This document shows positions 1 to 64,000 of a DNA stretch of 64,000 nucleotides, piece after piece. Numbering within the stretch: the first letter of the stretch is position 1; each line of letters starts with the position of its first letter. The stretch spans positions 1,650,136-1,714,135 of the forward strand of contig NZ_KE136481.1 of assembly GCF_000407185.1 (NCBI RefSeq), read 5' to 3'. The translations under genes and the position numbers were made by a program. Below the pieces are notes generated by a model. That model was not told where the DNA came from. It saw only the letters and a program-made list of their open reading frames with translations, and made no database searches. This DNA comes from Enterococcus malodoratus ATCC 43197. Lineage in GTDB: Bacteria > Bacillota > Bacilli > Lactobacillales > Enterococcaceae.

Positions 1-19
1 TTTATCAACGTTTATAAGC

Positions 20-379
20 TTATTTAGCTAATGAATCTTTTGCTTGGTCAGCTAGTGAAGTGAACGCAGCTGCATCGTTAACTGCTAAATCAGCTAACAT
101 TTTGCGGTTGATTTCGATACCGGCAACTTTAAGACCATGCATTAATTTTGAGTAGCTCAAGCCGTTCATACGAGCTGCAGCGTTGATACGTGCAATCCAT
201 AATTTGCGGAAGTCGCGTTTCTTTTGACGACGATCGCGATATGCGTAGTTGTATGAATTCATTACTTGTTCTTTAGCTGTTTTAAATAGAGTGTGTTTAG
301 AACCGTAGTAACCTTTAGCTAGTTTTAATGTCTTTTTACGACGCTTACGAGTTACTGTTCCACCTTTAACACGTGCCAT
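20..379 (-). CDS. rplT: 50S ribosomal protein bL20
   Basis: Binds 23S rRNA early in large-subunit assembly; in Firmicutes L20 is also the known repressor of the infC-rpmI-rplT operon, acting on the leader RNA. The 119-residue length is typical. The N-terminus [16 protein letters not shown] is the basic extension of the family, followed by a helical core containing [15 protein letters not shown]. The ATG has AGGAGG 8 bases upstream. It is the last gene of the operon, 61 bases after rpmI. No terminator is visible in the 19 bases before the window edge. Confidence 0.98.
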
Positions 380-440
380 GTTTAATTCCTCCTAATAAAT
401 AGATCATTGAATTTTTTAAGTTGTAAAGCGGGTTGCGCAA

Positions 441-641
441 TTATTTCATGCGTGCCAATTGTTGGCGGATACGTTTGTAATCGCCCTTAGATACCATAGA
501 CGCTTTACGTAATTGACGACGTTGTTTTTTCGTTTTTCCGTGGAAGCGGTGACTTGTGAACGCGCGGAAACGTTTCAAACCGCCGTTACCAGTGCGTTTT
601 ACGCGTTTTGCTAAACCGCGATGTGTTTTTTGTTTTGGCAT
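441..641 (-). CDS. rpmI: 50S ribosomal protein bL35
   Basis: Small, very basic large-subunit protein of 66 residues, the standard length. It opens [18 protein letters not shown] and contains the family signature [22 protein letters not shown] lies 10 bases upstream of the ATG. It sits between infC and rplT, the classic order, with 72 bases separating it from infC. Expression should follow the operon leader upstream of infC. Confidence 0.98.
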
Positions 642-713
642 GACTAAATTTCCTCCTACTTTTCATTTCGCACACTCTTCAACTAAGGCTAAAGAGCATT
701 CTCAAAATTATTG

Positions 714-1238
714 TTAGTCCTTTTTCTCTTTCGGCGTAAGCACTAAGAACATGCTACGTCCGTCCATCTTCGGTTTTTGTTCTACTGTCGCAATGTCTTC
801 TGTTTCATCAGCCAAGCGAGTAAGAACTTTCTGACCAATCTCTTTATGGGTAATGGCACGGCCCTTGAAACGGATCGAAGCTTTCACTTTGTCCCCTTTT
901 TCTAGGAATTTACGTGCGTTCCGAAGTTTTGTATTAAAGTCGTTTACATCGATTGTCGGACTTAAACGAACTTCTTTAATGTTGATCACTTTTTGTTTTT
1001 TACGAGCTTCACGATTCTTCTTTTGCATTTCGAAACGATATTTCCCGTAATCCATAATACGCGCTACCGGTGGTTTTGCGCCTGGAGCCACAAGTACAAC
1101 ATCAAGATTTGCTTGTTCAGCGATTCTTAATGCTTCTGCTTTCGACTTCACACCTAGTTGTTCGCCATCTTGGCCGATCAAACGCACTTCATGAGCACGA
1201 ATGCCGTCGTTAACCATCATATCCTTTGCTATGGTCAT
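714..1238 (-). CDS. infC: translation initiation factor IF-3
   Basis: Binds the 30S subunit, keeps it apart from 50S and checks start codon and initiator tRNA. The product has the usual two domains: an N-terminal domain with [20 protein letters not shown], a lysine-rich linker near residues 75-90 ([12 protein letters not shown]), and the C-terminal domain with [22 protein letters not shown]. The annotated ATG (1238) has GGAGG only 3 bases upstream, which is tight. The third codon is ATA (1230-1232), 9 bases from GGAGG, in the position where many IF-3 genes use a rare AUU/AUC/AUA start, so the true start may be that codon (see findings). First gene of the operon. Confidence 0.97.
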
Positions 1239-1261
1239 TCACCTCCAAATTTTTTGAGAGA

Positions 1262-1395
1262 AAAAAAGCGAATAAAAAAACGAGTTCTTTACGAACCCGC
1301 ACGTAGTATGACTATCCAAAAGATCAGTCATTAACTATCTAGCCCAGCGAGATGTTCGCGTAAGGCGAGAAGCGGGTGCTTCTGCTTTCATTTCT
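1262..1395 (-). promoter_or_regulatory. L20-type autoregulatory leader with attenuator
   Basis: Read on the minus strand, the leader carries AGCACCCGC (1372-1380) early and GTGCGGGTTC (1293-1302) late. ACCCGC and GCGGGT can pair, giving the long-range or alternative pairing typical of the Rfam L20_leader. The late arm can instead form a short hairpin with GAACTCG (1281-1287) followed by a T-run (1273-1280), an intrinsic terminator. Known biology: L20 binding favours termination before infC. Fits by sequence and position; no covariance model was run. Confidence 0.85.
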
Positions 1396-1405
1396 CAACT
1401 TTAAT

Positions 1406-1434
1406 AGTATACAAGCTATTCTAAGGAATGTCAA
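1406..1434 (-). promoter_or_regulatory. promoter of infC-rpmI-rplT
   Basis: On the minus strand TTGACA (1429-1434) and TATACT (1406-1411) are separated by exactly 17 bases, a near-consensus housekeeping promoter. It starts transcription just before the L20 leader, consistent with strong expression of a ribosomal operon. Confidence 0.9.
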
Positions 1435-1613
1435 CCTCCTCAAACCTATTTTTAGTCGTTTTCAGAAACTTTCTATTGAACTTTCTTTAGTTTGTATGCT
1501 AACCTATATATGAAAAGGGTGTCTGTTTGCTATGCAATGACCCTCTCAGATTCATTCAGAATTATTTTTCAGGTTTTTCGAAAAATGAGTTCTTAGAAAA
1601 AGGAAGTGATTGG

Positions 1614-2648
1614 ATGGAACAATCTTTTTTTAAAGAATTGATTCATTACAACAAACCAAAGGAATCACCGTTTCGTTTGCTCGGCGCCGGCCTTTGTATG
1701 ATCAGTGTTTTATTCACCGGCTACTTAACCCACCAGCTAGCCATTTCTAGCTTCGGCTCTTTAGGTATTTTCACCTTTCTCTATTATCAAAGACTTCCGC
1801 TAAAACAATTAATCATGCGCTTGTCTATCGTAGGCAGTTTTTTGACTGTGGCAAATTTTCTTGGGATGCTTTCTACTCATGCCGCTTGGACTGCCCCAAT
1901 CGTAGTCGCGATTGTCGGCTTTTTAGGAAGATTCTTCTTCCGTCTATATGGTATTGCTAAACCAGGTCCCTTTTTCATCGTGATGGTCACAGCCATGGGT
2001 GCCAGTACAAAAATACCATTGACTAGAATTCCAGTAATGAGCGGTTACTTTTTCATCGGTGTACTTTTCTCCTTGCTAGTAGCTACCATTTTGCATTTTG
2101 TAGAAAATAAGCCGTTGCCAGCAATTGAAGCAAGAAAGACAGTGAAATCGCGTATCGATGACGATCCCGCCGTAGTAATCGACAGCCTTCTATACAGTGG
2201 CTTTCTATTTTTTGCCGTCTACTTGAGTATGAGCTTGCAGCTGAAAAATCCGTATTGGCTAGTCGTCTCTTGCGCCTCCATTTTACAAGCCGACAATCTT
2301 CGGGCTATGGCTCATCGCAATGTTCAACGGATTTTCGGTACGATCATCGGTCTGGCAATTGCGGCCTTTCTATTGTATTTACCGTTATCGGTTTTCGAGA
2401 CACTGCTGATCATCACCGTTTTGTTTGTGACGGTTGAATATTTCGTTAAGCGCAATTACGCGATCGCTCAATTCTTTACCACTCCGATGGCATTGATGCT
2501 CTCAATGCTAGTGCGGCAACAATATCTCTACTCCTTGATTCAATTTCGTTTTTTAGGAATCGTGCTTGGCAGTCTATTAGGTCTTCTAGCCGGATGGCTT
2601 ATGAGTACCAGTTTAGAGTTTTACAATCGAAAATTTCATTCAAACTAA
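1614..2648 (+). CDS. FUSC-family integral membrane protein
   Basis: A 344-residue membrane protein with two halves of hydrophobic helices separated by a short soluble stretch near residues 165-190. The second half contains NPYWLVVSCASILQADNL followed by RIFGTIIGL, resembling the fusaric-acid-resistance / aromatic-acid exporter (FUSC) family. The first in-frame ATG is at 1527, but only the ATG at 1614 has a ribosome binding site (AGGAAGTG, 5 bases away), so I start there. A likely efflux role is inferred from family only; the substrate is unknown. It is divergent from infC and followed by a terminator. Confidence 0.7.
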   Translation: MEQSFFKELIHYNKPKESPFRLLGAGLCMISVLFTGYLTHQLAISSFGSLGIFTFLYYQRLPLKQLIMRLSIVGSFLTVANFLGMLSTHAAWTAPIVVAIVGFLGRFFFRLYGIAKPGPFFIVMVTAMGASTKIPLTRIPVMSGYFFIGVLFSLLVATILHFVENKPLPAIEARKTVKSRIDDDPAVVIDSLLYSGFLFFAVYLSMSLQLKNPYWLVVSCASILQADNLRAMAHRNVQRIFGTIIGLAIAAFLLYLPLSVFETLLIITVLFVTVEYFVKRNYAIAQFFTTPMALMLSMLVRQQYLYSLIQFRFLGIVLGSLLGLLAGWLMSTSLEFYNRKFHSN

Positions 2649-2661
2649 CTAGTATCTTCAG

Positions 2662-2689
2662 AAAACCGAGTGAGCCTACTCGGTTTTTT
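2662..2689 (+). terminator. intrinsic terminator after the FUSC-like gene
   Basis: CCGAGT, a short loop and ACTCGG form a hairpin followed by TTTTTT. The T-run overlaps the extended -10 of the next gene. Confidence 0.85.
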
Positions 2690-2697
2690 GCTATAAT
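2689..2697 (+). promoter_or_regulatory. extended -10 promoter of the HAD gene
   Basis: TGCTATAAT is a perfect extended -10 element 32 bases before the HAD start codon. It is fused to the T-run of the preceding terminator; no good -35 is visible. Confidence 0.6.
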
Positions 2698-2728
2698 GAG
2701 AACAAGAAAAAATGAAGGAGGACCATCT

Positions 2729-3538
2729 ATGTACCGATTAATTGCTTGCGACTTGGATGAGACTTTATTGGACAAAGGTCGACATGTATCAGATAAGACG
2801 CAAGATACGATACAAAAGGCCGAAGCAGAAGGCGTCGTATTCGCACCAGCAACCGGACGCGGATTTTATTCTATTAAACAAACGCTGGAAGAATTGGATG
2901 TCGCTAATAAGGCCAACCATTACATGATCGGGTTTAACGGCGGTGTGGTGGTTGAGAATCATGGCCCCACCATCATCAAAGATTTCCCAATGCCTTTTGA
3001 GATTCTAGCGCGTTTATTCGAGTTTGGCTCAAACTATGAAGTAGCGATCCATCTTTATACTTTTGACCAAACCTATGTCTATCACAGCAACCCTGAGGAA
3101 GACGCCTACTTAACGACAATCCCGCACGAAAAACGTTTGGATGATGATATTCAGTTTCTTAAAGATCAGGTCTGCTACAAAGCCTTGTTCCAAAATTTGG
3201 ACCGCAGCTATTTAGAAAAGCTAGAAGAAGACATGCCTGCGGATCTGCATGATCTGCTGGAAATCAGCTATTCTTCTAATCGCTACATCGAATTCAATCC
3301 GAAAGGTGTCAGCAAAGGAGTAGCATTACAAACTTTGGCCGAACACCTGAGTATTCCTATGGAGGAAACAATCGCTATCGGGGACAACACGAATGATCTA
3401 GCAATGATTCATGCCGCCGAATTAGGCGTCGCTGTCGCAAATGCCGTTCCTGCGGTAAAAGATGCTGCGCAGCATACAACCTTGGCAGACCATGAAAACC
3501 ATGCCGTAGCGGAGGTTATTGAAACGTTTATTCTCTAA
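2729..3538 (+). CDS. Cof-type HAD-superfamily phosphatase
   Basis: A 269-residue cytosolic phosphatase of the Cof/YidA group, which dephosphorylates sugar phosphates, nucleotides or flavin precursors; the substrate cannot be read from sequence. HAD motif I is CDLDETLL (residues 7-14; nucleophile Asp8, general acid Asp10), and motif IV is GDNTNDLAMI near the C-terminus, with a C2 cap between. The start is set by GAAGGAGG 8 bases before the ATG at 2729. The frame is open further upstream, but that stretch crosses the terminator and promoter of this gene. A second HAD of the same type lies at 32749-33561. Confidence 0.9.
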   Translation: MYRLIACDLDETLLDKGRHVSDKTQDTIQKAEAEGVVFAPATGRGFYSIKQTLEELDVANKANHYMIGFNGGVVVENHGPTIIKDFPMPFEILARLFEFGSNYEVAIHLYTFDQTYVYHSNPEEDAYLTTIPHEKRLDDDIQFLKDQVCYKALFQNLDRSYLEKLEEDMPADLHDLLEISYSSNRYIEFNPKGVSKGVALQTLAEHLSIPMEETIAIGDNTNDLAMIHAAELGVAVANAVPAVKDAAQHTTLADHENHAVAEVIETFIL

Positions 3539-3569
3539 ATATTATTATTCAACTTTACATCGCTTCACT

Positions 3570-3610
3570 AATAAAGCACTATCCCTGTCAAAACGGGATA
3601 GTGCTTTATT
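3570..3610. terminator. bidirectional terminator
   Basis: AATAAAGCACTATCCC (3570-3585) pairs perfectly with 3595-3610 around a 9-base loop, with A/T tracts on both sides. It separates convergent genes. Confidence 0.9.
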
Positions 3611-3615
3611 TAATA

Positions 3616-3966
3616 TTAATAGTATGAATGATAACTAGTGATAATAGATGTAATTATTGCTGCGAAGAAAAGAAAATACACAACCATCAGAAGGATGAAA
3701 AGAATAAAGCCGACTAATCCCGCGCGATTCCATGTTTTTTGTACAGCCAAGAAAGTATCGATATCTTCATAATCACCTTTTTGCCATGCCCATTCATTCC
3801 CCTTAAAACCACACACAAAAATCCAAATAATATTAAATAGCGGAATGAGACACAATAAAGGCAAATAACTTTTATTACCGATCCCCCAAGTAATATTGTA
3901 CATAAATGCTCCCCAGTTCCAGCCTTTTATCTCATCAGGGATAATTCTGTTCGATTGTTCGTCCAT
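3616..3966 (-). CDS. small membrane protein with GWNWGAF motif, unknown function
   Basis: A 116-residue protein. A soluble start containing PDEIKGWNWGAFMYNITWGIGN is followed by a hydrophobic segment near residues 34-54, a polar stretch with NEWAWQKGDYED, and a second strong hydrophobic segment near 83-110. The IPDEIKGWNWGAF signature recurs in small Firmicutes membrane proteins of unknown role. AAGGAG lies 8 bases before the ATG. Transcribed alone, convergent with the HAD gene. No function is proposed. Confidence 0.75.
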   Translation of the reverse strand: MDEQSNRIIPDEIKGWNWGAFMYNITWGIGNKSYLPLLCLIPLFNIIWIFVCGFKGNEWAWQKGDYEDIDTFLAVQKTWNRAGLVGFILFILLMVVYFLFFAAIITSIITSYHSYY

Positions 3967-4043
3967 CGTTGAAACTCCTTTAAGTTATTTATAAGAACCA
4001 ATTAATAATAACAAAAAACAGTATCTGTGTGAATAAATAAAAT

Positions 4044-4086
4044 AAATCAGTCTAGTTAGGTTGCAAACACCTCACTAGGCTGATTT
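4044..4086 (-). terminator. terminator after the CorA-type gene
   Basis: AAATCAG (4044-4050) pairs with CTGATTT (4080-4086), with inner pairing CTAGT/ACTAG and AGGT/ACCT. On the minus strand it is followed by a T-rich tail. Confidence 0.7.
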
Positions 4087-4188
4087 AAAATGGTCAATCA
4101 AAATAATTTATCACTTAATCTACCAATATCCGAAACTCAAAGTTCCTAATTACAGCACCCGAAGAAATAAAAATATTTCTGAACTACC

Positions 4189-5094
4189 TCAACGGATTCT
4201 GCGCCATAAAATCAGGATCAACCATACGGACAAACCCAGACTAATGACTAACGTTATAATCCAGCCGATTTCGGAATGAGTGAATGGCAGCGGCATATTC
4301 ATGCCGAAGAAACCAGTCACGATTGTCGGGATTGTTAAGAGTAATGACCAGATCGTTAAAATTTTCATCGTATCATTCAAATTATTGTTCAATAAATTAT
4401 TATAGGTCCCGGATAGCTGATCCAACACTTCGCTGGAAAGCTTCGTCATCTCTACCGCTTGCTTGGCCTCGATCAAGGCATCGTCCAGTTCTTCTTTTTC
4501 CTTATCCGTAAAGCTTGAGAAAATCGATTGCGCTTTTATTTGTTCTAACAGCACCGCATTCTGCTTAGTCGCGGTTACTAAATAGACCAACCCGATCTCT
4601 AAGTCGGAAAGAGCCAATAAATTTTTATTCGTCGTTTTTTCCCTCAGCTTTTTGTTCAAGTGAATCCGTTGACTATCCACTTCCTCCACTAATGGGAAAT
4701 AATAGTCGGAAATTAAAAATAAAGTATGGAATAGCAAACTCGCCGTACTTTGATTTGGCTCATTGGACAAGATGTTTTCGATAATGTTTTCAACATACGC
4801 TGTTCGTTCATTGATAAAAGAAAAAAAGTAATGATCCTTCAAAATGAAGGCCATCGGACTGGTTTCATAGTGATTATCTTTTTTTAACAGATTAGGCACA
4901 TTAAAAATCAACAGCAGTGCCTTCTCCATTGGATCATACTCCACCCGAGCCCGTTCATTATCATCCAGTGCATACGTCAGCATTTCATCGCTGATCGCAT
5001 AGCTGGCTCTTAATTTTTTTATTTCATGTGATTGGGTGCTGTCTACATTGATCCACGAACACATCTCTTGATTAAATGTTTGTCTGCTGTCCAT
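4189..5094 (-). CDS. CorA-family divalent cation transporter
   Basis: A pentameric magnesium/cobalt channel family, here 301 residues. The long N-terminal cytosolic alpha/beta and coiled region ends in the signature GFFGMNMP (Gly-Met-Asn selectivity loop) between two C-terminal membrane helices (about 245-265 and 275-297), and the tail ends in basic RRIR. The ATG has GGAGG upstream, and an extended -10 (TGTTATACT, minus strand) lies about 40 bases before it. It is a single-gene unit. Substrate within the family (Mg2+, Co2+, Zn2+) cannot be decided. Confidence 0.9.
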   Translation of the reverse strand: MDSRQTFNQEMCSWINVDSTQSHEIKKLRASYAISDEMLTYALDDNERARVEYDPMEKALLLIFNVPNLLKKDNHYETSPMAFILKDHYFFSFINERTAYVENIIENILSNEPNQSTASLLFHTLFLISDYYFPLVEEVDSQRIHLNKKLREKTTNKNLLALSDLEIGLVYLVTATKQNAVLLEQIKAQSIFSSFTDKEKEELDDALIEAKQAVEMTKLSSEVLDQLSGTYNNLLNNNLNDTMKILTIWSLLLTIPTIVTGFFGMNMPLPFTHSEIGWIITLVISLGLSVWLILILWRRIR

Positions 5095-5213
5095 CAGAAA
5101 CCTCCTAGTGCGAATTCATCCTACTCTCAGTATAACAAAAACTTTCATTCCGTATTCATTTCTGCTTGCAGGCTGTTTTGCCAGTAAATCTATTCTGACA
5201 AAAAACCTTTTTG

Positions 5214-5242
5214 TTGACTTAATCAATACCTCGTCTTATTAT
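5214..5242 (+). promoter_or_regulatory. promoter of the PadR operon
   Basis: TTGACT (5214-5219), 17 bases, TATTAT (5237-5242). The following stretch up to the ribosome binding site (5243-5270) is where a PadR autoregulatory operator would be expected, but I see no clean dyad there. Confidence 0.75.
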
Positions 5243-5281
5243 ACTCGTGTAGTGATGTATTAAGTGTAAGGAGGTATTAGC

Positions 5282-5611
5282 TTGGAAATTGATAAAGAGG
5301 TTTTGCGGGGATATATCGATCCGATTATTCTTAGTATTTTGGCTAAAGCAGATAGTTACGGATATGACATCGCTCGTCAAGCAAAGAAATCGAGCAATGA
5401 AACGTTTGAATTGAAGGAAGGCACCTTATACGTCGCATTCAAACGCTTGGAAAAAAATGGTTATGTCGTAAGCTACTGGCAAGATGGACAAGCAGCTCGG
5501 CGTAAATATTACCACTTAACCGAAAAGGGAGCGGCTTTCTTACAGCATAAAAAACAAGAATGGCAATTCATTAAAGACTTAATGGACGGTTTTTATAAAG
5601 GAGACGAATAA
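5282..5611 (+). CDS. PadR-family transcriptional regulator
   Basis: A winged-helix repressor of 109 residues, the short PadR-s1 type. It contains the conserved ILAKADSYGYDIARQ helix, the ELKEGTLYVAFKRLEKNGYV recognition helix, and the wing with RRKYYHLTEKGAAFL. The start codon is TTG at 5282 with AGGAGG 6 bases upstream; no in-frame ATG fits the domain start. It is followed after one base by a membrane protein gene, an arrangement typical of PadR regulators that control the adjacent gene, often in response to membrane-active compounds. The inducer is unknown. Confidence 0.93.
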   Translation: MEIDKEVLRGYIDPIILSILAKADSYGYDIARQAKKSSNETFELKEGTLYVAFKRLEKNGYVVSYWQDGQAARRKYYHLTEKGAAFLQHKKQEWQFIKDLMDGFYKGDE

Positions 5612-5612
5612 A

Positions 5613-6164
5613 ATGAGTACATCAATCGATGATAAAATTCAAAAATTTGCAGACAATATGGTCAAAGCCAGTTTGAGTAAAGATCAGCTAAGCTATCCCG
5701 AACGAATGGCTCTAAAATTACAAGAACTGCAAGAAAAGACAAAAAACAATTTGAAGCCCGACCGGAAGGAAGAAACGGAAGAAATCGCTGGTTACATCAA
5801 AGAGTATATGACTCAACTAATGGCTGAAGAAAATTTAAGCGAAGAAGACGCTTTGAATAAGGCAATGGCTACTTTTAGAGCTGATCGGCCACTCTCTGAC
5901 GAAGAAATCAGAAATCAAGAACGCCAAGCCTACTATCAAACGATCGATCCGCAAATCGAAGAATCAATCGGCTTAGGCTACGCCAGCAATTTGTTCATCG
6001 GAATCGTAATCGGCGCAATCATCGGGATCTTCGGACAAATATTATATAGCGGTGAATTGATTGGTATCGTCTTCTTTTTAATGCTTGGTTTAGGGTTACT
6101 GCTGGGTATCGCACTAGGTTTGAACAAGCACAATCGCGTGATCAGTCAGAACCACTCAAAATAG
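5613..6164 (+). CDS. PadR-linked membrane protein with HAAS-like N-terminal domain
   Basis: A 183-residue protein. A charged helical N-terminal region contains LQELQEKTKNNLKP and EIAGYIKEYMTQLMAEENLS, reminiscent of the HAAS helical domain found in PadR-associated proteins. It is followed by two hydrophobic segments (about 125-150 and 152-172) with glycine-rich GIVIGAIIGIFG. It starts one base after the padR stop, with AAAGGAG inside the end of padR, so it is translationally coupled. Known context: HAAS proteins partner with PadR regulators. A membrane-sensing role is inference. Confidence 0.7.
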   Translation: MSTSIDDKIQKFADNMVKASLSKDQLSYPERMALKLQELQEKTKNNLKPDRKEETEEIAGYIKEYMTQLMAEENLSEEDALNKAMATFRADRPLSDEEIRNQERQAYYQTIDPQIEESIGLGYASNLFIGIVIGAIIGIFGQILYSGELIGIVFFLMLGLGLLLGIALGLNKHNRVISQNHSK

Positions 6165-6172
6165 TCCGCAAA

Positions 6173-6205
6173 AAAAGCTTTGCCAGATTTTGGCAAAGCT
6201 TTTTT
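6173..6205. terminator. bidirectional terminator
   Basis: AAAAGCTTTGCCA, a short loop, TGGCAAAGCTTTT with flanking A and T runs. It serves the PadR operon (plus) and the kinase gene (minus). Confidence 0.9.
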
Positions 6206-6206
6206 C

Positions 6207-6869
6207 TTATTCCGCTTCTACGGGAACACCTTGGACTTCTAGGATTTTTTCATCGATCATTCGAATGACTTCATCGCGTGCGGCTGCTTCATCGACAAAG
6301 TTCAAACGATCGCCGTCGATTTGGATTTTAGGACTCTCATTGTAGTCTTCATACCATTGATCGTAACGGCTGTTCAATTCTTTATAGTAATCATATAGTG
6401 TCGGATCAAATTCTAATTGTTCATATTCTCGGCCACGTTTTTGAATCCGTTCCATCATGGTTTCAAATGAGACACGAATGTGTACTAATAAATCAGGATG
6501 CTTTTTGTGAGCAGCATATGGCAATTCTTGCATCATGTTCGCCAACAACTCATCATAAACTTTCACTTCTGTCTCGGTTGCTCGACCAAGATCAGCATTT
6601 AAATGGAATAATAAGGAATCCTCATAGATTGAACGATCCAAGACATTATTATCATCCTGCATCGCCTTTTTAATACTGTCAAAACGTTTGTTTAAAAAAT
6701 AAATCTGTAATAAAAATGCATATTGTTCTGGGTCTGCGTAAAACAGCGGCAATACCTCATTATCATCAATCGACTCATAAAAAGCCTGACTGCCTAAATG
6801 CTCTGACAACATCGCGGTCAAACTTGATTTTCCTGCTCCAATAGTTCCTGCTAATACGATCACGCTCAT
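6207..6869 (-). CDS. deoxynucleoside kinase (dGK/dCK family)
   Basis: Phosphorylates deoxynucleosides in the salvage pathway, in the cytosol. The 220-residue protein begins MSVIVLAGTIGAGKSSLTAM, whose P-loop GTIGAGKS is at residues 8-15. It contains LDRSIYEDSLLF, the DRS motif of the family, and the RIQKRGREYE lid region. I start at 6869 because GGAGG is 3 bases upstream and the longer frame (TTG at 6950) would begin inside the -35 box of its own promoter. Deoxyguanosine or deoxyadenosine kinase is most likely, since lactobacilli carry related dAK/dGK enzymes; the base preference is not resolved. Confidence 0.9.
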   Translation of the reverse strand: MSVIVLAGTIGAGKSSLTAMLSEHLGSQAFYESIDDNEVLPLFYADPEQYAFLLQIYFLNKRFDSIKKAMQDDNNVLDRSIYEDSLLFHLNADLGRATETEVKVYDELLANMMQELPYAAHKKHPDLLVHIRVSFETMMERIQKRGREYEQLEFDPTLYDYYKELNSRYDQWYEDYNESPKIQIDGDRLNFVDEAAARDEVIRMIDEKILEVQGVPVEAE

Positions 6870-6921
6870 AAACCTCCAACTCGTTTCATACAAAATATAG
6901 TGCGAATTTTTCAACTTATTT

Positions 6922-6950
6922 AATATACCCCCAATATCTTGTGTCGTCAA
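6922..6950 (-). promoter_or_regulatory. promoter of the deoxynucleoside kinase
   Basis: On the minus strand TTGACG (6945-6950), 17 bases, TATATT (6922-6927). It fixes the kinase start downstream of 6922. Confidence 0.85.
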
Positions 6951-7036
6951 ACGAAATACTTCTAAAATAATTCAATTTTTTCTTCTAAGGAATGTTTAAA
7001 AAATCGTTGATTTTCAAAAACTTTTCAGTCGTTTCG

Positions 7037-7065
7037 TTTACTTGTCCCCATTCTCTGAGTAAAAT
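7037..7065 (+). promoter_or_regulatory. probable promoter of the mevalonate operon
   Basis: TTTACT (7037-7042), 17 bases, TAAAAT (7060-7065). It would give a leader of about 195 nt before mvaK1. Confidence 0.6.
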
Positions 7066-7267
7066 GAGAAAGAGACTTAAAAGGATAACTGCTATTAAGT
7101 AAAAAACAGGCCCTGTTTATTCAGGTAGAAGACAAAAAACGTATTGCTTTCGCTAAAAAATTAATTGCTTTAGAATCACTACTAGACAGTAGTGAGCTGC
7201 GTTGGTAATCACTTTTATTTTCTCTGGGGGAAAATAATTACTCTAAAACGAAATAGGGGTTTTTTTA
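7066..7267 (+). promoter_or_regulatory. long leader before mvaK1 with two dyads
   Basis: This gene-free stretch holds a dyad AAACAG-GCC-CTGTTT (7104-7118) and a perfect 8-bp hairpin TCACTACT-AGAC-AGTAGTGA (7178-7197) with no T-run, so it is not a terminator. The ribosome binding site of mvaK1 is AGGGG at about 7254-7258. No known riboswitch was recognised. Confidence 0.5.
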
Positions 7268-8209
7268 ATGAAATCGATTGGCACGGGTTATGCCAGCGGG
7301 AAAATCATATTAATGGGAGAGCATTCGGTTGTCTACGGGGAACCAGCGATCGCCTTTCCTTTTTCAGGAACAGGAATCCAAGCGACGATTCGCGCAAATA
7401 AATTAGAATCCTGGATCGAATCCAGCTTCTTCCACGGACCGCTTTCAGAAGCTCCAACTACGATGCGAAATGTTACGGTCTTACTTTGGTATTTAGTGAA
7501 ACATTTTAAAATTCCAGAACCATTTTATTTAAAAATTGAAAGCTCGATTCCAGCAGAACGCGGAATGGGCTCTAGCGCGGCTGTTGCCGTTGCAATCACA
7601 CGCGCCGTCTTCGACTGGATGGAAGAACCAGCAACACAGGAAAAAGTGCTGCATTTTGTAAACCAAGCCGAAGCAGTTGCCCATGGCAATCCTAGCGGCA
7701 TTGATGCCACAACGATCAGCGGCACCGAACCGATCCTTTACCAAAAAGGAATCGGCTTCCAACCCTTCCAATTAAATATGGATGCTTTTTTAGTGGTCGC
7801 CGACACTGGCGTCAAAGGTCAAACACGCAAGGCCGTCAAAGATATTGCAAAACTGATGGAGCTGCGGCCCTATGAAATCAGCAAACAAATGCGGACATTA
7901 GGCAAACTGACTGGTCAAGCGCAACAAGCGATTTTACAAAACCGCCCACAAATTTTAGGCGACTGCATGAATCAAGCGCAAAGTTTATTGCGGCTATTAG
8001 GCACCAGCAACCGCCACTTAGATCACCTGATCGAAACAGCCTTAGAAAATCAGGCGCTAGGCGCCAAATTAACAGGCGGAGGCCGTGGCGGATGCATGAT
8101 CGCTTTAGCAGAAAATGAAACACGCGGTCGTCAGCTGCAACGCATCTTATTAGATGCCGGCGCGCGAAATACATGGATTGAAGGGTTAGGTGTGTACGCA
8201 CATGTTTAG
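7268..8209 (+). CDS. mvaK1: mevalonate kinase
   Basis: GHMP kinase that phosphorylates mevalonate at C5, the first committed step of the lower mevalonate pathway to isopentenyl diphosphate. The 313 residues show the family order: N-terminal GKIILMGEHSVVYGEPAIA, the ATP-binding loop PAERGMGSSAAVAVA near residue 100, NPSGIDATT, and the C-terminal GGRGGCMIAL motif. ATG at 7268 is preceded by AGGGG and a T-run spacer. It is the first gene of mvaK1-mvaD-mvaK2-fni; its end overlaps mvaD by 8 bases. This order is standard in enterococci and other cocci. Confidence 0.97.
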   Translation: MKSIGTGYASGKIILMGEHSVVYGEPAIAFPFSGTGIQATIRANKLESWIESSFFHGPLSEAPTTMRNVTVLLWYLVKHFKIPEPFYLKIESSIPAERGMGSSAAVAVAITRAVFDWMEEPATQEKVLHFVNQAEAVAHGNPSGIDATTISGTEPILYQKGIGFQPFQLNMDAFLVVADTGVKGQTRKAVKDIAKLMELRPYEISKQMRTLGKLTGQAQQAILQNRPQILGDCMNQAQSLLRLLGTSNRHLDHLIETALENQALGAKLTGGGRGGCMIALAENETRGRQLQRILLDAGARNTWIEGLGVYAHV

Positions 8210-9191
8210 TGGTAAAGTTCGGGCTTATACGAATATCGCCTTGATTAAATATTGGGGCAAAGAAAACCAAGAACTGATTATTCCAATGAACAATAGCTTA
8301 TCATTAACATTGGATGCTTTTTATACTGAAACACAAGTACTCTTTTCAAAAGACCTGACCGAAGACCAATTCTATTTGGATAATCAACTGCAAGATTCGA
8401 AAGCGACCTTAAAAGTGAGTCGCTTTCTTGATTTAGCGCGCAAAAAAGCCGATTGTACGCTGTATGCAACGGTTCGCAGTCAAAATTTTGTACCGACTGC
8501 TGCTGGCTTGGCTTCTTCTGCTAGCGGCTTGGCGGCTTTAGCAGGTGCTGCCAGCGCAGCATTAAAATTGGATCTTTCTTCAGAAGAGCTATCACGTTTA
8601 GCGCGTCGTGGCTCTGGTTCTGCCTGCCGCAGTATCTATGGTGGTTTTTCAGAATGGCAAAAAGGGACTTCTGATGAAACTTCTTATGCAGTAGGAATTG
8701 CTAGTGACGGTTTTGAAGATCAGCTTAGCATGATTTTCGTCGTGGTCAACGACGCTCAAAAGGATATTTCCAGTCGTGACGGAATGCAGCGAACGGTTGA
8801 AACATCTGCTTTTTATGGTGGCTGGCTGCAAACTGTACCGCAAGATTTAGCTAAAGCAAGAAAGGCCATCGCCGAGAAAGACTTCATTGCTCTTGGAGAA
8901 GTGACCGAAGCCAGTGCTTTAAAAATGCATGGGACAACTTTAGCAGCTACACCGCCCTTTACTTATTGGTCTGCGGAAAGTATGAAGGCGATGAATCTTG
9001 TCCGCCAAATTAGAAACGATGGTTTGCCCTGCTATTTTACGATGGACGCAGGTCCAAATGTCAAAATTCTGGTTGAACGAAAAAATGAAGAAGCTTTATT
9101 AAATGCTCTAAGAGATCAGTTTGACGCGCAACAAGTCGTTGTCGCTCATACAGGTCCAGCAATTGAAATTTTGTCAGAGGAGGAAGCGTAA
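8202..9191 (+). CDS. mvaD: diphosphomevalonate decarboxylase
   Basis: ATP-dependent decarboxylation of mevalonate 5-diphosphate to isopentenyl diphosphate; GHMP superfamily. The 329-residue product begins MFSGKVRAYTNIALIKYWGK, which matches the family start. It contains PTAAGLASSASGLAALA (phosphate loop) and RRGSGSACRSIYGGF, and the catalytic Asp lies in SRDGM. A GTG at 8190 is in frame, but the ATG at 8202 fits the family and overlaps the mvaK1 stop, indicating coupled translation. Confidence 0.97.
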   Translation: MFSGKVRAYTNIALIKYWGKENQELIIPMNNSLSLTLDAFYTETQVLFSKDLTEDQFYLDNQLQDSKATLKVSRFLDLARKKADCTLYATVRSQNFVPTAAGLASSASGLAALAGAASAALKLDLSSEELSRLARRGSGSACRSIYGGFSEWQKGTSDETSYAVGIASDGFEDQLSMIFVVVNDAQKDISSRDGMQRTVETSAFYGGWLQTVPQDLAKARKAIAEKDFIALGEVTEASALKMHGTTLAATPPFTYWSAESMKAMNLVRQIRNDGLPCYFTMDAGPNVKILVERKNEEALLNALRDQFDAQQVVVAHTGPAIEILSEEEA

Positions 9192-10280
9192 ATGATCGAA
9201 GTAACTGCACCAGGCAAATTATACATTGCTGGTGAATACGCGGTAGTGGAACCGGGACATCCGGCGATCATCGTGGCGATTGATCAATTTATTTCGGTCT
9301 CTATCGGCCCCGCCAAAAAAAGCGGCAGCATCCAATCCGCTCAATATAGCGACATGCCCGTTCGTTGGACTCGTCGCAAAAATGAACTAGTTTTAGACAT
9401 TCGCGACAATCCTTTTCATTATATTTTAGCGGCGATCCACTTTACTGAAAAGTTCGCACAGGAAAAAGGAAAAAAACTTGCTTTCTTTGATTTGAAAGTA
9501 ACGAGCGAATTAGATAATTCCAACGGCCGAAAATATGGCCTAGGTTCTAGCGGCGCTGTAACTGTGGCGACCGTCAAGGCCCTGAATGCTTTTTACGATC
9601 TGCAGCTTTCACAACTTGAACTGTTTAAATTGGCAACTTTAGCTCATTTGAACGTCCAAGGAAATGGCTCCTGCGGCGATATTGCGGCAAGCTGTTACGG
9701 CGGCTGGCTAGCTTTTTCCACGTTTGATCACGAATGGGTTCTAGCTAAATTAGAATCTGAGAAAATGTCTACTTTGATTGAAAGCGATTGGCCAAACCTG
9801 CAAATCGAACCTTTGCAAGTTCCTGAAGATTTGCGTTTATTAATTGGCTGGACCGGCAGTCCCGCGTCGACTTCTGATTTAGTTGATCAGGTTCATCAAT
9901 CCCGCAATGAGAAGAAAACATCCTACGAGAATTTTTTACAAGACAGCACAGATTGCGTCAACCAAATGATTCAAGGCTTTAAACAGAATGACATCTCGCT
10001 GATTCAAAAAATGATTCGCAAAAATCGCAGCTTGTTAAATCAATTAACTAGTTTAAGCAACGTATCGATTGAAACAGAGGAATTGAAACGTCTGAATGAT
10101 CTCGCTGAGAAATACGGCGGTGCCGCAAAATCTTCTGGTGCTGGCGGCGGCGACTGCGGAATCGTCATCGTGGATAAACGTGCCGGAATCTTGCCTCTGA
10201 TGAGTTCTTGGGAAAAGGCGGGCATTACTCCTTTGCCTTTGCACGTCTATCACTTCACGGAGGATCGCTATGAATCGTAA
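9192..10280 (+). CDS. mvaK2: phosphomevalonate kinase
   Basis: Converts mevalonate 5-phosphate to the diphosphate; GHMP kinase of 362 residues. It has APGKLYIAGEYAVVEPGHPA at the N-terminus, the glycine-rich loop KYGLGSSGAVTVAT, and C-terminal AKSSGAGGGDCGIV. It starts immediately after the mvaD stop, with GAGGAAG as ribosome binding site, and overlaps fni by 11 bases, so the operon is tightly coupled. Confidence 0.97.
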   Translation: MIEVTAPGKLYIAGEYAVVEPGHPAIIVAIDQFISVSIGPAKKSGSIQSAQYSDMPVRWTRRKNELVLDIRDNPFHYILAAIHFTEKFAQEKGKKLAFFDLKVTSELDNSNGRKYGLGSSGAVTVATVKALNAFYDLQLSQLELFKLATLAHLNVQGNGSCGDIAASCYGGWLAFSTFDHEWVLAKLESEKMSTLIESDWPNLQIEPLQVPEDLRLLIGWTGSPASTSDLVDQVHQSRNEKKTSYENFLQDSTDCVNQMIQGFKQNDISLIQKMIRKNRSLLNQLTSLSNVSIETEELKRLNDLAEKYGGAAKSSGAGGGDCGIVIVDKRAGILPLMSSWEKAGITPLPLHVYHFTEDRYES

Positions 10281-11313
10281 AGATGAACACGTTTCTCTGG
10301 CACGCGCATTTCATCAGAAGCCAAAAGAGAATGATTTTGATGCCATTCGTTTGGTTCATTCTTCTTTGGTTGCTGCACGACCAGAAGACATCGATCTAAG
10401 TACAGAAATTCTGGGGTTAAAACTCAGTGCGCCTTTTTACATCAACGCCATGACTGGCGGCAGCGAAAAAACCAAAAAGATCAACCACGATTTAGCGATC
10501 GTCGCTCGCGAGACCAACTTAATGATGGCAACGGGCTCAGTCAGTGCTGCCCTAAAAGATCCCGCTGTGGCTGACTCTTATACTGTTGTCCGCGAGGTAA
10601 ATCCGAATGGGTTGATCTTAGGAAATATGGGCGCCGGCAGAACAAGCGACGACGCCAAAAGAATCGTCGACCTGCTTCAAGCAGATGGTATGCAAATCCA
10701 TTTGAATGTGCCGCAAGAACTGGTCATGCCTGAAGGCGATCGTGATTTCCATGAGTGGCCTGAAAATATTCAAACAACTATTCAACAACTACCTGTTCCA
10801 GTGATCATTAAAGAAGTCGGTTTTGGCATGAGTAAAGAAACCATTCAGCAGCTGCAATCACTTGGTGTTAAGGCGGTGGATGTTTCCGGTCGCGGCGGTA
10901 CAAGCTTTTCGCAAATCGAAAATGCCCGCCGTAAAAAACGGGAACTGAACTACTTGGACGATTGGGGACAATCAACGGTGATCTCCCTTTTAGAAGCCCA
11001 AGAGGTTGATGAGCTGACACTTTTAGCTTCTGGAGGTATCCGGGATGCTTATGATATTTTCAAAGCTCTCTGCTTAGGCGCCAAAGCGGTTGGTATCTCT
11101 GCTGCTATTTTGGATCACCTTCTCAGTAACGGAATCGATGCTACAGTCGAAATGATCGAGGACTGGAAAACACAGCTTCGCCGATTGTATTTAATGACCG
11201 ATAAAGCTACGACCGCTGATTTAATTCATAATCCAATCATTCTAAGCGGCGCACCAAAAGAATGGTGCCAGGCCCGTGGAATTGATTATAAAAAATTAGC
11301 AACGCGCAGCTAA
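10270..11313 (+). CDS. fni: type 2 isopentenyl-diphosphate delta-isomerase
   Basis: FMN- and NADPH-dependent isomerase (Idi-2) that interconverts isopentenyl and dimethylallyl diphosphate, supplying undecaprenol and quinone synthesis. The TIM-barrel protein has 347 residues, with APFYINAMTGGSEKT, MATGSVSAAL, the catalytic-region NVPQELVMPEGDR, FMN-phosphate binding VSGRGGTSF and LASGGIRDAYD. The ATG lies inside mvaK2 with GGAGG 7 bases upstream. It is the last gene of the mevalonate operon. Confidence 0.97.
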   Translation: MNRKDEHVSLARAFHQKPKENDFDAIRLVHSSLVAARPEDIDLSTEILGLKLSAPFYINAMTGGSEKTKKINHDLAIVARETNLMMATGSVSAALKDPAVADSYTVVREVNPNGLILGNMGAGRTSDDAKRIVDLLQADGMQIHLNVPQELVMPEGDRDFHEWPENIQTTIQQLPVPVIIKEVGFGMSKETIQQLQSLGVKAVDVSGRGGTSFSQIENARRKKRELNYLDDWGQSTVISLLEAQEVDELTLLASGGIRDAYDIFKALCLGAKAVGISAAILDHLLSNGIDATVEMIEDWKTQLRRLYLMTDKATTADLIHNPIILSGAPKEWCQARGIDYKKLATRS

Positions 11314-11329
11314 ATCTGAACCAGCAAAT

Positions 11330-11361
11330 AAGAGGATGAGATCAACCGATCTCATCCTCTT
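11330..11361. terminator. hairpin between fni and the GntR gene
   Basis: AAGAGGATGAGATC, loop AACC, and the perfect complement (11348-11361): a 14-bp stem. There is no clear T-run on either side. It contains the last codons of the GntR gene, so one hairpin probably ends both convergent transcripts. Confidence 0.65.
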
Positions 11362-11989
11362 CATCTGTAAAGATATTCTTTTGAACCATTGCTTGCGCTT
11401 CTTCAGCTTTCCCCTCAAGCAACGCTCGATAAATTGTATTATGCAAACTTGTATTGTCTTGATAATCTTCCATCCGCAAGACCTGTTGGCTTAAATGCAG
11501 TTTGATATCCGGTAGCAGCTCATTGTACCATTTGATCAAGAATGGGTTTTGGCTCATCGCCACGATTTGTTGATGAAAAGCCAAATCTGCCTCGATATAT
11601 TCGGAAAAATTTCCGGCCTCTAATAACCGATTCCTTTGAAACAGCACTTCCTTTAATCGCAGCATGTCTTTATCTGTTCGATACATCGCTGCCAGAACAA
11701 TCGCCTGACTCTCAATCATTGAACGTGCTCGTAAAAGATCCGTCGTTGAAAATTCTCCAATACTGCCATTTTTGACAAATGTACCTGAGCCCTGCTTCAC
11801 TTCTAAAACATTGCTATAGACTAAAATCTTTACCGCTTCTCGTAAAGTCGAACGACCCACTCCGAAAATTTCGGCCAATTCTTTTTCAATCGGTAATTTA
11901 TCCCCGATCATCAATTCGTTTTGCTGAATATAATTTTCTACTTGCTGAATCGTCTCATTCACCAGATTGCGATTTTTCGTCATTTTCAT
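11342..11989 (-). CDS. GntR/FadR-family transcriptional regulator
   Basis: A 215-residue regulator. The N-terminal winged helix has GDKLPIEKELAEIFGVGRST LREAVKIL (residues about 33-60) and EVKQGSGTFV as the wing. The helical FCD-type C-terminal domain contains EADLAFHQQIV, where an effector carboxylate and metal normally bind. ATG at 11989 has AAGGA 7 bases upstream; a second ATG at 11983 is also possible. The gene overlaps the MFS gene upstream by 35 bases, so both are co-transcribed. The 21-bp dyad in the promoter (13146-13166) is its likely operator; regulation of the transporter is inferred. Confidence 0.9.
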   Translation of the reverse strand: MKMTKNRNLVNETIQQVENYIQQNELMIGDKLPIEKELAEIFGVGRSTLREAVKILVYSNVLEVKQGSGTFVKNGSIGEFSTTDLLRARSMIESQAIVLAAMYRTDKDMLRLKEVLFQRNRLLEAGNFSEYIEADLAFHQQIVAMSQNPFLIKWYNELLPDIKLHLSQQVLRMEDYQDNTSLHNTIYRALLEGKAEEAQAMVQKNIFTDEEDEIG

Positions 11990-13121
11990 AGCCTCTTCCT
12001 TGTATTGTCAGCAGCAAGATCCCGCTACACAAAATAATCATAACATATAAAAAGACATTGAAAGATCTAAAAATATCAACTGCTATTCCTAAAAGAATTG
12101 GGATCAAGCCACCGACAATGTACCCGAAAGATTGTACCATTCCAGTCCATAAACTAGCCTCTAACGGATCTTCACTTGCTTGTAATGGCAGCAACATAGC
12201 GATTGGAAAATAGCCGCCCAAACCAAAACCGATCAGAACGATTCCGCTGATCAATAAGAAAAGAGTATTCGTTAATAGGCAGCCAACTCCTAACAATATC
12301 AGACCTCCGCAAATCAAAATCCAACGCCGCGTATTTCCCCAATGGTCCATTAAGACTGGAATAACAAAGCTGAAAATCATTTGAACGATTACAAAAATAG
12401 TCAAATACTGACTGGCTTCGCCGCGAGAAAAACCTTTTTGAACAAGCAGCTCCACTAGCCAAGTACTCACGCCGTAAAACATTCCTGATTGTAATCCAAA
12501 GAATAGAACCATCTTCCACGCCTGCAGTTTTTTTAGCGGGAACCCGCTCGAAGTAATAGAAGCTGACGACTGGATCGTCTTCTTTCCCATGACAAAAGAC
12601 CAAACAACACCCGCAACTATCGCTAACACACTCCAAATCCCCAATGCAATGGGCCATGAATAATCGGCCAAAGAAAGACTGAATCTCGATGCGGCGGCCG
12701 AACCAACACCCATACTGATGGAATAGACACCGATCAGCAGACCCGTTTGCCGTGGAAAATATTCCTTGATCAAACTTGAAAGTAAAGGCCCAATAATTGC
12801 GATAGCGAATCCGATCACGACTGCTGAAATAACTAAGCTTAGATAATTAGAGAAAATAATCCGACTCGCCGTACCCATGGCTAAAATAAACAAACAGAAC
12901 AGGATACTGCGGTCACGGCCTATTTGCTGCTGCATCCGTTTAACGCCAAAGGCCATGACCCCCATACAAATTACCGGAATACTCGTTAGCAAACTCACTT
13001 GAAAATTGTTCAGCTGCAAATCTTGTTTGATCAATCCGATCAAGGGCGGTATCGAAGAAATCCCCAATCGCAGATTCAGCGCCACAATAAATACTACAAG
13101 AACCATTTTTTTATTTTTCAT
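11955..13121 (-). CDS. MFS transporter, CynX/NimT-like
   Basis: A 388-residue major facilitator with about 12 hydrophobic segments and no long soluble domains. The start NLRLGISSIPPLIGLIKQDL resembles the CynX/NimT (cyanate and 2-nitroimidazole) group. The substrate is unknown. ATG has GGAGG upstream, and the promoter is at 13163-13191. It is first in a two-gene unit with the GntR regulator, suggesting that the regulator senses the transported compound; this is inference. Confidence 0.85.
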   Translation of the reverse strand: MKNKKMVLVVFIVALNLRLGISSIPPLIGLIKQDLQLNNFQVSLLTSIPVICMGVMAFGVKRMQQQIGRDRSILFCLFILAMGTASRIIFSNYLSLVISAVVIGFAIAIIGPLLSSLIKEYFPRQTGLLIGVYSISMGVGSAAASRFSLSLADYSWPIALGIWSVLAIVAGVVWSFVMGKKTIQSSASITSSGFPLKKLQAWKMVLFFGLQSGMFYGVSTWLVELLVQKGFSRGEASQYLTIFVIVQMIFSFVIPVLMDHWGNTRRWILICGGLILLGVGCLLTNTLFLLISGIVLIGFGLGGYFPIAMLLPLQASEDPLEASLWTGMVQSFGYIVGGLIPILLGIAVDIFRSFNVFLYVMIILCSGILLLTIQGRGYENDEKSQSGE

Positions 13122-13145
13122 AAAAACCTCCTTTTGAAATTCATC

Positions 13146-13166
13146 TGATGTATTTTAAATTCATCA
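13146..13166 (-). promoter_or_regulatory. 21-bp operator-like dyad (GntR candidate)
   Basis: Arms TGATGTATTT and AAATTCATCA around a single central T differ at one position only. The dyad overlaps the -10 box (13163-13168) of the MFS-GntR promoter, the expected place for autorepression. Confidence 0.7.
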
Positions 13167-13191
13167 TATCATTCCGAAAGGAGCTTTACAA
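13163..13191 (-). promoter_or_regulatory. promoter of the MFS-GntR operon
   Basis: On the minus strand TTGTAA (13186-13191), 17 bases, TATGAT (13163-13168). Confidence 0.8.
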
Positions 13192-13236
13192 TTCTATTAG
13201 GAACTTCTTTATCTGTGAATAGTTTGGCACACAAAA

Positions 13237-13262
13237 AAAGAAACCCACAAATGAGTTTCTTT
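13237..13262 (-). terminator. terminator of the 157-aa gene
   Basis: AAAGAAAC and GTTTCTTT (13237-13244 with 13255-13262) pair, and on the minus strand a T-run follows. It overlaps the stop codon. Confidence 0.8.
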
Positions 13263-13734
13263 ACCTTCTAAATATTCGCTGAAGCCAACTTTTCTTTTCA
13301 CCAATCCGGATGTTTCCACTAATTTTTTTGGCATCCAGCATTGACTGAAAAAAGATATTGTCTTGCAGTAATAATTGATTAATAATTTTCAAACGTCTAA
13401 AATATTTTTTCTTACTCTCATCAAACGTCAGATCCTCTGGTAATTTTCCAGAAGCTTCGAGACGAGTGTAATCTCTTTCGACAAGCTTCAACAATTCGTA
13501 TTGTTGTGTCAGCAGATGATTGATTTGTTTGATTTCAGGAGGTGTCACAGAAATTTTCGACTCTGAAGGAGCAAATTGATTCATCGCAGCGACATAATCT
13601 TGCATGTCTAGCATAAAGATATGATTGGCTTTACTGGCCATCAATTTTTTTTCATTTACTAAATAATCAATTAATGCACCTAGTCGCGCATTTAAGTTTC
13701 CTAATTCTTCTAACTCACGTTTCAGTTTCTCCAT
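13261..13734 (-). CDS. uncharacterised cytoplasmic helical protein
   Basis: A 157-residue protein that I do not recognise. It is strongly charged and predicted helical, with a heptad-like N-terminus (MEKLKRELEELGNLNARLG), a middle stretch SVTPPEIKQINHLLTQQYELLK, and a basic C-terminus SWLQRIFRR that could touch membrane or nucleic acid. There is no signal peptide, membrane segment or cysteine motif. No good ribosome binding site is seen beyond a GAGGGC-like stretch before the ATG. It stands alone between the MFS-GntR unit and adhE and ends in its own terminator. Confidence 0.7.
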   Translation of the reverse strand: MEKLKRELEELGNLNARLGALIDYLVNEKKLMASKANHIFMLDMQDYVAAMNQFAPSESKISVTPPEIKQINHLLTQQYELLKLVERDYTRLEASGKLPEDLTFDESKKKYFRRLKIINQLLLQDNIFFQSMLDAKKISGNIRIGEKKSWLQRIFRR

Positions 13735-13990
13735 GCCCTCGAACCTTTCTTCTCATCCTAATCCTAGTCTATCGTTTTTCACAGGCTATAACAATCAAAG
13801 AGATTCATTTTGTCTAAAAAAACTGAACATTTTAAATAAAAAAAATCAGAATTATTTTTTTTCTAAAAAATATGAAAAATTTTTTATAATTAGTCGCTGA
13901 ATATCAATTTTAGGCTTTGATAACTTGTTCTTATACCATTAGATTTTTACGCAAAAAATTGTATCGTATTTGTCTTTCTTCCGATTTATC
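13735..13990. other. AT-rich intergenic stretch
   Basis: A very AT-rich stretch between the 157-aa gene and the adhE terminator. I see runs of A and T but no convincing promoter, dyad or reading frame apart from sequences that may serve the 157-aa gene. Confidence 0.4.
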
Positions 13991-14020
13991 AAAAAAAAGA
14001 GCCCTCATATTGAGGACCCT
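13991..14020 (-). terminator. terminator of adhE copy 1
   Basis: On the minus strand GGGTCCTCA and TGAGGGCTC form a hairpin followed by eight T. Confidence 0.85.
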
Positions 14021-14029
14021 TGCTAAGCT

Positions 14030-16630
14030 CTATGCTTTGTAATCGTAAGCTGTTACGATGATTTCTTTCAACTCACTGATCAATGGTTCTTTAGGATTTG
14101 CTGTTGTACATTGATCTTCATAAGCCAATTCTGACATACGATCAACTGTTGTATTCAACGTTTCTTGAGTCACGCCTTGCGCTTTCAAGTTCATGTCAAT
14201 CCCAACTTCTGTTCCTAAGTTGTAAACCGCTTCGATCAACGCTTCAACTAATTCTGCTGTTGTATTGCCTTTAAGTCCTAAGAATTTCGCAATATCTGCA
14301 TAGTCAGTGTCTGCACGGAAGTAGTCATATTTAGGGAACATCGCATGTTTTTGCGGATCTTTAGCATTGTAACGGATGATATGAGGCAATAGAATTGCGT
14401 TCGTACGTCCGTGAGGAATGCCGTATTCTCCACCAATTTTATGTGCGATTGAGTGACAAATTCCCAAGAAGGCATTAGCAAATGCCATACCAGCCATTGC
14501 TGATGCGTTATGCATTTTTTCACGCGCTTCTGGATCTGCTGTTTTCACTGATTTATCAAGGTTTTCAAAGACGATCTTGATCGCTTGTAAACTTAAACCA
14601 CGTGTATAGTCAGAAGCCATAACAGATACATAAGACTCGATTGCGTGAGTCAATACGTCCATACCAGTATCAGCAGTAACTGAAGCAGGTACTGTCATTA
14701 CAAATTGAGGGTCTACGATCGCTACATCTGGAGTCAATGCGTAGTCTGCTAATGGGTATTTCACATGTGTTTCACTATCTGTAATAACGGCAAATGGTGT
14801 TACTTCAGAACCAGTACCAGAAGTTGTTGGGATACATACGAACTGAGTTTTTTCAGGTTTGCCGATATTGTACGTCCGTTTACGGATATCCAAGAATTTT
14901 TGTTTCGCGCCGAAGAATGAAGTGTCTGGGTGTTCAAAGAACATCCACATACCTTTCGCCGCATCCATTGCAGAACCACCACCAAGAGCGATTACTGTAT
15001 CAGGTTGGAAGTCGTTGAATACTTCTAAGCCTTTATAAACAGTGTTTGTTGAAGGGTTAGGTTCAACATCAGAGAAAACTTCGATTTTCACGTCATTTTT
15101 ACGACGTCCAAGAACTTCGCGAACGATGTCAGCGTAACCGAATTGAACCATACCAGGGTCACAAACTAACATAACACGTTCAACGTTTTCCATTTGTGTC
15201 AAATACAATAGAGAGTTCTTTTCGAAGTAGATTTTTGACGGTAATTTAAACCATTGCATATTATTTCTCCGTTTCGCTATAGTTTTAACATTGATTAAGT
15301 TAATAGCAGATACGTTCTTAGATACAGAGTTCTTACCGTATGAACCACAACCAAGAGTCAATGATGGGATCATTTCATTGTAGATATCACCGATACCGCC
15401 TTCAGCAGATGGTGAATTTACTAAGATACGGCAAGCTTTCATACGCAAACCAAATTTCACTTGCAAGTCTTCGTCTTCAGTATGGATAACCGCTGTATGT
15501 CCCAATCCGCCTAATTCAAGCATTCCTTGGCAAAGATCGAATCCATGTACATGATCGTTTGCTTTGATCATTGCTAAAACTGGAGAAAGTTTTTCACGTG
15601 ATAATGGATAATCAGCGCCTACGCCGTCTAATTCTGCAATCAGAATTTTTGTGCCTGCAGGAACCTTGATACCTGCACGTTGTGCGATATCTTCAGCTGA
15701 ATGACCAACGATTGCAGGGTTAACTGCATATTTGCCTTCGTTCATTACAGCGTCTTCTAATCTCTTTAATTCTGCTTTTTTCACTACGTATACTTGATGC
15801 GCTTGGAATTCAGCTTTCACTTCTTCGTAGACTTCTTTGTCAACGATGACCGCTTGTTCAGAAGCACAGATCATACCATTATCAAATGATTTTGATACGA
15901 TCAAGTCATTTACTGCACGTTTGATTTTCGCAGTTTTTTCAATATATGAAGGAACGTTACCAGCACCTACACCTAAAGCTGGTTTACCAGTAGAGTATGC
16001 TGATTTAACCATGCCTGGTCCGCCAGTCGCAAGAACGATTGCTACGCCAGGGTGGTTCATTAACATTGATGTTGCGTCGATCGATGGCTTTTCGATCCAT
16101 TGGATACAGTTTTCAGGAGCGCCCGCTGCGATTGCAGCATCACGAACGATACGTGCAGCTTCAGCCGAACATTTTTGAGCACTTGGGTGGAATGCAAATA
16201 CAATTGGATTCCCTGTTTTTAATGCGATCATTGATTTAAAGATTGTAGTAGAAGTTGGGTTTGTCGTAGGCGTTACCCCACAAACAACTCCGACAGGTCC
16301 GGCAACTTCAATTAAGCCTTTTTGTTTGTCTTCGCCGATTACACCAACTGTTTTATCATGTTTAATGCTGTTCCAGATATATTCTGATGCATACATGTTT
16401 TTGATGGCTTTATCTTCAACAACTCCGCGGCCAGTTTCTTCAACCGCCATTTTTGCCAACATCATGTGCTTGTCTAGTGCAGCCATTGCCATTTCGTGAA
16501 CGATATGGTCAACTTTTTCTTGATCGAAATCTTCCATTTCTTTCAGAGCAACATTTGCTTTTGTCGCTAGTTCGTCAATCACTTGCTCAACACTAACCGT
16601 GTTTTTTTCCTTTTCAATCGCTTTAGCCAT
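14030..16630 (-). CDS. adhE: bifunctional acetaldehyde-CoA/alcohol dehydrogenase AdhE, copy 1
   Basis: Reduces acetyl-CoA to acetaldehyde and then ethanol, regenerating NAD during fermentation; it forms spirosome filaments. The 866 residues contain an aldehyde dehydrogenase half (SFDNGMICASEQ with catalytic Cys, GKPALGVGAGNVPSYIE), a linker with RRNNMQWFKLPSKIYF, and an iron alcohol dehydrogenase half with GGGSAMDAAKG and the metal-binding HSIAHKIGGEYGIPHGRTNA. I start at 16630, where AGGAGG lies 6 bases upstream; the frame stays open through the promoter but without a binding site. Two Rex-type dyads flank its promoter, so redox control is expected. A paralogue of identical length lies at 20812-23412. 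Confidence 0.97.
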   Translation of the reverse strand: MAKAIEKEKNTVSVEQVIDELATKANVALKEMEDFDQEKVDHIVHEMAMAALDKHMMLAKMAVEETGRGVVEDKAIKNMYASEYIWNSIKHDKTVGVIGEDKQKGLIEVAGPVGVVCGVTPTTNPTSTTIFKSMIALKTGNPIVFAFHPSAQKCSAEAARIVRDAAIAAGAPENCIQWIEKPSIDATSMLMNHPGVAIVLATGGPGMVKSAYSTGKPALGVGAGNVPSYIEKTAKIKRAVNDLIVSKSFDNGMICASEQAVIVDKEVYEEVKAEFQAHQVYVVKKAELKRLEDAVMNEGKYAVNPAIVGHSAEDIAQRAGIKVPAGTKILIAELDGVGADYPLSREKLSPVLAMIKANDHVHGFDLCQGMLELGGLGHTAVIHTEDEDLQVKFGLRMKACRILVNSPSAEGGIGDIYNEMIPSLTLGCGSYGKNSVSKNVSAINLINVKTIAKRRNNMQWFKLPSKIYFEKNSLLYLTQMENVERVMLVCDPGMVQFGYADIVREVLGRRKNDVKIEVFSDVEPNPSTNTVYKGLEVFNDFQPDTVIALGGGSAMDAAKGMWMFFEHPDTSFFGAKQKFLDIRKRTYNIGKPEKTQFVCIPTTSGTGSEVTPFAVITDSETHVKYPLADYALTPDVAIVDPQFVMTVPASVTADTGMDVLTHAIESYVSVMASDYTRGLSLQAIKIVFENLDKSVKTADPEAREKMHNASAMAGMAFANAFLGICHSIAHKIGGEYGIPHGRTNAILLPHIIRYNAKDPQKHAMFPKYDYFRADTDYADIAKFLGLKGNTTAELVEALIEAVYNLGTEVGIDMNLKAQGVTQETLNTTVDRMSELAYEDQCTTANPKEPLISELKEIIVTAYDYKA

Positions 16631-16650
16631 GTGTATCCTCCTAAAAATTT

Positions 16651-16668
16651 TTGTGTTACTTTTCACAT
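16651..16668. promoter_or_regulatory. Rex-type operator, promoter-distal side
   Basis: TTGTGTTACTTTTCACAT matches the Rex consensus TTGTGA-N6-TCACAA in both half sites with small deviations. It begins 4 bases downstream of the -10 box on the minus strand, so binding would block the polymerase. Confidence 0.75.
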
Positions 16669-16672
16669 AGAT

Positions 16673-16701
16673 ATCATACAACACTGATTCCTGTTTGTAA
16701 A
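16673..16701 (-). promoter_or_regulatory. promoter of adhE copy 1
   Basis: TTTACA (16696-16701), 17 bases, TATGAT (16673-16678) on the minus strand. A dyad CTGTTT-GT-AAACAG (16691-16704) covers the -35. Confidence 0.85.
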
Positions 16702-16707
16702 CAGTTT

Positions 16708-16725
16708 TTGTGATATTTTTCACAC
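16708..16725. promoter_or_regulatory. Rex-type operator, upstream side
   Basis: TTGTGATATTTTTCACAC is close to the Rex consensus (TTGTGA and TCACAN). It sits 6 bases upstream of the -35 of adhE copy 1. Confidence 0.85.
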
Positions 16726-16787
16726 TAATATTTTTTATTAACAAATGCCATTAAAACAATGAGTAAGGAACATCTGTTTTTTTGAGA

Positions 16788-16874
16788 GATTCAAAAAAGA
16801 TAGAGACTTCCAAAGAACTTTTTTCACAATGTTTTTTTTTACCAGACAGATTTCTATCTGATTCAAAAAAGATA
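16788..16874. repeat. 15-bp direct repeat GATTCAAAAAAGATA
   Basis: Identical 15-base copies at 16788-16802 and 16860-16874, 72 bases apart, lie between the adhE copy 1 promoter and the surface-protein terminator. No function is apparent; A-rich sequence makes chance or slippage possible. Confidence 0.5.
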
Positions 16875-16880
16875 AATATA

Positions 16881-16915
16881 AAAAAACTGATCAGCCGTCC
16901 TTTGCTAACCAGTTT
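16881..16915 (-). terminator. terminator of the surface-protein gene
   Basis: On the minus strand ACTGGTTAGC pairs with GGCTGATCAGT (one internal mismatch) and a T-run follows. Confidence 0.8.
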
Positions 16916-16924
16916 CGTTTTTAA

Positions 16925-18526
16925 CTATTTTTTTTTGAGAAAGATCCATACTACAGCGAGTAAGCCGCCACCGAGCAGTGAAAGAAACTTATTTTCCGCC
17001 ATACCAGTTTGCGGATACTGTTTCTTTGTTGAATTTGAAGGTGATTCATTTGTTTGTTCGCCGCTTGCTTTTTGGCTAGTTTCCGTTTCTTTAGGGAATA
17101 CTTTTTTCACAGGAGCAGCTTTTCCTTCCTTTGTATTTTCCTTTGTCAGTGCCAAGAATTGATCCTCTTTATCAAAAGTAAATTCTAGCGGGTCACTATC
17201 AAGTTGATAGCCTTCTGGAGCCCCTACTTCTACCAAAGAGTAGTTACCTGCAGGCAGCGGGTTAATATGAAGCTTTCCATTTTCATCGGTAATTAGTTCT
17301 TTTCGAAGATACAACTCCTCTCCTTCTGCATTTTTCAATTCGAACTTGGCTCCTTGAAGTTTATCGCCTGTCGATGAATCTATTTTGGTTAAAGTAATTC
17401 CTTTCTCATCTTTCGTCTCTTCTTCAGAGGTGGAAGAAGATGATGATGGTGCTGCCTGATACTTCATTGCATTTTCTTTAGCTTTTTGTTTTGCAGCAGG
17501 TTTCTCTTGGGGTTCTTTTCTCATTTGAGGAATCGCCAGCGCAGGGACAGCCACAAACTCATTTGAAAACTGTTCTTTCACTGTCGGTCGATTCAAAATC
17601 AAAAAGCGGGCTGTTTGAGTGTTTTCAATTTGGTATTCGTACTGATCTCCTTCTCCCGCTCCTCCTGTAATCACCGTTGAATAACTTGGATTGGTTATTT
17701 CCCGAATCAAATAGCTGTGATTATCTTTTAACAGCGAAGACCACCCCATCGCCCCCGTATTTCCGTCAATTCTATCTAGATACTCTCCTTGAGCTGTTTT
17801 ATTTTTGTAAAAAACTACATTGACTGGATCATTTTTTTGACTCAGCTTTCTTTCTGTAATTCCATAAGCGATAGGATTTATTGATTCGCTCTTATCTACA
17901 AGTACATATTCAAAGTTTTTAAAATCCTTTAGAGCTTCAACCCCTTCTACTTTGGTTACCACCTGAATCAAATCATCGATTGGAGTCCGTAAATCAACAA
18001 TTTCTAATGTCGAACTATTGAGAAAGTCATTTCCGCCTAAGTTGATTTTATTACCTGCCTTTATCGCTTTCAGCTTGACCGTTAATTTCAGATTGTTCAG
18101 CATTGTCTGACTGACAGCCTGTTTATTTAGTGTCACGGTAAAATAATTTTTACTTAATGAGCCCAGTCCAAAGATTTCATTCGTCGTCCCATCTTTTAGT
18201 TGGAGTGATGGCGGGTTTTCGTGGCTGCTAAAATAGTGATCATCTGGCAAAGAAACAGTAAAGGTATCTCCTGGTCTAATCTCATCATTTTTCTCTTGAT
18301 TGATTTTTACTGTGTAATTCATTTGAACGATATCATCCACATGGATCTTGTTTTCTTCCGAAACTTCGCCGCCAGTATCTTTTACCAGCTTCAGATCAAT
18401 AAGACTGATTTTATCTGAAATATCGTTTGCAGCGGTCGAGACTATCGGACATATCGTTCCCATAGTCACCGCATAGGACCCTAGCAGTAAAATCAACATC
18501 AGAACAGACAAAATGCTTTTCCTCAT
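16925..18526 (-). CDS. cell-wall-anchored surface protein with SpaA/Cna-B domain and YPQTG sorting signal
   Basis: A 533-residue secreted protein. Signal peptide 1-32; an N-terminal region (about 35-180) reads like an adhesin Ig-like domain; a second beta-rich region spans about 183-320; a charged, Ser-rich linker (335-374) follows; then a Cna-B/SpaA domain at about 376-452, with the usual isopeptide Lys in LTKIDSS (Lys381) and Glu in LVEVGAPEGY (Glu433). A polar stalk leads to YPQTG at 504-508, a hydrophobic helix and a KKK tail. The sorting motif starts with Tyr, not Leu, as in some pilins and backbone-linked proteins. No sortase with a complete active site is in the window. It is a single gene with its own terminator. 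Adhesion or pilus role is inferred. Confidence 0.85.
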   Translation of the reverse strand: MRKSILSVLMLILLLGSYAVTMGTICPIVSTAANDISDKISLIDLKLVKDTGGEVSEENKIHVDDIVQMNYTVKINQEKNDEIRPGDTFTVSLPDDHYFSSHENPPSLQLKDGTTNEIFGLGSLSKNYFTVTLNKQAVSQTMLNNLKLTVKLKAIKAGNKINLGGNDFLNSSTLEIVDLRTPIDDLIQVVTKVEGVEALKDFKNFEYVLVDKSESINPIAYGITERKLSQKNDPVNVVFYKNKTAQGEYLDRIDGNTGAMGWSSLLKDNHSYLIREITNPSYSTVITGGAGEGDQYEYQIENTQTARFLILNRPTVKEQFSNEFVAVPALAIPQMRKEPQEKPAAKQKAKENAMKYQAAPSSSSSTSEEETKDEKGITLTKIDSSTGDKLQGAKFELKNAEGEELYLRKELITDENGKLHINPLPAGNYSLVEVGAPEGYQLDSDPLEFTFDKEDQFLALTKENTKEGKAAPVKKVFPKETETSQKASGEQTNESPSNSTKKQYPQTGMAENKFLSLLGGGLLAVVWIFLKKK

Positions 18527-18740
18527 TCTTTTCCCCTCCCATAAATTCCCTCTCTCCTAGTCAAAAATAGAATATTTATCCTGAAATTCATTGTTCCGAT
18601 GAACAGTCTTTAATGAATCTCTGTCTAACACATCGCTTTTCCTTATTTTCTCAAAAAATGAGGGGTAACTGAGCTGTTTTTCAAATCTTATCTTTCTTAA
18701 TTTTTAGTCTTAGTAAGTAATCTGGTTTTTTATACAACGC

Positions 18741-18769
18741 AAAAAAAGCGCGTATAAAAATACGCGCTT
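18741..18769 (-). terminator. terminator of tgt-yajC
   Basis: AAGCGCGTAT, four T, ATACGCGCTT on the minus strand followed by a T-run; a perfect 10-bp stem. Confidence 0.92.
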
Positions 18770-18802
18770 CCCAGCAGAAAATATTAATGTAAGAAATAAT
18801 TC

Positions 18803-19171
18803 CTACTTATCTTCGGTTTTATCTTCAGGTGTTTCTTCAACTACGGTTTCAACTGGCTCTGTTGTTTCTGGTTCAACAACTTTTGTTTCAACAGGCGCTG
18901 CAGCAGGACGTACACCTGATTGAACCGTTCTGATTGAAGAACGATCGAATACTAGGTAGATTCCTTCACAGTCCAAAGTAACTGTCTTGTCGCCGCTGTT
19001 GATTTCAGAAATCACACCATGCAAGCCGCCAATCGTTACAACACTGTCGCCAACTTTCATTGCATCTAATACACCTTGACGTTCTTGCTGTTGTTTCTTT
19101 TGAGAACGGTTCATCATGAAGAACATTCCCAGCATCAACACAAGTAAGATAATCATTGAAAAGTTTCCCAT
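18803..19171 (-). CDS. yajC: preprotein translocase subunit YajC
   Basis: Accessory subunit that associates with SecDF-YidC at the Sec translocon. The 122 residues have one N-terminal membrane helix (about 4-20), the conserved NRSQKKQQQERQGVLDAMKVGDSVVTIGGLHGVI region, and an acidic low-complexity tail (VEPETTEPVETVVEETPED) longer than in many homologues. The ribosome binding site is weak (GAGGGG). It lies 86 bases after tgt, as in many Firmicutes, and probably shares its transcript. Confidence 0.95.
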   Translation of the reverse strand: MGNFSMIILLVLMLGMFFMMNRSQKKQQQERQGVLDAMKVGDSVVTIGGLHGVISEINSGDKTVTLDCEGIYLVFDRSSIRTVQSGVRPAAAPVETKVVEPETTEPVETVVEETPEDKTEDK

Positions 19172-19257
19172 TTTTAAATTTCCCCTCGCAATCTTAGTAA
19201 TTCCACTTTTAACTGTAACAAAGTTTTCAATCTTTCACTAGAGTTTTTATCTATCCT

Positions 19258-20403
<1,146 letters not shown>

Positions 20404-20811
20404 TTAATTTCCTACTTTCTTCTATATGTATGTGTTTGCAACTTGTATCATAATACTGGTTTTAACCTGCTTTTGCAACTTTCCGTGAGCAGCTTAAGAC
20501 TTCCTATAGGAAGAAAAACAGTATTGTTCATAATAGTACAAAGTTTGTTTTTTTAATTTTATTCAAATAAAACAAAATAGCACATTCCGCTCTTTCGATA
20601 ATATTTAAACAGATTATTGGCAATCGAAAATCCCCTCACGATCGTTTTTAGCCTATACCAAATTATTTAACTGGAATTATTTTAATATTATTCTAATTTT
20701 ATAATATTTACATTTCCTTATTGTGAAATGAATATTTAATTAAAGGAAGCGTTTACATTTAGAGCTATACCAATTATGATGGATGTGTAAAAAAATATTA
20801 GGAGGTAAGAA
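20404..20811 (+). promoter_or_regulatory. adhE copy 2 regulatory region
   Basis: 408 bases without a gene. It holds the promoter TTTACA (20752-20757), 17 bases, TATGAT (20775-20780), identical in both boxes and spacing to that of copy 1. A cre-like box AGGAAGCGTTTACA (20744-20757) covers the -35, with one mismatch to TGNAANCGNTNNCA. Rex-like half sites TTGTGAAATGAATATT (20721-20736) and ATGTGTAAAAAAATATTA (20783-20800) lie where copy 1 has full dyads. The rest is AT-rich with nothing recognised. Confidence 0.75.
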
Positions 20812-23412
20812 ATGGTTAAAGCGGCAGAGAAGAAGAAGGAACCAATCGATGTTGAGGCTATGGTCAATGACCTAGCAACGAAAGGAAACGACGCATTAAA
20901 GGTTTTATCTAGCTTTGATCAAGAAAAAGTGGACCATATCGTTCACGAAATGGCGATGGCAGCACTGGACAAACACATGTTGTTGGCAAAAATGGCAGTA
21001 GATGAAACGGGTCGTGGGGTTGTTGAGGACAAAGCAATCAAAAATATGTATGCTTCCGAATACATCTGGAACAATATCAAACACGATAAGACCGCCGGGG
21101 TGATCTACGAGGACAAACAAAAGCACCTTGTCCAGATAGCTGAGCCTGTGGGGGTTATTTGCGGTGTAACACCGACTACTAATCCAACGTCAACGACTGT
21201 TTTCAAATCGCTGATTGCGATTAAGACTCGTAATCCGATTGTCTTCGCTTTCCATCCAAGCGCACAAAAATGTTCGGCAGAGGCAGCTCGAATCGTGCGT
21301 GACGCGGCTGTTGCGGCGGGGGCTCCTGAAAATTGTATTCAATGGATTGAAACACCTTCACTTGATGCAACCCAAGGATTAATGAATCATCCCGGCATTG
21401 CGATTGTCTTAGCAACCGGAGGCGGCGCAATGGTCAAATCGGCTTACTCGACCGGGAAGCCCGCTTTAGGTGTAGGACCAGGGAACGTGCCATCTTATAT
21501 CGAGAAAACCGCTAATATCAAACGCGCGGTCAATGATTTACTTGTATCAAAAACCTTTGACAGCGGAATGATTTGTGCTTCTGAACAAGCGGTCATCGTT
21601 GACAAAGAAATCTATGAAGGTGTGAAGAAAGAATTCCAAGCACATCAGGTTTACTTCGTTAAGAAAAATGAATTGCGTCAATTAGAAGCTGTTGTCATGA
21701 ACGAAGGAAAGTATGCAGTTAATCCTAAAATCGTCGGCTTCTCCGCTAAAGCAATTGCTGACTTAGCAGGTATCGGAGTTCCAGAAGGCACCAAGATGCT
21801 GATTGCGGAGTTAGACGGAGTCGGCCCGGATTATCCGCTTTCTCGTGAAAAATTATCACCTGTTCTAGCAATGATCAAATCGAATAATACCGAGCATGGT
21901 CTTGATTTATCTGAAGGGATGCTGGAGTTAGGCGGACTCGGTCATACAGCAGTAATCCATACAGAAGATCCCGATGTTGAATTAGATTTCAGTTTGCGTA
22001 TGAAAGCATGTCGGATATTGGTCAACTCACCATCTTCTGAAGGCGGCATCGGTGATATCTACAATGAATTGATTCCATCACTAACGTTGGGCTGCGGCTC
22101 TTATGGGAAGAACTCAGTCTCTCATAACGTCTCTGCTCTTGACTTGATCAATATCAAAACTGTAGCGAAACGGAGAAAAAACATGCAATGGTTTAAACTT
22201 CCACCAAAGATCTACTTTGAAAAGAACTCTCTATTGTATCTGGCTCAAATGGAAAATGTGGAACGTGTCATGCTTGTTTGTGATCCAGGTATGGTTCAAT
22301 TTGGTTATGCTGACATCGTACGGGAAGCCCTCGGCAGACGTAAAAATGATGTGAAAGTAGAAGTCTTCTCTGATGTTGAACCAAATCCTTCTACGAATAC
22401 TGTATACAAAGGGTTAGAAATGATCGTAAACTTCCAACCTGACACGATCATCGCGCTTGGTGGTGGTTCTGCGATGGATGCGGCGAAAGGCATGTGGATG
22501 TTCTTTGAACACCCAGATACGTCATTCTTCGGCGCGAAACAAAAATTCTTGGATATTCGTAAACGGACTTACGGTATTGCGCCTCCAGAAAAAACACAAT
22601 TAGTTTGTATTCCGACTACTTCTGGTACTGGTGCCGAAGTAACACCGTTTGCGGTTATTACAGATAGCGAAACCCATGTGAAATACCCATTGGCGGATTA
22701 TGCCTTAACGCCAAACGTGGCGATCATTGATCCACAATTTGTCTTAACTTTACCTAAGTCGATCGCGGCGGATACAGGGATGGATGTGTTGACTCACGCA
22801 ATCGAGTCATACGTTTCAGTAATGGCATCAGATTATACGCGCGGCTTAAGCTTGCAAGCCATCAAGATCGTCTTCGATTACCTTGAAGAATCGGTTAAGA
22901 CTGGCGATGAGACTGCTCGCGAAAAAATGCATAACGCCTCAGCAATGGCTGGTATGGCATTCGCTAATGCCTTCTTGGGAATTTGTCACTCAATCGCACA
23001 TAAAATTGGTGGAGAATACGGCATTCCTCACGGACGTACGAACGCAATTCTATTGCCTCATATCATCCGTTACAATGCCAAAGATCCGCAAAAACATGCG
23101 ATGTTCCCTAAATATGACTACTTCCGTGCAGACACTGATTACGCAGATATCGCGAAATTCTTAGGCTTGAAAGGAAAAACAACAGAAGAATTAGTGGAAG
23201 CATTAATTACAGAAGTTTATGAACTGGGCTTGAAGGTCGGTATCGACATGAGCTTGAAAGCACAAGGCGTGACGCAAGAAACCTTGGATTCAACGGTAGA
23301 TCGGATGGCTGAATTGGCTTATGAAGATCAATGTACAACTGCCAATCCAAAAGAACCATTGATCAGCGAATTGAAAGGAATTATCGTGACAGCTTACGAT
23401 TACAAAGCGTAA
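20812..23412 (+). CDS. adhE: bifunctional acetaldehyde-CoA/alcohol dehydrogenase AdhE, copy 2
   Basis: Paralogue of the enzyme at 14030-16630, also 866 residues and colinear along its whole length. It keeps the aldehyde dehydrogenase Cys in SGMICASEQ, GKPALGVGPGNVP, the linker KNMQWFKLPPKIYF, GGGSAMDAAKG and the iron-site HSIAHKIGGEYGIPHGRTNA, so both activities should be intact. The first 40 residues differ most between copies and the C-terminal quarter least. The start is set by AGGAGG 7 bases before ATG. Its promoter differs in regulation (half Rex sites, a cre-like box). It stands alone, between tgt and the Ca-type ATPase, on the opposite strand to both. Confidence 0.97.
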   Translation: MVKAAEKKKEPIDVEAMVNDLATKGNDALKVLSSFDQEKVDHIVHEMAMAALDKHMLLAKMAVDETGRGVVEDKAIKNMYASEYIWNNIKHDKTAGVIYEDKQKHLVQIAEPVGVICGVTPTTNPTSTTVFKSLIAIKTRNPIVFAFHPSAQKCSAEAARIVRDAAVAAGAPENCIQWIETPSLDATQGLMNHPGIAIVLATGGGAMVKSAYSTGKPALGVGPGNVPSYIEKTANIKRAVNDLLVSKTFDSGMICASEQAVIVDKEIYEGVKKEFQAHQVYFVKKNELRQLEAVVMNEGKYAVNPKIVGFSAKAIADLAGIGVPEGTKMLIAELDGVGPDYPLSREKLSPVLAMIKSNNTEHGLDLSEGMLELGGLGHTAVIHTEDPDVELDFSLRMKACRILVNSPSSEGGIGDIYNELIPSLTLGCGSYGKNSVSHNVSALDLINIKTVAKRRKNMQWFKLPPKIYFEKNSLLYLAQMENVERVMLVCDPGMVQFGYADIVREALGRRKNDVKVEVFSDVEPNPSTNTVYKGLEMIVNFQPDTIIALGGGSAMDAAKGMWMFFEHPDTSFFGAKQKFLDIRKRTYGIAPPEKTQLVCIPTTSGTGAEVTPFAVITDSETHVKYPLADYALTPNVAIIDPQFVLTLPKSIAADTGMDVLTHAIESYVSVMASDYTRGLSLQAIKIVFDYLEESVKTGDETAREKMHNASAMAGMAFANAFLGICHSIAHKIGGEYGIPHGRTNAILLPHIIRYNAKDPQKHAMFPKYDYFRADTDYADIAKFLGLKGKTTEELVEALITEVYELGLKVGIDMSLKAQGVTQETLDSTVDRMAELAYEDQCTTANPKEPLISELKGIIVTAYDYKA

Positions 23413-23454
23413 TACGGCAGGATCGTTTTACTCCTAAGCAGTGGTCATCACTGC

Positions 23455-23493
23455 AAAAAAACCTTCGATGATTTTCGTCATCGAAGGTTTTTT
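23455..23493. terminator. bidirectional terminator
   Basis: AAAAAACCTTCGATGA and its perfect complement around a 6-base loop, ending adhE copy 2 and the convergent P-ATPase. Confidence 0.92.
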
Positions 23494-23496
23494 AGT

Positions 23497-26139
23497 TTAA
23501 ATATTTTCCGGATCTACTTCGGGTGCTTTATGGAACTTGATCAATTCAGTCACAACAATCGGAACTATGGATAGCAAGATCGCAATTACCCAATGATTCA
23601 TGCTGATCGGAACAAGATAGAACAGTTCCTGAGTTTGCGGAATCAAAGCAATCGCTGTTGTGATCCCAAGCGCTAACCAAGCCATTTGTGCCAATGATTT
23701 GTTCGTTGCCAAATCGATTTTGAAGATCGATTTGCTGCTGCGTACATTAAAGACATGCAAGATCGACGAGAACGCCAACACTAGAAATGCCACTGTTTGA
23801 CCAACTTCTAAGCTTGGTGGTGTAAAGTAGCTGACATGCTCAACAAATGCCCCAATGTAAAAACCAATCAAAGTCACAACCGTAAAGATCGCAGCATTTA
23901 GACCGATCTTCTGCCATAACCCGCGAGCAAAGATTCCCTCATCACGAGGAATCGGTTTTTCATCCATGATTCCAGCTTCTGCCGGTTCTCTACCTAAGGC
24001 AAAACCTGGCAATCCATCGGCTACTACGTTAACAAACAACAATTGAACAGCTGTAAACGGTGCTCCCCAACCAAGCAGCATCGCAATGACTACGATAAAG
24101 ATCTCAGAGATATTACAGCTCAACAAGAAATTGATCGCTTTACGGATTCCTTGATAAACTGACCGTCCACGAGCTACCGCATCAACGATCGTCGCAAAAT
24201 TGTCATCGGTCAATACCATATCGGCCGCACCTTTGGCCACGTCCGTTCCGGTAATCCCCATTGCACAACCTACATCACTAGCTTTCAAAGCCGGCGCATC
24301 ATTTACGCCATCACCGGTCATCGCTACAACCGCACCTGTTCGTTGCCAAGATTTAACGATTCGGATCTTATCTTCCGGCGTCACTCGTGCATAAACAGAC
24401 AAGTTCTTCACTCGGCCGTCTAACTCTTCATCGGTCATTTTTTGCAGTTGAGCCCCAGAAATCGCTTCTTTACGACTCTTCATAATGCCAAGTTCTTTGG
24501 CGATCGCTCCAGCAGTTACAACATGGTCTCCTGTGATCATGACTGTTTTGATCCCTGCTTTTTTAGCACGCGCAATCGCGGCTTTTGATTCTGGACGCGG
24601 CGGATCGATCATTCCGATCAGACCCATCAAACGCAGATTCTTTTCCAACGCTTCCGAGGTAATTTCTTTCGGCTCTTCTTCATGGATCGCATAGCCCACA
24701 GCAATAACCCGCAAGGCTTTTTTCCCAAAGCGGTCATTAACAATCGCAGCCTGATCTACATCGCCATAATGAAATTTTGGTAGTAAAACATCGAAAGCAC
24801 CTTTAGTGATGGAAATAAATTTTTTCCCGCGCTTATGTACTGTCGTCATCATCTTTCGCTCAGAGTCGAAAGGTATTTCTCCAATTCGCGGATATTTTTC
24901 TTCCAATTCAGCTTTCGTATGGTAATTTTCTTCTACTGCACGAACAATCGCAGCTTCTGTCGGATTTCCTTTGATTTCCAATTCATTGTCATCATTTTCT
25001 ACAACAACATCGGTACACAAAGCCGCAATACTTAAGACTTCCATTGCCTCTTCCGTCATACCCTCTTCAGTATCTACGACAGAATCGCCATGCGTCCATA
25101 CTCGACGGACCCGCATTTTATTTTGTGTCAAGGTACCAGTTTTATCTGAACAAATGACATTGGCTGAACCAAGTGTTTCCACCGCAGGCAATCGACGAAT
25201 AATCGCATTTTTCTGTGCCATCTTCTGGACGCCAAATGCCAAAGTCAGTGTCACAATAACGGTCAATGTTTCCGGAACAGCGGCTACTGCTAAAGAAATC
25301 GCCGTGATGAACATATCCAACATTGGTTCGCCTTGCATCTCTCCGATGAAAAACACAAAAGCCGCAGCTGCCAAAGCGATCAAACTGATTCGTTTGCCTA
25401 ATTGATTTAATCGTTTTTGCAGAGGTGTTTTTTGATTTTCATCGCTATTTAAGAGTCCAGCAATCTTTCCCATCTCGGTTTCCATGCCCGTTGCAGTAAT
25501 AATCGCCTTACCGCGGCCATTGACTACAGTCGAACCTTTATAAAGCATATTCAAACGATCGCCTAATGCATCATCTGCTTCTCCCAGATATTCCGAGTCT
25601 TTCATGACTGGTTCGCTTTCACCTGTCAATGCTGATTCTTCCACTCGCAGCTGTGATGCTTCTGCAATACGAGCGTCAGCAGTAATCATCGAACCGGATT
25701 CCAGTAATAATGTATCTCCTGGTACTAATTCTTCAGCGTCAATCTCCTGCTGCTTACCGTCACGTATAACAGTGGCCGTTTGTTTGTTCATATCCTGTAA
25801 TGCGGATAATGCCTTTTCTGCATTGCCTTCTTGAACAATTGCTAAAACTGAGTTGATCACGACAATCGCAATGATCAAAAAGCTCTCAAAATAGTCGCCA
25901 TGATCAGTAGCAATCGCGGTGTACAGCGATATCACTGCTGCCACCAATAATATAATCGTAGTGAAATCCGTCAGACTATGGAAAAACTTTTTCGCCAATG
26001 ATTCCTTCGGCGCTTCTTCAAATTTATTTTTTCCGTTATTTTTTATTTTTTCTTCAACACTATTCTCTGTCAGTCCATTATCTAAATCAGCTTGATATTC
26101 ACTGATCACGGCATCAACCGTCTCTTTGTAGGGTTCCAT
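23497..26139 (-). CDS. cation-transporting P-type ATPase, Ca2+ (P2A) type
   Basis: Membrane pump of 880 residues. In order: N-terminal cation ATPase domain; TM1-2; A-domain with LTGESEPV; TM3-4 with VAAVPETLTVIVTL (the ion-binding Glu of the PEGL-type motif, here PETL); phosphorylation site CSDKTGTLTQNKM; N-domain; MTGDGVNDAPALKASDVG hinge; TM5-10, with NVVADGLPGFALGREP in TM6. The Glu in TM4 plus Asn and Asp in TM6 suit calcium or another divalent ion; Na+/K+ subtypes are less likely. ATG has AAGGAGG upstream and an extended -10 (TGTTATAGT) lies on the minus strand. Single gene. Confidence 0.92.
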   Translation of the reverse strand: MEPYKETVDAVISEYQADLDNGLTENSVEEKIKNNGKNKFEEAPKESLAKKFFHSLTDFTTIILLVAAVISLYTAIATDHGDYFESFLIIAIVVINSVLAIVQEGNAEKALSALQDMNKQTATVIRDGKQQEIDAEELVPGDTLLLESGSMITADARIAEASQLRVEESALTGESEPVMKDSEYLGEADDALGDRLNMLYKGSTVVNGRGKAIITATGMETEMGKIAGLLNSDENQKTPLQKRLNQLGKRISLIALAAAAFVFFIGEMQGEPMLDMFITAISLAVAAVPETLTVIVTLTLAFGVQKMAQKNAIIRRLPAVETLGSANVICSDKTGTLTQNKMRVRRVWTHGDSVVDTEEGMTEEAMEVLSIAALCTDVVVENDDNELEIKGNPTEAAIVRAVEENYHTKAELEEKYPRIGEIPFDSERKMMTTVHKRGKKFISITKGAFDVLLPKFHYGDVDQAAIVNDRFGKKALRVIAVGYAIHEEEPKEITSEALEKNLRLMGLIGMIDPPRPESKAAIARAKKAGIKTVMITGDHVVTAGAIAKELGIMKSRKEAISGAQLQKMTDEELDGRVKNLSVYARVTPEDKIRIVKSWQRTGAVVAMTGDGVNDAPALKASDVGCAMGITGTDVAKGAADMVLTDDNFATIVDAVARGRSVYQGIRKAINFLLSCNISEIFIVVIAMLLGWGAPFTAVQLLFVNVVADGLPGFALGREPAEAGIMDEKPIPRDEGIFARGLWQKIGLNAAIFTVVTLIGFYIGAFVEHVSYFTPPSLEVGQTVAFLVLAFSSILHVFNVRSSKSIFKIDLATNKSLAQMAWLALGITTAIALIPQTQELFYLVPISMNHWVIAILLSIVPIVVTELIKFHKAPEVDPENI

Positions 26140-26269
26140 CCTATTCCTCCTTGCGTTATAAAAAACCTCTTTATATATTTACTATAACACAGAAAAGACA
26201 CAGAACTCAAAGTATACACCTTGTCCTTTCGTCAAAAAGTAACAAAAAGAAACATTCAAAATAACTAAG

Positions 26270-26283
26270 TGTAATCGCTTCCA
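26270..26283 (+). promoter_or_regulatory. cre-like box over the ncRNA promoter
   Basis: TGTAATCGCTTCCA fits TGNNANCGNTNNCA at all fixed positions. It overlaps the weak -35 of the promoter at 26279-26307, so CcpA binding would block it. Confidence 0.55.
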
Positions 26284-26307
26284 AAAACTACTGAGTTGTG
26301 CTATATT
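26279..26307 (+). promoter_or_regulatory. promoter of the candidate ncRNA
   Basis: TTCCAA (26279-26284), 17 bases, then extended -10 TGCTATATT (26299-26307). The expected start, about 26314, is just before the first base of the closing helix at 26318. Confidence 0.7.
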
Positions 26308-26313
26308 ATAGAT

Positions 26314-26689
26314 ACAAGGAAGGAGGAACTTAGATCATTCGAAGGATTTCTCGATAAGAAAGTAGAAAAAAGTAAACAATAAAAATTGTTAGTAATACAA
26401 GATTCACCTAAAAGTTGTTAATAGTATGCGTGTGAAGTATTTCCTTATAAATAGTGAATGCGTATCACAGGTTGAGTAGTACATCAAACACACAAGTAAA
26501 AAGATACGTAAGTTAGAAAAGTTTCTTTAAAACTGAATAAAAGTGAAAACGTAGTAAAAACAAATATTTATGTTTATAGTCAAGAAATTCATGTAATACT
26601 TTGCATGTATCATAAAAGTAATATAAAATTCGAATGAACTAATCCTTCCGATATTCTAAGAGCCAGGCAGTCGAGAGCCTGGCTTTTTT
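26314..26689 (+). ncRNA. candidate structured non-coding RNA, about 375 nt
   Basis: A promoter, nested helices and a terminator define a stand-alone transcript with no convincing reading frame. Closing helix P1: GGAAGGA (26318-26324) with 26643-26649, TTAG (26330-26333) with 26639-26642, TCATTCGAA (26335-26343) with 26629-26637, 20 pairs in all with one 5-base bulge and one A/A mismatch. P2: GGATTTCTCGAT (26344-26355) with GTCAAGAAATTC (26579-26590), 11 of 12 positions. A hairpin 26591-26613 fills the 3' side. P3: TGCGTATC (26459-26466) with GATACGTA (26503-26510). A small hairpin AACAAT/ATTGTT is at 26375-26390. The terminator is at 26661-26689. It is not tmRNA, RNase P, 6S or SRP RNA by sequence, as far as I can tell. 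A cre-like box overlaps its promoter. Confidence 0.75.
26661..26689 (+). terminator. intrinsic terminator of the ncRNA
   Basis: AGCCAGGC, 8-base loop, GCCTGGCT, TTTTTT. The T-run is on the plus strand only, which fixes the direction of the transcript. Confidence 0.92.
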
Positions 26690-26697
26690 GCTGCTCA

Positions 26698-26730
26698 GAA
26701 AGGCCAACGAAAAAATTCGTTGGCCTTTCT
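26698..26730 (-). terminator. hairpin after queA
   Basis: GAAAGGCCAACGAA and its perfect complement around a short A-rich loop. The T-tract on the minus side is short, so it may need help to terminate. Confidence 0.75.
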
Positions 26731-26734
26731 TCTA

Positions 26735-27766
26735 TTATTTAACAAACATTGCATCGCCAAAGCTGAAGAAACGATACCGTTCTTCAATCGCATGATGGTA
26801 AGCAGCTAATGTTTCTTCGCGTCCCGCAAATGCACTCACTAACATTACTAAAGTTGATTTAGGTAAATGAAAGTTCGTCGAAAAGGCTTGGACAATTTTA
26901 AACTCATATCCCGGCGTAATAAAGATATCGGTCCAACCGCTGTCGGCCTTAATCTCGCCATCGAATTTCGTTCCGATTGTTTCCAAAGTACGGATCGAAG
27001 TGGTTCCAACCGCAATGATTTTCCCGCCAGCAGCACGAACATCATTCAATTGAGCCGCTGCTTCTTCCGTCAAACGATAGAATTCACTATGCATTTGATG
27101 TTCGGAAATATTGTCTACACTGACAGGGCGGAAGGTTCCCAGTCCAACATGCAATGTCAAATAGACCAACTTCACACCCTTTGCTGCAATTCTTTCTAGT
27201 AGTTCGGGGGTAAAATGCAACCCTGCAGTCGGAGCTGCTGCCGAACCGTTCTCTTTTGCATAAACAGTTTGATAACGTTCTGGATCTTCCAAGCGCTCTT
27301 TGATATAAGGCGGCAACGGCATTTCACCTAGTGATTCCAAATTCTCTAAGAAAATACCTTCATAAGTAAATTCCACGATTCGTCCGCCGTGCTCCAGTTC
27401 TTCCATAACTTCTGCTCGCAAACGACCATCACCAAAGACGATCTGAGTACCGACTTTTGCCCGACGTGCAGGCTTAATCAAGGTCTCCCATTCATCTCCT
27501 TGTGTGTTGTTCAGCAGCAAGACTTCTAGATGACCTCCCGTTTCAGGCTTTTCTCCATACAAACGAGCCGGTAAAACGCGTGTGTCATTCATGACTAGAG
27601 CGTCCCCAGGATTCAACTCCTCAAGGATCTCATCAAAATGCTTATCTGAAATATGACCCGTTTCTCGATCTAAGACTAGCAATCGTGAACTGTCGCGCTT
27701 TTCTAGAGGGGTCTGGGCAATTAATTCTTCTGGTAAATCAAAATCAAAATCTTCTGTGGTTAACAT
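26735..27766 (-). CDS. queA: S-adenosylmethionine:tRNA ribosyltransferase-isomerase
   Basis: Adds the ribosyl moiety of SAM to preQ1-34 in tRNA and rearranges it to epoxyqueuosine, the step after Tgt. The 343 residues contain the family landmarks [14 protein letters not shown], the RLLVLDR region, [25 protein letters not shown] and [15 protein letters not shown] has GAGGAGA 6 bases upstream. It lies on the same strand as tgt and yajC but is separated from them by three unrelated units. Confidence 0.97.
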
Positions 27767-28319
27767 AGCTTCTCCTCTTTTCCTCCGCTATTCTATCACG
27801 GAGCATTCCCATTGAAAAGTACAGCGGCGTTTCCTTTCTCATGAATGGATTAAAAAAAAATGATCCCATTTGAAAAGAATTCTTTCGATTATTAAAAAAT
27901 TGTTTTTTTATTCTCTCATTCAATCTTCCTTTATGATAAACAACCCATGTAAACACGACAAAGAAAACGTTATTTAATGATCAAAAATAATGATTTCCAT
28001 CGCGATGTATTGACCAAAACAAATCAGTCTATTTGTTTTTAATCGTCCTTTGTTGCATACTTAAATTATAAGTATGTTAAATTTTTTACATTCAAGATGC
28101 CGTTTTGCTAGTTTCAGGATGCGCCTTTCGCCGCATATTTTTACAAGATTCGTTGGATTATATGCAATCGATTTTGAGAATAAATTTTGTAAAATCCTTT
28201 CTCATTTTCGCAGGTGCAGACCTTGTTCGGCCGAGAGAACATTTCAGCATACGGATTGGAATCAGGAATAATTTTTCATTAGAACGACTAGTTTTTTAAT
28301 ATGAAGAAGGAGTGAAAAA
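27767..28319 (+). promoter_or_regulatory. opuC upstream region
   Basis: 553 gene-free bases. They hold a 9-bp hairpin AAAACAAAT/ATTTGTTTT (28016-28039), an 8-bp dyad CATACTTA/TAAGTATG (28056-28076) containing a -10-like TATAAG, and a weak hairpin ATGCG/CGCAT followed by ATTTTT near 28120-28145. A consensus promoter or known riboswitch was not found. AGAAGGAG before 28320 is the opuCA ribosome binding site. The length suggests regulated osmotic control of opuC; inference. Confidence 0.45.
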
Positions 28320-29492
28320 ATGATTGAATTTGACCACGTTTCCAAAATATACAATGGAAATAAAGTAGCAGTTGAAGATATTACACTCTCTTTTGATAAG
28401 GGAGAATTCATTTGCCTAATCGGAACCAGCGGTAGCGGAAAAACTACGACAATGCGGATGATTAACCGCATGATCGATCCCACAAAAGGCACAATCACTA
28501 TCAATGGTGAAGATATCCAAAAGAAAAACCCGGTTGAATTACGCCGTCAGATCGGTTACGTCATCCAAAATATTGGTTTAATGCCGCATATGACGATTCG
28601 TGACAACATTACTCTCGTACAACGTTTGTTGAAGGTAGACAAAGAAGAGCAAAACAAGACGGCCGAAAAAATGATTGACTTAGTTGAACTGCCGCGCGAT
28701 ATGCTGGATCGTTATCCCCATGAATTATCAGGTGGACAACAGCAACGTATCGGGGTTGTTCGTGCGCTCGCTGCGGACCAAGACGTCATCTTGATGGACG
28801 AACCTTTCGGTGCCTTAGATCCGATAACCCGTGATTCTTTACAAGACCTTGTGAAGGACTTGCAAGAACGTCTAGGAAAGACGATCGTTTTCGTTACTCA
28901 CGACATGGATGAAGCGCTGAAATTGGCCAACCGGATCGCTATCATGGACAACGGAAAAGTGATCCAATTTGATACGCCGGAAAATATTTTGCAGCATCCA
29001 GCCAATGAATTTGTAGAAGAACTTTTAGGTGAAGATCGATTGCTGCAAGCAAAACCAGATACCACAACAGTGGGTGAAATCATGATGCATACTGCCGTCT
29101 CTATTACACCAGAGAAGAGTTTGCAAAATGCGATTCGTTTGATGCGGGAAAAACGGGTAGATACCTTATTGATCGTCGATGAAGACAATGTTTTAAAAGG
29201 CTTTGTTGATGTTGAAACAATCGACCGCGAACGCCGTCATGGCAAGGCCACCAGTATCGGCGATATTATCAATCCAAATGTTTTCTATGTGAAAGAATCC
29301 GCACTGGTCCGCGATAGTTTGCAACGGATCCTGAAACGCGGCGTAAAATATGTTCCCGTCGTAAATGACAGCAAACATTTAGTCGGCATCCTAACGAGGG
29401 TATCGCTCGTGGATATCATCTATGATGTTCTTTGGGGTGAAGAAGATACTTTCGGAGATGCGGCTGAAAGCATAACAAGTGAGGAGGCGTAA
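28320..29492 (+). CDS. opuCA: osmoprotectant ABC transporter, ATP-binding protein with CBS pair
   Basis: Powers import of glycine betaine, carnitine or choline. The 390 residues comprise an ABC domain (Walker [11 protein letters not shown], signature [11 protein letters not shown], Walker [13 protein letters not shown], His in VTHDMDEA) and a C-terminal tandem CBS region (about 255-370), which in OpuCA senses ionic strength or binds c-di-AMP. First gene of opuCA-CB-CC-CD with 2-7 base gaps. The substrate is inferred from family; carnitine/betaine OpuC is the best fit. Confidence 0.93.
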
Positions 29493-29494
29493 TT

Positions 29495-30130
29495 ATGCAA
29501 GCATTCATCAATGAATATGGTGGGCAAATGCTGACAAAAAGCGCTGAACATTTGTATATTTCTGCTATTGCGTTAGGACTTGGCATTTTAGTCGCCGTCC
29601 CTTTAGGAATTGTCTTAACTCGGCTGCCTAAAATCTCAGGACTCGTGATCGGGATCGCCAGCGTGTTACAAACTGTCCCGTCACTCGCTTTACTGGCATT
29701 AATGATCCCATTCTTCGGTGTCGGAAAGCTTCCTGCGATCATCGCTCTGTTTATTTATTCTTTATTGCCGATTTTACGTAATACGTTTATCGGGATGAAA
29801 AATGTCGATCGCAATTATCGTGATGTCGCTAAGGGTATGGGAATGACCAATCTGCAATCCATTTTTACGGTGGAATTACCGATCGCGGTCCCAACAATCA
29901 TGGCGGGGATTCGTTTAGCTGCCGTGTATGTTATCGCGTGGGCTACTTTAGCTTCTTATATCGGCGCAGGTGGTTTAGGTGATTTAATCTTCAGCGGGCT
30001 GAACAACTTCCAACCGCCGTTGATTATTGCCGGAACTGTGCCGGTTATTTTGATGGCTTTAATTGTCGATCTGTTATTAGGTCTCCTAGAAGACCACATG
30101 ACCCCTGCAGCTTTAAGGAAGGAGGAGTAA
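29495..30130 (+). CDS. opuCB: osmoprotectant ABC transporter, permease
   Basis: A 211-residue membrane permease of the BPD-transport type. About six hydrophobic segments and the EAA-like loop [25 protein letters not shown] contact the ATPase. It starts 2 bases after opuCA with GAGGAGG overlapping the opuCA end. Paired with the second permease at 31059, which has the matching GMTSWQRLYMIELPLS loop. Confidence 0.93.
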
Positions 30131-30133
30131 TGC

Positions 30134-31051
30134 ATGAAAAAATTAAAAACATTCGCCTTACTCGGTCTTTCACTCCTATTTCTAAGTAGCTGCTCCTTTC
30201 CTGGTTTAGCTTCTAACGATAGCGAAAACACGATTGGGATCACCGGCGGAATTACTTCTGAGACACAAATTTTAGCGAACTTGGTTTCTGGAATGATCAA
30301 GCATTATACCGATCTAGATACTACGATTATTAATAATTTGGCCACAACAACGATCAATCATCAAGCGATGATGAACAAAGACGCTTCCATTTCGGCAGCT
30401 CGTTATACCGGAACAGACTTAACAACTACCTTAGGCTTGCCAGCGGAAAAAGATCCGAAAAAAGCCTTTGATACGGTTAAAACAGAATTCGAAAAACGAT
30501 ATCATCAAACTTGGTTTTCTTCTTACGGCTTTGACAATACCTATGTTTTCTTAGTTCGTAAAGACACGGCTGAAAAATACAACTTGAAAAAAGTCAGCGA
30601 TTTGAAAAAACATGCCGGCGAATTGAAGGCCGGGGTCGATACTGCTTGGATCACTCGAGAAGGCGATGGCTATGATGGTTTCAAAGAGACCTATGGCTTT
30701 GAGTTTTCTTCGATTTTACCGATGCAGATTGGTCTCGTTTACGATGCCGTTGAAGCAGGCAAAATGGATATTGTTTTAGGCTACTCAACAGATGGACGGA
30801 TTGCCAGCTACGACTTGGTTATGCTGGAAGATGACTTACATTTCTTCCCGCCTTACGATGCAGCGGCGATCGCCACCGATGAGGTATTAGCGAAAAATCC
30901 AAAAATTCGGACAGCTTTAAAACGTCTGGAAGGAACAATCAATACTAGAGAAATGCAAAAACTAAACTATCGTGCAGATAATGATTTAGTGGAACCTTCT
31001 GTTATTGCTGAAGATTTCCTAAAACAACACAACTATTTCGAGAAGGAGTGA
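30134..31051 (+). CDS. opuCC: osmoprotectant ABC transporter, substrate-binding lipoprotein
   Basis: Extracellular binding protein of 305 residues tethered by lipid. The signal peptide has lipobox LSSC, with the modified Cys at residue 20. The mature part starts NTIGITGGITSETQILANLV and belongs to the OpuAC/ProX-like group. Aromatic residues (YGFDNTYVF, WITREGDGYDG) could form the cation cage for quaternary amines. GGAGGAG lies just upstream. It sits between the two permease genes, as in the OpuC systems of Bacillus and Listeria. Confidence 0.93.
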   Translation: MKKLKTFALLGLSLLFLSSCSFPGLASNDSENTIGITGGITSETQILANLVSGMIKHYTDLDTTIINNLATTTINHQAMMNKDASISAARYTGTDLTTTLGLPAEKDPKKAFDTVKTEFEKRYHQTWFSSYGFDNTYVFLVRKDTAEKYNLKKVSDLKKHAGELKAGVDTAWITREGDGYDGFKETYGFEFSSILPMQIGLVYDAVEAGKMDIVLGYSTDGRIASYDLVMLEDDLHFFPPYDAAAIATDEVLAKNPKIRTALKRLEGTINTREMQKLNYRADNDLVEPSVIAEDFLKQHNYFEKE

Positions 31052-31058
31052 AGCAACA

Positions 31059-31721
31059 ATGGAAAACATGAATACGTTCCAACAATTTATTGACTATTTC
31101 CAAACCAATGGTGCCTATGTTTTCAGTCAGTTTGTACGTCACTTCCTGATTTCGATCTACGGGGTATTGTTTGCGGCAATCGTCGGAATTCCAATTGGGA
31201 TTTTTATTTCTAAACATTACAAGTTGGCTAATTGGGTGATTCGGATCGCTAATGTGATCCAAACAATCCCTTCACTAGCTATGATCTCAATTTTGATGAT
31301 CGGATTAGGTCTCGGAGTAAACGTCGTAATCTTGACCGTCTTCTTATACTCGCTACTGCCAATCATCAAAAACACCTACACCGGGATGCGCCAAGTCGAT
31401 AAAAACGCCCTGGATGTCGGAACTGGTATGGGAATGACTTCTTGGCAGCGGCTTTATATGATTGAATTGCCGCTTTCTGTTTCAGTCATTATGGCTGGGA
31501 TTCGAAACGCTCTAGTGGTCGCTATCGGGATCACTGCTATCGGGGCTTTCGTCGGCGCTGGCGGCTTGGGTGATATCATCATCCGCGGTACCAACGCGAC
31601 AGATGGAACATCCTTGATCTTGGCAGGTGCATTGCCAACTGCCTTGATGGCTATCTTGACTGACTGGATTTTAAGTATCGTTGAACGAAAACTGGACCCA
31701 GCAACTAAAACAAGTAAGTAA
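31059..31721 (+). CDS. opuCD: osmoprotectant ABC transporter, second permease
   Basis: A 220-residue permease with about six hydrophobic segments, a paralogue of opuCB. The coupling loop GMTSWQRLYMIELPLSVSVIMAGIR is in the usual place and GAGGLGDIIIRG follows. It is the last gene of the operon, 7 bases after opuCC, and ends at a very strong terminator. Confidence 0.93.
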   Translation: MENMNTFQQFIDYFQTNGAYVFSQFVRHFLISIYGVLFAAIVGIPIGIFISKHYKLANWVIRIANVIQTIPSLAMISILMIGLGLGVNVVILTVFLYSLLPIIKNTYTGMRQVDKNALDVGTGMGMTSWQRLYMIELPLSVSVIMAGIRNALVVAIGITAIGAFVGAGGLGDIIIRGTNATDGTSLILAGALPTALMAILTDWILSIVERKLDPATKTSK

Positions 31722-31770
31722 AAAAAGCGACGCCGCTTGAAGAATTTTTCTTCGAGCGGCGTCGCTTTTT
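31722..31770. terminator. strong bidirectional terminator
   Basis: AAAAAGCGACGCCGCT with GAAGAA extends to a stem of about 22 bp (one mismatch) around a 4-base loop, with A and T runs on both sides. It separates opuCD from the convergent SorC gene. Confidence 0.95.
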
Positions 31771-31778
31771 CTATTCGT

Positions 31779-32714
31779 CTAACTATTCAACAATTCGTAG
31801 CCAACTTCTTCGTCACAGATCAAGACATTGATTAATTTCCCATTGATTGCACCCAAAGTTGCCGTTGCCCGTTTTTTCGAACACACAGCGCCGATACTGA
31901 TCGGTGCTAAGCGCAGCGAATCTAATCCGCTGGAAATCGGGAACTGATTACGGTATTGAATTTCTTTTCCTTCAATATCAAAGGCCCGGCCAATCATCGT
32001 TCCCACGGCTCCTTCAGCCACTAGATCATTCAGATCACGATTATCTAAGATTCCCGAAGAAACTAGCGTATTTCGTGTCGTCTCGATGTTGCCGACTCCG
32101 CTAAATGCGACATCGATTTTTCGCCCTAGCGAAATATTCAAATCGATTTGCGGTTGAGCCAGCAGCTCTTCTTGCAACTTCCGTGAATTAACGAATGCTG
32201 GTGCATTGAAAAATTCATGTCGACCATTTAATTTTTGGGCTAAACGAAAAACCAATTCATTGCCGTCCATCACCGTACGATTTGGACCTAAACTTCCCGT
32301 CAGTTGAACAACATGAACATTTTTTAAATCATGTGCTGGAAAGTTTTTTACCATTTTTTCAACGGTCGCGCCCCATGAGATCCCTAGTATTTTATCATCA
32401 GATAATGCACTGCTGATATAATCTGCCGAAGCTTTCCCCACATTGTCTAAATCATAATCATATTCGCCTAACCCTTTGACAACGATGACCTCTAGCAAAT
32501 CAAACTTTTCTTTTAGTTGCATCATCAATGTATTGTTGCGCTCAAAAGGTGCTTCAATAGAGATTTTAACAATTTGTTTTTCTCTTGCTTCCTCCAGCAT
32601 TCTGGAAATGGATGGACGTGATACCCCAATTATTTTCGCAATATCGTTTTGGTTCATCCTATCTAAATAGTACAGTTCTGCTACTTTTAATAATTTAGAA
32701 ATATCATTCGCCAT
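31779..32714 (-). CDS. SorC/DeoR-family sugar-binding transcriptional regulator
   Basis: A 311-residue regulator. The N-terminal helix-turn-helix MNQNDIAKIIGVSRPSISRML (about residues 20-40) is joined to a SorC sugar-phosphate-binding domain, with GISWGATVEKMV, QLTGSLG and GAVGTMIGRAFD. It is the last gene of the minus-strand PTS operon. Known family behaviour: tetramers that bind promoter DNA and are released or activated by a phosphorylated sugar. It is the likely controller of this locus and the best candidate to bind the CATAAGTTCTT motif found at three sites nearby (inference). Confidence 0.9.
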   Translation of the reverse strand: MANDISKLLKVAELYYLDRMNQNDIAKIIGVSRPSISRMLEEAREKQIVKISIEAPFERNNTLMMQLKEKFDLLEVIVVKGLGEYDYDLDNVGKASADYISSALSDDKILGISWGATVEKMVKNFPAHDLKNVHVVQLTGSLGPNRTVMDGNELVFRLAQKLNGRHEFFNAPAFVNSRKLQEELLAQPQIDLNISLGRKIDVAFSGVGNIETTRNTLVSSGILDNRDLNDLVAEGAVGTMIGRAFDIEGKEIQYRNQFPISSGLDSLRLAPISIGAVCSKKRATATLGAINGKLINVLICDEEVGYELLNS

Positions 32715-32748
32715 TTTTTCCTCCTAGTTCAAATACTGGACTGACATC

Positions 32749-33561
32749 CTATAAGCCTGTAATAAAGTCATCAATAATTTCTAACGCTTTCACTACGCCG
32801 TCTTCATCATTGGTCGGGCAGTGCCACCTAGCCGCCCGTTTTAATTCACTCGTTGCATTTCCCATTGCGATGGATTGGGAAAATAATTCAAAAGATGAGA
32901 GGTCGTTCCCATTATCCCCAACTACAAATACCTCATTCGCTGATAGGCCATAATAACGAGCCAACTCAGCCAAAGAATTCCCCTTGCTCACATTTTTCTT
33001 AGAAAATTCAAGCATGGTCGGGTATCCTTGAACACACGAATATTGTTGCGAAAAACGTTGTTCTATCTGACTTTTATTCTGTTTTATTATATCTGGGTTA
33101 TCACAAATAAGCAATTTTGAATATTTTTCATTCTGTGCATTTTTTTCGATTGGACAAACCGTCAGCTGATTGTTTGTCAAAAAACAAAATTCTAAGGTTC
33201 CAAGATTTATCGTAGGAAACGAAGTCCACGCTCCTTGTTCATTTACCGCTATGCAAGTCAGACCTACCTCTTGGCAGAAGGCGGTTAATTCTTGATACTC
33301 CGAAAAATCAAGCAGCTCTTCTACTAGTTTCTCACCGCCCGCATTTTGCACTAATGCACCATTAGCAACAACATGATAACCATCGGCTATCCCAACCGCT
33401 TGAGCGTGTGGACTTACCCCCGACATTGGACGTCCTGAACAAAAAGCGAATGTATAGTTTTTGCTTTCTGCTCTTTGGCGGATCGCTTCAGCTACATTAC
33501 GGGTCAACCTTCCACTAGAATTCAGCGCCGTTCCGTCAAGATCTAAAGCCACTAAAATCAT
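32749..33561 (-). CDS. Cof-type HAD-superfamily phosphatase in the PTS operon
   Basis: A 270-residue HAD hydrolase. Motif I ALDLDGTALN (nucleophile Asp7, acid/base Asp9), FCSGRP as motif II, a lysine in motif III (FSKKNVSKGNSL), and GDNGNDLSSFELF as motif IV. It is set between the IIB gene and the SorC regulator, with a terminator-like hairpin just upstream. It may dephosphorylate a sugar phosphate made in this pathway and so prevent its build-up (inference). It belongs to the same class as the gene at 2729. Confidence 0.88.
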   Translation of the reverse strand: MILVALDLDGTALNSSGRLTRNVAEAIRQRAESKNYTFAFCSGRPMSGVSPHAQAVGIADGYHVVANGALVQNAGGEKLVEELLDFSEYQELTAFCQEVGLTCIAVNEQGAWTSFPTINLGTLEFCFLTNNQLTVCPIEKNAQNEKYSKLLICDNPDIIKQNKSQIEQRFSQQYSCVQGYPTMLEFSKKNVSKGNSLAELARYYGLSANEVFVVGDNGNDLSSFELFSQSIAMGNATSELKRAARWHCPTNDEDGVVKALEIIDDFITGL

Positions 33562-33582
33562 CAGAATTTCCTTTCAAAAAAA

Positions 33583-33603
33583 GACTGGACAAGCTATCCA
33601 GCC
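33583..33603 (-). terminator. intra-operon terminator or attenuator
   Basis: On the minus strand GGCTGGA, 7-base loop, TCCAGTC, then seven T. It lies between the IIB gene and the HAD gene, so only part of the transcripts should reach the HAD and SorC genes. Confidence 0.8.
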
Positions 33604-33612
33604 TTTCAGTTA

Positions 33613-33918
33613 TTATTTTCCCATCTCTTTTAACGCTTTTAAGGCAGCGTCTAAAAATGTTTCTTCATCAAGTCCGGTTAATAATCCAACCGAATTAATT
33701 TGAGGAATTCCTTCCGCATCCGCAGGATCAATTGGGCTGGTAAAAGCGATAATATCAATATCACCATTAGAGACCGCACCTTTGACCATACCAGGATTTA
33801 CTTCTTGGATTTCTACTTCGTACCCATGTTCCTCCAGTAATTCTACAATTCGTTCACCAACCATAGCCGAACTTACCGTCCCTGAACCGCATACAGATAA
33901 AACTTTAATTTCTGTCAT
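33613..33918 (-). CDS. PTS system IIB component, galactitol-type
   Basis: Carries the phosphate from IIA to the incoming polyol or sugar. The 101-residue protein has the P-loop-like active site LSVCGSGTVSSAM, with phospho-Cys10, as in GatB. GGAGG precedes the ATG. It is separated from the IIA gene by a 129-base gap that holds a possible internal promoter and the shared motif. Confidence 0.9.
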   Translation of the reverse strand: MTEIKVLSVCGSGTVSSAMVGERIVELLEEHGYEVEIQEVNPGMVKGAVSNGDIDIIAFTSPIDPADAEGIPQINSVGLLTGLDEETFLDAALKALKEMGK

Positions 33919-34047
33919 CTCTAAACCTCCTATTTTTAAGTACCATTTATCCTTGCACTCACAATTTTTTTAGTGCCTAAAAAAATCGCGAGCATCCATA
34001 AGTTCTTTTATTCATTATAGTATAACGCTTTCATCAATTGTTGCTTT
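33919..34047 (-). promoter_or_regulatory. gap between IIA and IIB genes with shared motif
   Basis: Holds CATAAGTTCTT at 33997-34007 (plus strand), the same 11 bases found at two other promoters of this locus. On the minus strand a TATACTATAAT stretch (about 34015-34025) could be a -10 region, and GCACT/AGTGC makes a weak hairpin. An internal promoter for IIB-HAD-SorC is plausible. Confidence 0.55.
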
Positions 34048-34512
34048 TTAAAATTTAATTTTACTGGTTACGGCTAAAACTTCTTCCGGACTTTTAGCTT
34101 GGCAGATCGCATCCAAATCTTCTTTAGTTTTAAAAACACTCATCAATTGACGTAAAAGCGCCAATTGCTTCTTCGGATGTTCCATCGCTAACGGGAAGAA
34201 GATATTGCTTTGCAATTTAATCTCCGGACTTCCCATCATAGAAACTTCTATTGGTTCTTTCGTTACAACGACACCCATCCCCGGGCGCAAAACATGTTCC
34301 GGGTCCGTATGAGGAATCGCGATATTATGACCATCCGCTGCTAAACCAGTTGGAAAGACTTTTTCTCTGGCAATCACCGCATCCACATAAGATGGTTTTA
34401 CGATCTGCGCTTTTTCAAATTCAGCACCGATCAATTGAATGACTTCTTCAAATGAATGAAGATCTTGATCAAGCAAGATACAATTTTTTTCAACAAGATT
34501 TTTCTCTTCCAT
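34048..34512 (-). CDS. PTS system IIA component, fructose/galactitol type
   Basis: Accepts phosphate from HPr and passes it to IIB. The 154-residue protein has NIAIPHTDPEHV, in which His68 is the phosphorylated residue, and the PTS_EIIA_2 pattern. It starts 14 bases after the dehydrogenase gene. With the IIB and IIC genes it forms a complete three-protein galactitol-type permease. Confidence 0.92.
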   Translation of the reverse strand: MEEKNLVEKNCILLDQDLHSFEEVIQLIGAEFEKAQIVKPSYVDAVIAREKVFPTGLAADGHNIAIPHTDPEHVLRPGMGVVVTKEPIEVSMMGSPEIKLQSNIFFPLAMEHPKKQLALLRQLMSVFKTKEDLDAICQAKSPEEVLAVTSKIKF

Positions 34513-34526
34513 CGCTACCCCTCACT

Positions 34527-35567
34527 TTATTGTTTGTTCGGCTGCAGAACAACCTTTATTTCATTGCCAGCCATCACCTGTTCGATGGCCTCTTCCCATT
34601 GCTCTAATGGATAGATCTTAGTGATCAAGCGTTCAGCATCGATCTGGCCTTTTTTCATCAGATCCAAAGTCAAATGCCAGGTAGAAGGCTTTTGCGACCT
34701 TGAACCAATGACGTTCATTTCTCTTTGCACAATCGAGTTCATGTCTAATTCATTCAGATTTTTTGCAAAGACACCCATCTGTACCAATGTGCCCTTTTGC
34801 TTCAAATAATCAAAAACACCTTTGATCGCTGGTGCTGCGCCGGAACACTCAAAACAATAATCCGCGCCTTTCCCATTAGTAAACTCTTTGATAATTCCGG
34901 CGGCATCTTCCTTCAGCGAATCAATTATTCGATCGGCTCCTAACTCGCGTGCTGTCTCCAATCGATCAGCATCTTGAGTAATTCCAATGACGATTACTTT
35001 TGCTCCGACACTTTTCAATACTTGACTTAAGCATAACCCAATCGGACCAGGTCCTACAATAACTGCCACGTCATTTTTTTCCACCTGAACTTTTTCCATA
35101 CTAGCGTGAACACCGCAGGCAATCGGTTCCGTAATCGAAGCAGCTAATAAACTGATCTTATCATCCAGAACATGAACACTTTCTTCACGAGTTAATACAT
35201 ATTCAGCAAAGCTGCCATTCACTTGACTGCCTAAACCTTTACGATTCAAGCAAAGGTTGTATTCCTTATTTTGACAAGGTTCACATTCTCCGCAAGTCGC
35301 GAATGTCGTTTCACTGGTGACCAACGCCCCTTTTTGTACTTTCGTGACATTCTCTCCAATAGCCTCAACCACTCCAGAAAACTCATGACCCAGTACCAAA
35401 GGAGTCTTCAATCGGTCATATTCGCCTTTAAATCCGTGAATATCTGTTCCGCAGATCCCAGTATAAATTACTTTAATCAAAACCTCCTGATCTCTTGGAA
35501 CAGGTTTTTCAATCTCTAACAATTTCATTTTGTTATAGCCAGGTTCTGTTTTGACTAACGCCTTCAT
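34527..35567 (-). CDS. zinc-dependent medium-chain dehydrogenase, polyol-phosphate type
   Basis: A 346-residue MDR alcohol dehydrogenase. Catalytic zinc ligands lie in GICGTDIHGF and GHEF, the structural zinc lobe is CGECEPC with NLC, and the NAD fold has GPGPIG. I start at 35567, where the ATG overlaps the IIC stop (ATGA) with AGGTGG upstream; the longer frame has no binding site. Next to a galactitol-type PTS, such enzymes oxidise the imported polyol phosphate to a ketose phosphate. Galactitol-1-P, sorbitol-6-P or pentitol-P (for example D-arabitol-P) dehydrogenase are all possible. The exact substrate is unknown. Confidence 0.88.
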   Translation of the reverse strand: MKALVKTEPGYNKMKLLEIEKPVPRDQEVLIKVIYTGICGTDIHGFKGEYDRLKTPLVLGHEFSGVVEAIGENVTKVQKGALVTSETTFATCGECEPCQNKEYNLCLNRKGLGSQVNGSFAEYVLTREESVHVLDDKISLLAASITEPIACGVHASMEKVQVEKNDVAVIVGPGPIGLCLSQVLKSVGAKVIVIGITQDADRLETARELGADRIIDSLKEDAAGIIKEFTNGKGADYCFECSGAAPAIKGVFDYLKQKGTLVQMGVFAKNLNELDMNSIVQREMNVIGSRSQKPSTWHLTLDLMKKGQIDAERLITKIYPLEQWEEAIEQVMAGNEIKVVLQPNKQ

Positions 35568-36967
35568 GCAACCACCTTTTCTTTTGGAGCATCCTTTTTT
35601 TCGCCTTCCAAGAAGTTCCAAACAGCTTGTTTATTTTTCTTGAATAATACATACATCGCTAGGTAGAGAACAACCACGATTCCCATCAACAGATAATTGC
35701 CGGATAAGAACGCTAGGAAGATCAACGCCATTACTGGGTTGTATAGAATCCCGAAGCTCGTAATCATCATCGCACCTTCCGGAATATTCACCCCAACCTG
35801 AGCAGCAACTTCAGTAAAGTACGGAGCTGTTAAAGTACAAACATATAGGCCGATTGTGAACCAAATAACTCCCGAGATCACACCTTTAAAGATATTACCT
35901 TTTGAAATACAAATAATCATTTCGACCATATAAGGCAAAGCAATTAAATCAACTAGCGGCAATGTTTCGTTACCCGGTAAAATCATTGCCAATAGCACCA
36001 TGATTGGAATCAAGATCAGACCTGTCATCAATGTAGCCGGCTCACCATAGCCAACCGCATCATTCACTGACAACATCCATTCACGATTCTTATCACTGCC
36101 TTTTGCCGTCTTTTTACTCGCATTTGTCAGACTAGTAAATGCCGAAGCAAAGATACTCGCAACCCGCGGGAAAATCGCCATAACAGCGGATACCGCAAGT
36201 CCCATTGTCAGCACACTGCCCCAGCCATCCAACGTATTTAATGTATTCAAGTTCCCCATGATCCCAATCAACAAACCAAGAAATAGTCCTAAAGTAATAG
36301 GTTCACCTAAGAATCCGAGTTTCTTTTTCAATGTTGCCGGATCCCAATTGATTTTTCCAGCACCTAACTTATCTAAGATCCAATTCATTACAATCGCATA
36401 AGGTACCGAGCAGACATGGTGTGGTGCCGTTAAGGTCGTCCCAGGTAGATTGTAATAATTCGCCCAGCGTTTTGCGATCACTTCTCCAAACAGCATGACA
36501 TACAAGTTCTGAACAATCATGCACGCCATTGCTAAGGCCATATTACTGGTAATCAAGTAGATCATCGAACCCCAAACCATGAAAGAATAGTTATTCCACA
36601 TATCACTTGGCATAAATACATCGGTCCATTTTAATAAGAATAATGCCACTTGCAAAGCCAAACCTACTACTAAAAAGATGACCCCTACTTGAGTAGAGTA
36701 GGCAATAACTGAAGTTGCTTGCCAACCTGTATCAAAAACTGGCAGCTTCACTCCTGTCTGCTCAACCATGTTATTGATAACTGGTGTAACGATTGGAACA
36801 AACGAATTGACGATCAAATTGAATCCAGTCAATCCGATCCCCGCATTCAAAGCAGACTGAAACGCCTTTTTCGGTTTGACCTTCAAAAACAAGGCCACGA
36901 TGAACAACATCACTGGCACAACGACGGCGGCACCAAATGAACTCAAGATATTTTGTAACAACTCCAC
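35564..36967 (-). CDS. PTS system IIC component, galactitol family
   Basis: A 467-residue membrane permease with about 10-12 hydrophobic segments. Features of the EIIC-GAT family include GIGLTGFNLIVNSFVP, MPSDMWNNYSFMVWGSM and PGTTLTAPHHVCSVPYA. The start is GTG at 36967, with GGAGG 7 bases upstream. It is first in the operon IIC-dehydrogenase-IIA-IIB-HAD-SorC, with promoter at 37022-37050 and a cre box just upstream, so glucose repression is expected. Confidence 0.92.
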   Translation of the reverse strand: MELLQNILSSFGAAVVVPVMLFIVALFLKVKPKKAFQSALNAGIGLTGFNLIVNSFVPIVTPVINNMVEQTGVKLPVFDTGWQATSVIAYSTQVGVIFLVVGLALQVALFLLKWTDVFMPSDMWNNYSFMVWGSMIYLITSNMALAMACMIVQNLYVMLFGEVIAKRWANYYNLPGTTLTAPHHVCSVPYAIVMNWILDKLGAGKINWDPATLKKKLGFLGEPITLGLFLGLLIGIMGNLNTLNTLDGWGSVLTMGLAVSAVMAIFPRVASIFASAFTSLTNASKKTAKGSDKNREWMLSVNDAVGYGEPATLMTGLILIPIMVLLAMILPGNETLPLVDLIALPYMVEMIICISKGNIFKGVISGVIWFTIGLYVCTLTAPYFTEVAAQVGVNIPEGAMMITSFGILYNPVMALIFLAFLSGNYLLMGIVVVLYLAMYVLFKKNKQAVWNFLEGEKKDAPKEKVVA

Positions 36968-37007
36968 AATAATTCCTCCTTTTTCTCATGAACTTTATTT
37001 CACTATC

Positions 37008-37018
37008 AAGAACTTATG
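37008..37018 (-). promoter_or_regulatory. shared motif at the IIC promoter
   Basis: CATAAGTTCTT on the minus strand, immediately downstream of the -10 of the IIC promoter, a position that fits a repressor site. Confidence 0.6.
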
Positions 37019-37021
37019 AAA

Positions 37022-37050
37022 AGTATCGCATGGGTTTTTGCTTATGTCAA
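37022..37050 (-). promoter_or_regulatory. promoter of the PTS operon
   Basis: TTGACA (37045-37050), 17 bases, GATACT (37022-37027) on the minus strand. Confidence 0.85.
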
Positions 37051-37059
37051 TACTTTTAT

Positions 37060-37073
37060 TGAAAACGATTACA
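37060..37073. promoter_or_regulatory. cre site (CcpA box)
   Basis: TGAAAACGATTACA matches TGWAANCGNTNWCA at every position. It lies 9 bases upstream of the -35 of the PTS operon and about 55 bases upstream of the divergent aldolase promoter. Confidence 0.85.
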
Positions 37074-37128
37074 CCTATAAAAATAGCCAAATTCAATTAC
37101 AAAAGAAACACAACAGCCATAAAACATA

Positions 37129-37157
37129 TTGACAATTGTTCTTTATGATGAAATAAT
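37129..37157 (+). promoter_or_regulatory. promoter of aldolase-transketolase operon
   Basis: TTGACA (37129-37134), 17 bases, AATAAT (37152-37157); the palindrome ACAATTGT overlaps the -35. Confidence 0.75.
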
Positions 37158-37184
37158 GTAAAAAATGATATTGGAGGTAGAATT

Positions 37185-37838
37185 ATGCTTGAACAACTAA
37201 AAGAGACTGTTTGCAAAGACAATAAAGCGCTTCCTAAAAATGGATTGGTTTTGTGGACGAGCGGAAATGTCAGTGCAAAAGATCCCGAAACAGAATATGT
37301 GGTCATCAAACCCAGCGGTATTCATTTTGATGACTTGACTCCGGACAATATGATCGTCGTAGATTTAGCTGGAAATATCATTGAAGGAGAGTTGACTCCT
37401 TCAGTCGATACGGAATCCCATCTATATGTATACAATCATTGTCCAGAAGTTCTAGGAATCACTCACACCCACTCTCCTTATGCCACCGCCTTTTCGATTG
37501 CCGGAGAACCGCTTCCTATATATACGACGACTTCTGCCGCCGTTTTCGGCAGAGAAATCCCGCTCTCAAAGGTGGCCGCCGTTGGAGAAAAAGCGATCGG
37601 GGCTGAGATCGTCCGTTGTTACAGAGAAACCAGCTGCCCAGCCATTTTATTGCGAAATCACGGCGTCTTCACTGTTGGAAAGTCTGCAACGAATTCGTTG
37701 AAAAATGCGGTCATTCTTGAAGAAACGGCTCAAAGTGTTTATTTTGCTAGAATGCTGAATGCTGGTATCCAACCGTTAGATACATCATACACAGATGAGG
37801 TATTTGATTTTTATCAAAATAATTATGGTCAAAAATAA
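37185..37838 (+). CDS. class II aldolase/epimerase (AraD/FucA family), first copy
   Basis: A 217-residue zinc enzyme of the ribulose-5-P 4-epimerase / fuculose-1-P aldolase family. Substrate-phosphate residues lie in TSGNVSAKD and KPSGIHFDD, the zinc ligands in THTHSPYATAF and RNHGVFTVG, and the acid in the DTESHLY region. GGAGG lies 6 bases upstream of ATG. It is the first of three plus-strand genes with the two transketolase halves. Aldolase and epimerase members cannot be told apart by eye. A second, distinct family member is at 40956. Confidence 0.88.
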   Translation: MLEQLKETVCKDNKALPKNGLVLWTSGNVSAKDPETEYVVIKPSGIHFDDLTPDNMIVVDLAGNIIEGELTPSVDTESHLYVYNHCPEVLGITHTHSPYATAFSIAGEPLPIYTTTSAAVFGREIPLSKVAAVGEKAIGAEIVRCYRETSCPAILLRNHGVFTVGKSATNSLKNAVILEETAQSVYFARMLNAGIQPLDTSYTDEVFDFYQNNYGQK

Positions 37839-37864
37839 TTGCTAAATTTGAAAGGAGTTTTACC

Positions 37865-38770
37865 ATGGCAAACAATTATACGATTGCTGACGTAGAAAAA
37901 GCTGCAAAAAATATCCGTAAACACGTACTAAAATTAACCCTTGAAAGAAATGGCTGCTACTTGTCTCAAGCCTGTTCTTCAGCGGAACTTTTCGCTACTC
38001 TTTACTTGCGTGTCCTAAACTTAAGTGAGAGTAAAGCCCCACGCCTACCTGAGAAATTTCCGGGAACCCCTTCGAAGGATAATATGGATTACATTCAAGG
38101 TGCGGAATATCATGGATCCTTAAAAGCCCCCTTCGATCGTTTCTTCATTTCTCCGGCACACTATGCAGCCCCTGTATATGCTGCCTTGATTGAAGCGGAT
38201 CGCTTAGATGAAGAAGCTTTAAAAATGTTCAATCGTGATGGGTACTCCATGGAAATGATTGGCGCAAATCATACTCCCGGTTTTGAAAACGCTGCCGGAA
38301 CACTTGACCAAGCAATTAGTGTCGCTGGCGGAACCGCCCATGCACGAAAACTTCGTGGCGAGGATGGCCGCGTATTCGTTATGATGTCTGATGGTGAAAT
38401 GGAGGAAGGACAATTATGGGAAGCACTCCAAGCCGCCGCTTTCTACCAATTAGACAATTTGGTTTTACTTGTTGATATCAACGGACAACAAGTTGAAGGC
38501 GAAACCAAAAAGGTGATGAATATCGAACCATTAGCCGATCGCTTCACTGCATTTGGCGCAACAGTTGTCTCTGTGAACGGTCATGATATCCAAGCCATCG
38601 AAGAAGCAGCCAAACAAGGCGAAAAGAATAAGCCGTTAGTCATCCTTTGCTACACCGACCCAACACAAGGAATCCCTTATTTGAACGAAAGAAGACCAAA
38701 CCTGCATTTTGTTCGTTTAAAGCAAGGCGAAGAATTCGATAAATATACTAAGTTCTACAACGAAATGTAA
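37865..38770 (+). CDS. transketolase, N-terminal (TPP-binding) subunit
   Basis: A 301-residue stand-alone half of transketolase. The thiamine diphosphate motif is SDGEMEEGQLWEALQAAAFY followed by LVDINGQQVEG, and the HYAAPVYAAL region and GFENAAGTLDQAIS (substrate channel) are also present. AAAGGAG precedes the ATG. It pairs with the C-terminal half encoded 76 bases downstream. Split transketolases occur in carbohydrate operons; in the D-apiose pathway such a pair acts on apulose-4-P, but here the donor is unknown. Confidence 0.9.
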   Translation: MANNYTIADVEKAAKNIRKHVLKLTLERNGCYLSQACSSAELFATLYLRVLNLSESKAPRLPEKFPGTPSKDNMDYIQGAEYHGSLKAPFDRFFISPAHYAAPVYAALIEADRLDEEALKMFNRDGYSMEMIGANHTPGFENAAGTLDQAISVAGGTAHARKLRGEDGRVFVMMSDGEMEEGQLWEALQAAAFYQLDNLVLLVDINGQQVEGETKKVMNIEPLADRFTAFGATVVSVNGHDIQAIEEAAKQGEKNKPLVILCYTDPTQGIPYLNERRPNLHFVRLKQGEEFDKYTKFYNEM

Positions 38771-38846
38771 AAAAGATGCATGTACGTTAATTGTATGATT
38801 TTTTCTTTGAAACATTCATACCTAATTATGAGGAAGGAGTTTTATT

Positions 38847-39836
38847 ATGAAAATTGAATCGGATGTTCATTCAAAAAATATGATCAAATTTGCACAGGAA
38901 AACGAAGATGTTTTGGTCTTATCCGCCGATCTAGGCACTTCTTGCGAGGTAAAAGAATTTCCCAAAGTCTTTCCCGAAAAATACTTATCCATGGGGATCG
39001 CTGAACAGAATATGCTAAGCTGGGCTGCCGGGCTGGCTCGCGAAGGCTTCCGTCCATTTCTGCACACTTTCGCGGTCTTCCTTTATCGCAGACCATTAGA
39101 TCAATTAGAAATGTCGATCGCCTATCCTAACCTGCCTGTTTCGTTATTGGGCTTCGTACCTGGAATTACGACGCCCGGCGGTGTGACACACCAATCGATC
39201 GAAGATGTAGGAATCTTGCGAACGATTCCAAATATGACGATTTTCGATTGTGGCGACGCGACAGATGTTGAATCTGCTTTGAACATTTGTAAAGAAGTTA
39301 ATGGACCAATTTACGTTAGAATGCTTCGCGGTCAAATGCCAAGACTCTTCTCCCCCGATAAACCGACAGAGTTTAACAAAGGACGCGTAATTTCTGAAGG
39401 CGACGATGTCGCTTTATTCTCCAGCAGTATTTGTACAGAAGAAGCGATGCGAGCAACACAATGGCTTGAAAAGCAAGGAATCTCTGTACAGCACGTTCAT
39501 GTCACTACGTTAAAACCATTCACTGACCCTTTGATAGCTGAATCAATCGAAAAAGTGAAGCACGGAGTCGTTACCATGGAAAATCATGTGACCATCGGCG
39601 GCTTAGGGACTGCTGTGGGTGAAGTAATGCTAGAAAATCAACTGCATAAACAATTGATCAAGGTTGGGATCAATGACGAATGGACTCACGGTGCGTCAAA
39701 ACCTTACCTATTGAAGAAATACGGTTTGGATGCAGCCTCTTTGATCAGAGCAGTCGAAAAAATCTTGGATAAAGATCTTGGTTTCAAAGAAGAAGAATTA
39801 GAAGAGATTCGTTTAGAAGATTACGATCGCGTATAA
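38847..39836 (+). CDS. transketolase, C-terminal (pyrimidine-binding) subunit
   Basis: A 329-residue partner of the preceding subunit. The catalytic Glu that activates thiamine is in MGIAEQNMLSWAAG, and GGVTHQSIEDVGILRTIPNM and YVRMLRGQMPRL are family landmarks. The last 30 residues (EEEELEEIRLEDYDR) are an acidic tail beyond the usual domain. GGAAGGAG lies upstream. The 76-base gap from the N-subunit is large for an operon of this type and may hold a processing or regulatory element. It ends at a strong bidirectional terminator. Confidence 0.9.
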   Translation: MKIESDVHSKNMIKFAQENEDVLVLSADLGTSCEVKEFPKVFPEKYLSMGIAEQNMLSWAAGLAREGFRPFLHTFAVFLYRRPLDQLEMSIAYPNLPVSLLGFVPGITTPGGVTHQSIEDVGILRTIPNMTIFDCGDATDVESALNICKEVNGPIYVRMLRGQMPRLFSPDKPTEFNKGRVISEGDDVALFSSSICTEEAMRATQWLEKQGISVQHVHVTTLKPFTDPLIAESIEKVKHGVVTMENHVTIGGLGTAVGEVMLENQLHKQLIKVGINDEWTHGASKPYLLKKYGLDAASLIRAVEKILDKDLGFKEEELEEIRLEDYDRV

Positions 39837-39839
39837 CTC

Positions 39840-39884
39840 AAAAAGCGTTCCTGAGAAATAAAAATTCTCAGGAACGCTTTTTTT
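39840..39884. terminator. bidirectional terminator
   Basis: AAAAAGCGTTCCTGAGAA and its complement around a 7-base loop, ending the transketolase operon (plus) and the dehydrogenase gene (minus). Confidence 0.92.
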
Positions 39885-40923
39885 AAATAAGAAATTCGCT
39901 CTCTCCAGTTTCCAGATATTCTGCGATTGTTTTAGCCAGTAAAAAGGGCGAGTTCGGAATGGCATCTACAGTATCGCCGGCAAGATGAGACGTAATCACC
40001 AAATTATCTAACTTCAATAACGGATCATCTAACTGCATCGGTTCCTCCCACACAACATCAATTGCCGCTCCAGCAATCTTCCTTTTCCTTAACGCTTCAA
40101 CAAACGCCGCTTTAGCAAGAATCCCTGGCCGAGCAGTGTTAATCAGATAGGCACTAGGCTTCATCAGCGCCAATAATTTCTCATCCACTAGATTTTCCGT
40201 CTCTGGCGTTACCCGCATATGCAGTGAAACAATATCCGCCTTCGCAAATAACTCATCTATAGAAACAAAAGTTAATTTAAGTCCTGATTTTATCACCTGC
40301 TTCTCATCAATAAATGGATCGTAAGCAATCACCTTTATCCCTAAATTATTAAGTCGCTGGGCAACCATCTTACCAATATGACCTAATCCAACTAACCCGA
40401 CAGTCTGATCAGAAAGAGTGGTCCGATACGCATCATTCGGGAAATTTTTAGGCCACTCCCCCTGCATGACTGCCGCGTGAGAAAGGGCGATGTTTCTAGT
40501 GACCGTATAGATTAAACCGATAGTATAATCCGCAACCGGTTCGGCGTTCCGAATGACATGAATGACTGGAATTCCCTTTTTCTGTGCTGAGTTTATATCA
40601 ATATGTTCGACCCCGCCGCGACAAGTACCAATCAGCTTTAAATTTTTCACGCTTTCCAGCATCTTACGCGAAATCGGCGCGAGATGCACAAACAAGTACT
40701 CTGCATCGCCTAATTCCTCCATGATCCCTTCAGGAATAGCTACTGCTTCAGGCCCATTTTGTTCAATCACTTTCAATTTTCGTTGAAATTCTTCTGGCGA
40801 GTCATCCGCATACCACTCCAATGAAATAATTTCTACGGGTTCTGGAATGCCCATCGATACGACAGATTCCCTTAAAGTATTGACTGAGACAAAAGCATCC
40901 CCAACCACAATTACCTTACTCAT
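39883..40923 (-). CDS. D-isomer-specific 2-hydroxyacid dehydrogenase
   Basis: A 346-residue NAD-dependent dehydrogenase. Rossmann motif GLVGLGHIGKMV, catalytic Arg in NTARPG, Glu in VVWEEP and His in ITSHLAG are all present. It resembles phosphoglycerate/glyoxylate reductase-like enzymes of carbohydrate clusters. It lies 32 bases downstream of the second class II aldolase, and the two form a minus-strand unit. A pairing of aldolase with hydroxyacid dehydrogenase suggests oxidation or reduction of an acid such as glycolate or tetronate (inference). Confidence 0.88.
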   Translation of the reverse strand: MSKVIVVGDAFVSVNTLRESVVSMGIPEPVEIISLEWYADDSPEEFQRKLKVIEQNGPEAVAIPEGIMEELGDAEYLFVHLAPISRKMLESVKNLKLIGTCRGGVEHIDINSAQKKGIPVIHVIRNAEPVADYTIGLIYTVTRNIALSHAAVMQGEWPKNFPNDAYRTTLSDQTVGLVGLGHIGKMVAQRLNNLGIKVIAYDPFIDEKQVIKSGLKLTFVSIDELFAKADIVSLHMRVTPETENLVDEKLLALMKPSAYLINTARPGILAKAAFVEALRKRKIAGAAIDVVWEEPMQLDDPLLKLDNLVITSHLAGDTVDAIPNSPFLLAKTIAEYLETGESEFLI

Positions 40924-40955
40924 TTTTCCACTCCCTCACTATTTCTCAAATCAAC

Positions 40956-41597
40956 TTATTGTCCATAACTTGGAAAACGTTTGTGCACCTTAGCCATATC
41001 CGCCTCAGCTAATATCACCGGATCGCCTAAAAGCGAAGCTCCCACGTGGAGTCCTGCCAAGCGTTCAATTTCACTCGCCACTGAAAAAGCCTCTTTTAAT
41101 GTCGGTCCGCATGTCAGCAGCCCATGATTTGCTAGAAAGCAGGCATAGCGATCAATCATCGCTTCAAAGGCATACTCTGCCAACTCCTCTGTACCAAACG
41201 TTGCATATTTTGAGCAACGAACATCATTACCGCCTGCAATCGCTATCATATAATTGGTCGCTGGCAGATCTTTCCGACAGGTGGCAAGGATCGAACTAAA
41301 TGTCGAATGGGCATGGACTACTGCACGAATCTCATTTCCGCGTTTTTGATAATTGATCAAATGCATTTGCCACTCACTGGATGGTTTACGCTTTCCTTCA
41401 ATGATTTCCCCCGCAAGATTCAGTAATACGACATCCTCCTCAGTCATCTCAAAATAATCGATCCCACTCGGTGTAATTGCCATCAATTGCTTTTCCGGAT
41501 CATAGATACTAATATTTCCTCCAGTTCCCGCCGTCAGCCCTGTCGAGATTAACTTCTTACCATACTCAACCAGCAACGCTTTTTCCTTATCCATCAT
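40956..41597 (-). CDS. class II aldolase family protein, second copy
   Basis: A 213-residue zinc aldolase/epimerase. GTGGNISIYD and TPSGIDYFEM form the phosphate site, ligands lie in VHAHSTFSS and ANHGLLTCG, and the acidic residue in PSSEWQMHL. I start at the first of two adjacent ATG codons (41597), 9 bases after AAAGGGG; the longer frame lacks a binding site. Only moderately similar to the copy at 37185, it is closer to the fuculose/rhamnulose aldolase type. Co-transcribed with the 2-hydroxyacid dehydrogenase. Confidence 0.88.
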   Translation of the reverse strand: MMDKEKALLVEYGKKLISTGLTAGTGGNISIYDPEKQLMAITPSGIDYFEMTEEDVVLLNLAGEIIEGKRKPSSEWQMHLINYQKRGNEIRAVVHAHSTFSSILATCRKDLPATNYMIAIAGGNDVRCSKYATFGTEELAEYAFEAMIDRYACFLANHGLLTCGPTLKEAFSVASEIERLAGLHVGASLLGDPVILAEADMAKVHKRFPSYGQ

Positions 41598-41655
41598 TTC
41601 AAATAACCCCTTTCTGAAATTATGTTCTTTAATAAGAAATATTTCTCTACAAAAA

Positions 41656-41702
41656 AGACTATCATGCTTATGTATATTCGTCAATCGAGATCATAAGTTC
41701 TT
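41656..41702 (-). promoter_or_regulatory. promoter of aldolase-dehydrogenase unit with shared motif
   Basis: TTGACG (41679-41684, minus) and a weak -10 around GATAGTCT (about 41656-41663). CATAAGTTCTT lies at 41692-41702 on the plus strand, 7 bases upstream of the -35. Confidence 0.55.
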
Positions 41703-41915
41703 AGTTCAGAAATTATTATCATTACATTGAATTTGATTTTAATTTATCTAAAATACTTATTTCGTCTAAAATTTCTATTCTCTGCTTTTCCCAATCGAAT
41801 ACTCCGTGGTATCATTTACTGAAAGTTGTTGTTCTGATAGGATCAAAAACAATCCAGACACAACTGGAAGATCTAATTACTTTTTTAAAATGAAGAATGA
41901 ACTTAGGGAGATAAA
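41703..41915 (+). promoter_or_regulatory. upstream region of the zinc-ribbon genes
   Basis: AT-rich; an extended -10 TGGTATCAT (about 41807-41815) with a poor -35 (TTTCCC, 17 bases upstream) is the best promoter. AGGGAG precedes the start at 41916. Nothing else is recognised. Confidence 0.5.
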
Positions 41916-42911
41916 ATGAAGGGGTTAGTTTGTAAGTATTGCGGCGGGAATCATTTTACCAAAACCGCTGAAGGTTACGAGTGTGATTATTGCCATGCCG
42001 TATATGAAACGGATAGCGTTCCAGAAATAAAAGAGCCACGATCGACTAAAAAAAATGTGATCATTATTGCACTGGCTAGTATTTTTATACTTGTTTTTGC
42101 CAGTAGTTTTTTTATATTGCATTCAAACGAAAAGATAGCGACAAAAACAAGTCCATCCATCACTACTAAAGCGGGCAATTCAAACTCTGCTTATTCTGTC
42201 AGTCAATTAAAAAATCCAGAACGCAATGTACGAATTGCGGAACTCACTTTGAATCAAGAGGAGATCAAGCTGGCTAAGGTTTCCGCTAAAGAATATGGCG
42301 GCGAGGACCGCGAAGCGTTTGAGAGGCGGATTGCGAATGCGCAAAAAGAGCACGATTCGTTAAAAAAGAAGCGTCCAAAAACCACCCCAAAAGCGGATAT
42401 GATCATCGAAAATCCGAATTCCGAATTTGCCGTAACAACCTATTATCGCGAGGCAGGATTCTTAGCGGCCTATGGCCCAGAATTTGATCAATACTCTAGT
42501 GCAGATATTTTACGGATTTGGGGACAGCCGGATGAGATCATTACTGATACTGAACAGATCGGAGAAAACCTCGCAATCAAATCAGAAGAAAAAGGCGATG
42601 CTGTTTCCTATGAAACGAAAGTTCTGAGGGAGCAATGGCAGCAAGGAAAAATGACTTGGAGAGAAGTTAGAGCTTTTATCGCGTTAAACATCGATAATAG
42701 ATACGCTGCTTATACGAAGGAATTCGTTTACGAAAAACAGGGGAAACCAAATGTCTATTTTAAAGAAGATCGCGTTGGCTATGTAACGCCGATAGTGAAA
42801 TACGTCTCCTTTACTCGATTGCCAGAAAAGTATCCGCGCGCCGGACTGGGCAAATTCCCAGACGACTTCCCCGAAAACTATGGATCGGATGGACTTTATC
42901 ATGAAAAATAA
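41916..42911 (+). CDS. zinc-ribbon membrane protein with BLIP/SmpA-like extracellular domain, copy 1
   Basis: A 331-residue protein of unknown function. A cytosolic N-terminal zinc ribbon (Cys6-x2-Cys9 and Cys23-x2-Cys26) is followed by one membrane helix (about 47-68). A low-complexity charged linker (about 70-150) with LNQEEIKLAKVSAKEYGG leads to an extracellular domain containing ADILRIWGQPDEIITD, the G-x-P-D turn seen in SmpA/BLIP-like folds. AGGGAG sets the start. The next gene has the same three-part plan and overlaps it by 11 bases. A sensor or envelope role is only a guess. Confidence 0.75.
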   Translation: MKGLVCKYCGGNHFTKTAEGYECDYCHAVYETDSVPEIKEPRSTKKNVIIIALASIFILVFASSFFILHSNEKIATKTSPSITTKAGNSNSAYSVSQLKNPERNVRIAELTLNQEEIKLAKVSAKEYGGEDREAFERRIANAQKEHDSLKKKRPKTTPKADMIIENPNSEFAVTTYYREAGFLAAYGPEFDQYSSADILRIWGQPDEIITDTEQIGENLAIKSEEKGDAVSYETKVLREQWQQGKMTWREVRAFIALNIDNRYAAYTKEFVYEKQGKPNVYFKEDRVGYVTPIVKYVSFTRLPEKYPRAGLGKFPDDFPENYGSDGLYHEK

Positions 42912-43485
42912 AGAATGTATGAATTGCGGCAGCACTAAATTTCAGCAAGTCGAAAATGGCTGGAAATGCGATTATTGCGGCACACTTTATTTGAACCCGC
43001 AAAAAGAGACTCAAACAAATAAGAGCAGTGGTCAACCTGCGCCGTCAAAGAAAAGAAAGCGGGTCATGATTAGTTTAGTTATCGCAATTCTTTTTATTAT
43101 AGGGCCATTAAGCTACCTGTCGTTCAAAAGTAACAATGCGAATACGACTTCTTATGAACCAATCAAACCGGGGACAAATAATTCAGCAACAAAAGATTAT
43201 CCAGGTGAATGGACCCAAGAAATCTATGACAGTATAAAAGTTGCAACGGAAAAGTATGATGCCGATAGTGAAAAATACTCTTTTGAGGGTGGATCAAGTT
43301 ACGAAGAATTGGAAAAATTAGTGGGTAAACCCGATACGGTTACCAGCTGGGAAAAAGAAAACTATGGTATGCCGCCAAGGTCCATGGCCACTTGGAATAA
43401 GAACAAAGACGGGGATTATGCCGGAAATTCGATCAGCATCACTTATGAAAAGAAAACGATGATGATCACTGATAAAAACCATTAA
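42901..43485 (+). CDS. zinc-ribbon membrane protein with BLIP/SmpA-like domain, copy 2
   Basis: A 194-residue shorter relative of the preceding gene. Zinc ribbon CMNCGSTKF with CDYCGTLY, a membrane helix near 60-80 (VMISLVIAILFIIGPLSYL), a Ser/Thr/Asn linker, and the C-terminal domain with YEELEKLVGKPDTVTSWE and a final beta hairpin. ATG at 42901 overlaps the end of copy 1; an in-frame ATG at 42880 lies deeper inside copy 1 and has no binding site. Ends near a strong terminator. Confidence 0.75.
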   Translation: MKNKECMNCGSTKFQQVENGWKCDYCGTLYLNPQKETQTNKSSGQPAPSKKRKRVMISLVIAILFIIGPLSYLSFKSNNANTTSYEPIKPGTNNSATKDYPGEWTQEIYDSIKVATEKYDADSEKYSFEGGSSYEELEKLVGKPDTVTSWEKENYGMPPRSMATWNKNKDGDYAGNSISITYEKKTMMITDKNH

Positions 43486-43535
43486 TGATCATTGGCTGAT
43501 ATATAAAATCCAATTTTCGCAAATAAACCGCAAAA

Positions 43536-43574
43536 AAATGGACCAAGCCTCCTTTATCGGGGCTTGGTCCATTT
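43536..43574. terminator. bidirectional terminator
   Basis: AAATGGACCAAGCC (43536-43549) and its perfect complement (43561-43574), serving the zinc-ribbon genes and the convergent ABC operon. Confidence 0.92.
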
Positions 43575-43582
43575 CATTTACT

Positions 43583-45418
43583 CTATTCTTCAAATTGCGA
43601 GTTATATAAGGAAGCATAAAGACCATTTTGAGCCAGTAATTCTTCGTGGCTGCCTTGTTCTTTGATGTCTCCGCCTTGCATATAAAGAATCTTATCTGCG
43701 TCTTTGATCGTTGACAGACGGTGAGCGATAACGAATGAGGTACGGCCTTTCATCAGGTTGTTCATAGCTTCTTGAATCAACCCTTCTGTCCGTGTATCCA
43801 CAGATGAAGTCGCTTCATCCAAAATCAAGATCGGTTTATCCGCTAAAATCGCACGAGCGATCGTCAGCAATTGTTTTTGACCTTGAGAGATATTGGATGA
43901 TTCTTCGTTCAATTCCATATCGTAACCACCAGGCAATGTCTTGATAAAGTGATCCACGTGTGCGGCTTTCGCTGCAGCGTATACTTCTTCATCCGTAGCA
44001 TCCAAACGGCCATAGCGTAGGTTATCCATAATCGTACCTTTGAACAGCCAAGTGTCTTGCAAGACCATCCCGATATTTTTACGTAGATCGGCACGGTTGA
44101 AATCCTTAATGTTATGACCGTCAATTTTGATTGCACCAGAATTAACATCATAGAAACGCATCAACAATTTCACCATTGTCGTTTTACCTGCACCAGTTGG
44201 TCCAACAATCGCAACTGTCTGACCAGGATCAACATGAGAAGTAAAATCTTGGATGACAATCTTATCTGGTGTATAGCCGAATTGAACATGGTCGAAATCA
44301 ACCATACCTTTAGCTTTATCGATTTGGACAGGATTTTCAGCTAATTGATCTTCTTCGTCTTCAGCTAAGAATTCAAAGACCCGTTCAGCTGCTGCCGCCA
44401 TTGATTGCAGCATATTTGATACTTGCGCAAGCTGCGCAATTGGTTGTGTCAAGTTACGAACATATTGGATGAAGGCTTGGATATCCCCAACAGTAATCGT
44501 GCCATTGTAGGCCATGATCCCACCAAAAATCGCAACGCCGACATACCCTAAGTTTCCGACAAAGTTCATAATTGGCTGCATCAAGCCTGAAAGGAACTGT
44601 GATTTCCAAGCAGATTTGAATAATACATCGTTTTGTTCTTTAAATTCTTTCAACGAGTTCTCTTCGTCATTGAACAAACGGACGATAGTATAACCGCCGA
44701 TTGTTTCTTCGACTTTCCCGTTGATTACACCAAGATATTCTTGTTGTGTCTTGAAGTATTTTTGCGAATTTTTCACAACGATCATAATCAATAAGAATGA
44801 GATTGGTACGATCAAGATCGCGATACCAGTCATCTTCACTGAGATCGACAGCATCATCACGATAACTCCGATGATGGTGAATGTCGACGTGATTAATTGT
44901 GTCAAACTTTGGTTCAGTGATTGTCCTAACGTATCCACATCGTTAGTGATACGTGATAGAACTTCCCCTGTTGTACGGCTCTCAAAATAATTCATTGGCA
45001 TGCGATCGATTTTTTCAGAGATCTCTTTACGCATCCGATAAGTGATCTTTTGCGAGATCGTCGACATGATCCAACCTTGAATGATCCCAAATAAGGAAGC
45101 AACCACATACAGTCCTAACATGAAGAGCAGGATGCCGCCGATTTTATCAAAATCGATCCCGCCGGTTCCTTGATACTTTTTGATTAATCCATTAAATAAT
45201 TCGGTAATCGCCTTTGATAAGATCTTTGGTCCCCAAATATTGAAGATCGTTGAAGCAATCGCAAAGACCATTACAAAGAATACCGCGATTTTGTAGGCAC
45301 CTAGATACGAAACTAATTTTTTAAGTGTTCCTTTGAAATCCTTAGCTTTTTCTACTGGTGCGCCCACTCGTCCAGGTCCGCCACCACGAGGGCGATTTTG
45401 TTTTTGTTCTTCTGCCAT
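43583..45418 (-). CDS. multidrug ABC exporter half-transporter (catalytic Glu subunit)
   Basis: A 611-residue type IV ABC exporter of the LmrD kind. Six membrane helices, then the nucleotide domain: Walker A GPTGAGKTT, signature NISQGQKQ (degenerate LSGGQ), Walker B ILILDEATSSVD with the catalytic Glu, and switch His in VIAHRLST. A Gly/Pro/Arg-rich N-terminus (RPRGGGPGRVG) precedes the first helix. It follows the 793-residue partner by 14 bases. The pair should form a heterodimer with one working and one degenerate ATP site, as in LmrCD. Drug or lipid substrate is unknown. Confidence 0.92.
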   Translation of the reverse strand: MAEEQKQNRPRGGGPGRVGAPVEKAKDFKGTLKKLVSYLGAYKIAVFFVMVFAIASTIFNIWGPKILSKAITELFNGLIKKYQGTGGIDFDKIGGILLFMLGLYVVASLFGIIQGWIMSTISQKITYRMRKEISEKIDRMPMNYFESRTTGEVLSRITNDVDTLGQSLNQSLTQLITSTFTIIGVIVMMLSISVKMTGIAILIVPISFLLIMIVVKNSQKYFKTQQEYLGVINGKVEETIGGYTIVRLFNDEENSLKEFKEQNDVLFKSAWKSQFLSGLMQPIMNFVGNLGYVGVAIFGGIMAYNGTITVGDIQAFIQYVRNLTQPIAQLAQVSNMLQSMAAAAERVFEFLAEDEEDQLAENPVQIDKAKGMVDFDHVQFGYTPDKIVIQDFTSHVDPGQTVAIVGPTGAGKTTMVKLLMRFYDVNSGAIKIDGHNIKDFNRADLRKNIGMVLQDTWLFKGTIMDNLRYGRLDATDEEVYAAAKAAHVDHFIKTLPGGYDMELNEESSNISQGQKQLLTIARAILADKPILILDEATSSVDTRTEGLIQEAMNNLMKGRTSFVIAHRLSTIKDADKILYMQGGDIKEQGSHEELLAQNGLYASLYNSQFEE

Positions 45419-45432
45419 TCTTTTCGCTCCTC

Positions 45433-47814
45433 CTAATCCGCTTCTTCTATGCCTAATTCAGCATTGCTTAATTGTGACTGGGCAATTTCTTGATAGACAG
45501 TTGATGATTCCATCAAATCTTCGTGACGACCTTGCGCTACGACGCGTCCTTCATCTAAGACGATAATGTTATCCGCATGCAGGATCGTAGAGATTTTTTG
45601 TGCCACGATGATTTGCGTTACGTCTTTGACATTTTCTGCCAAAGCTTTTCGCAATGTAACATCCGTCTTGTTATCAAGCGCAGAGAAGGAATCATCGAAG
45701 ATTAAAATCTTAGGATCTTTCGCTAATGCACGAGCGATGGACAGACGTTGTTTTTGCCCGCCGGAAACATTCGTTCCGCCTTGAGAAATCTCACGGTCAA
45801 ATCCTTTGTCATTGGCATTGATAAATTCTTCCGCTTGCGCGATTTCAGCGGCTTTTTTCATTTGTTCATCAGAGATGCTGGCATCGCCAAATTTAATATT
45901 CGAGGCGATATCTCCTGAAAATAGTACCCCTTTTTGTGGTACGAATCCCATAATTTCGTGTAATTTATGCAGGCTCATTTCACGAATATCGACGCCATCA
46001 ATCGTGATACGTCCACCAGTCACATCAAAGAGACGAGGAATCAAATTCACGATCGTTGACTTCCCTGAACCCGTCGAACCGATTAACGCCGTCGTCTGAC
46101 CTGGCTTAGCCGTGAAATTGATATGATGCAGCACATCCGCATCAGCGTCTCCATAACGGAATTGCACACCTTCAAATTTCACTATACCCTTGAAGTCATG
46201 GTCATCTTTTGGTTGTTCCGGATCTTTAATCGTTGGTTCGGTACTAAGCACTTCATCCACACGACCAGCAGCCACATTTGATCGAGGTAAAATAATCGAT
46301 ACCATCGACAACATCATGAAGGCCATAACGATCTGCATCGTGTACGTGATGAACGCCATCATATCACCGACTTGCAATTGGCCGTTGTTCATATTGTGTC
46401 CGCCGACCCACACGATCAAGACTGAAATACCGTTCATCAAAAGCATCATGATCGGCATCATCAATGACATCGCACGGTTAACAAACATTTGTGTCTTCAT
46501 TAAATTCGTATTGGCTACATCGAAACGTTCTTCTTCGTATTTTTCACGAGAAAACGCACGGATAACGGGTAGTCCTGTAACAATTTCACGAGAAACTAAG
46601 TTCACCCGATCGACTAAGTTTTGCAGAGCTTTAAATTTAGGCATTGTCGTTAGTAATAACGTTAAGACTAGAACTAAAACGGCTGCTACCGCCACACCGA
46701 CGATCCAACCCATACCGGTTCCTGTCTTGTAGACCCGATAAACCCCGCCGATACCTAAGATCGGAGCGTACAGAACCATTCGCATGATCATAACGATCCC
46801 CATTTGGATCTGTTGAATATCATTTGTATTCCGTGTAATTAACGAAGCCGGAGAGAATTTTTCCATTTCATTATTTGAAAAGGCTAATGTCCGTTCGTAT
46901 TGTCCTACACGAAGGTTTTTACCAACGGTCGCTGCCACTAATGAAGCAATCAAACCAACGATGATCGCTGCCACTGCTGATAAAAGTGTCAACCCGATCA
47001 TTTTAGTTCCCGTCTTGATCATATAATCCGTTTGAATTTGCTTCGTATTCACATTCAAGGCTTTGTATTCCGCCAGAGTCAATTGAATTCCTACAGTCTT
47101 CAATGAATCTGAGCCTAAGTCGCCTAAGCTTTCTTTCGTTGCTTTACGAGCGGCTTCAACTTTGGCTGGGATCGCATCGTTCTTCGCTTTGATCGACTCA
47201 CCCAGTTTTTGAGCTTCCGCACCTTTTGCTTGGGCTTGAGCAGCTAGTTCTTGTGCTTCTGCGCCTTTAGCCGCTGCAGTCGCACCATCCGTTGCAGTTG
47301 CGGCTTCTTGTCCTGCCGCCTGGGCTTGTTCACCTAGCGCCTTCGCTTCTTTTCCTAAGGCTTGTGCCTGAGCAGCTTCTTTGGAAATCGCTGTGTAATC
47401 ATTGATCACTTCTTTCGCTTCTTTTGAATTGCTTGAGTCCTTTGAGCGAGTGGAAGCAATCATCATCATTGGCAGATTAAAGATTTTTGCTAATTTCTCT
47501 TTTGTCATGCCTTTTTGAAGGTCTAATTTATAAATATCAACTTTTTTACCATCAACGGTTTGAGTTGCTTCTTTATAATTATCTTTGATTGTCTGCTTCT
47601 CTTTATCGGTCATGAAAATCTCAATCCCTTGAAGCGTTGATTTTCTAATTTTGTCCGGAGTCGACTGTTCAAGTCCTCCTTGTTGGATACCAACATCGAC
47701 GATATCCGATGTTAAACTTGGCAAGCTCAGGTCGCTAGACGCTTGCACGATTAGAAGTAAAAATACGGCGAGAATCGCATACCAGTATTTACCAAGATAT
47801 TTAAAAATCTTCAC
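45433..47814 (-). CDS. multidrug ABC exporter half-transporter with long Ala-rich extracellular loop
   Basis: A 793-residue LmrC-type half. After TM1 (about 12-30) comes a soluble loop of some 235 residues (32-268), where relatives have a short one. Residues 143-215 are Ala/Gln/Glu/Lys-rich with repeats such as KGAEAQEL and KGAEAQKL, likely a long coiled coil. The rest is a standard core. Nucleotide domain: GSTGSGKST, canonical NVSGGQKQR signature, Walker B IFDDSFSALD (Asp in place of catalytic Glu) and Gln for the switch His (VAQKIS). It starts at GTG, overlapping the MarR stop by one base. Confidence 0.9.
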   Translation of the reverse strand: MKIFKYLGKYWYAILAVFLLLIVQASSDLSLPSLTSDIVDVGIQQGGLEQSTPDKIRKSTLQGIEIFMTDKEKQTIKDNYKEATQTVDGKKVDIYKLDLQKGMTKEKLAKIFNLPMMMIASTRSKDSSNSKEAKEVINDYTAISKEAAQAQALGKEAKALGEQAQAAGQEAATATDGATAAAKGAEAQELAAQAQAKGAEAQKLGESIKAKNDAIPAKVEAARKATKESLGDLGSDSLKTVGIQLTLAEYKALNVNTKQIQTDYMIKTGTKMIGLTLLSAVAAIIVGLIASLVAATVGKNLRVGQYERTLAFSNNEMEKFSPASLITRNTNDIQQIQMGIVMIMRMVLYAPILGIGGVYRVYKTGTGMGWIVGVAVAAVLVLVLTLLLTTMPKFKALQNLVDRVNLVSREIVTGLPVIRAFSREKYEEERFDVANTNLMKTQMFVNRAMSLMMPIMMLLMNGISVLIVWVGGHNMNNGQLQVGDMMAFITYTMQIVMAFMMLSMVSIILPRSNVAAGRVDEVLSTEPTIKDPEQPKDDHDFKGIVKFEGVQFRYGDADADVLHHINFTAKPGQTTALIGSTGSGKSTIVNLIPRLFDVTGGRITIDGVDIREMSLHKLHEIMGFVPQKGVLFSGDIASNIKFGDASISDEQMKKAAEIAQAEEFINANDKGFDREISQGGTNVSGGQKQRLSIARALAKDPKILIFDDSFSALDNKTDVTLRKALAENVKDVTQIIVAQKISTILHADNIIVLDEGRVVAQGRHEDLMESSTVYQEIAQSQLSNAELGIEEAD

Positions 47815-48260
47815 TATTGATCACTTTCCCCTTCCATAGATAATTTTTTAGAGTAGTCGACAAACTTAACAGTTAATTCGAGGTATTTTTTGGTGTCATC
47901 TTCACCCATAAGTTCAAACACTCGAATGATTTTATTGCGCATCTCTTGCTTCTCAGCTTTCGCTGCTTTTCTTCCGCTGTCGGTTAAACTAACATTAATT
48001 CGTCGACGATCATCGGGATCCATCGTTCGACTAATTAGTCCGCGTTTTTCTAAGTTTCCCAACACAGCTGCGATCCGAGCGGTGGATAAATTCAACGTCT
48101 CAGCCAACTGTTTTGGATTGGTCGGCTCACCTAATCGATCAAGCACCTTAATGACGATATTAGCACCTTTGCTGCTCTTTTCGATCTTACTGAACGCACC
48201 GTGGCGGTTTTGAACCAGCAGCTGCATAAGCTCGCGTTCTGCTTCTTCTGCGAATGTCAT
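47814..48260 (-). CDS. MarR-family transcriptional regulator
   Basis: A 148-residue winged-helix regulator: PTNPKQLAETLNLSTARIAAVLGNLEKRGLI recognition region and the wing MDPDDRRRINVSLTDSG. It is the first gene of marR-ABC-ABC, translationally coupled to the exporter. Such MarR proteins repress the drug exporter until a ligand binds. The dyad at 48298-48324 in its promoter is the likely operator. Confidence 0.93.
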   Translation of the reverse strand: MTFAEEAERELMQLLVQNRHGAFSKIEKSSKGANIVIKVLDRLGEPTNPKQLAETLNLSTARIAAVLGNLEKRGLISRTMDPDDRRRINVSLTDSGRKAAKAEKQEMRNKIIRVFELMGEDDTKKYLELTVKFVDYSKKLSMEGESDQ

Positions 48261-48297
48261 AAGACTTCTCCTTTTCTTAAAAATAATTTCTCTCTCA

Positions 48298-48324
48298 TTA
48301 ATACCTAATAGTGTTAGTAATTAA
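48298..48324. promoter_or_regulatory. MarR-type operator dyad
   Basis: Arms TTAATACCTAA (48298-48308) and TTAGTAATTAA (48314-48324) around 5 bases pair at most positions. It lies 38 bases upstream of the marR start codon. Confidence 0.6.
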
Positions 48325-48442
48325 TGCTGTTTGATATTACCTCTAATAAAAAGGAAAATCAACCCTTTTTACTCAAAAAAAGGATGAATACGTTTTAAAT
48401 TATGATACTTTGACTTTTTTTTAAAAAGTAGCGGATCAAACT

Positions 48443-48479
48443 AAAAAAAAGAATGTGCCAAAATAACAGGCACATTCTC
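48443..48479 (-). terminator. terminator of kimA
   Basis: On the minus strand AGAATGTGCC, loop, GGCACATTCT, and eight T. Confidence 0.9.
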
Positions 48480-48501
48480 TAATCCAAAGAAATACTTGTT
48501 G

Positions 48502-50325
48502 CTATTTCTTCAAATGATAATTGTAAGTACTAATAATGATATCGTCACGATACGACAAACGGAAACGTAAGCGTAAAGCTGTTTGGTTATGCAAGGAACG
48601 TTTCCACGTTCTGTTTGGTACAAACTCTGGAATCAAAACAGTCGTCGTGTAATTATGTTGTTTCGCATTTTTACTGATGCGGTCTACATAACGGCTGACT
48701 GGATTTACGATCGAACGATACGGCGAACGAACGACTGAAAAACGTACGTCTGGGAATTTCTCCCGGAACTCATGACGAATCTCCCGTTCTTTTTCTTCGT
48801 TTTCTTCTAAAGAAACATGCATCGCGATCACATAGTCCCCGATTGAACGTGCATAGTTAATCGCACCAATATTTACTTGGGTCACATTACCAACTAAAAC
48901 GATAACTGTGTTTCCGTCATAATCATGTAACTCTACATCATCTACCAAGCGCAGTTGTTCCGCAACATTCTTATAGTGTTCATGAACCTTGTAGAACGCA
49001 TAAATCAAAATCGGCATAATGATGAAGAACGGCCAAATATCCGGCAATCGGTAAACAAATAGAATCACGACAATGGCAAACGAGATCAACGCGCCAATGA
49101 TATTCGCAATAGATTTTCTGATCCAATGATGCCCTTCTTTGCGCCATTTCAAAACCATCCCAGTTTGCGACAAAGTAAATGGAATGAACACCCCCACTGA
49201 GTACAATGGAATCAAACGTTCAGTGGAACCTTGGAAGATCAAAAGTAATACGATCGAACCTAACGCCAATGTGATGATCCCGTTAGAGTAACCTAACCGA
49301 TCTCCACGATCTTGGTAACGGTGCGGCAAAAATTTATCTTTTGCCAAATTGTAGGCCAACACTGGAAAGGCAGAAAACCCAGTATTTGCGGCTACCGCTA
49401 AAATCAACGCCGTCACGAATTGCAATACATAGTACATAATCCCTTTACCAAAGACGGCTTCCCCAACTTGTGATAAGACCGTTACTTCAGTCGTTGGTAC
49501 AATTCCCAGCCAAAAGTTTAAAAATGTAATTCCTGTGAAGAAGAAGCCTAAAATCAACCCCATCATGGCTAAGGTGCCTGCTGCATTTTTTGCCCGCGGT
49601 TTCTTAAAGAAGGGAACCGCATTACTAATAGCTTCTACACCTGTTAATGAAGATGAGCCAGAAGAAAAGGCCCGTAATAGAAGCGCCATAGTGACGCCGG
49701 GTACTACTGTTCCAACTTGAGCTGTGGAATGCAGTGGTTCCATCCCCGTCACTATTTTCACGAGACCAACAACGATCAAAATGGTAATCACAGCAATAAA
49801 GCTGTAGACCGGAACCATCAGAAGTCCCGCACTCTCCCGCAAACCGCGTAAATTCATCAACATCAATAATAGAACAATAATAACGGAAATCAGGACGCGA
49901 TGATTATACAAGGCCGGGATCGCAGAAGCAATCGCTTCAGCACCAGCGGATACAGATACCGCCACAGTCAGCATGTAATCGACCAGAAGCGAGCCGCCGG
50001 CAATCAAACCAGCATTTTTGCCTAGATTCTCACTACTAACGACATAGGCGCCGCCGCCATGAGGATAGGCATGAATAATTTGACGATAAGACAGAATCAA
50101 TGATGCTAATAAAACTAAAACGACTATCGCAATCGGTAATGAATACCAAATCGCCGCAGCTGATAAGGTGACTAGAACGACAACGATCTGTTCTGTCCCA
50201 TAAGCCACAGAAGATAACGCATCTGAGGAAAGCAGCGCCAGAGCCGCGAAACGCGACAAGTTTTGATCGTCATTTTCAGACGACTTTAAAGGCCGGCCAA
50301 CCAGCAAGCGTTTAAGATAATTCAC
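48502..50325 (-). CDS. kimA: potassium importer, KimA family
   Basis: A 607-residue APC-superfamily K+/H+ symporter, the same length as Bacillus subtilis KimA as I recall it. It begins NYLKRLLVGRPLKS and has SSDALSSVAYGTEQI, GGGAYVVSSENLG, SLLVDYMLTVAVSVSAG and a C-terminal cytosolic domain (DYDGNTVIVLVGNVTQVN, where c-di-AMP inhibits known members). The start is GTG at 50325, with AAAGGAG 8 bases upstream. The frame is open to 50442 but crosses the promoter (50363-50391). The leader is short, so no riboswitch is present. The call rests on remembered similarity; older annotation would be amino-acid permease. Confidence 0.85.
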   Translation of the reverse strand: MNYLKRLLVGRPLKSSENDDQNLSRFAALALLSSDALSSVAYGTEQIVVVLVTLSAAAIWYSLPIAIVVLVLLASLILSYRQIIHAYPHGGGAYVVSSENLGKNAGLIAGGSLLVDYMLTVAVSVSAGAEAIASAIPALYNHRVLISVIIVLLLMLMNLRGLRESAGLLMVPVYSFIAVITILIVVGLVKIVTGMEPLHSTAQVGTVVPGVTMALLLRAFSSGSSSLTGVEAISNAVPFFKKPRAKNAAGTLAMMGLILGFFFTGITFLNFWLGIVPTTEVTVLSQVGEAVFGKGIMYYVLQFVTALILAVAANTGFSAFPVLAYNLAKDKFLPHRYQDRGDRLGYSNGIITLALGSIVLLLIFQGSTERLIPLYSVGVFIPFTLSQTGMVLKWRKEGHHWIRKSIANIIGALISFAIVVILFVYRLPDIWPFFIIMPILIYAFYKVHEHYKNVAEQLRLVDDVELHDYDGNTVIVLVGNVTQVNIGAINYARSIGDYVIAMHVSLEENEEKEREIRHEFREKFPDVRFSVVRSPYRSIVNPVSRYVDRISKNAKQHNYTTTVLIPEFVPNRTWKRSLHNQTALRLRFRLSYRDDIIISTYNYHLKK

Positions 50326-50362
50326 TAGACTCACTCCTTTAAATAAAATGCAAACAAGCGAA

Positions 50363-50391
50363 ATATTACTCGCACTCAAACCAAATGTCAA
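50363..50391 (-). promoter_or_regulatory. promoter of kimA
   Basis: TTGACA (50386-50391), 17 bases, TAATAT (50363-50368), minus strand; near consensus. About 30 bases of leader remain before the GTG. Confidence 0.9.
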
Positions 50392-50434
50392 TGTTTTTTT
50401 CAACGACTTTTCATAACCTAAGTAAAACATGAAA

Positions 50435-50472
50435 ACAGGCAAAACAACAGTAATACGCTGTTGCCTTGCCTG
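50435..50472 (-). terminator. terminator of the YhgE/Pip gene
   Basis: AGGCAAGGCAACAG and CTGTTGTTTTGCCT pair (two G-U) around 7 bases. A T-containing tail follows on the minus strand. Confidence 0.8.
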
Positions 50473-50630
50473 TCTTATTTTATCAGCTGAATGCTGTTCA
50501 ATTCCCTATTTAACTAACCCGCTAAAACAGAGAAAGTAAACAACTTTTACGCAATGCCTAAGCTCATTTTATGAAAATAAAATTTCTTAAAACGAGTTAG
50601 TCAAAGCCATCAGTGCTCAACTATTCAAAA
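50473..50630 (-). other. gene-free stretch after the YhgE/Pip gene
   Basis: AT-rich sequence between the YhgE/Pip stop and its terminator, forming a 3' untranslated region of about 150 bases. I see no further dyad or reading frame worth calling. Confidence 0.4.
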
Positions 50631-53366
50631 TTAATGGAAAATCTTGCTTTCGTGAGCGACTTTTGTCAGTTTCGTCAAATGTGGTTGCAGCACAGGATAA
50701 GCCCATGTCCCTAAAATACCAAATACGATGAAAAGAACAATCATGATAATGATATCTTGAGTCGCATTTGGCCAATAGATCCCCCCCGCGCTCTCACGTA
50801 ATAGATTAACTGCGTGAGTAAACGGCAGCCAAGGATTGACCGCTTGGAAGAACTTGCCTGAAACTTGGATCGGATAATTCCCGCCCCCGCCTGATATCGA
50901 AAGTACGAGAATGATAATCGCGATTCCTTTTCCGACCGTTCCAAAGAGCGCGACGAGCACGTAAACGATCATCATGAAGGCCAGAGCAACCAAGACTGCA
51001 AAGAGCACACTGTATACCGGATTCTTCACATAGACACCTAATAAGAACATATTTCCTAGCGTTACGATCAAGGCCTGACCGACACTCACTACCAAATAGG
51101 TCAACATTCGGGCACCGAATTGTTCACGCTTCGTGTATTTGCCACGATCCTTTTTATCAAGGGCGAACTCGGTTGTTGTGACACTTGAGAATAATACCGC
51201 ACCAACCCAGAGACACAACGCTGTGTAGAATGGTGTACTAGCCGAACCGTTATTCGCGATCGGATACATCGTATTGGTCTGTAGATCCACCGGATTCGTA
51301 AAGAAATCACTTTCCTTCTGCGCATCCAATTTCAGCAGCTTCAAGACCTGACCGAAATCAATCGTTTCTTCACCCTTGCCGATAGCATTCGCGGCTTTTT
51401 GGATCCCGCTGCGTAATGATGGCCAGTCGTTTTTAATCAAGTCAGTTGCCAGATTTAAGGCACTCTCAACTTCCGGCATTTTATCATTAACTACTTTTAG
51501 ACCGCCAGTTAAATCCTTTTTAACACCCGGCCAGTCATTTTGCATAAAGTTAGCAGCCAGAGTCAATTTTTGTTCAACAACGGGCAATTCATTGTTATAA
51601 AGATCCACACCCGTGTTGATACCATTGACGATCTCATTCATGTGGCCATTTAATAAAACATTGGCGTCATGAACTTCTTGTCTGATCGCCGGCATTTGTT
51701 TTTGATATTTCTCCAAGAAGGTAATCGCATTGCTGACGGTTCCTTCTGTCGAATTCAATAATGAAGCAAAATCGATTTGCTGCGCTTGATTCAAGACCCC
51801 TTGGGCAGTCGTAATCGTATTGATTAATTTATCAAGGATCGTACTGACCGTTTGGCCGATTTGTTTAGCATTGATGCCATTGACAAAATTAGCTATATTT
51901 CCCGCGGCAGCGTTAATTTCATTCAAGTAGGCTTTTGCTTCCGCAGTATTCCCGCTTTGAACTAAATCATTTAGATGTCCAAAACGATTACTTAGATCAC
52001 CTAAAGAATTTTTCAGATCTCCCAATTGACCAATGATCGTACTTAAGTTTTGACTTGCCTCCGTGTTGCCATTATCGTCAGCTGTTTTCTTTAAATCAGT
52101 CAAAAATTGATTAAGTTTATCGATGGCTGTTTGTTGATCTGCTAAATTACTTTGGAAATCACTGATGATTGAAGCGATATGTGCCTTTTCATCTGGTGTT
52201 AGTTCTTCCTTATCTAATAAAGCAGATAGATCTCCAGTAATCGACTGTGTGGTTGAGGCCACTTGACCGATCGATTCCAGCGTCACCTGAACACTGCTTG
52301 AAATACTTGGTACGGCAGTCTTCAACTTTTCAGCGCCGTCCTTCGTAGTGTTCGCCAGATCGTCCGCTTGATTTCCTAGCTTTTGAATATCTGGCAGAAT
52401 CGTTTGGACTTGACGGATAATGTTCAACCCTTGTTTGGCTTCATTGATTCCGTCGTTCATCGTTTTTTCGATCTCCGAAAAATCATTATCTACTTGTGCA
52501 AGCTGATTGCCGGCCTGCTGAATCTCAGGGATTTTTTGTTGCAAGGTCAAAATGACACTAGCCTGTCTTTTGATCTCAGGCATCTTTTGATTCAAGGTAA
52601 TCAATTTTTGACCCATTTCATCAACTTGCGGCAAATAAGTTTGTATCTCATTGGCCTTTGCCAATTTTTCTTTCAGCTCAGGCAATTTACCTTGAACTTG
52701 TACGACTTCTTGCGTGTATTTATCAATCTCGCCTAAATTATCATTGGTCGTCAAAATCAAGTTTTTGACTTTGTTAATGCTAAGCAAGTTGGCATCAATA
52801 TCGTAGCCGATCTCGTTAAAGACCTTCAACAGCGTCGAGCTTGCCGTCTTGATAAATTCTTGACTGATCTCTTGCTGGATCGAGCCAGCCCCCTTATCGG
52901 TAATTTTAGGCGCAATGGCATTGATTTTTTGGTTCAAGTAATACTCGATCTTCGGCTTTTGAATCTCCCCGGAAGTAAAACTCAATAAGTCCTTAGAGAA
53001 TTCTTTTGGTAAATAGATACCCGCGTAATATTTCCCCGACTTCACACCTTCAACAACTTGTTCCTTTGAGTCGACAAACCGCCAGCCCAACTGTTTATTC
53101 TCGTGAAGATTCTTAACGACTTCCTTACCGATCTCAACGTCTTTATCTTGAAACTTCGCTCCGGCATCAGCACTGTAGACCGCAATCGGCAACTCACCAG
53201 TGTTTGAATAAGGGTCCCATAATGCTTTGATGTTGAACCATGCATAAAGGGATGGAATGATGACCAATGCAGCCATCAGAAAAATGGCGATCGGATTTTT
53301 AAAAACTCGTCGCCAATCTAATTTGAAAAGACTCCATGTATGTTTAAGAGATTGAAAAACTTTCAT
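50631..53366 (-). CDS. YhgE/Pip-family membrane protein
   Basis: A 911-residue protein. An N-terminal cytosolic/TM segment ([30 protein letters not shown]) is typical of the phage-infection-protein family. A very long extracellular coiled-coil region (about 60-680) rich in Leu, Gln, Asn and Lys heptads follows, then five or six C-terminal membrane helices of the ABC-2 permease type. ATG at 53366 has AGGTG 6 bases upstream. In lactococci Pip is a phage receptor, and relatives in the ESX/T7SS field carry related folds; here the role is unknown. Single gene with its own promoter. Confidence 0.9.
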
Positions 53367-53398
53367 TGATTTCACCTACTATTTTTTCTCGCTGAACT

Positions 53399-53428
53399 AC
53401 TGTAGCACGGAATTTCGGCTAATTTCAA
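53399..53428 (-). promoter_or_regulatory. promoter of the YhgE/Pip gene
   Basis: TTGAAA (53423-53428), 18 bases, extended TGCTACAGT (minus strand; -10 at 53399-53404). Confidence 0.7.
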
Positions 53429-53520
53429 TTCTAGTGGGCGTCTGAAATCACCTTTTTTGACATTCCTAACGATTTGTCACAATTGTATCCCTTTTCACCC
53501 ATGAAATACTAAAGAAATGC

Positions 53521-53841
53521 TTAAAGACTAAGGTTCTTTATCTTTATAAACCGATCTAAGAGTTGGTCCGTCAGCTCCTCGATTTGATCTAAATCACCTT
53601 TTTCTTCTGATAAATTTAAGATGGGGGTTACTTCCAAGTCTCGTAAACGAATCGGCTGGACTCGATTACCTTCTTGCCGCAGCGTTACCTCTGGATGAGG
53701 TATTTTATCGCCGCATGGTCCTGCCGCTAGATAGGCCATTTGATACCCATCCTCACTTGGCCGCACGCGATAATAGCCGTCAGCTAAATCTTCTGTTCCT
53801 TCGTAGTTTGCTTTTACTAATAACCATTTTTGTTGGTCCAT
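53521..53841 (-). CDS. uncharacterised 106-residue protein
   Basis: I do not recognise this protein. It is soluble and acidic with a compact beta-rich first half (KWLLVKANYEGTEDLADGYYRVRPSEDGY) and a helical end (EEKGDLDQIEELTDQLLDRFIKIKNL). No signal peptide or membrane segment. It starts one base after the stop of the upstream oxidoreductase, so it belongs to the GNAT-oxidoreductase operon. GGCGG serves as a weak binding site. Confidence 0.75.
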   Translation of the reverse strand: MDQQKWLLVKANYEGTEDLADGYYRVRPSEDGYQMAYLAAGPCGDKIPHPEVTLRQEGNRVQPIRLRDLEVTPILNLSEEKGDLDQIEELTDQLLDRFIKIKNLSL

Positions 53842-53842
53842 G

Positions 53843-54781
53843 TTATTCCGCCTTTTTAATGATGATTTTTCCGGCTAACGGGTGCCCCTCCAATGTCTCG
53901 TGACCCGCAACCACACTCTCTAAAGTAAATGGCAGCACTTCGGCAACGGTTAACTGAATTTTGTCTGCTAAATCTGTCAACGCCGTCAATGCTTCAACAT
54001 CGGAATAATCTTTTGAAGGACCGAAAGATAAATAATTTCCCGTTTTCTTTTGTTCACTAGGCAAATCATTCAATGCGACGAAATTTCCACCAGTTTTCAT
54101 AATCTGCATACCGGCTTCACCAGCACGTCCGCCTTTTGTCGCGTCGATCACGGTATCCGCTTGATCAGCAAAGATCGCTCCCGTGTCTTCTTCATCGTAA
54201 GCAGCGAATTGATCCGCTCCGATTTGACGAACCAACGCTTCGTTCCGTTTAGATGCCGAAGCCAAAACCGTTTTTCCTTGAACCTTTAAGAATTGAACTA
54301 GCAGCGAGCCGACAGCTCCCGAAGCACCTTGGATCATAACCGTCTCACCGATCTTATCTCCTACTAAATGAGTCACTAGATTGTAAGTTGTCAACCAAGG
54401 GGTCACTGCTCCAGCCGCTACTTCCCATGACATTGATTTTGGTTTCTTCACGAGTTTCTTTCCAGGGACAACTACTTCTTCGCCGTACGTTCCGCCTACT
54501 GCGTGAACGATTACTTCATCGCCAACTTTTACATGCGTCACATCACTGCCGACTTCCGTCACAACGCCTGCACCATCATTTCCTAATACATAAGGAAACT
54601 TTAGCGTACGAAAATCACGCATCGCTCCTTGGCGTAAGGCAACATCGTAAGGATTAATTGCAAAGGCCGCTAACGCTACTCGAACATGGGTATCATCGAC
54701 TGGACGAGGTTCCGCCTCAATTTCGATCAACACATCTTTCGCTGTTCCATAATCTTTTATCGCAAAACGTTTCATCCTCAT
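53843..54781 (-). CDS. NADP-dependent zinc-free oxidoreductase (quinone oxidoreductase-like MDR)
   Basis: A 312-residue MDR-superfamily enzyme lacking the zinc cysteines. The nucleotide motif is GASGAVGSLLVQFLK, the substrate-side loop VLGNDGAGVVTEVG, and TPWLTTYNLV is conserved. Such enzymes reduce quinones or enones with NADPH. Its ATG overlaps the GNAT stop (ATGA), so translation is coupled. Physiological substrate unknown. Confidence 0.9.
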   Translation of the reverse strand: MRMKRFAIKDYGTAKDVLIEIEAEPRPVDDTHVRVALAAFAINPYDVALRQGAMRDFRTLKFPYVLGNDGAGVVTEVGSDVTHVKVGDEVIVHAVGGTYGEEVVVPGKKLVKKPKSMSWEVAAGAVTPWLTTYNLVTHLVGDKIGETVMIQGASGAVGSLLVQFLKVQGKTVLASASKRNEALVRQIGADQFAAYDEEDTGAIFADQADTVIDATKGGRAGEAGMQIMKTGGNFVALNDLPSEQKKTGNYLSFGPSKDYSDVEALTALTDLADKIQLTVAEVLPFTLESVVAGHETLEGHPLAGKIIIKKAE

Positions 54782-55236
54782 ACATCCTCTCTAATGGCTA
54801 TCATTGGTTGGAAACGAATTCCAGAGACTGTTTCTTCTTGGCCTTGAAGTCGGAAGCCTAACTTTTCATAAGCAGGTACAGCGTACGGAGAAGAATTGAC
54901 AGTCAGCTTTTTCGGTTTCAGTTCTAAAAGCATTGTCTGATACATCTGCTTCGCGATTCCTTGTCGATGATAAGCTTCGTCTACAAAAAGCAGTGCAATG
55001 TGTTCAGGCAAGCGGACGGCTAATACGCCTACAATCTTTTGATTAACTTTTCCGCACCAAAGCTGCACTTGATTTGCACGAACTTCTTTTTCAAGCTCTT
55101 CATCCAAATAGGTCATAAAATGCGTAATGCCGTCCTCAGAATAATCCGGTGCCTCAAAAGTCGTGAACACTTTTTTGATCAATTCCTTAACATCAGATAA
55201 TTCTGACAACACCAATCGTGAAATTTCACTCTCCAT
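54778..55236 (-). CDS. GNAT-family N-acetyltransferase
   Basis: A 152-residue acyl-CoA transferase. The acetyl-CoA loop is DEAYHRQGIAKQMYQTML (R/Q-x-x-G-x-A type), followed by VNSSPYAVPAYEKLGFR, typical of the family. I start at 55236, with AGAGGA 9 bases upstream; the longer frame runs through the promoter. First gene of a three-gene unit. Substrate unknown. Confidence 0.9.
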   Translation of the reverse strand: MESEISRLVLSELSDVKELIKKVFTTFEAPDYSEDGITHFMTYLDEELEKEVRANQVQLWCGKVNQKIVGVLAVRLPEHIALLFVDEAYHRQGIAKQMYQTMLLELKPKKLTVNSSPYAVPAYEKLGFRLQGQEETVSGIRFQPMIAIREDV

Positions 55237-55297
55237 AGCCTCGCTTCCTCTCCGAACCTTTCTTTCATTGTAGCGATTATCCGTCACTTGTTCCAAC

Positions 55298-55335
55298 AAA
55301 AAGGCATGTCTCACATAAGCAAGACACGCCTTTTC
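55298..55335. terminator. terminator after the second ABC pair
   Basis: AAAAAGGCATGTCT and AGACACGCCTTTT pair (one mismatch) around 9 bases; on the minus strand TTTTT follows. Confidence 0.88.
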
Positions 55336-55343
55336 CATAGTTG

Positions 55344-57224
55344 CTAATCCAATTCAACTTTTCCTGTATACAATTGATAATACATTCCATGCTCAGTCAA
55401 TAAGCTCTCATGATCACCGCGCTCGATGATTCGACCGTGATCCATCACCATGATGACATCGGAATTTTGAATCGTCGATAACCGATGGGCGATAACAAAA
55501 ACAGTTCGACCTTCCATCAGGCGATCCATTCCCGATTGGACAATTCCTTCTGTTCGAGTATCAATACTGGAAGTCGCTTCGTCCAAGATCATCACCGGTG
55601 GATCAGCGATCGCCGCACGGGCGATTGCCAGCAACTGCCGCTGCCCTTGAGACAGGCCTTCCCCATCGCCAGTAATCACAGTATCGTATTTATCTGGTAA
55701 ATGCCGGATAAAGGTGTCCGCATTCGACAATTTCGCAGCTTGATAAACTTCTTCATCCGTTGCACTTAAGTTCCCGTAACGAATATTCTCTTTAACCGTC
55801 CCGGTAAATAAATGTGTATCTTGTAAAACAATTCCCAAAGAAGAGCGTAAAGAATTCTTTTTGATTTTCTTTACATTGACTCCGTCATAACGGATTTTTC
55901 CTTCTTGAATATCATAAAAGCGATTGATCAGATTAGTGATGGTCGTCTTACCAGCACCTGTTGCGCCGACAAAGGCAACTTTTTGACCCGGCTCCGCATA
56001 TAGATTGATATCATGCAATACCAGCTGATCATCGTTGTAGCCAAAATTAACGTCTTCAAACCGGACATCGCCGGTTAATCGAACATAAGAAGTCGTCCCA
56101 TCTTCGTGGGGATGTTTCCATGCCCAAATCCCAGTCCGTTCATTGGTCTCAATTAATTCACCGTTAACTTCTTTCACATTCACCAGCGTCACATAACCTT
56201 CGTCAACCTCCGATTCTTCATCTAATAATTGGAAAATTCGGTCGGCACCGGCTAAGGCCATGATAACAAAATTGATTTGCTGAGAAATTTGACTGATTGG
56301 ACCATTCAATGATCGACTCAATTGCAGGAATGAAGCAATCATTCCGACTGTCAACGCGGAAACGCCGTAAACAGCGAATAACCCTCCGATAATTGCCACT
56401 AGAACGTATTGAATATTCAACAAATTCATCATGATCGGCATCAACGTGTTCGCCGTAGCATTGGCCTTCGTCGCACTTTCTTGCAGCTGGTCATTGATCA
56501 CGTCAAATTCTTTCATTGCGGCTTTTTCGTGATTGAAGATCTTCACCACTTTTTGGCCGTGCATCATTTCTTCAATATATCCATTGACCTTCCCTAAGGA
56601 ACGCTGCTGCTCGCCAAAATATCTGCCGCTGCGATTCGTTATAAAGCGCAGCATCACAAACATCAATGAAACGGAGACAATCACAAAACACGTCAAAGGA
56701 ATGCTTAAAGAGAACATTGCGATGAATACAGAAACAAAGGTTACAAATGCCATCATCAAGTTTGGGATACTTTGCGAAATCATTTGACGTAGTGTGTCGG
56801 TATCATTCGTAAAGTGACTCATGATATCCCCGTCAGCATTCGAATCAAAATACCCTAAAGGCAAGGTTTCTAAATGCTCAAACATCTGATCGCGAATTTT
56901 CTTCTGCGTTCCCTCTGAAACCTTCACCATGATTAAGTTATATGAAAGTGTCCCAATAATCCCAACAACATAAATCATCGCCATCGTCAAAATCGCCTTC
57001 AGCAATCCCGTAAAATTTGGATTGCTTTGTCCGATCAGCGGTGTGACATAATCATCGATCACAACTTGTAAGAACAATGATCCTCGTATATTGGCAAAAG
57101 CACTAAGCAGGATCATGAAAAAGACAATTATCAATTGAACCTTGTGTTCCTTGGCCATAATTTTTAACAAGCGCTTGATCGTTTTTATTGGACTGGATTT
57201 GGTTGCAGGTCTTTTATTCATCAT
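55344..57224 (-). CDS. ABC exporter half-transporter (catalytic Glu subunit), second pair
   Basis: About 626 residues. Six membrane helices, then the nucleotide domain: GATGAGKTT, degenerate signature GLSQGQRQ, MILDEATSSID with catalytic Glu, and IAHRLST. An insertion of about 40 residues (VTLVNVKEVNGELIETNERTG) lies before the domain. I start at one of two ATG codons (57224/57221) inside the end of the upstream gene, because AAAGGA is about 10 bases before. It forms a heterodimer with the 579-residue partner. Family relatives include LmrCD and EfrCD of cocci; the exact match is not established. Confidence 0.92.
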   Translation of the reverse strand: MMNKRPATKSSPIKTIKRLLKIMAKEHKVQLIIVFFMILLSAFANIRGSLFLQVVIDDYVTPLIGQSNPNFTGLLKAILTMAMIYVVGIIGTLSYNLIMVKVSEGTQKKIRDQMFEHLETLPLGYFDSNADGDIMSHFTNDTDTLRQMISQSIPNLMMAFVTFVSVFIAMFSLSIPLTCFVIVSVSLMFVMLRFITNRSGRYFGEQQRSLGKVNGYIEEMMHGQKVVKIFNHEKAAMKEFDVINDQLQESATKANATANTLMPIMMNLLNIQYVLVAIIGGLFAVYGVSALTVGMIASFLQLSRSLNGPISQISQQINFVIMALAGADRIFQLLDEESEVDEGYVTLVNVKEVNGELIETNERTGIWAWKHPHEDGTTSYVRLTGDVRFEDVNFGYNDDQLVLHDINLYAEPGQKVAFVGATGAGKTTITNLINRFYDIQEGKIRYDGVNVKKIKKNSLRSSLGIVLQDTHLFTGTVKENIRYGNLSATDEEVYQAAKLSNADTFIRHLPDKYDTVITGDGEGLSQGQRQLLAIARAAIADPPVMILDEATSSIDTRTEGIVQSGMDRLMEGRTVFVIAHRLSTIQNSDVIMVMDHGRIIERGDHESLLTEHGMYYQLYTGKVELD

Positions 57225-58953
57225 GATCACCAAATCCTTTCTGTTGTGAATCAAAGACTTCTTGATAAATCACATTAGTTGCCAAAAGGTCATCGTGAGT
57301 TCCGATACCATTGATTTTCCCGTCATCTAACACAATAATCCGGTCAGCGTCCTGAATAGAGCTGATTCGCTGAGAGATGATAAAGGTTGTCGTACCTGGA
57401 ATTTCCTCCGTTAACCCTTCACGAATGGCCCGATCCGTTTTCGTATCTACTGCACTAGTGGAATCATCCAAAATCAAAATTTTTGGCTTTTTCAATAGCG
57501 CACGAGCAATCGTTAAACGTTGTTTCTGTCCACCAGAAACATTATTCCCACCTTCGGAAATCATCGTGTCGTATTTATTAGGAAACTCTTGAATGAAGGA
57601 ATCTGCTTGCGCGATCGTCGCTGCATGAACGACTTCCTCTTCCGTTGCTTTATCATCACCCCACCGTAAGTTGTCCTTGATGGTGCCGCTGAATAAGACA
57701 TTATTTTGCAAAACCATTCCGACTTGATCCCTTAACGTTTCCAGATCATAGCTGCGTACATCATGTCCGCCAACTTTAATCTCTCCGTGAGTGACATCAT
57801 AAAGTCGAGGAATTAATTGGACCAGACTAGATTTTGAGCTTCCAGTTCCGCCGACAATCCCGATTACCTCACCAGAAGTAATCTTTAGATCAATGTTTTC
57901 TAGAACCAATTTATCCATGTCGTCTTTGTAACTGAAACAAACATTTTGAAATTCGACTGAGCCATCTGGCACTTCCGTTAATGGCGCGTCCCCATTTTTC
58001 AGATCACTTTCTTCATTAAGTACTTCCGTGATCCGTTCAGCAGATGTTCGCGCGATCATCAATTGAACAAAGGTCATAGACATCATCATCAAGCTCATTA
58101 AAATTTGCATCGTGTAATTGAACATACTGACCAATTCACCCGTCGTCAAACTGCCTTTATTTACGATCAATTCGGCACCCAACCACGAAAGCAGCAACAT
58201 ACAGGTATAGACCGCAATTTGCAAAAGGGGCATATTGAAGGCAACGATCCGCTGTGCTTTAGTAAAATTGTCAAAGACCATTTTAGATACACGACTGAAT
58301 TTTTCTTCTTCATAATCTTCCCGAACATAAGATTTTACGACACGGATACCTTGAAGATTTTCGTGCACAACATTGTTCAACCGATCGTACGTCCGAAAAA
58401 CTTTTTCAAACAAAGGATGAGCAAAGCGAATAATCAGACCAAGTCCTACGATCATAATCGGTACAATCACTAAATAGATCATCGATAACTCCCGATTAAT
58501 ATGAAAGGTCATTACTAAAGAAAAAATCAGAATCAAGGGGGAACGCACTAAAATTCGAATCGTCATTTGATAAGCATTTTGTACGTTCGTTACATCCGTC
58601 GTTAAACGAGTGATCAAACTTGAACTTGAAAATCGATCAATATTCGAAAAAGAAAAACTTTGAATCCGTTCAAACAGATTATGACGTAGATTTTTAGCAA
58701 AACCTGCCGAAGCGATCGCAGCTGTTCGCCCCCCTAACGTCCCCATCCCCAGCGCAAACAGGGCACACAAAAAGAGCAGTCCGCCATAGCGCAAGATCGT
58801 ATTCGTATCACTTTTTTCGATCCCGTTGTCAATTAAACCCGCCATGATTAGCGGCATAATCACGTCCATCAAAACTTCTCCCATCGTAAATAGAGGAGTT
58901 TGCAAGCTCTGCTTCTTATATTCACCGACATTCGCCAGTAATTTTTTTAACAT
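57214..58953 (-). CDS. ABC exporter half-transporter (degenerate site subunit), second pair
   Basis: A 579-residue half-exporter with six membrane helices. Walker A GGTGSSKSS has Ser where Gly is usual (GxxGxGKS/T). Signature NVSGGQKQR is canonical, Walker B LILDDSTSAVD carries Asp for catalytic Glu, and the switch residue is Gln (IISQRISS). So it contributes the degenerate site while its signature completes the partner's site. I start at 58953, AAAGGA 9 bases upstream. First gene of the pair; overlaps the partner by 11 bases. Confidence 0.92.
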   Translation of the reverse strand: MLKKLLANVGEYKKQSLQTPLFTMGEVLMDVIMPLIMAGLIDNGIEKSDTNTILRYGGLLFLCALFALGMGTLGGRTAAIASAGFAKNLRHNLFERIQSFSFSNIDRFSSSSLITRLTTDVTNVQNAYQMTIRILVRSPLILIFSLVMTFHINRELSMIYLVIVPIMIVGLGLIIRFAHPLFEKVFRTYDRLNNVVHENLQGIRVVKSYVREDYEEEKFSRVSKMVFDNFTKAQRIVAFNMPLLQIAVYTCMLLLSWLGAELIVNKGSLTTGELVSMFNYTMQILMSLMMMSMTFVQLMIARTSAERITEVLNEESDLKNGDAPLTEVPDGSVEFQNVCFSYKDDMDKLVLENIDLKITSGEVIGIVGGTGSSKSSLVQLIPRLYDVTHGEIKVGGHDVRSYDLETLRDQVGMVLQNNVLFSGTIKDNLRWGDDKATEEEVVHAATIAQADSFIQEFPNKYDTMISEGGNNVSGGQKQRLTIARALLKKPKILILDDSTSAVDTKTDRAIREGLTEEIPGTTTFIISQRISSIQDADRIIVLDDGKINGIGTHDDLLATNVIYQEVFDSQQKGFGDHDE

Positions 58954-58980
58954 ATAGTCACGTCCTTTCATTAACAATAG

Positions 58981-59013
58981 CTCCCTATAGTATAGAGAGT
59001 TTTGCTCAAAACT
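58981..59013. promoter_or_regulatory. two adjoining dyads before the second ABC pair
   Basis: CTCCCTATAGTATAGAGAG (58981-58999, imperfect dyad) and AGTTTTGCTCAAAACT (58998-59013, perfect 7-bp arms) abut. TATACT (58987-58992, minus strand) is a possible -10. No regulator gene is adjacent. Confidence 0.5.
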
Positions 59014-59037
59014 TCTAATAAATTCACCCTTTTTTCA

Positions 59038-59073
59038 TAAAAAAGGAATTGCCCTGAATTCAGGACAATTCTT
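59038..59073 (-). terminator. terminator of the MutS-like gene
   Basis: GAATTG-CCTG-AATT-CAGG-CAATTC (one mismatch) on the minus strand, followed by TTTTTT. Confidence 0.88.
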
Positions 59074-59111
59074 TATTCACAGTAAAAATAGGAAAATTTT
59101 GCTAAATCTGT

Positions 59112-60767
59112 CTACTGGCTATTTATGATTGACCATGTACGCCGTTCATCAAAATGACGCGCTTCATTCTGAGCCTGCTCCACTAGTTTCTCCGGATAAT
59201 CCATCACTTTTAATAAAGCAATCGCATTCCGAGTAACTGCCGGACCCTGTTTTAACAGATAATCAAAAGTGATTCCCTGCTCCTCTGTCACCATCTCTTC
59301 AAAATGAACATTTTCGCATTGGTTTTTCAATATCTCAGTCAATTCAATATCATGAGTCGCTACAAAACTGAGACTCGGATATTTCGCTAACCAAGTCACT
59401 ACACTAGACGAAGCCGCAATCCGTTCAATCGTATTCGTTCCCTTTAATATCTCATCGATAAAACAATAGCAGCGTTCCCCTTGCTCCACTTGATCCAATA
59501 GCCGTTTAATTGACTTGATCTCAGCCACAAAATAACTGTCGCCAGCAAAAATATCATCCTCAACCGCCATTGACGTCAGGACGTGCCCTGGCTGCATCGT
59601 AAATTCTTCTGCAATCGCTGTGTTGATTGTCTGAGACAGAATCGCACTGATCGCAATACTTTTAACATAAGTAGATTTTCCCGAAGCATTCGAACCAGTT
59701 ACAAGCGTATTCTGCTGCCAATCAACAGGATTAACTACAGAATATTCAACCAGTGGATGATAAATAGCTTCGGCCTGAATTCCCCCAGTTGAAAAAAACG
59801 GCTGACAGCTTACAGGAAAATAGGTTCTAAAATTTAAGATCGCCGCAGCAACCTCCATTTCACCCAATACTTTCCACAAATTGATCGCTTCTTGGCTGTA
59901 ATTGCTCAATCGAGTGATCACAAAATTATAGGCGATAAAAGGAATCATAAACGCCAGATTGAGATATTCGAAAATAATATCCGCCTCACTAGTACTTTTC
60001 ACCCGGAAAGAAAAACCCCACTTCGCGATTGATTTCAATGGAACGACATTTTGGATGATTTCGGCTTGCCGCGGAGTAGCTATCTTACTCAAATTATTAG
60101 CAAGTGATACTGATTGAACCAAATAGCGCATACTCTCCAGCTCAGTCTCCAATTTCACTTTCTTTGTCATATAGAAAATGACATTGAATAGAATCGAACC
60201 AAGCATCAGCAAGATCCCTGACGGACCGATGATCAAACTAATCACCAAACTAATGAGCGGCAATGTTCCTAATAAAACAAACAGCCACAAATTTCCTAAT
60301 TTTTCTTTCTTACCATTCGCGATATACTGCTTGGTAAAATTATTGTCTCTTTTCCCCAAACCGGCAAAATGATATTGGATTTTTTCTCTAACCTCAGGAT
60401 TTTCCTGATAAAACTGAATCAATTCTTCCAGATCCGCCGCGTGATCAAAATTATAGTTTCGCAAACGCTGATACAACGCTTCAGAGCCAATACTGGAATA
60501 CGTACCATTGATCAACTCAAAAATGGCTTGCATATCTAAATCGTACCAAGTTAAATCATCAACCTCACTATCCCAATCATGAAATTGTTTTTCAATCTGC
60601 CAAGCCGCTTTCAGGCTTTCCTCTTTATCGAGGCGAGTCTGATGCGGAATTTTTCCCCACTGGCTTCGAACAAATTGTCGTAATTTAATCTTAGAAAAAA
60701 TATCTGCAGCAATGAAAAAAGCGAACGCTATCAAAATTATTCCGATTACTAAAACTCTTGGGCTCAT
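59112..60767 (-). CDS. membrane-anchored MutS-family ATPase
   Basis: A 551-residue protein. An N-terminal membrane helix (VLVIGIILIAFAFFIAAD), two more hydrophobic segments near 160-205, a helical lever/core region, then a MutS-type ATPase: Walker A TGSNASGKST, Walker B CYCFIDEILKGTNT, and the loop with VATHDIEL. It lacks the mismatch-recognition domain and the Smr domain of MutS2. Such MutS-related membrane proteins are common in Firmicutes but their role is not known; DNA repair should not be assumed. AGGAG lies just upstream of the ATG. It is a single gene. Confidence 0.85.
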   Translation of the reverse strand: MSPRVLVIGIILIAFAFFIAADIFSKIKLRQFVRSQWGKIPHQTRLDKEESLKAAWQIEKQFHDWDSEVDDLTWYDLDMQAIFELINGTYSSIGSEALYQRLRNYNFDHAADLEELIQFYQENPEVREKIQYHFAGLGKRDNNFTKQYIANGKKEKLGNLWLFVLLGTLPLISLVISLIIGPSGILLMLGSILFNVIFYMTKKVKLETELESMRYLVQSVSLANNLSKIATPRQAEIIQNVVPLKSIAKWGFSFRVKSTSEADIIFEYLNLAFMIPFIAYNFVITRLSNYSQEAINLWKVLGEMEVAAAILNFRTYFPVSCQPFFSTGGIQAEAIYHPLVEYSVVNPVDWQQNTLVTGSNASGKSTYVKSIAISAILSQTINTAIAEEFTMQPGHVLTSMAVEDDIFAGDSYFVAEIKSIKRLLDQVEQGERCYCFIDEILKGTNTIERIAASSSVVTWLAKYPSLSFVATHDIELTEILKNQCENVHFEEMVTEEQGITFDYLLKQGPAVTRNAIALLKVMDYPEKLVEQAQNEARHFDERRTWSIINSQ

Positions 60768-60863
60768 TCTCTTCTCCTAGTCCTACTAATTATTCTTTTA
60801 CTAACCGATTAAAAATTGCTATTAACAGTGTAACGAAATAATTAAGTAATTGAAACCAAGATC

Positions 60864-60893
60864 AAAAAAAAGAAGACCGTAAAAAGTCTTCTA
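60864..60893 (-). terminator. terminator of the Mga-like regulator
   Basis: AGAAGAC, 8-base loop, GTCTTCT and seven T on the minus strand. The stem overlaps the stop codon. Confidence 0.85.
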
Positions 60894-62345
60894 ACGAATA
60901 TCTTTTACAAATGAACCGATTGATGAAAGGTCGCTCTCTGTTAAAAAATCATCGACGATTTTCAAATTACCAAAAGAATAATTTTTGATTGGATAATTTG
61001 CGATAACCAAATCATATTCCTTAAAACTCTCATCGCATTCAAATTCCAATGCTGAACCTCCGTATATCCCAGTCACTACTCGAAAATGGAATCGACTTTG
61101 GATCAGTTCTGCGAGCATTTCTGCGTGACTTTTCCCGGAATCACTCACTACCAATATTTTCACCTTTGTTGAATGAACATCCAATGAATGAGGCAGCCCT
61201 TCCCATTCTTTGAATAAGACCGTAAGAACGGAAAAGTAAAAAGAGCTGAACCACGGATCACCAGTTGTTCGCTCTATGCGTAACAGCAATTGATGAACAG
61301 ACTTAGTGAAGTATGGATAGTGTGATTTCGCGTTGCGGGAAAAATACGCCGCTGAATCAAATAGGATCGATGGTGCATATGGATAAACTTGGTAAGACGC
61401 ATGGATTCGTAGCAATTTCTGTAAAATATTTTTTCGTTGTTCTTCTACCAATGACAGGTCAAAAATACTCTCCAGTTCGCCAAGAAAATTATCTAAATAT
61501 CCCAAGATCATTTGACAACTTGGTTCAAAGCGAGTAATAAAACACGTGCAAAATAAGCTGTTAGCAACCTCATAATACCAATACTCCGTCACGACATATT
61601 TTGAATCCTGAACTGTTCGGTCAGCCGCTGGACGTAAAGTTAAAATCTTTTCTATCAGCGCTGGATTTAAATCCAATTTTTCGTCGTCCGACAGAACAAA
61701 TCCCTGCGAGGTACGTACGATAATAACAGTCAGCAAATAGCCGCTCTCCAAAATTTCACGATCATTATAGGAAATCTCGAAAGAATCATTGGCATGTTTG
61801 ATAAAATCAATTATCCGGCCACGCTCTAAGTCGAAAGGCCATTCATTCAAACCATATTTCTCTAGAAACAATTGTACATAAAAGACACGCACCCAACGTT
61901 CCTTTTTAGCAGTGATACGAAAGGGCCTTCGCTCCAATACTAGCCCTTTTTCTTCCAAAACCTTATCAATTTGCTTAATCATCCGATAAAAAGTCGCCTC
62001 GCTGATGAACAGTTCATTGATCCAATAGTCCATATCTTCATTCGGCTGAAAAAAAATCCGCTCCAAAAAAATAAATGCCTCAGATTCCTCCATCAAATTT
62101 CGGGCCAATTGGCGCGTTCTATTATGGAGTGCATTATTCAGCCGCAAGCCATTCGTACGAGAAAACTCTACTCCAACGTGTTCACCCCAATAATCATTGA
62201 TCGCCTCAACATCAGATAGGATCGTCTTCACCGAGCAATCTAATAGATCGGCAACCATTTCTGGATTTTGCCACCCGATTAAGTCCCGTAAAACACCAAT
62301 GATGGCTAAACGTCGTTGTGTTGTATTTTTAAGTAATCTCCGCAC
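60891..62345 (-). CDS. Mga-like transcriptional regulator
   Basis: A 484-residue regulator of virulence-type genes. The first helix-turn-helix is around residues 25-50 (MVADLLDCSVKTILSDVEAI), the second around 105-135 (ISEATFYRMIKQIDKVLEE). Then come PRD-like helical domains and a C-terminal EIIB-like domain (VKILVVSDSGKSHAEML) where phosphorylation can be sensed. Start GTG (62345), GGAGG 8 bases upstream; extended -10 TGTTATAAT at 62411-62419. It is divergent from the secreted sortase-fold gene, which it may control (inference). Confidence 0.85.
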   Translation of the reverse strand: MRRLLKNTTQRRLAIIGVLRDLIGWQNPEMVADLLDCSVKTILSDVEAINDYWGEHVGVEFSRTNGLRLNNALHNRTRQLARNLMEESEAFIFLERIFFQPNEDMDYWINELFISEATFYRMIKQIDKVLEEKGLVLERRPFRITAKKERWVRVFYVQLFLEKYGLNEWPFDLERGRIIDFIKHANDSFEISYNDREILESGYLLTVIIVRTSQGFVLSDDEKLDLNPALIEKILTLRPAADRTVQDSKYVVTEYWYYEVANSLFCTCFITRFEPSCQMILGYLDNFLGELESIFDLSLVEEQRKNILQKLLRIHASYQVYPYAPSILFDSAAYFSRNAKSHYPYFTKSVHQLLLRIERTTGDPWFSSFYFSVLTVLFKEWEGLPHSLDVHSTKVKILVVSDSGKSHAEMLAELIQSRFHFRVVTGIYGGSALEFECDESFKEYDLVIANYPIKNYSFGNLKIVDDFLTESDLSSIGSFVKDIR

Positions 62346-62588
62346 AAAAGTACCCTCCTAACCCATTCGTCACTAATCTTCAATCTAGTTAATCATTTTT
62401 ATTTTTTTAGATTATAACATTCTTTGGTCAGTATATCATAAAATAACTCTATAAAAGCGGAAAAATATTGATATTTATTTAACTAAAATTCACAAATAAC
62501 AATCCGCTTTAACAATTACGTTATTTTTATTTTCAATTTTCTACTCATGTTTTATCATTTAATCAAAGTAGAAAAAGGGGTGTTTTCC

Positions 62589-63614
62589 TTGAAATCATCA
62601 AGAAGAAAGTCATTCATTTTTTTTGTTGTTATTGTATGTCTACTATTATTCTTTGGACCCATTATTTTTTCTTCTATCTCTGGCGCCCAGACACAAACTG
62701 AAAAAAAAGCGCAACAAGAGAACCTCGTTACCATCCACGGTGAAGACACTCTTACCATTACAACTACTGATTCATTCAGTCCAGAACAGTACTACAAAGC
62801 AGTTGATGATAAATTCCAACCAGTTCAAATGAAATACACGGACGTCCATGCTGATCAACCAGGACGATACGCTTTAACCTTAACTGCGAAAAAAAAGAAG
62901 GATTCCGTCATACGAACAGTTCTTATCATTGTGAAAGAAAAGAAGCCTCGTGAAAAAGAAAAAACTGAAAATAAAACACCTGCCTCTTCAACTTCAAAAG
63001 AGACTGCAGTAAAATCAACCAATAATTCAGTGACACCACCTCCGGCAAATCCGATTCCTCCAGTAGAAAATCCACCCGCCGCAGCAGAAGGTACCGTGGA
63101 AACAACGCCGCAGCAGGAGCCCGCTCAGGTTGCACAAGAGACTCCGCAAGTACCTCCAGAGGCCGCTAAACCCGCAGCTGAAGCGCCTGCTCCGCAACCC
63201 GCCACTCAACCAAATCAAATCATTTTTCTCGGTCATTCCTTACCTTACCAAAACGGTGGGCAAGGCAGCGGACAAGGCATCATCAATGGCGGCTCCCTCG
63301 CAGCGACCTGGGGCGGCAATCCGATTCAATCCGGCACCGACAATCAAAACACTCATTTTATCGGACATAATCCCGGGATCTTTTCACCCGTGTTGTCTCT
63401 CAATCCCAGCGATGCTATTACGGTCACTGACAGTGCAGGCAATCCAACAACTTATATCGTAAACGGTTTGGTCCAAGTCGACGATAGCGGTGTAAACATC
63501 GCCTCCGGTCAAGATAATTGGGATCAGATCACTTCTGCTGGCGGCGGCGAACGAATTACCTTACAAACTTGTATTGGTGATTCAGTTAATCTAATCGTTT
63601 ACGCACAAGCATAA
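62589..63614 (+). CDS. secreted sortase-fold protein with divergent active site
   Basis: A 341-residue exported protein. Signal/anchor helix near 8-32; a beta domain (about 45-115, VTIHGEDTLTITTTDSF to TVLIIVKEK); a Pro/Ala/Glu-rich linker (about 120-215); and a C-terminal domain reading like a sortase: HFIGHNPGIFSPVLSLNPSD with catalytic His (about 260), ITVTDSAGN, and ITLQTCIGDSV with Cys (about 328). The Arg normally following the Cys is absent (SVNLIVYA). It has no wall-sorting motif. Start TTG at 62589, with AAAGGGGTG 6 bases upstream; the ATG at 62547 has none. It is divergent from the Mga-like gene. Confidence 0.75.
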   Translation: MKSSRRKSFIFFVVIVCLLLFFGPIIFSSISGAQTQTEKKAQQENLVTIHGEDTLTITTTDSFSPEQYYKAVDDKFQPVQMKYTDVHADQPGRYALTLTAKKKKDSVIRTVLIIVKEKKPREKEKTENKTPASSTSKETAVKSTNNSVTPPPANPIPPVENPPAAAEGTVETTPQQEPAQVAQETPQVPPEAAKPAAEAPAPQPATQPNQIIFLGHSLPYQNGGQGSGQGIINGGSLAATWGGNPIQSGTDNQNTHFIGHNPGIFSPVLSLNPSDAITVTDSAGNPTTYIVNGLVQVDDSGVNIASGQDNWDQITSAGGGERITLQTCIGDSVNLIVYAQA

Positions 63615-63615
63615 T

Positions 63616-63657
63616 AAAAACAGGCTGACACGTTAAACACATCAGCCTGTTTTTTTC
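63616..63657. terminator. terminator after the sortase-fold gene
   Basis: AAAACAGGCTGA, 13-base loop, TCAGCCTGTTTT, then T. It overlaps the end of the convergent small membrane gene. Confidence 0.9.
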
Positions 63658-63857
63658 AATCTTTTTTCTAAAACGTAACGGACAACATGAGCAATGAGCA
63701 TCGTTCCAAAAACAAGTGCAGTGACAATTTTGATACCCGTTGGGACATAACCTGAAGGTCCTGGTACACCAACCATCCCGCCAATCATCATCAAGCATAA
63801 TCCACCTAAATTATAGGTAATCAGCAATAATTTATTGATCTTGTGAATCCTCTCCAT
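63642..63857 (-). CDS. small membrane protein, 71 residues
   Basis: Two hydrophobic segments (LLLITYNLGGLCLMMIGGMVG and IVTALVFGTMLIAHVVRYVL) joined by a short PGPSGYVPTG loop, with a basic tail EKRLKK. I start at 63857, GGAGG 3 bases upstream; a GTG at 63869 lies in the binding site. It overlaps the end of the XRE-like gene by 26 bases, so the two are probably coupled. Unknown function. Confidence 0.75.
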   Translation of the reverse strand: MERIHKINKLLLITYNLGGLCLMMIGGMVGVPGPSGYVPTGIKIVTALVFGTMLIAHVVRYVLEKRLKKTG

Positions 63858-64000
63858 GATCCTCCCCACTTTCTGAAATACGCATCCCTAAGAACGCGAC
63901 TTTATCTCTAATATTTTGCGAATCGGCTAGATAGTCCCACAGACTAGGTTTACCTAGTCCTAACAAAGCATCCACACTTTTGCTATAAATTCGGCTAAGA
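63832..64000 (-). CDS. partial XRE-family regulator, C-terminal end
   Basis: Open from the window edge to the TAA at 63832-63834: 55 residues beginning LSRIYSKSVDALLGLGKP and ending SQDQ. The pattern K/L-SRIYSKSVDALLG is the last helix of Cro/CI-type helix-turn-helix domains, followed here by a short acidic tail. The N-terminal part lies outside the window. It precedes and overlaps the small membrane gene, an arrangement common for XRE regulator plus membrane-protein pairs. Family call is tentative. Confidence 0.65.
   Translation of the reverse strand, partial: LSRIYSKSVDALLGLGKPSLWDYLADSQNIRDKVAFLGMRISESGEDHGEDSQDQ

What the first reader, a model, noticed from the sequence alone, without database searches (positions are those of the whole stretch)
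26314..26689. Candidate new structured non-coding RNA with an interrupted 20-bp closing helix
An extended -10 promoter, a helix that joins the two ends (7+4+9 pairs), a second nested helix (11 of 12), a 3'-side hairpin, an inner 8-bp helix and a strong one-directional terminator fit together over about 375 nt. The expected 5' end falls 4 bases before the closing helix. No convincing reading frame is present, and the AGGAGG at 26321-26326 lies in the helix with no suitable start codon after it. Size and closed architecture recall large ornate RNAs (such as ROOL, GOLLD or raiA), but I could not match it to any family.
Basis: partly seen in the sequence, partly recalled or inferred. Interest (0 to 1): 0.85.

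Follow-up and report, generated by a model that had tools for sequence, protein, structure and literature searches.

The report
Known-family enterococcal regulatory RNA, knotted
This is a real, folded, non-coding RNA about 375 bases long that is the counterpart of regulatory RNAs already known from two related gut bacteria; what looks new is a shared knotted fold and a conserved sugar-control site in front of the gene.

Summary
In detail: 26314-26689 (+) is a structured non-coding RNA gene with promoter, closing helix, inner helices and terminator. It is not a new RNA. It is the counterpart, in an avium-group Enterococcus, of E. faecium Ern0160 and E. faecalis Ref19C/EF0869_EF0870 (Rfam RF02639): same queA/P-type-ATPase gap, same orientation, sequence similarity significant through intermediates. 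Rfam misses it because RF02639 demands 533 bits and the match scores 10.5. A core model finds one copy in each of 67 of 105 Enterococcaceae genomes (a lower bound) and one outside the family, also beside queA. Compensatory changes support the closing helix. Added here: a 16-bp helix P3 that crosses P2 (pseudoknot or switch), a covarying P4, and a possible contact between the P2 strand and the terminator loop. A CcpA-type cre site with at most 2 mismatches lies in 41 of 43 scored upstreams, at essentially two spacings 10 bp apart; E. faecalis, whose RNA is published as starvation-specific, is among them. Best reading: a CcpA-repressed, pseudoknotted, base-pairing sRNA. CcpA control and the pseudoknot are inferred. 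The LysM targets published for E. faecium are not predicted for the window's species.

The parts
26270..26283 (+). cre-like site TGTAATCGCTTCCA (CcpA box), centred about 36 bases before the RNA start
   Evidence: Perfect match to the recalled consensus TGWNANCGNTNNCA; in 43 scored homologous upstreams 34 have <=1 mismatch (0.24 expected) and 41 have <=2 (3.4 expected)
26299..26307 (+). extended -10 promoter element TGC-TATATT; no good -35
   Evidence: Sequence; conserved in the homologous upstreams listed; not listed by the scan
26312..26689 (+). the RNA, start 26312-26314 to terminator Ts; orthologue of Ern0160 / Ref19C
   Evidence: for homology; 5' end from the RF02639 start
26318..26343 (+). 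P1, 5' arm (26318-324, 26330-333, 26335-343)
   Evidence: Pairs with 26629-26649; 11 of 13 pairs of P1b/c have changes on both sides, P1a 0 of 7; arms of different sequence pair in other clades
26344..26355 (+). P2, 5' arm; holds CUCGA 26350-26354, possible partner of the terminator loop (P7)
   Evidence: 96.1% and 92.0% of cells paired in its two stretches, no change on both sides; P7:
26382..26407 (+). conserved island AAA(A/G)UUGUUAG...ACAAGAUUCAC; candidate seed, with UUCAC (26403-407) possibly pairing 26454-458 (P6)
   Evidence: Conserved through the homologues; best predicted LysM pairing of an E. faecium-type RNA lies here
26426..26441 (+). P3, 5' arm (16 bp with 26595-26610), crosses P2
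   Evidence: 99.7% of cells paired for 14 pairs, 86.3% for the inner two; 3 of 16 pairs change on both sides; chosen by RNAalifold on 39 sequences
26459..26466 (+). P4, 5' arm (8 bp with 26503-26510)
   Evidence: 97.6% paired, 5 of 8 pairs change on both sides
26503..26510 (+). P4, 3' arm
26558..26575 (+). P5 hairpin (26558-562/571-575)
   Evidence: 99.2% paired, no change on both sides
26579..26590 (+). P2, 3' arm
26595..26610 (+). P3, 3' arm
26629..26649 (+). P1, 3' arm (26629-637, 26639-642, 26643-649)
26658..26689 (+). intrinsic terminator; loop holds UCGAG 26671-26675
   Evidence: 96.5% paired, 6 of 11 pairs change on both sides
23497..26139 (-). neighbour: calcium-type P-type ATPase gene, divergent from the RNA
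   Evidence: ORF; beside the RNA in 40 of 46 distinct homologous RNAs
26735..27766 (-). neighbour: queA, convergent with the RNA
   Evidence: ORF; in the fetched stretch of 30 of 46 distinct homologous RNAs

Best explanation
The locus is the orthologue of the sRNA family Ern0160 (E. faecium) / Ref19C (E. faecalis). While good sugars are present, CcpA at the cre over the -35/spacer region blocks an extended -10 promoter (inferred). When they run out the RNA accumulates (shown by others for E. faecalis in starvation, not here). It folds with its ends closed by P1 around a core in which P2 and P3 cross (P1, P3 and P4 supported by covariation; P2 by conservation only; simultaneous P2 and P3 inferred), leaving an invariant AAAGUUGUUAG island exposed. 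That island pairs with mRNAs near or just inside the coding start and lowers their level: repression of two LysM mRNAs by direct pairing is shown by others in E. faecium; that this island is the part used is my prediction. Targets differ between species (inferred).
For: Orthology: gap and orientation as published, E. faecalis-type RF02639 locus hits the family HMM at 1.7e-23, RF02639 hits E. faecium-group genomes at up to 4e-16. Non-coding. Fold. Control: cre in 41 of 43 upstreams with <=2 mismatches, spacing locked to the RNA promoter, kept in L139 where no ATPase gene was found beside it; starvation-specific Northern in E. faecalis; carbohydrate genes most reduced when Ern0160 is overproduced; precedents RsaI and LAB 6S RNA. 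Pairing: published LysM repression; my best predicted site in an E. faecium-type genome lies in the ORF and uses the conserved island, rank 1 of 17 ORFs.
Against: No CcpA binding or glucose test exists in what I read; other LacI-type regulators read similar boxes. Two upstreams (L011, L063) scored 3 mismatches and L062 lacks the central CG. P2 has no double change, and P7 would use part of the P2 strand. LysM pairing is not predicted for the window's species: three LysM genes of seven ranked 58th, 64th and 67th of 67 ORFs, and of four scanned in full none used the island (best -12.6 net, at the 3' arm). The margin in the E. faecium-type test is small (-14.7 against -13.9), and the twin genes differ by 9 nt there against 15 nt in the paper. 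Seed-complement sites in the genome are not clearly more than in the control (3 non-self against 1).
Confidence: 0.66

Rival explanations
1. The RNA acts mainly through its tertiary fold, as a protein- or ribosome-binding or scaffold RNA, and mRNA pairing is a side activity.
For: Invariant islands, crossing helices and a possible terminator-loop contact are more than a simple antisense sRNA needs; published Grad-seq shows Ern0160 also in heavy fractions.
Against: The published direct repression depends on a 13-nt pairing stretch; no protein partner was found in that study; no Rfam large-RNA family matches.
Confidence: 0.2
2. A cis-acting RNA that regulates queA or the ATPase gene beside it.
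For: Long-lasting neighbourhood: ATPase in 40 and queA in 30 of 46 distinct RNAs.
Against: The RNA ends before queA begins to overlap and points away from the ATPase gene; L139 keeps queA but has a tgt gene on the other side; L027 in another genus has neither gene in its stretch; 3 of 46 have neither.
Confidence: 0.05
3. A 5' region or small mRNA with a short conserved peptide.
For: SD-like GGAGGA near the 5' end.
Against: No ORF of 30 aa or more in six frames; GGAGGA lost in some homologues that keep P1 pairing; indels throughout; authors of PMC12870237 found no ORF in Ern0160.
Confidence: 0.02
4. A member of a known large RNA class (ROOL, GOLLD, raiA) or a 6S-type RNA.
For: Size and closed ends; LAB 6S genes also carry cre boxes.
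Against: No Rfam match to these families at gathering score or E <= 10.
Confidence: 0.02

Closest known systems
Ern0160 of E. faecium (PMC12870237, four of six parts read plus passages; PMC8631354, passages)
   Same: Place between queA and the P-type ATPase gene, length (362-370 nt published), no ORF, terminator; RNAs of the E. faecium group match the family HMM and core model
   Different: The paper does not mention CcpA and its passages on structure show only a single-sequence prediction; LysM targeting not predicted in the window's species
Ref19C = EF0869_EF0870/EF0871 of E. faecalis, Rfam RF02639 (PMC3166299, passages)
   Same: Place, orientation, 5' end within 2 nt, P1 and P3 pairing, island, cre
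   Different: P2, CUCGA and the UCGAG loop absent; annotated 474 nt runs about 100 nt past a terminator-like hairpin; RF02639 scores the window at 10.5 bits against a cut-off of 533
RsaI of S. aureus (PMC9266662, passages)
   Same: CcpA-repressed sRNA made when glucose runs out, as a model of how this RNA may be controlled
   Different: 111 nt in that review's table; no homology tested or claimed
6S RNA of lactic acid bacteria (PMC8414754, passages)
   Different: No Rfam 6S match here

Membership tests
Ern0160/Ref19C sRNA family | Place between queA and the P-type ATPase gene, transcribed away from the ATPase gene | tested here: met
Ern0160/Ref19C sRNA family | Sequence homology to the E. faecalis and E. 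faecium-group RNAs | tested here: met
   Family HMM: E. faecalis-type locus 1.7e-23; E. lactis L048 and E. durans L044 1e-66 to 1e-68 (such RNAs were not in the HMM seed except L022-L026 relatives)
Ern0160/Ref19C sRNA family | About 370 nt, no ORF, own terminator | tested here: met
Ern0160/Ref19C sRNA family | Accumulation late in growth or in starvation | not testable with these tools
   Only published data for relatives
Ern0160/Ref19C sRNA family | Direct pairing with LysM mRNAs | tested here: not met
   Predicted pairing only: E. faecium-type yes, window's species no. It is a target of one member, not a defining feature of the RNA; no experiment here
Rfam RF02639 | Score above the gathering cut-off of 533 bits | tested here: not met
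   10.5 bits, E 3.1, full length 1-474; only 1 of 105 family genomes passes
ROOL, GOLLD, raiA, 6S | Match to the Rfam covariance model | tested here: not met
CcpA-repressed sRNA (works like RsaI) | cre over the core promoter | tested here: met
CcpA-repressed sRNA (works like RsaI) | Rise on loss of CcpA or glucose | not testable with these tools
   Needs RNA measurements

The most novel reading that the evidence does not exclude
Ern0160, Ref19C and their relatives (46 distinct sequences) form one lineage-wide pseudoknotted RNA under catabolite control, whose invariant core rather than any one mRNA pairing is its main business, with the terminator loop docking back on the 5' domain so that the fold is locked only once transcription is complete.
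Probability: 0.25. Interest if true: 0.72.

Novelty: new member of a known kind. Interest (0 to 1): 0.5.

Why it matters
The two best-studied enterococcal species each have a named sRNA at this place, described in print as sharing 24% identity, over a 113-nt region. The comparison here shows one family with a shared fold, a testable regulator (CcpA) and a candidate seed, and it shows that Rfam's entry is too narrow and probably too long. If CcpA control is right, it ties sugar exhaustion to an RNA that others link to gut colonisation and virulence.

Tried and rejected
Rfam at gathering score and at E <= 10 gave no informative hit; I judge the VqmR, rli38 and BTnc060 matches to rest on terminators and AT-rich stretches. 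Phage and plasmid collections: no match. A first pair count used one bracket type for P2 and P3, which mis-paired them; redone with separate brackets. A local hairpin AUAC/GUAU at 26596-26609 was rejected because it breaks in L023, L044 and L057, where P3-type pairing holds (read). Whole-length duplex energies were uninformative and that script timed out; replaced by windowed scans with accessibility. Seed-complement pattern in the own genome: 3 non-self sites against 1 for the reversed control; one lies 51 nt inside a tilS-like gene; not pursued. The Grad-seq paper PMC10117718 has no passage with the RNA's names that I used; PMC7724050 none for the names used and PMC5593968 only two general passages on conservation; PMC9748033 shows the RNA's name only in its reference list. 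Flaws in my own scripts: four of 39 rows (L023, L070, L059, L041) were cut at a wrong 3' motif and say nothing on P1, and among the other 35 some pair with shifts or bulges (L013, L019, L025); three printed gaps to the -10 (L006, L010, L017) come from a pattern that hit an earlier TG; three rows (L018, L043, L070) had the terminator misplaced or not found. The first 26 RNAs were extracted by way of the ATPase gene, so their neighbourhood is no independent count; of the first 30 loci 28 had an ATPase hit.

Full report
Check of the observation. On the + strand, between a P-type ATPase gene (23497-26139, -) and queA (26735-27766, -), the window holds an extended -10 promoter, a closing helix of 7+4+9 pairs, an 11-of-12 helix, an inner 8-bp helix and a terminator, as described. 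The strand folds better than its shuffles (z = -4.99, 0 of 100), and no ORF of 30 aa or more lies inside it. The promoter and terminator scan did not list these two sites; the promoter rests on conservation and on the E. faecalis-type start, the terminator on its six pairs with double changes.

What it is. A DNA search of 60 relatives gave matches in 28, including all 20 genomes of the genus, the own one counted. A pattern scan of named genomes gave 53 stretches, of which 39 hold the RNA by HMM, nearly all from Enterococcus records; the other 14 do not. RF02639 passes its cut-off in one genome of 105, which I take to be E. faecalis; that locus matches the window-family HMM at E = 1.7e-23, and RF02639 below its cut-off reaches 25 of the 105, not the own genome. 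Of 46 distinct RNAs, 40 have the ATPase gene and 30 have queA in the stretch held, 27 both, 3 neither (L080, L063, L035). PMC12870237 (four of six parts read, and passages) places Ern0160 between queA and the ATPase gene and likens it to Ref19C in the same place. PMC3166299 (passages) gives Ref19C = EF0869_EF0871, 474 nt, pointing away from the ATPase gene. The window RNA is therefore their orthologue.

Distribution. A covariance model of the core (130 positions) finds one match in each of 67 of 105 Enterococcaceae genomes, in 8 of 17 genera. This is a lower bound: L027 (genus g12, missed by the model) shows on reading the cre, the promoter, AAGGAAGGAG and the island on its reverse strand, with neither neighbour gene found in 3 kb. 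In 395 genomes of the order the model finds 47, of which 46 are in the family. The 47th (G288, E = 3.9e-4) is real on inspection: cre, promoter, islands, arms that pair as P1 and a UCGAG terminator loop, next to queA but with a tgt-type gene on the other side.

Structure. On alignment A1 (26 sequences) 76 named pairs are 97.0% paired; 25 pairs change on both sides (shuffles 9.1); slid versions reach 30.0-47.6% paired. Support is uneven: P1b/c 11 of 13 pairs with double changes, P4 5 of 8, terminator 6 of 11, P3 3 of 16, and none in P1a, P2, P5 and P6. Related sequences inflate such counts. P1 arms of quite different sequence still pair in other clades, in the E. faecalis-type RNA (UCAAUUGGUUGAA with UUCAACCAAUUGA) and in L139. 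P3 (26426-441/595-610) crosses P2 (26344-355/579-590), so either a pseudoknot or two alternative states exist; RNAalifold on 39 sequences keeps P3 and not P2. CUCGA in the P2 strand and UCGAG in the terminator loop are both present in 40 of 49 distinct RNAs by script. Three more (L018, L043, L070) have both on reading. Two (L015, L016) have a one-letter change in the 5' element that still pairs by a wobble. Four (L084, L047, L061, L077) lack both. This joint absence, perhaps two losses, favours a contact P7; because P7 uses part of the P2 strand, P2 may shorten to six pairs.

Promoter control. The recalled cre consensus TGWNANCGNTNNCA matches perfectly at 26270-26283 (4 matches in the window, 1.2 expected). 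Of 44 distinct upstreams (L035 and L039 dropped before the count) 43 could be scored: 9 have 0, 25 have 1, 7 have 2 and 2 have 3 mismatches; Markov shuffles expect 0.24 with <=1 and 3.4 with <=2. Among the 41 with <=2 the site ends 32 nt (19 cases) or 22 nt (21 cases) before AAGG; in the E. faecalis-type locus it is 18, because four bases of the RNA start are missing. The two placements differ by 10 bp, one helical turn. Sites over the core promoter are said to repress (PMC8414754, passages). Ref19C is reported by Northern as specific to 24 h starvation. The word CcpA does not occur in the main text of PMC12870237. Two library searches joining CcpA with enterococcal sRNA or ncRNA listed 20 and 3 papers; no listed title names this RNA (listings only, apart from PMC8414754 and PMC9266662, of which I saw passages).

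Targets. In an E. faecium-type genome (unnamed) two near-twin LysM genes (205 and 208 aa, 95.3% identical DNA over 704 nt) have as best predicted pairing the RNA's nt 50-80 with bases +18 to +52 of the gene, -14.5 kcal/mol net for the best sub-site. The site holds the family's conserved AAAGUUGUUAG island. It ranks first of 17 ORFs with a small margin (-14.7 against -13.9). It resembles the published site (inside the ORF, about 40 nt, same in both genes), but that figure is not held, and the twins differ by 9 nt here against 15 nt in the paper. In the window's genome 7 LysM matches exist; four were scanned in full and none uses the island, and the three that the start-region ranking covered come 58th, 64th and 67th of 67. 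LysM targeting is thus not predicted to be shared.

Reading. Shown here: orthology, lack of ORF, covariation of P1, P3 and P4, conservation of the cre. Shown by others in relatives: transcription, starvation expression, LysM repression. Inferred: CcpA repression, the island as seed, P2 and P3 together in the cell, P7. Interest is moderate: the RNA is known, but its family-wide fold and cre were not found stated in the searches made (subscription papers are mostly not held).

Noticed in passing
window 1266-1393 (-): Ribosomal protein L20 leader (RF00558, 66 bits), the only Rfam hit at gathering score in the window.
   Followed up: no
L084 (E. faecalis-type RF02639 locus): RF02639's 474 nt run about 100 nt past a terminator-like hairpin and end just inside the start of a Cro/CI-like gene, so the Rfam entry is probably too long.
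   Followed up: partly
window 37060-37073 and 41235-41248: Two further places with perfect matches to the cre consensus, the first a near palindrome that matches on both strands.
   Followed up: no
L139: A homologue outside Enterococcaceae (same order, genome G288) beside queA with a tgt-type gene in place of the ATPase gene; the RNA may be older than the ATPase neighbourhood.
   Followed up: partly
L027: Divergent homologue in another Enterococcaceae genus, with cre and promoter, away from both usual neighbours.
   Followed up: partly
L093: The RNA's nt 78-97 are predicted to pair over the start codon of a LacI-type regulator gene (MKITIKEVAQMAGVS) near a LysM gene, -12.5 kcal/mol net, fifth of 67 ORFs; a weak target lead.
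   Followed up: no
window 26697-26730: A separate 15-bp hairpin between the RNA terminator and queA, probably the queA terminator.
   Followed up: no
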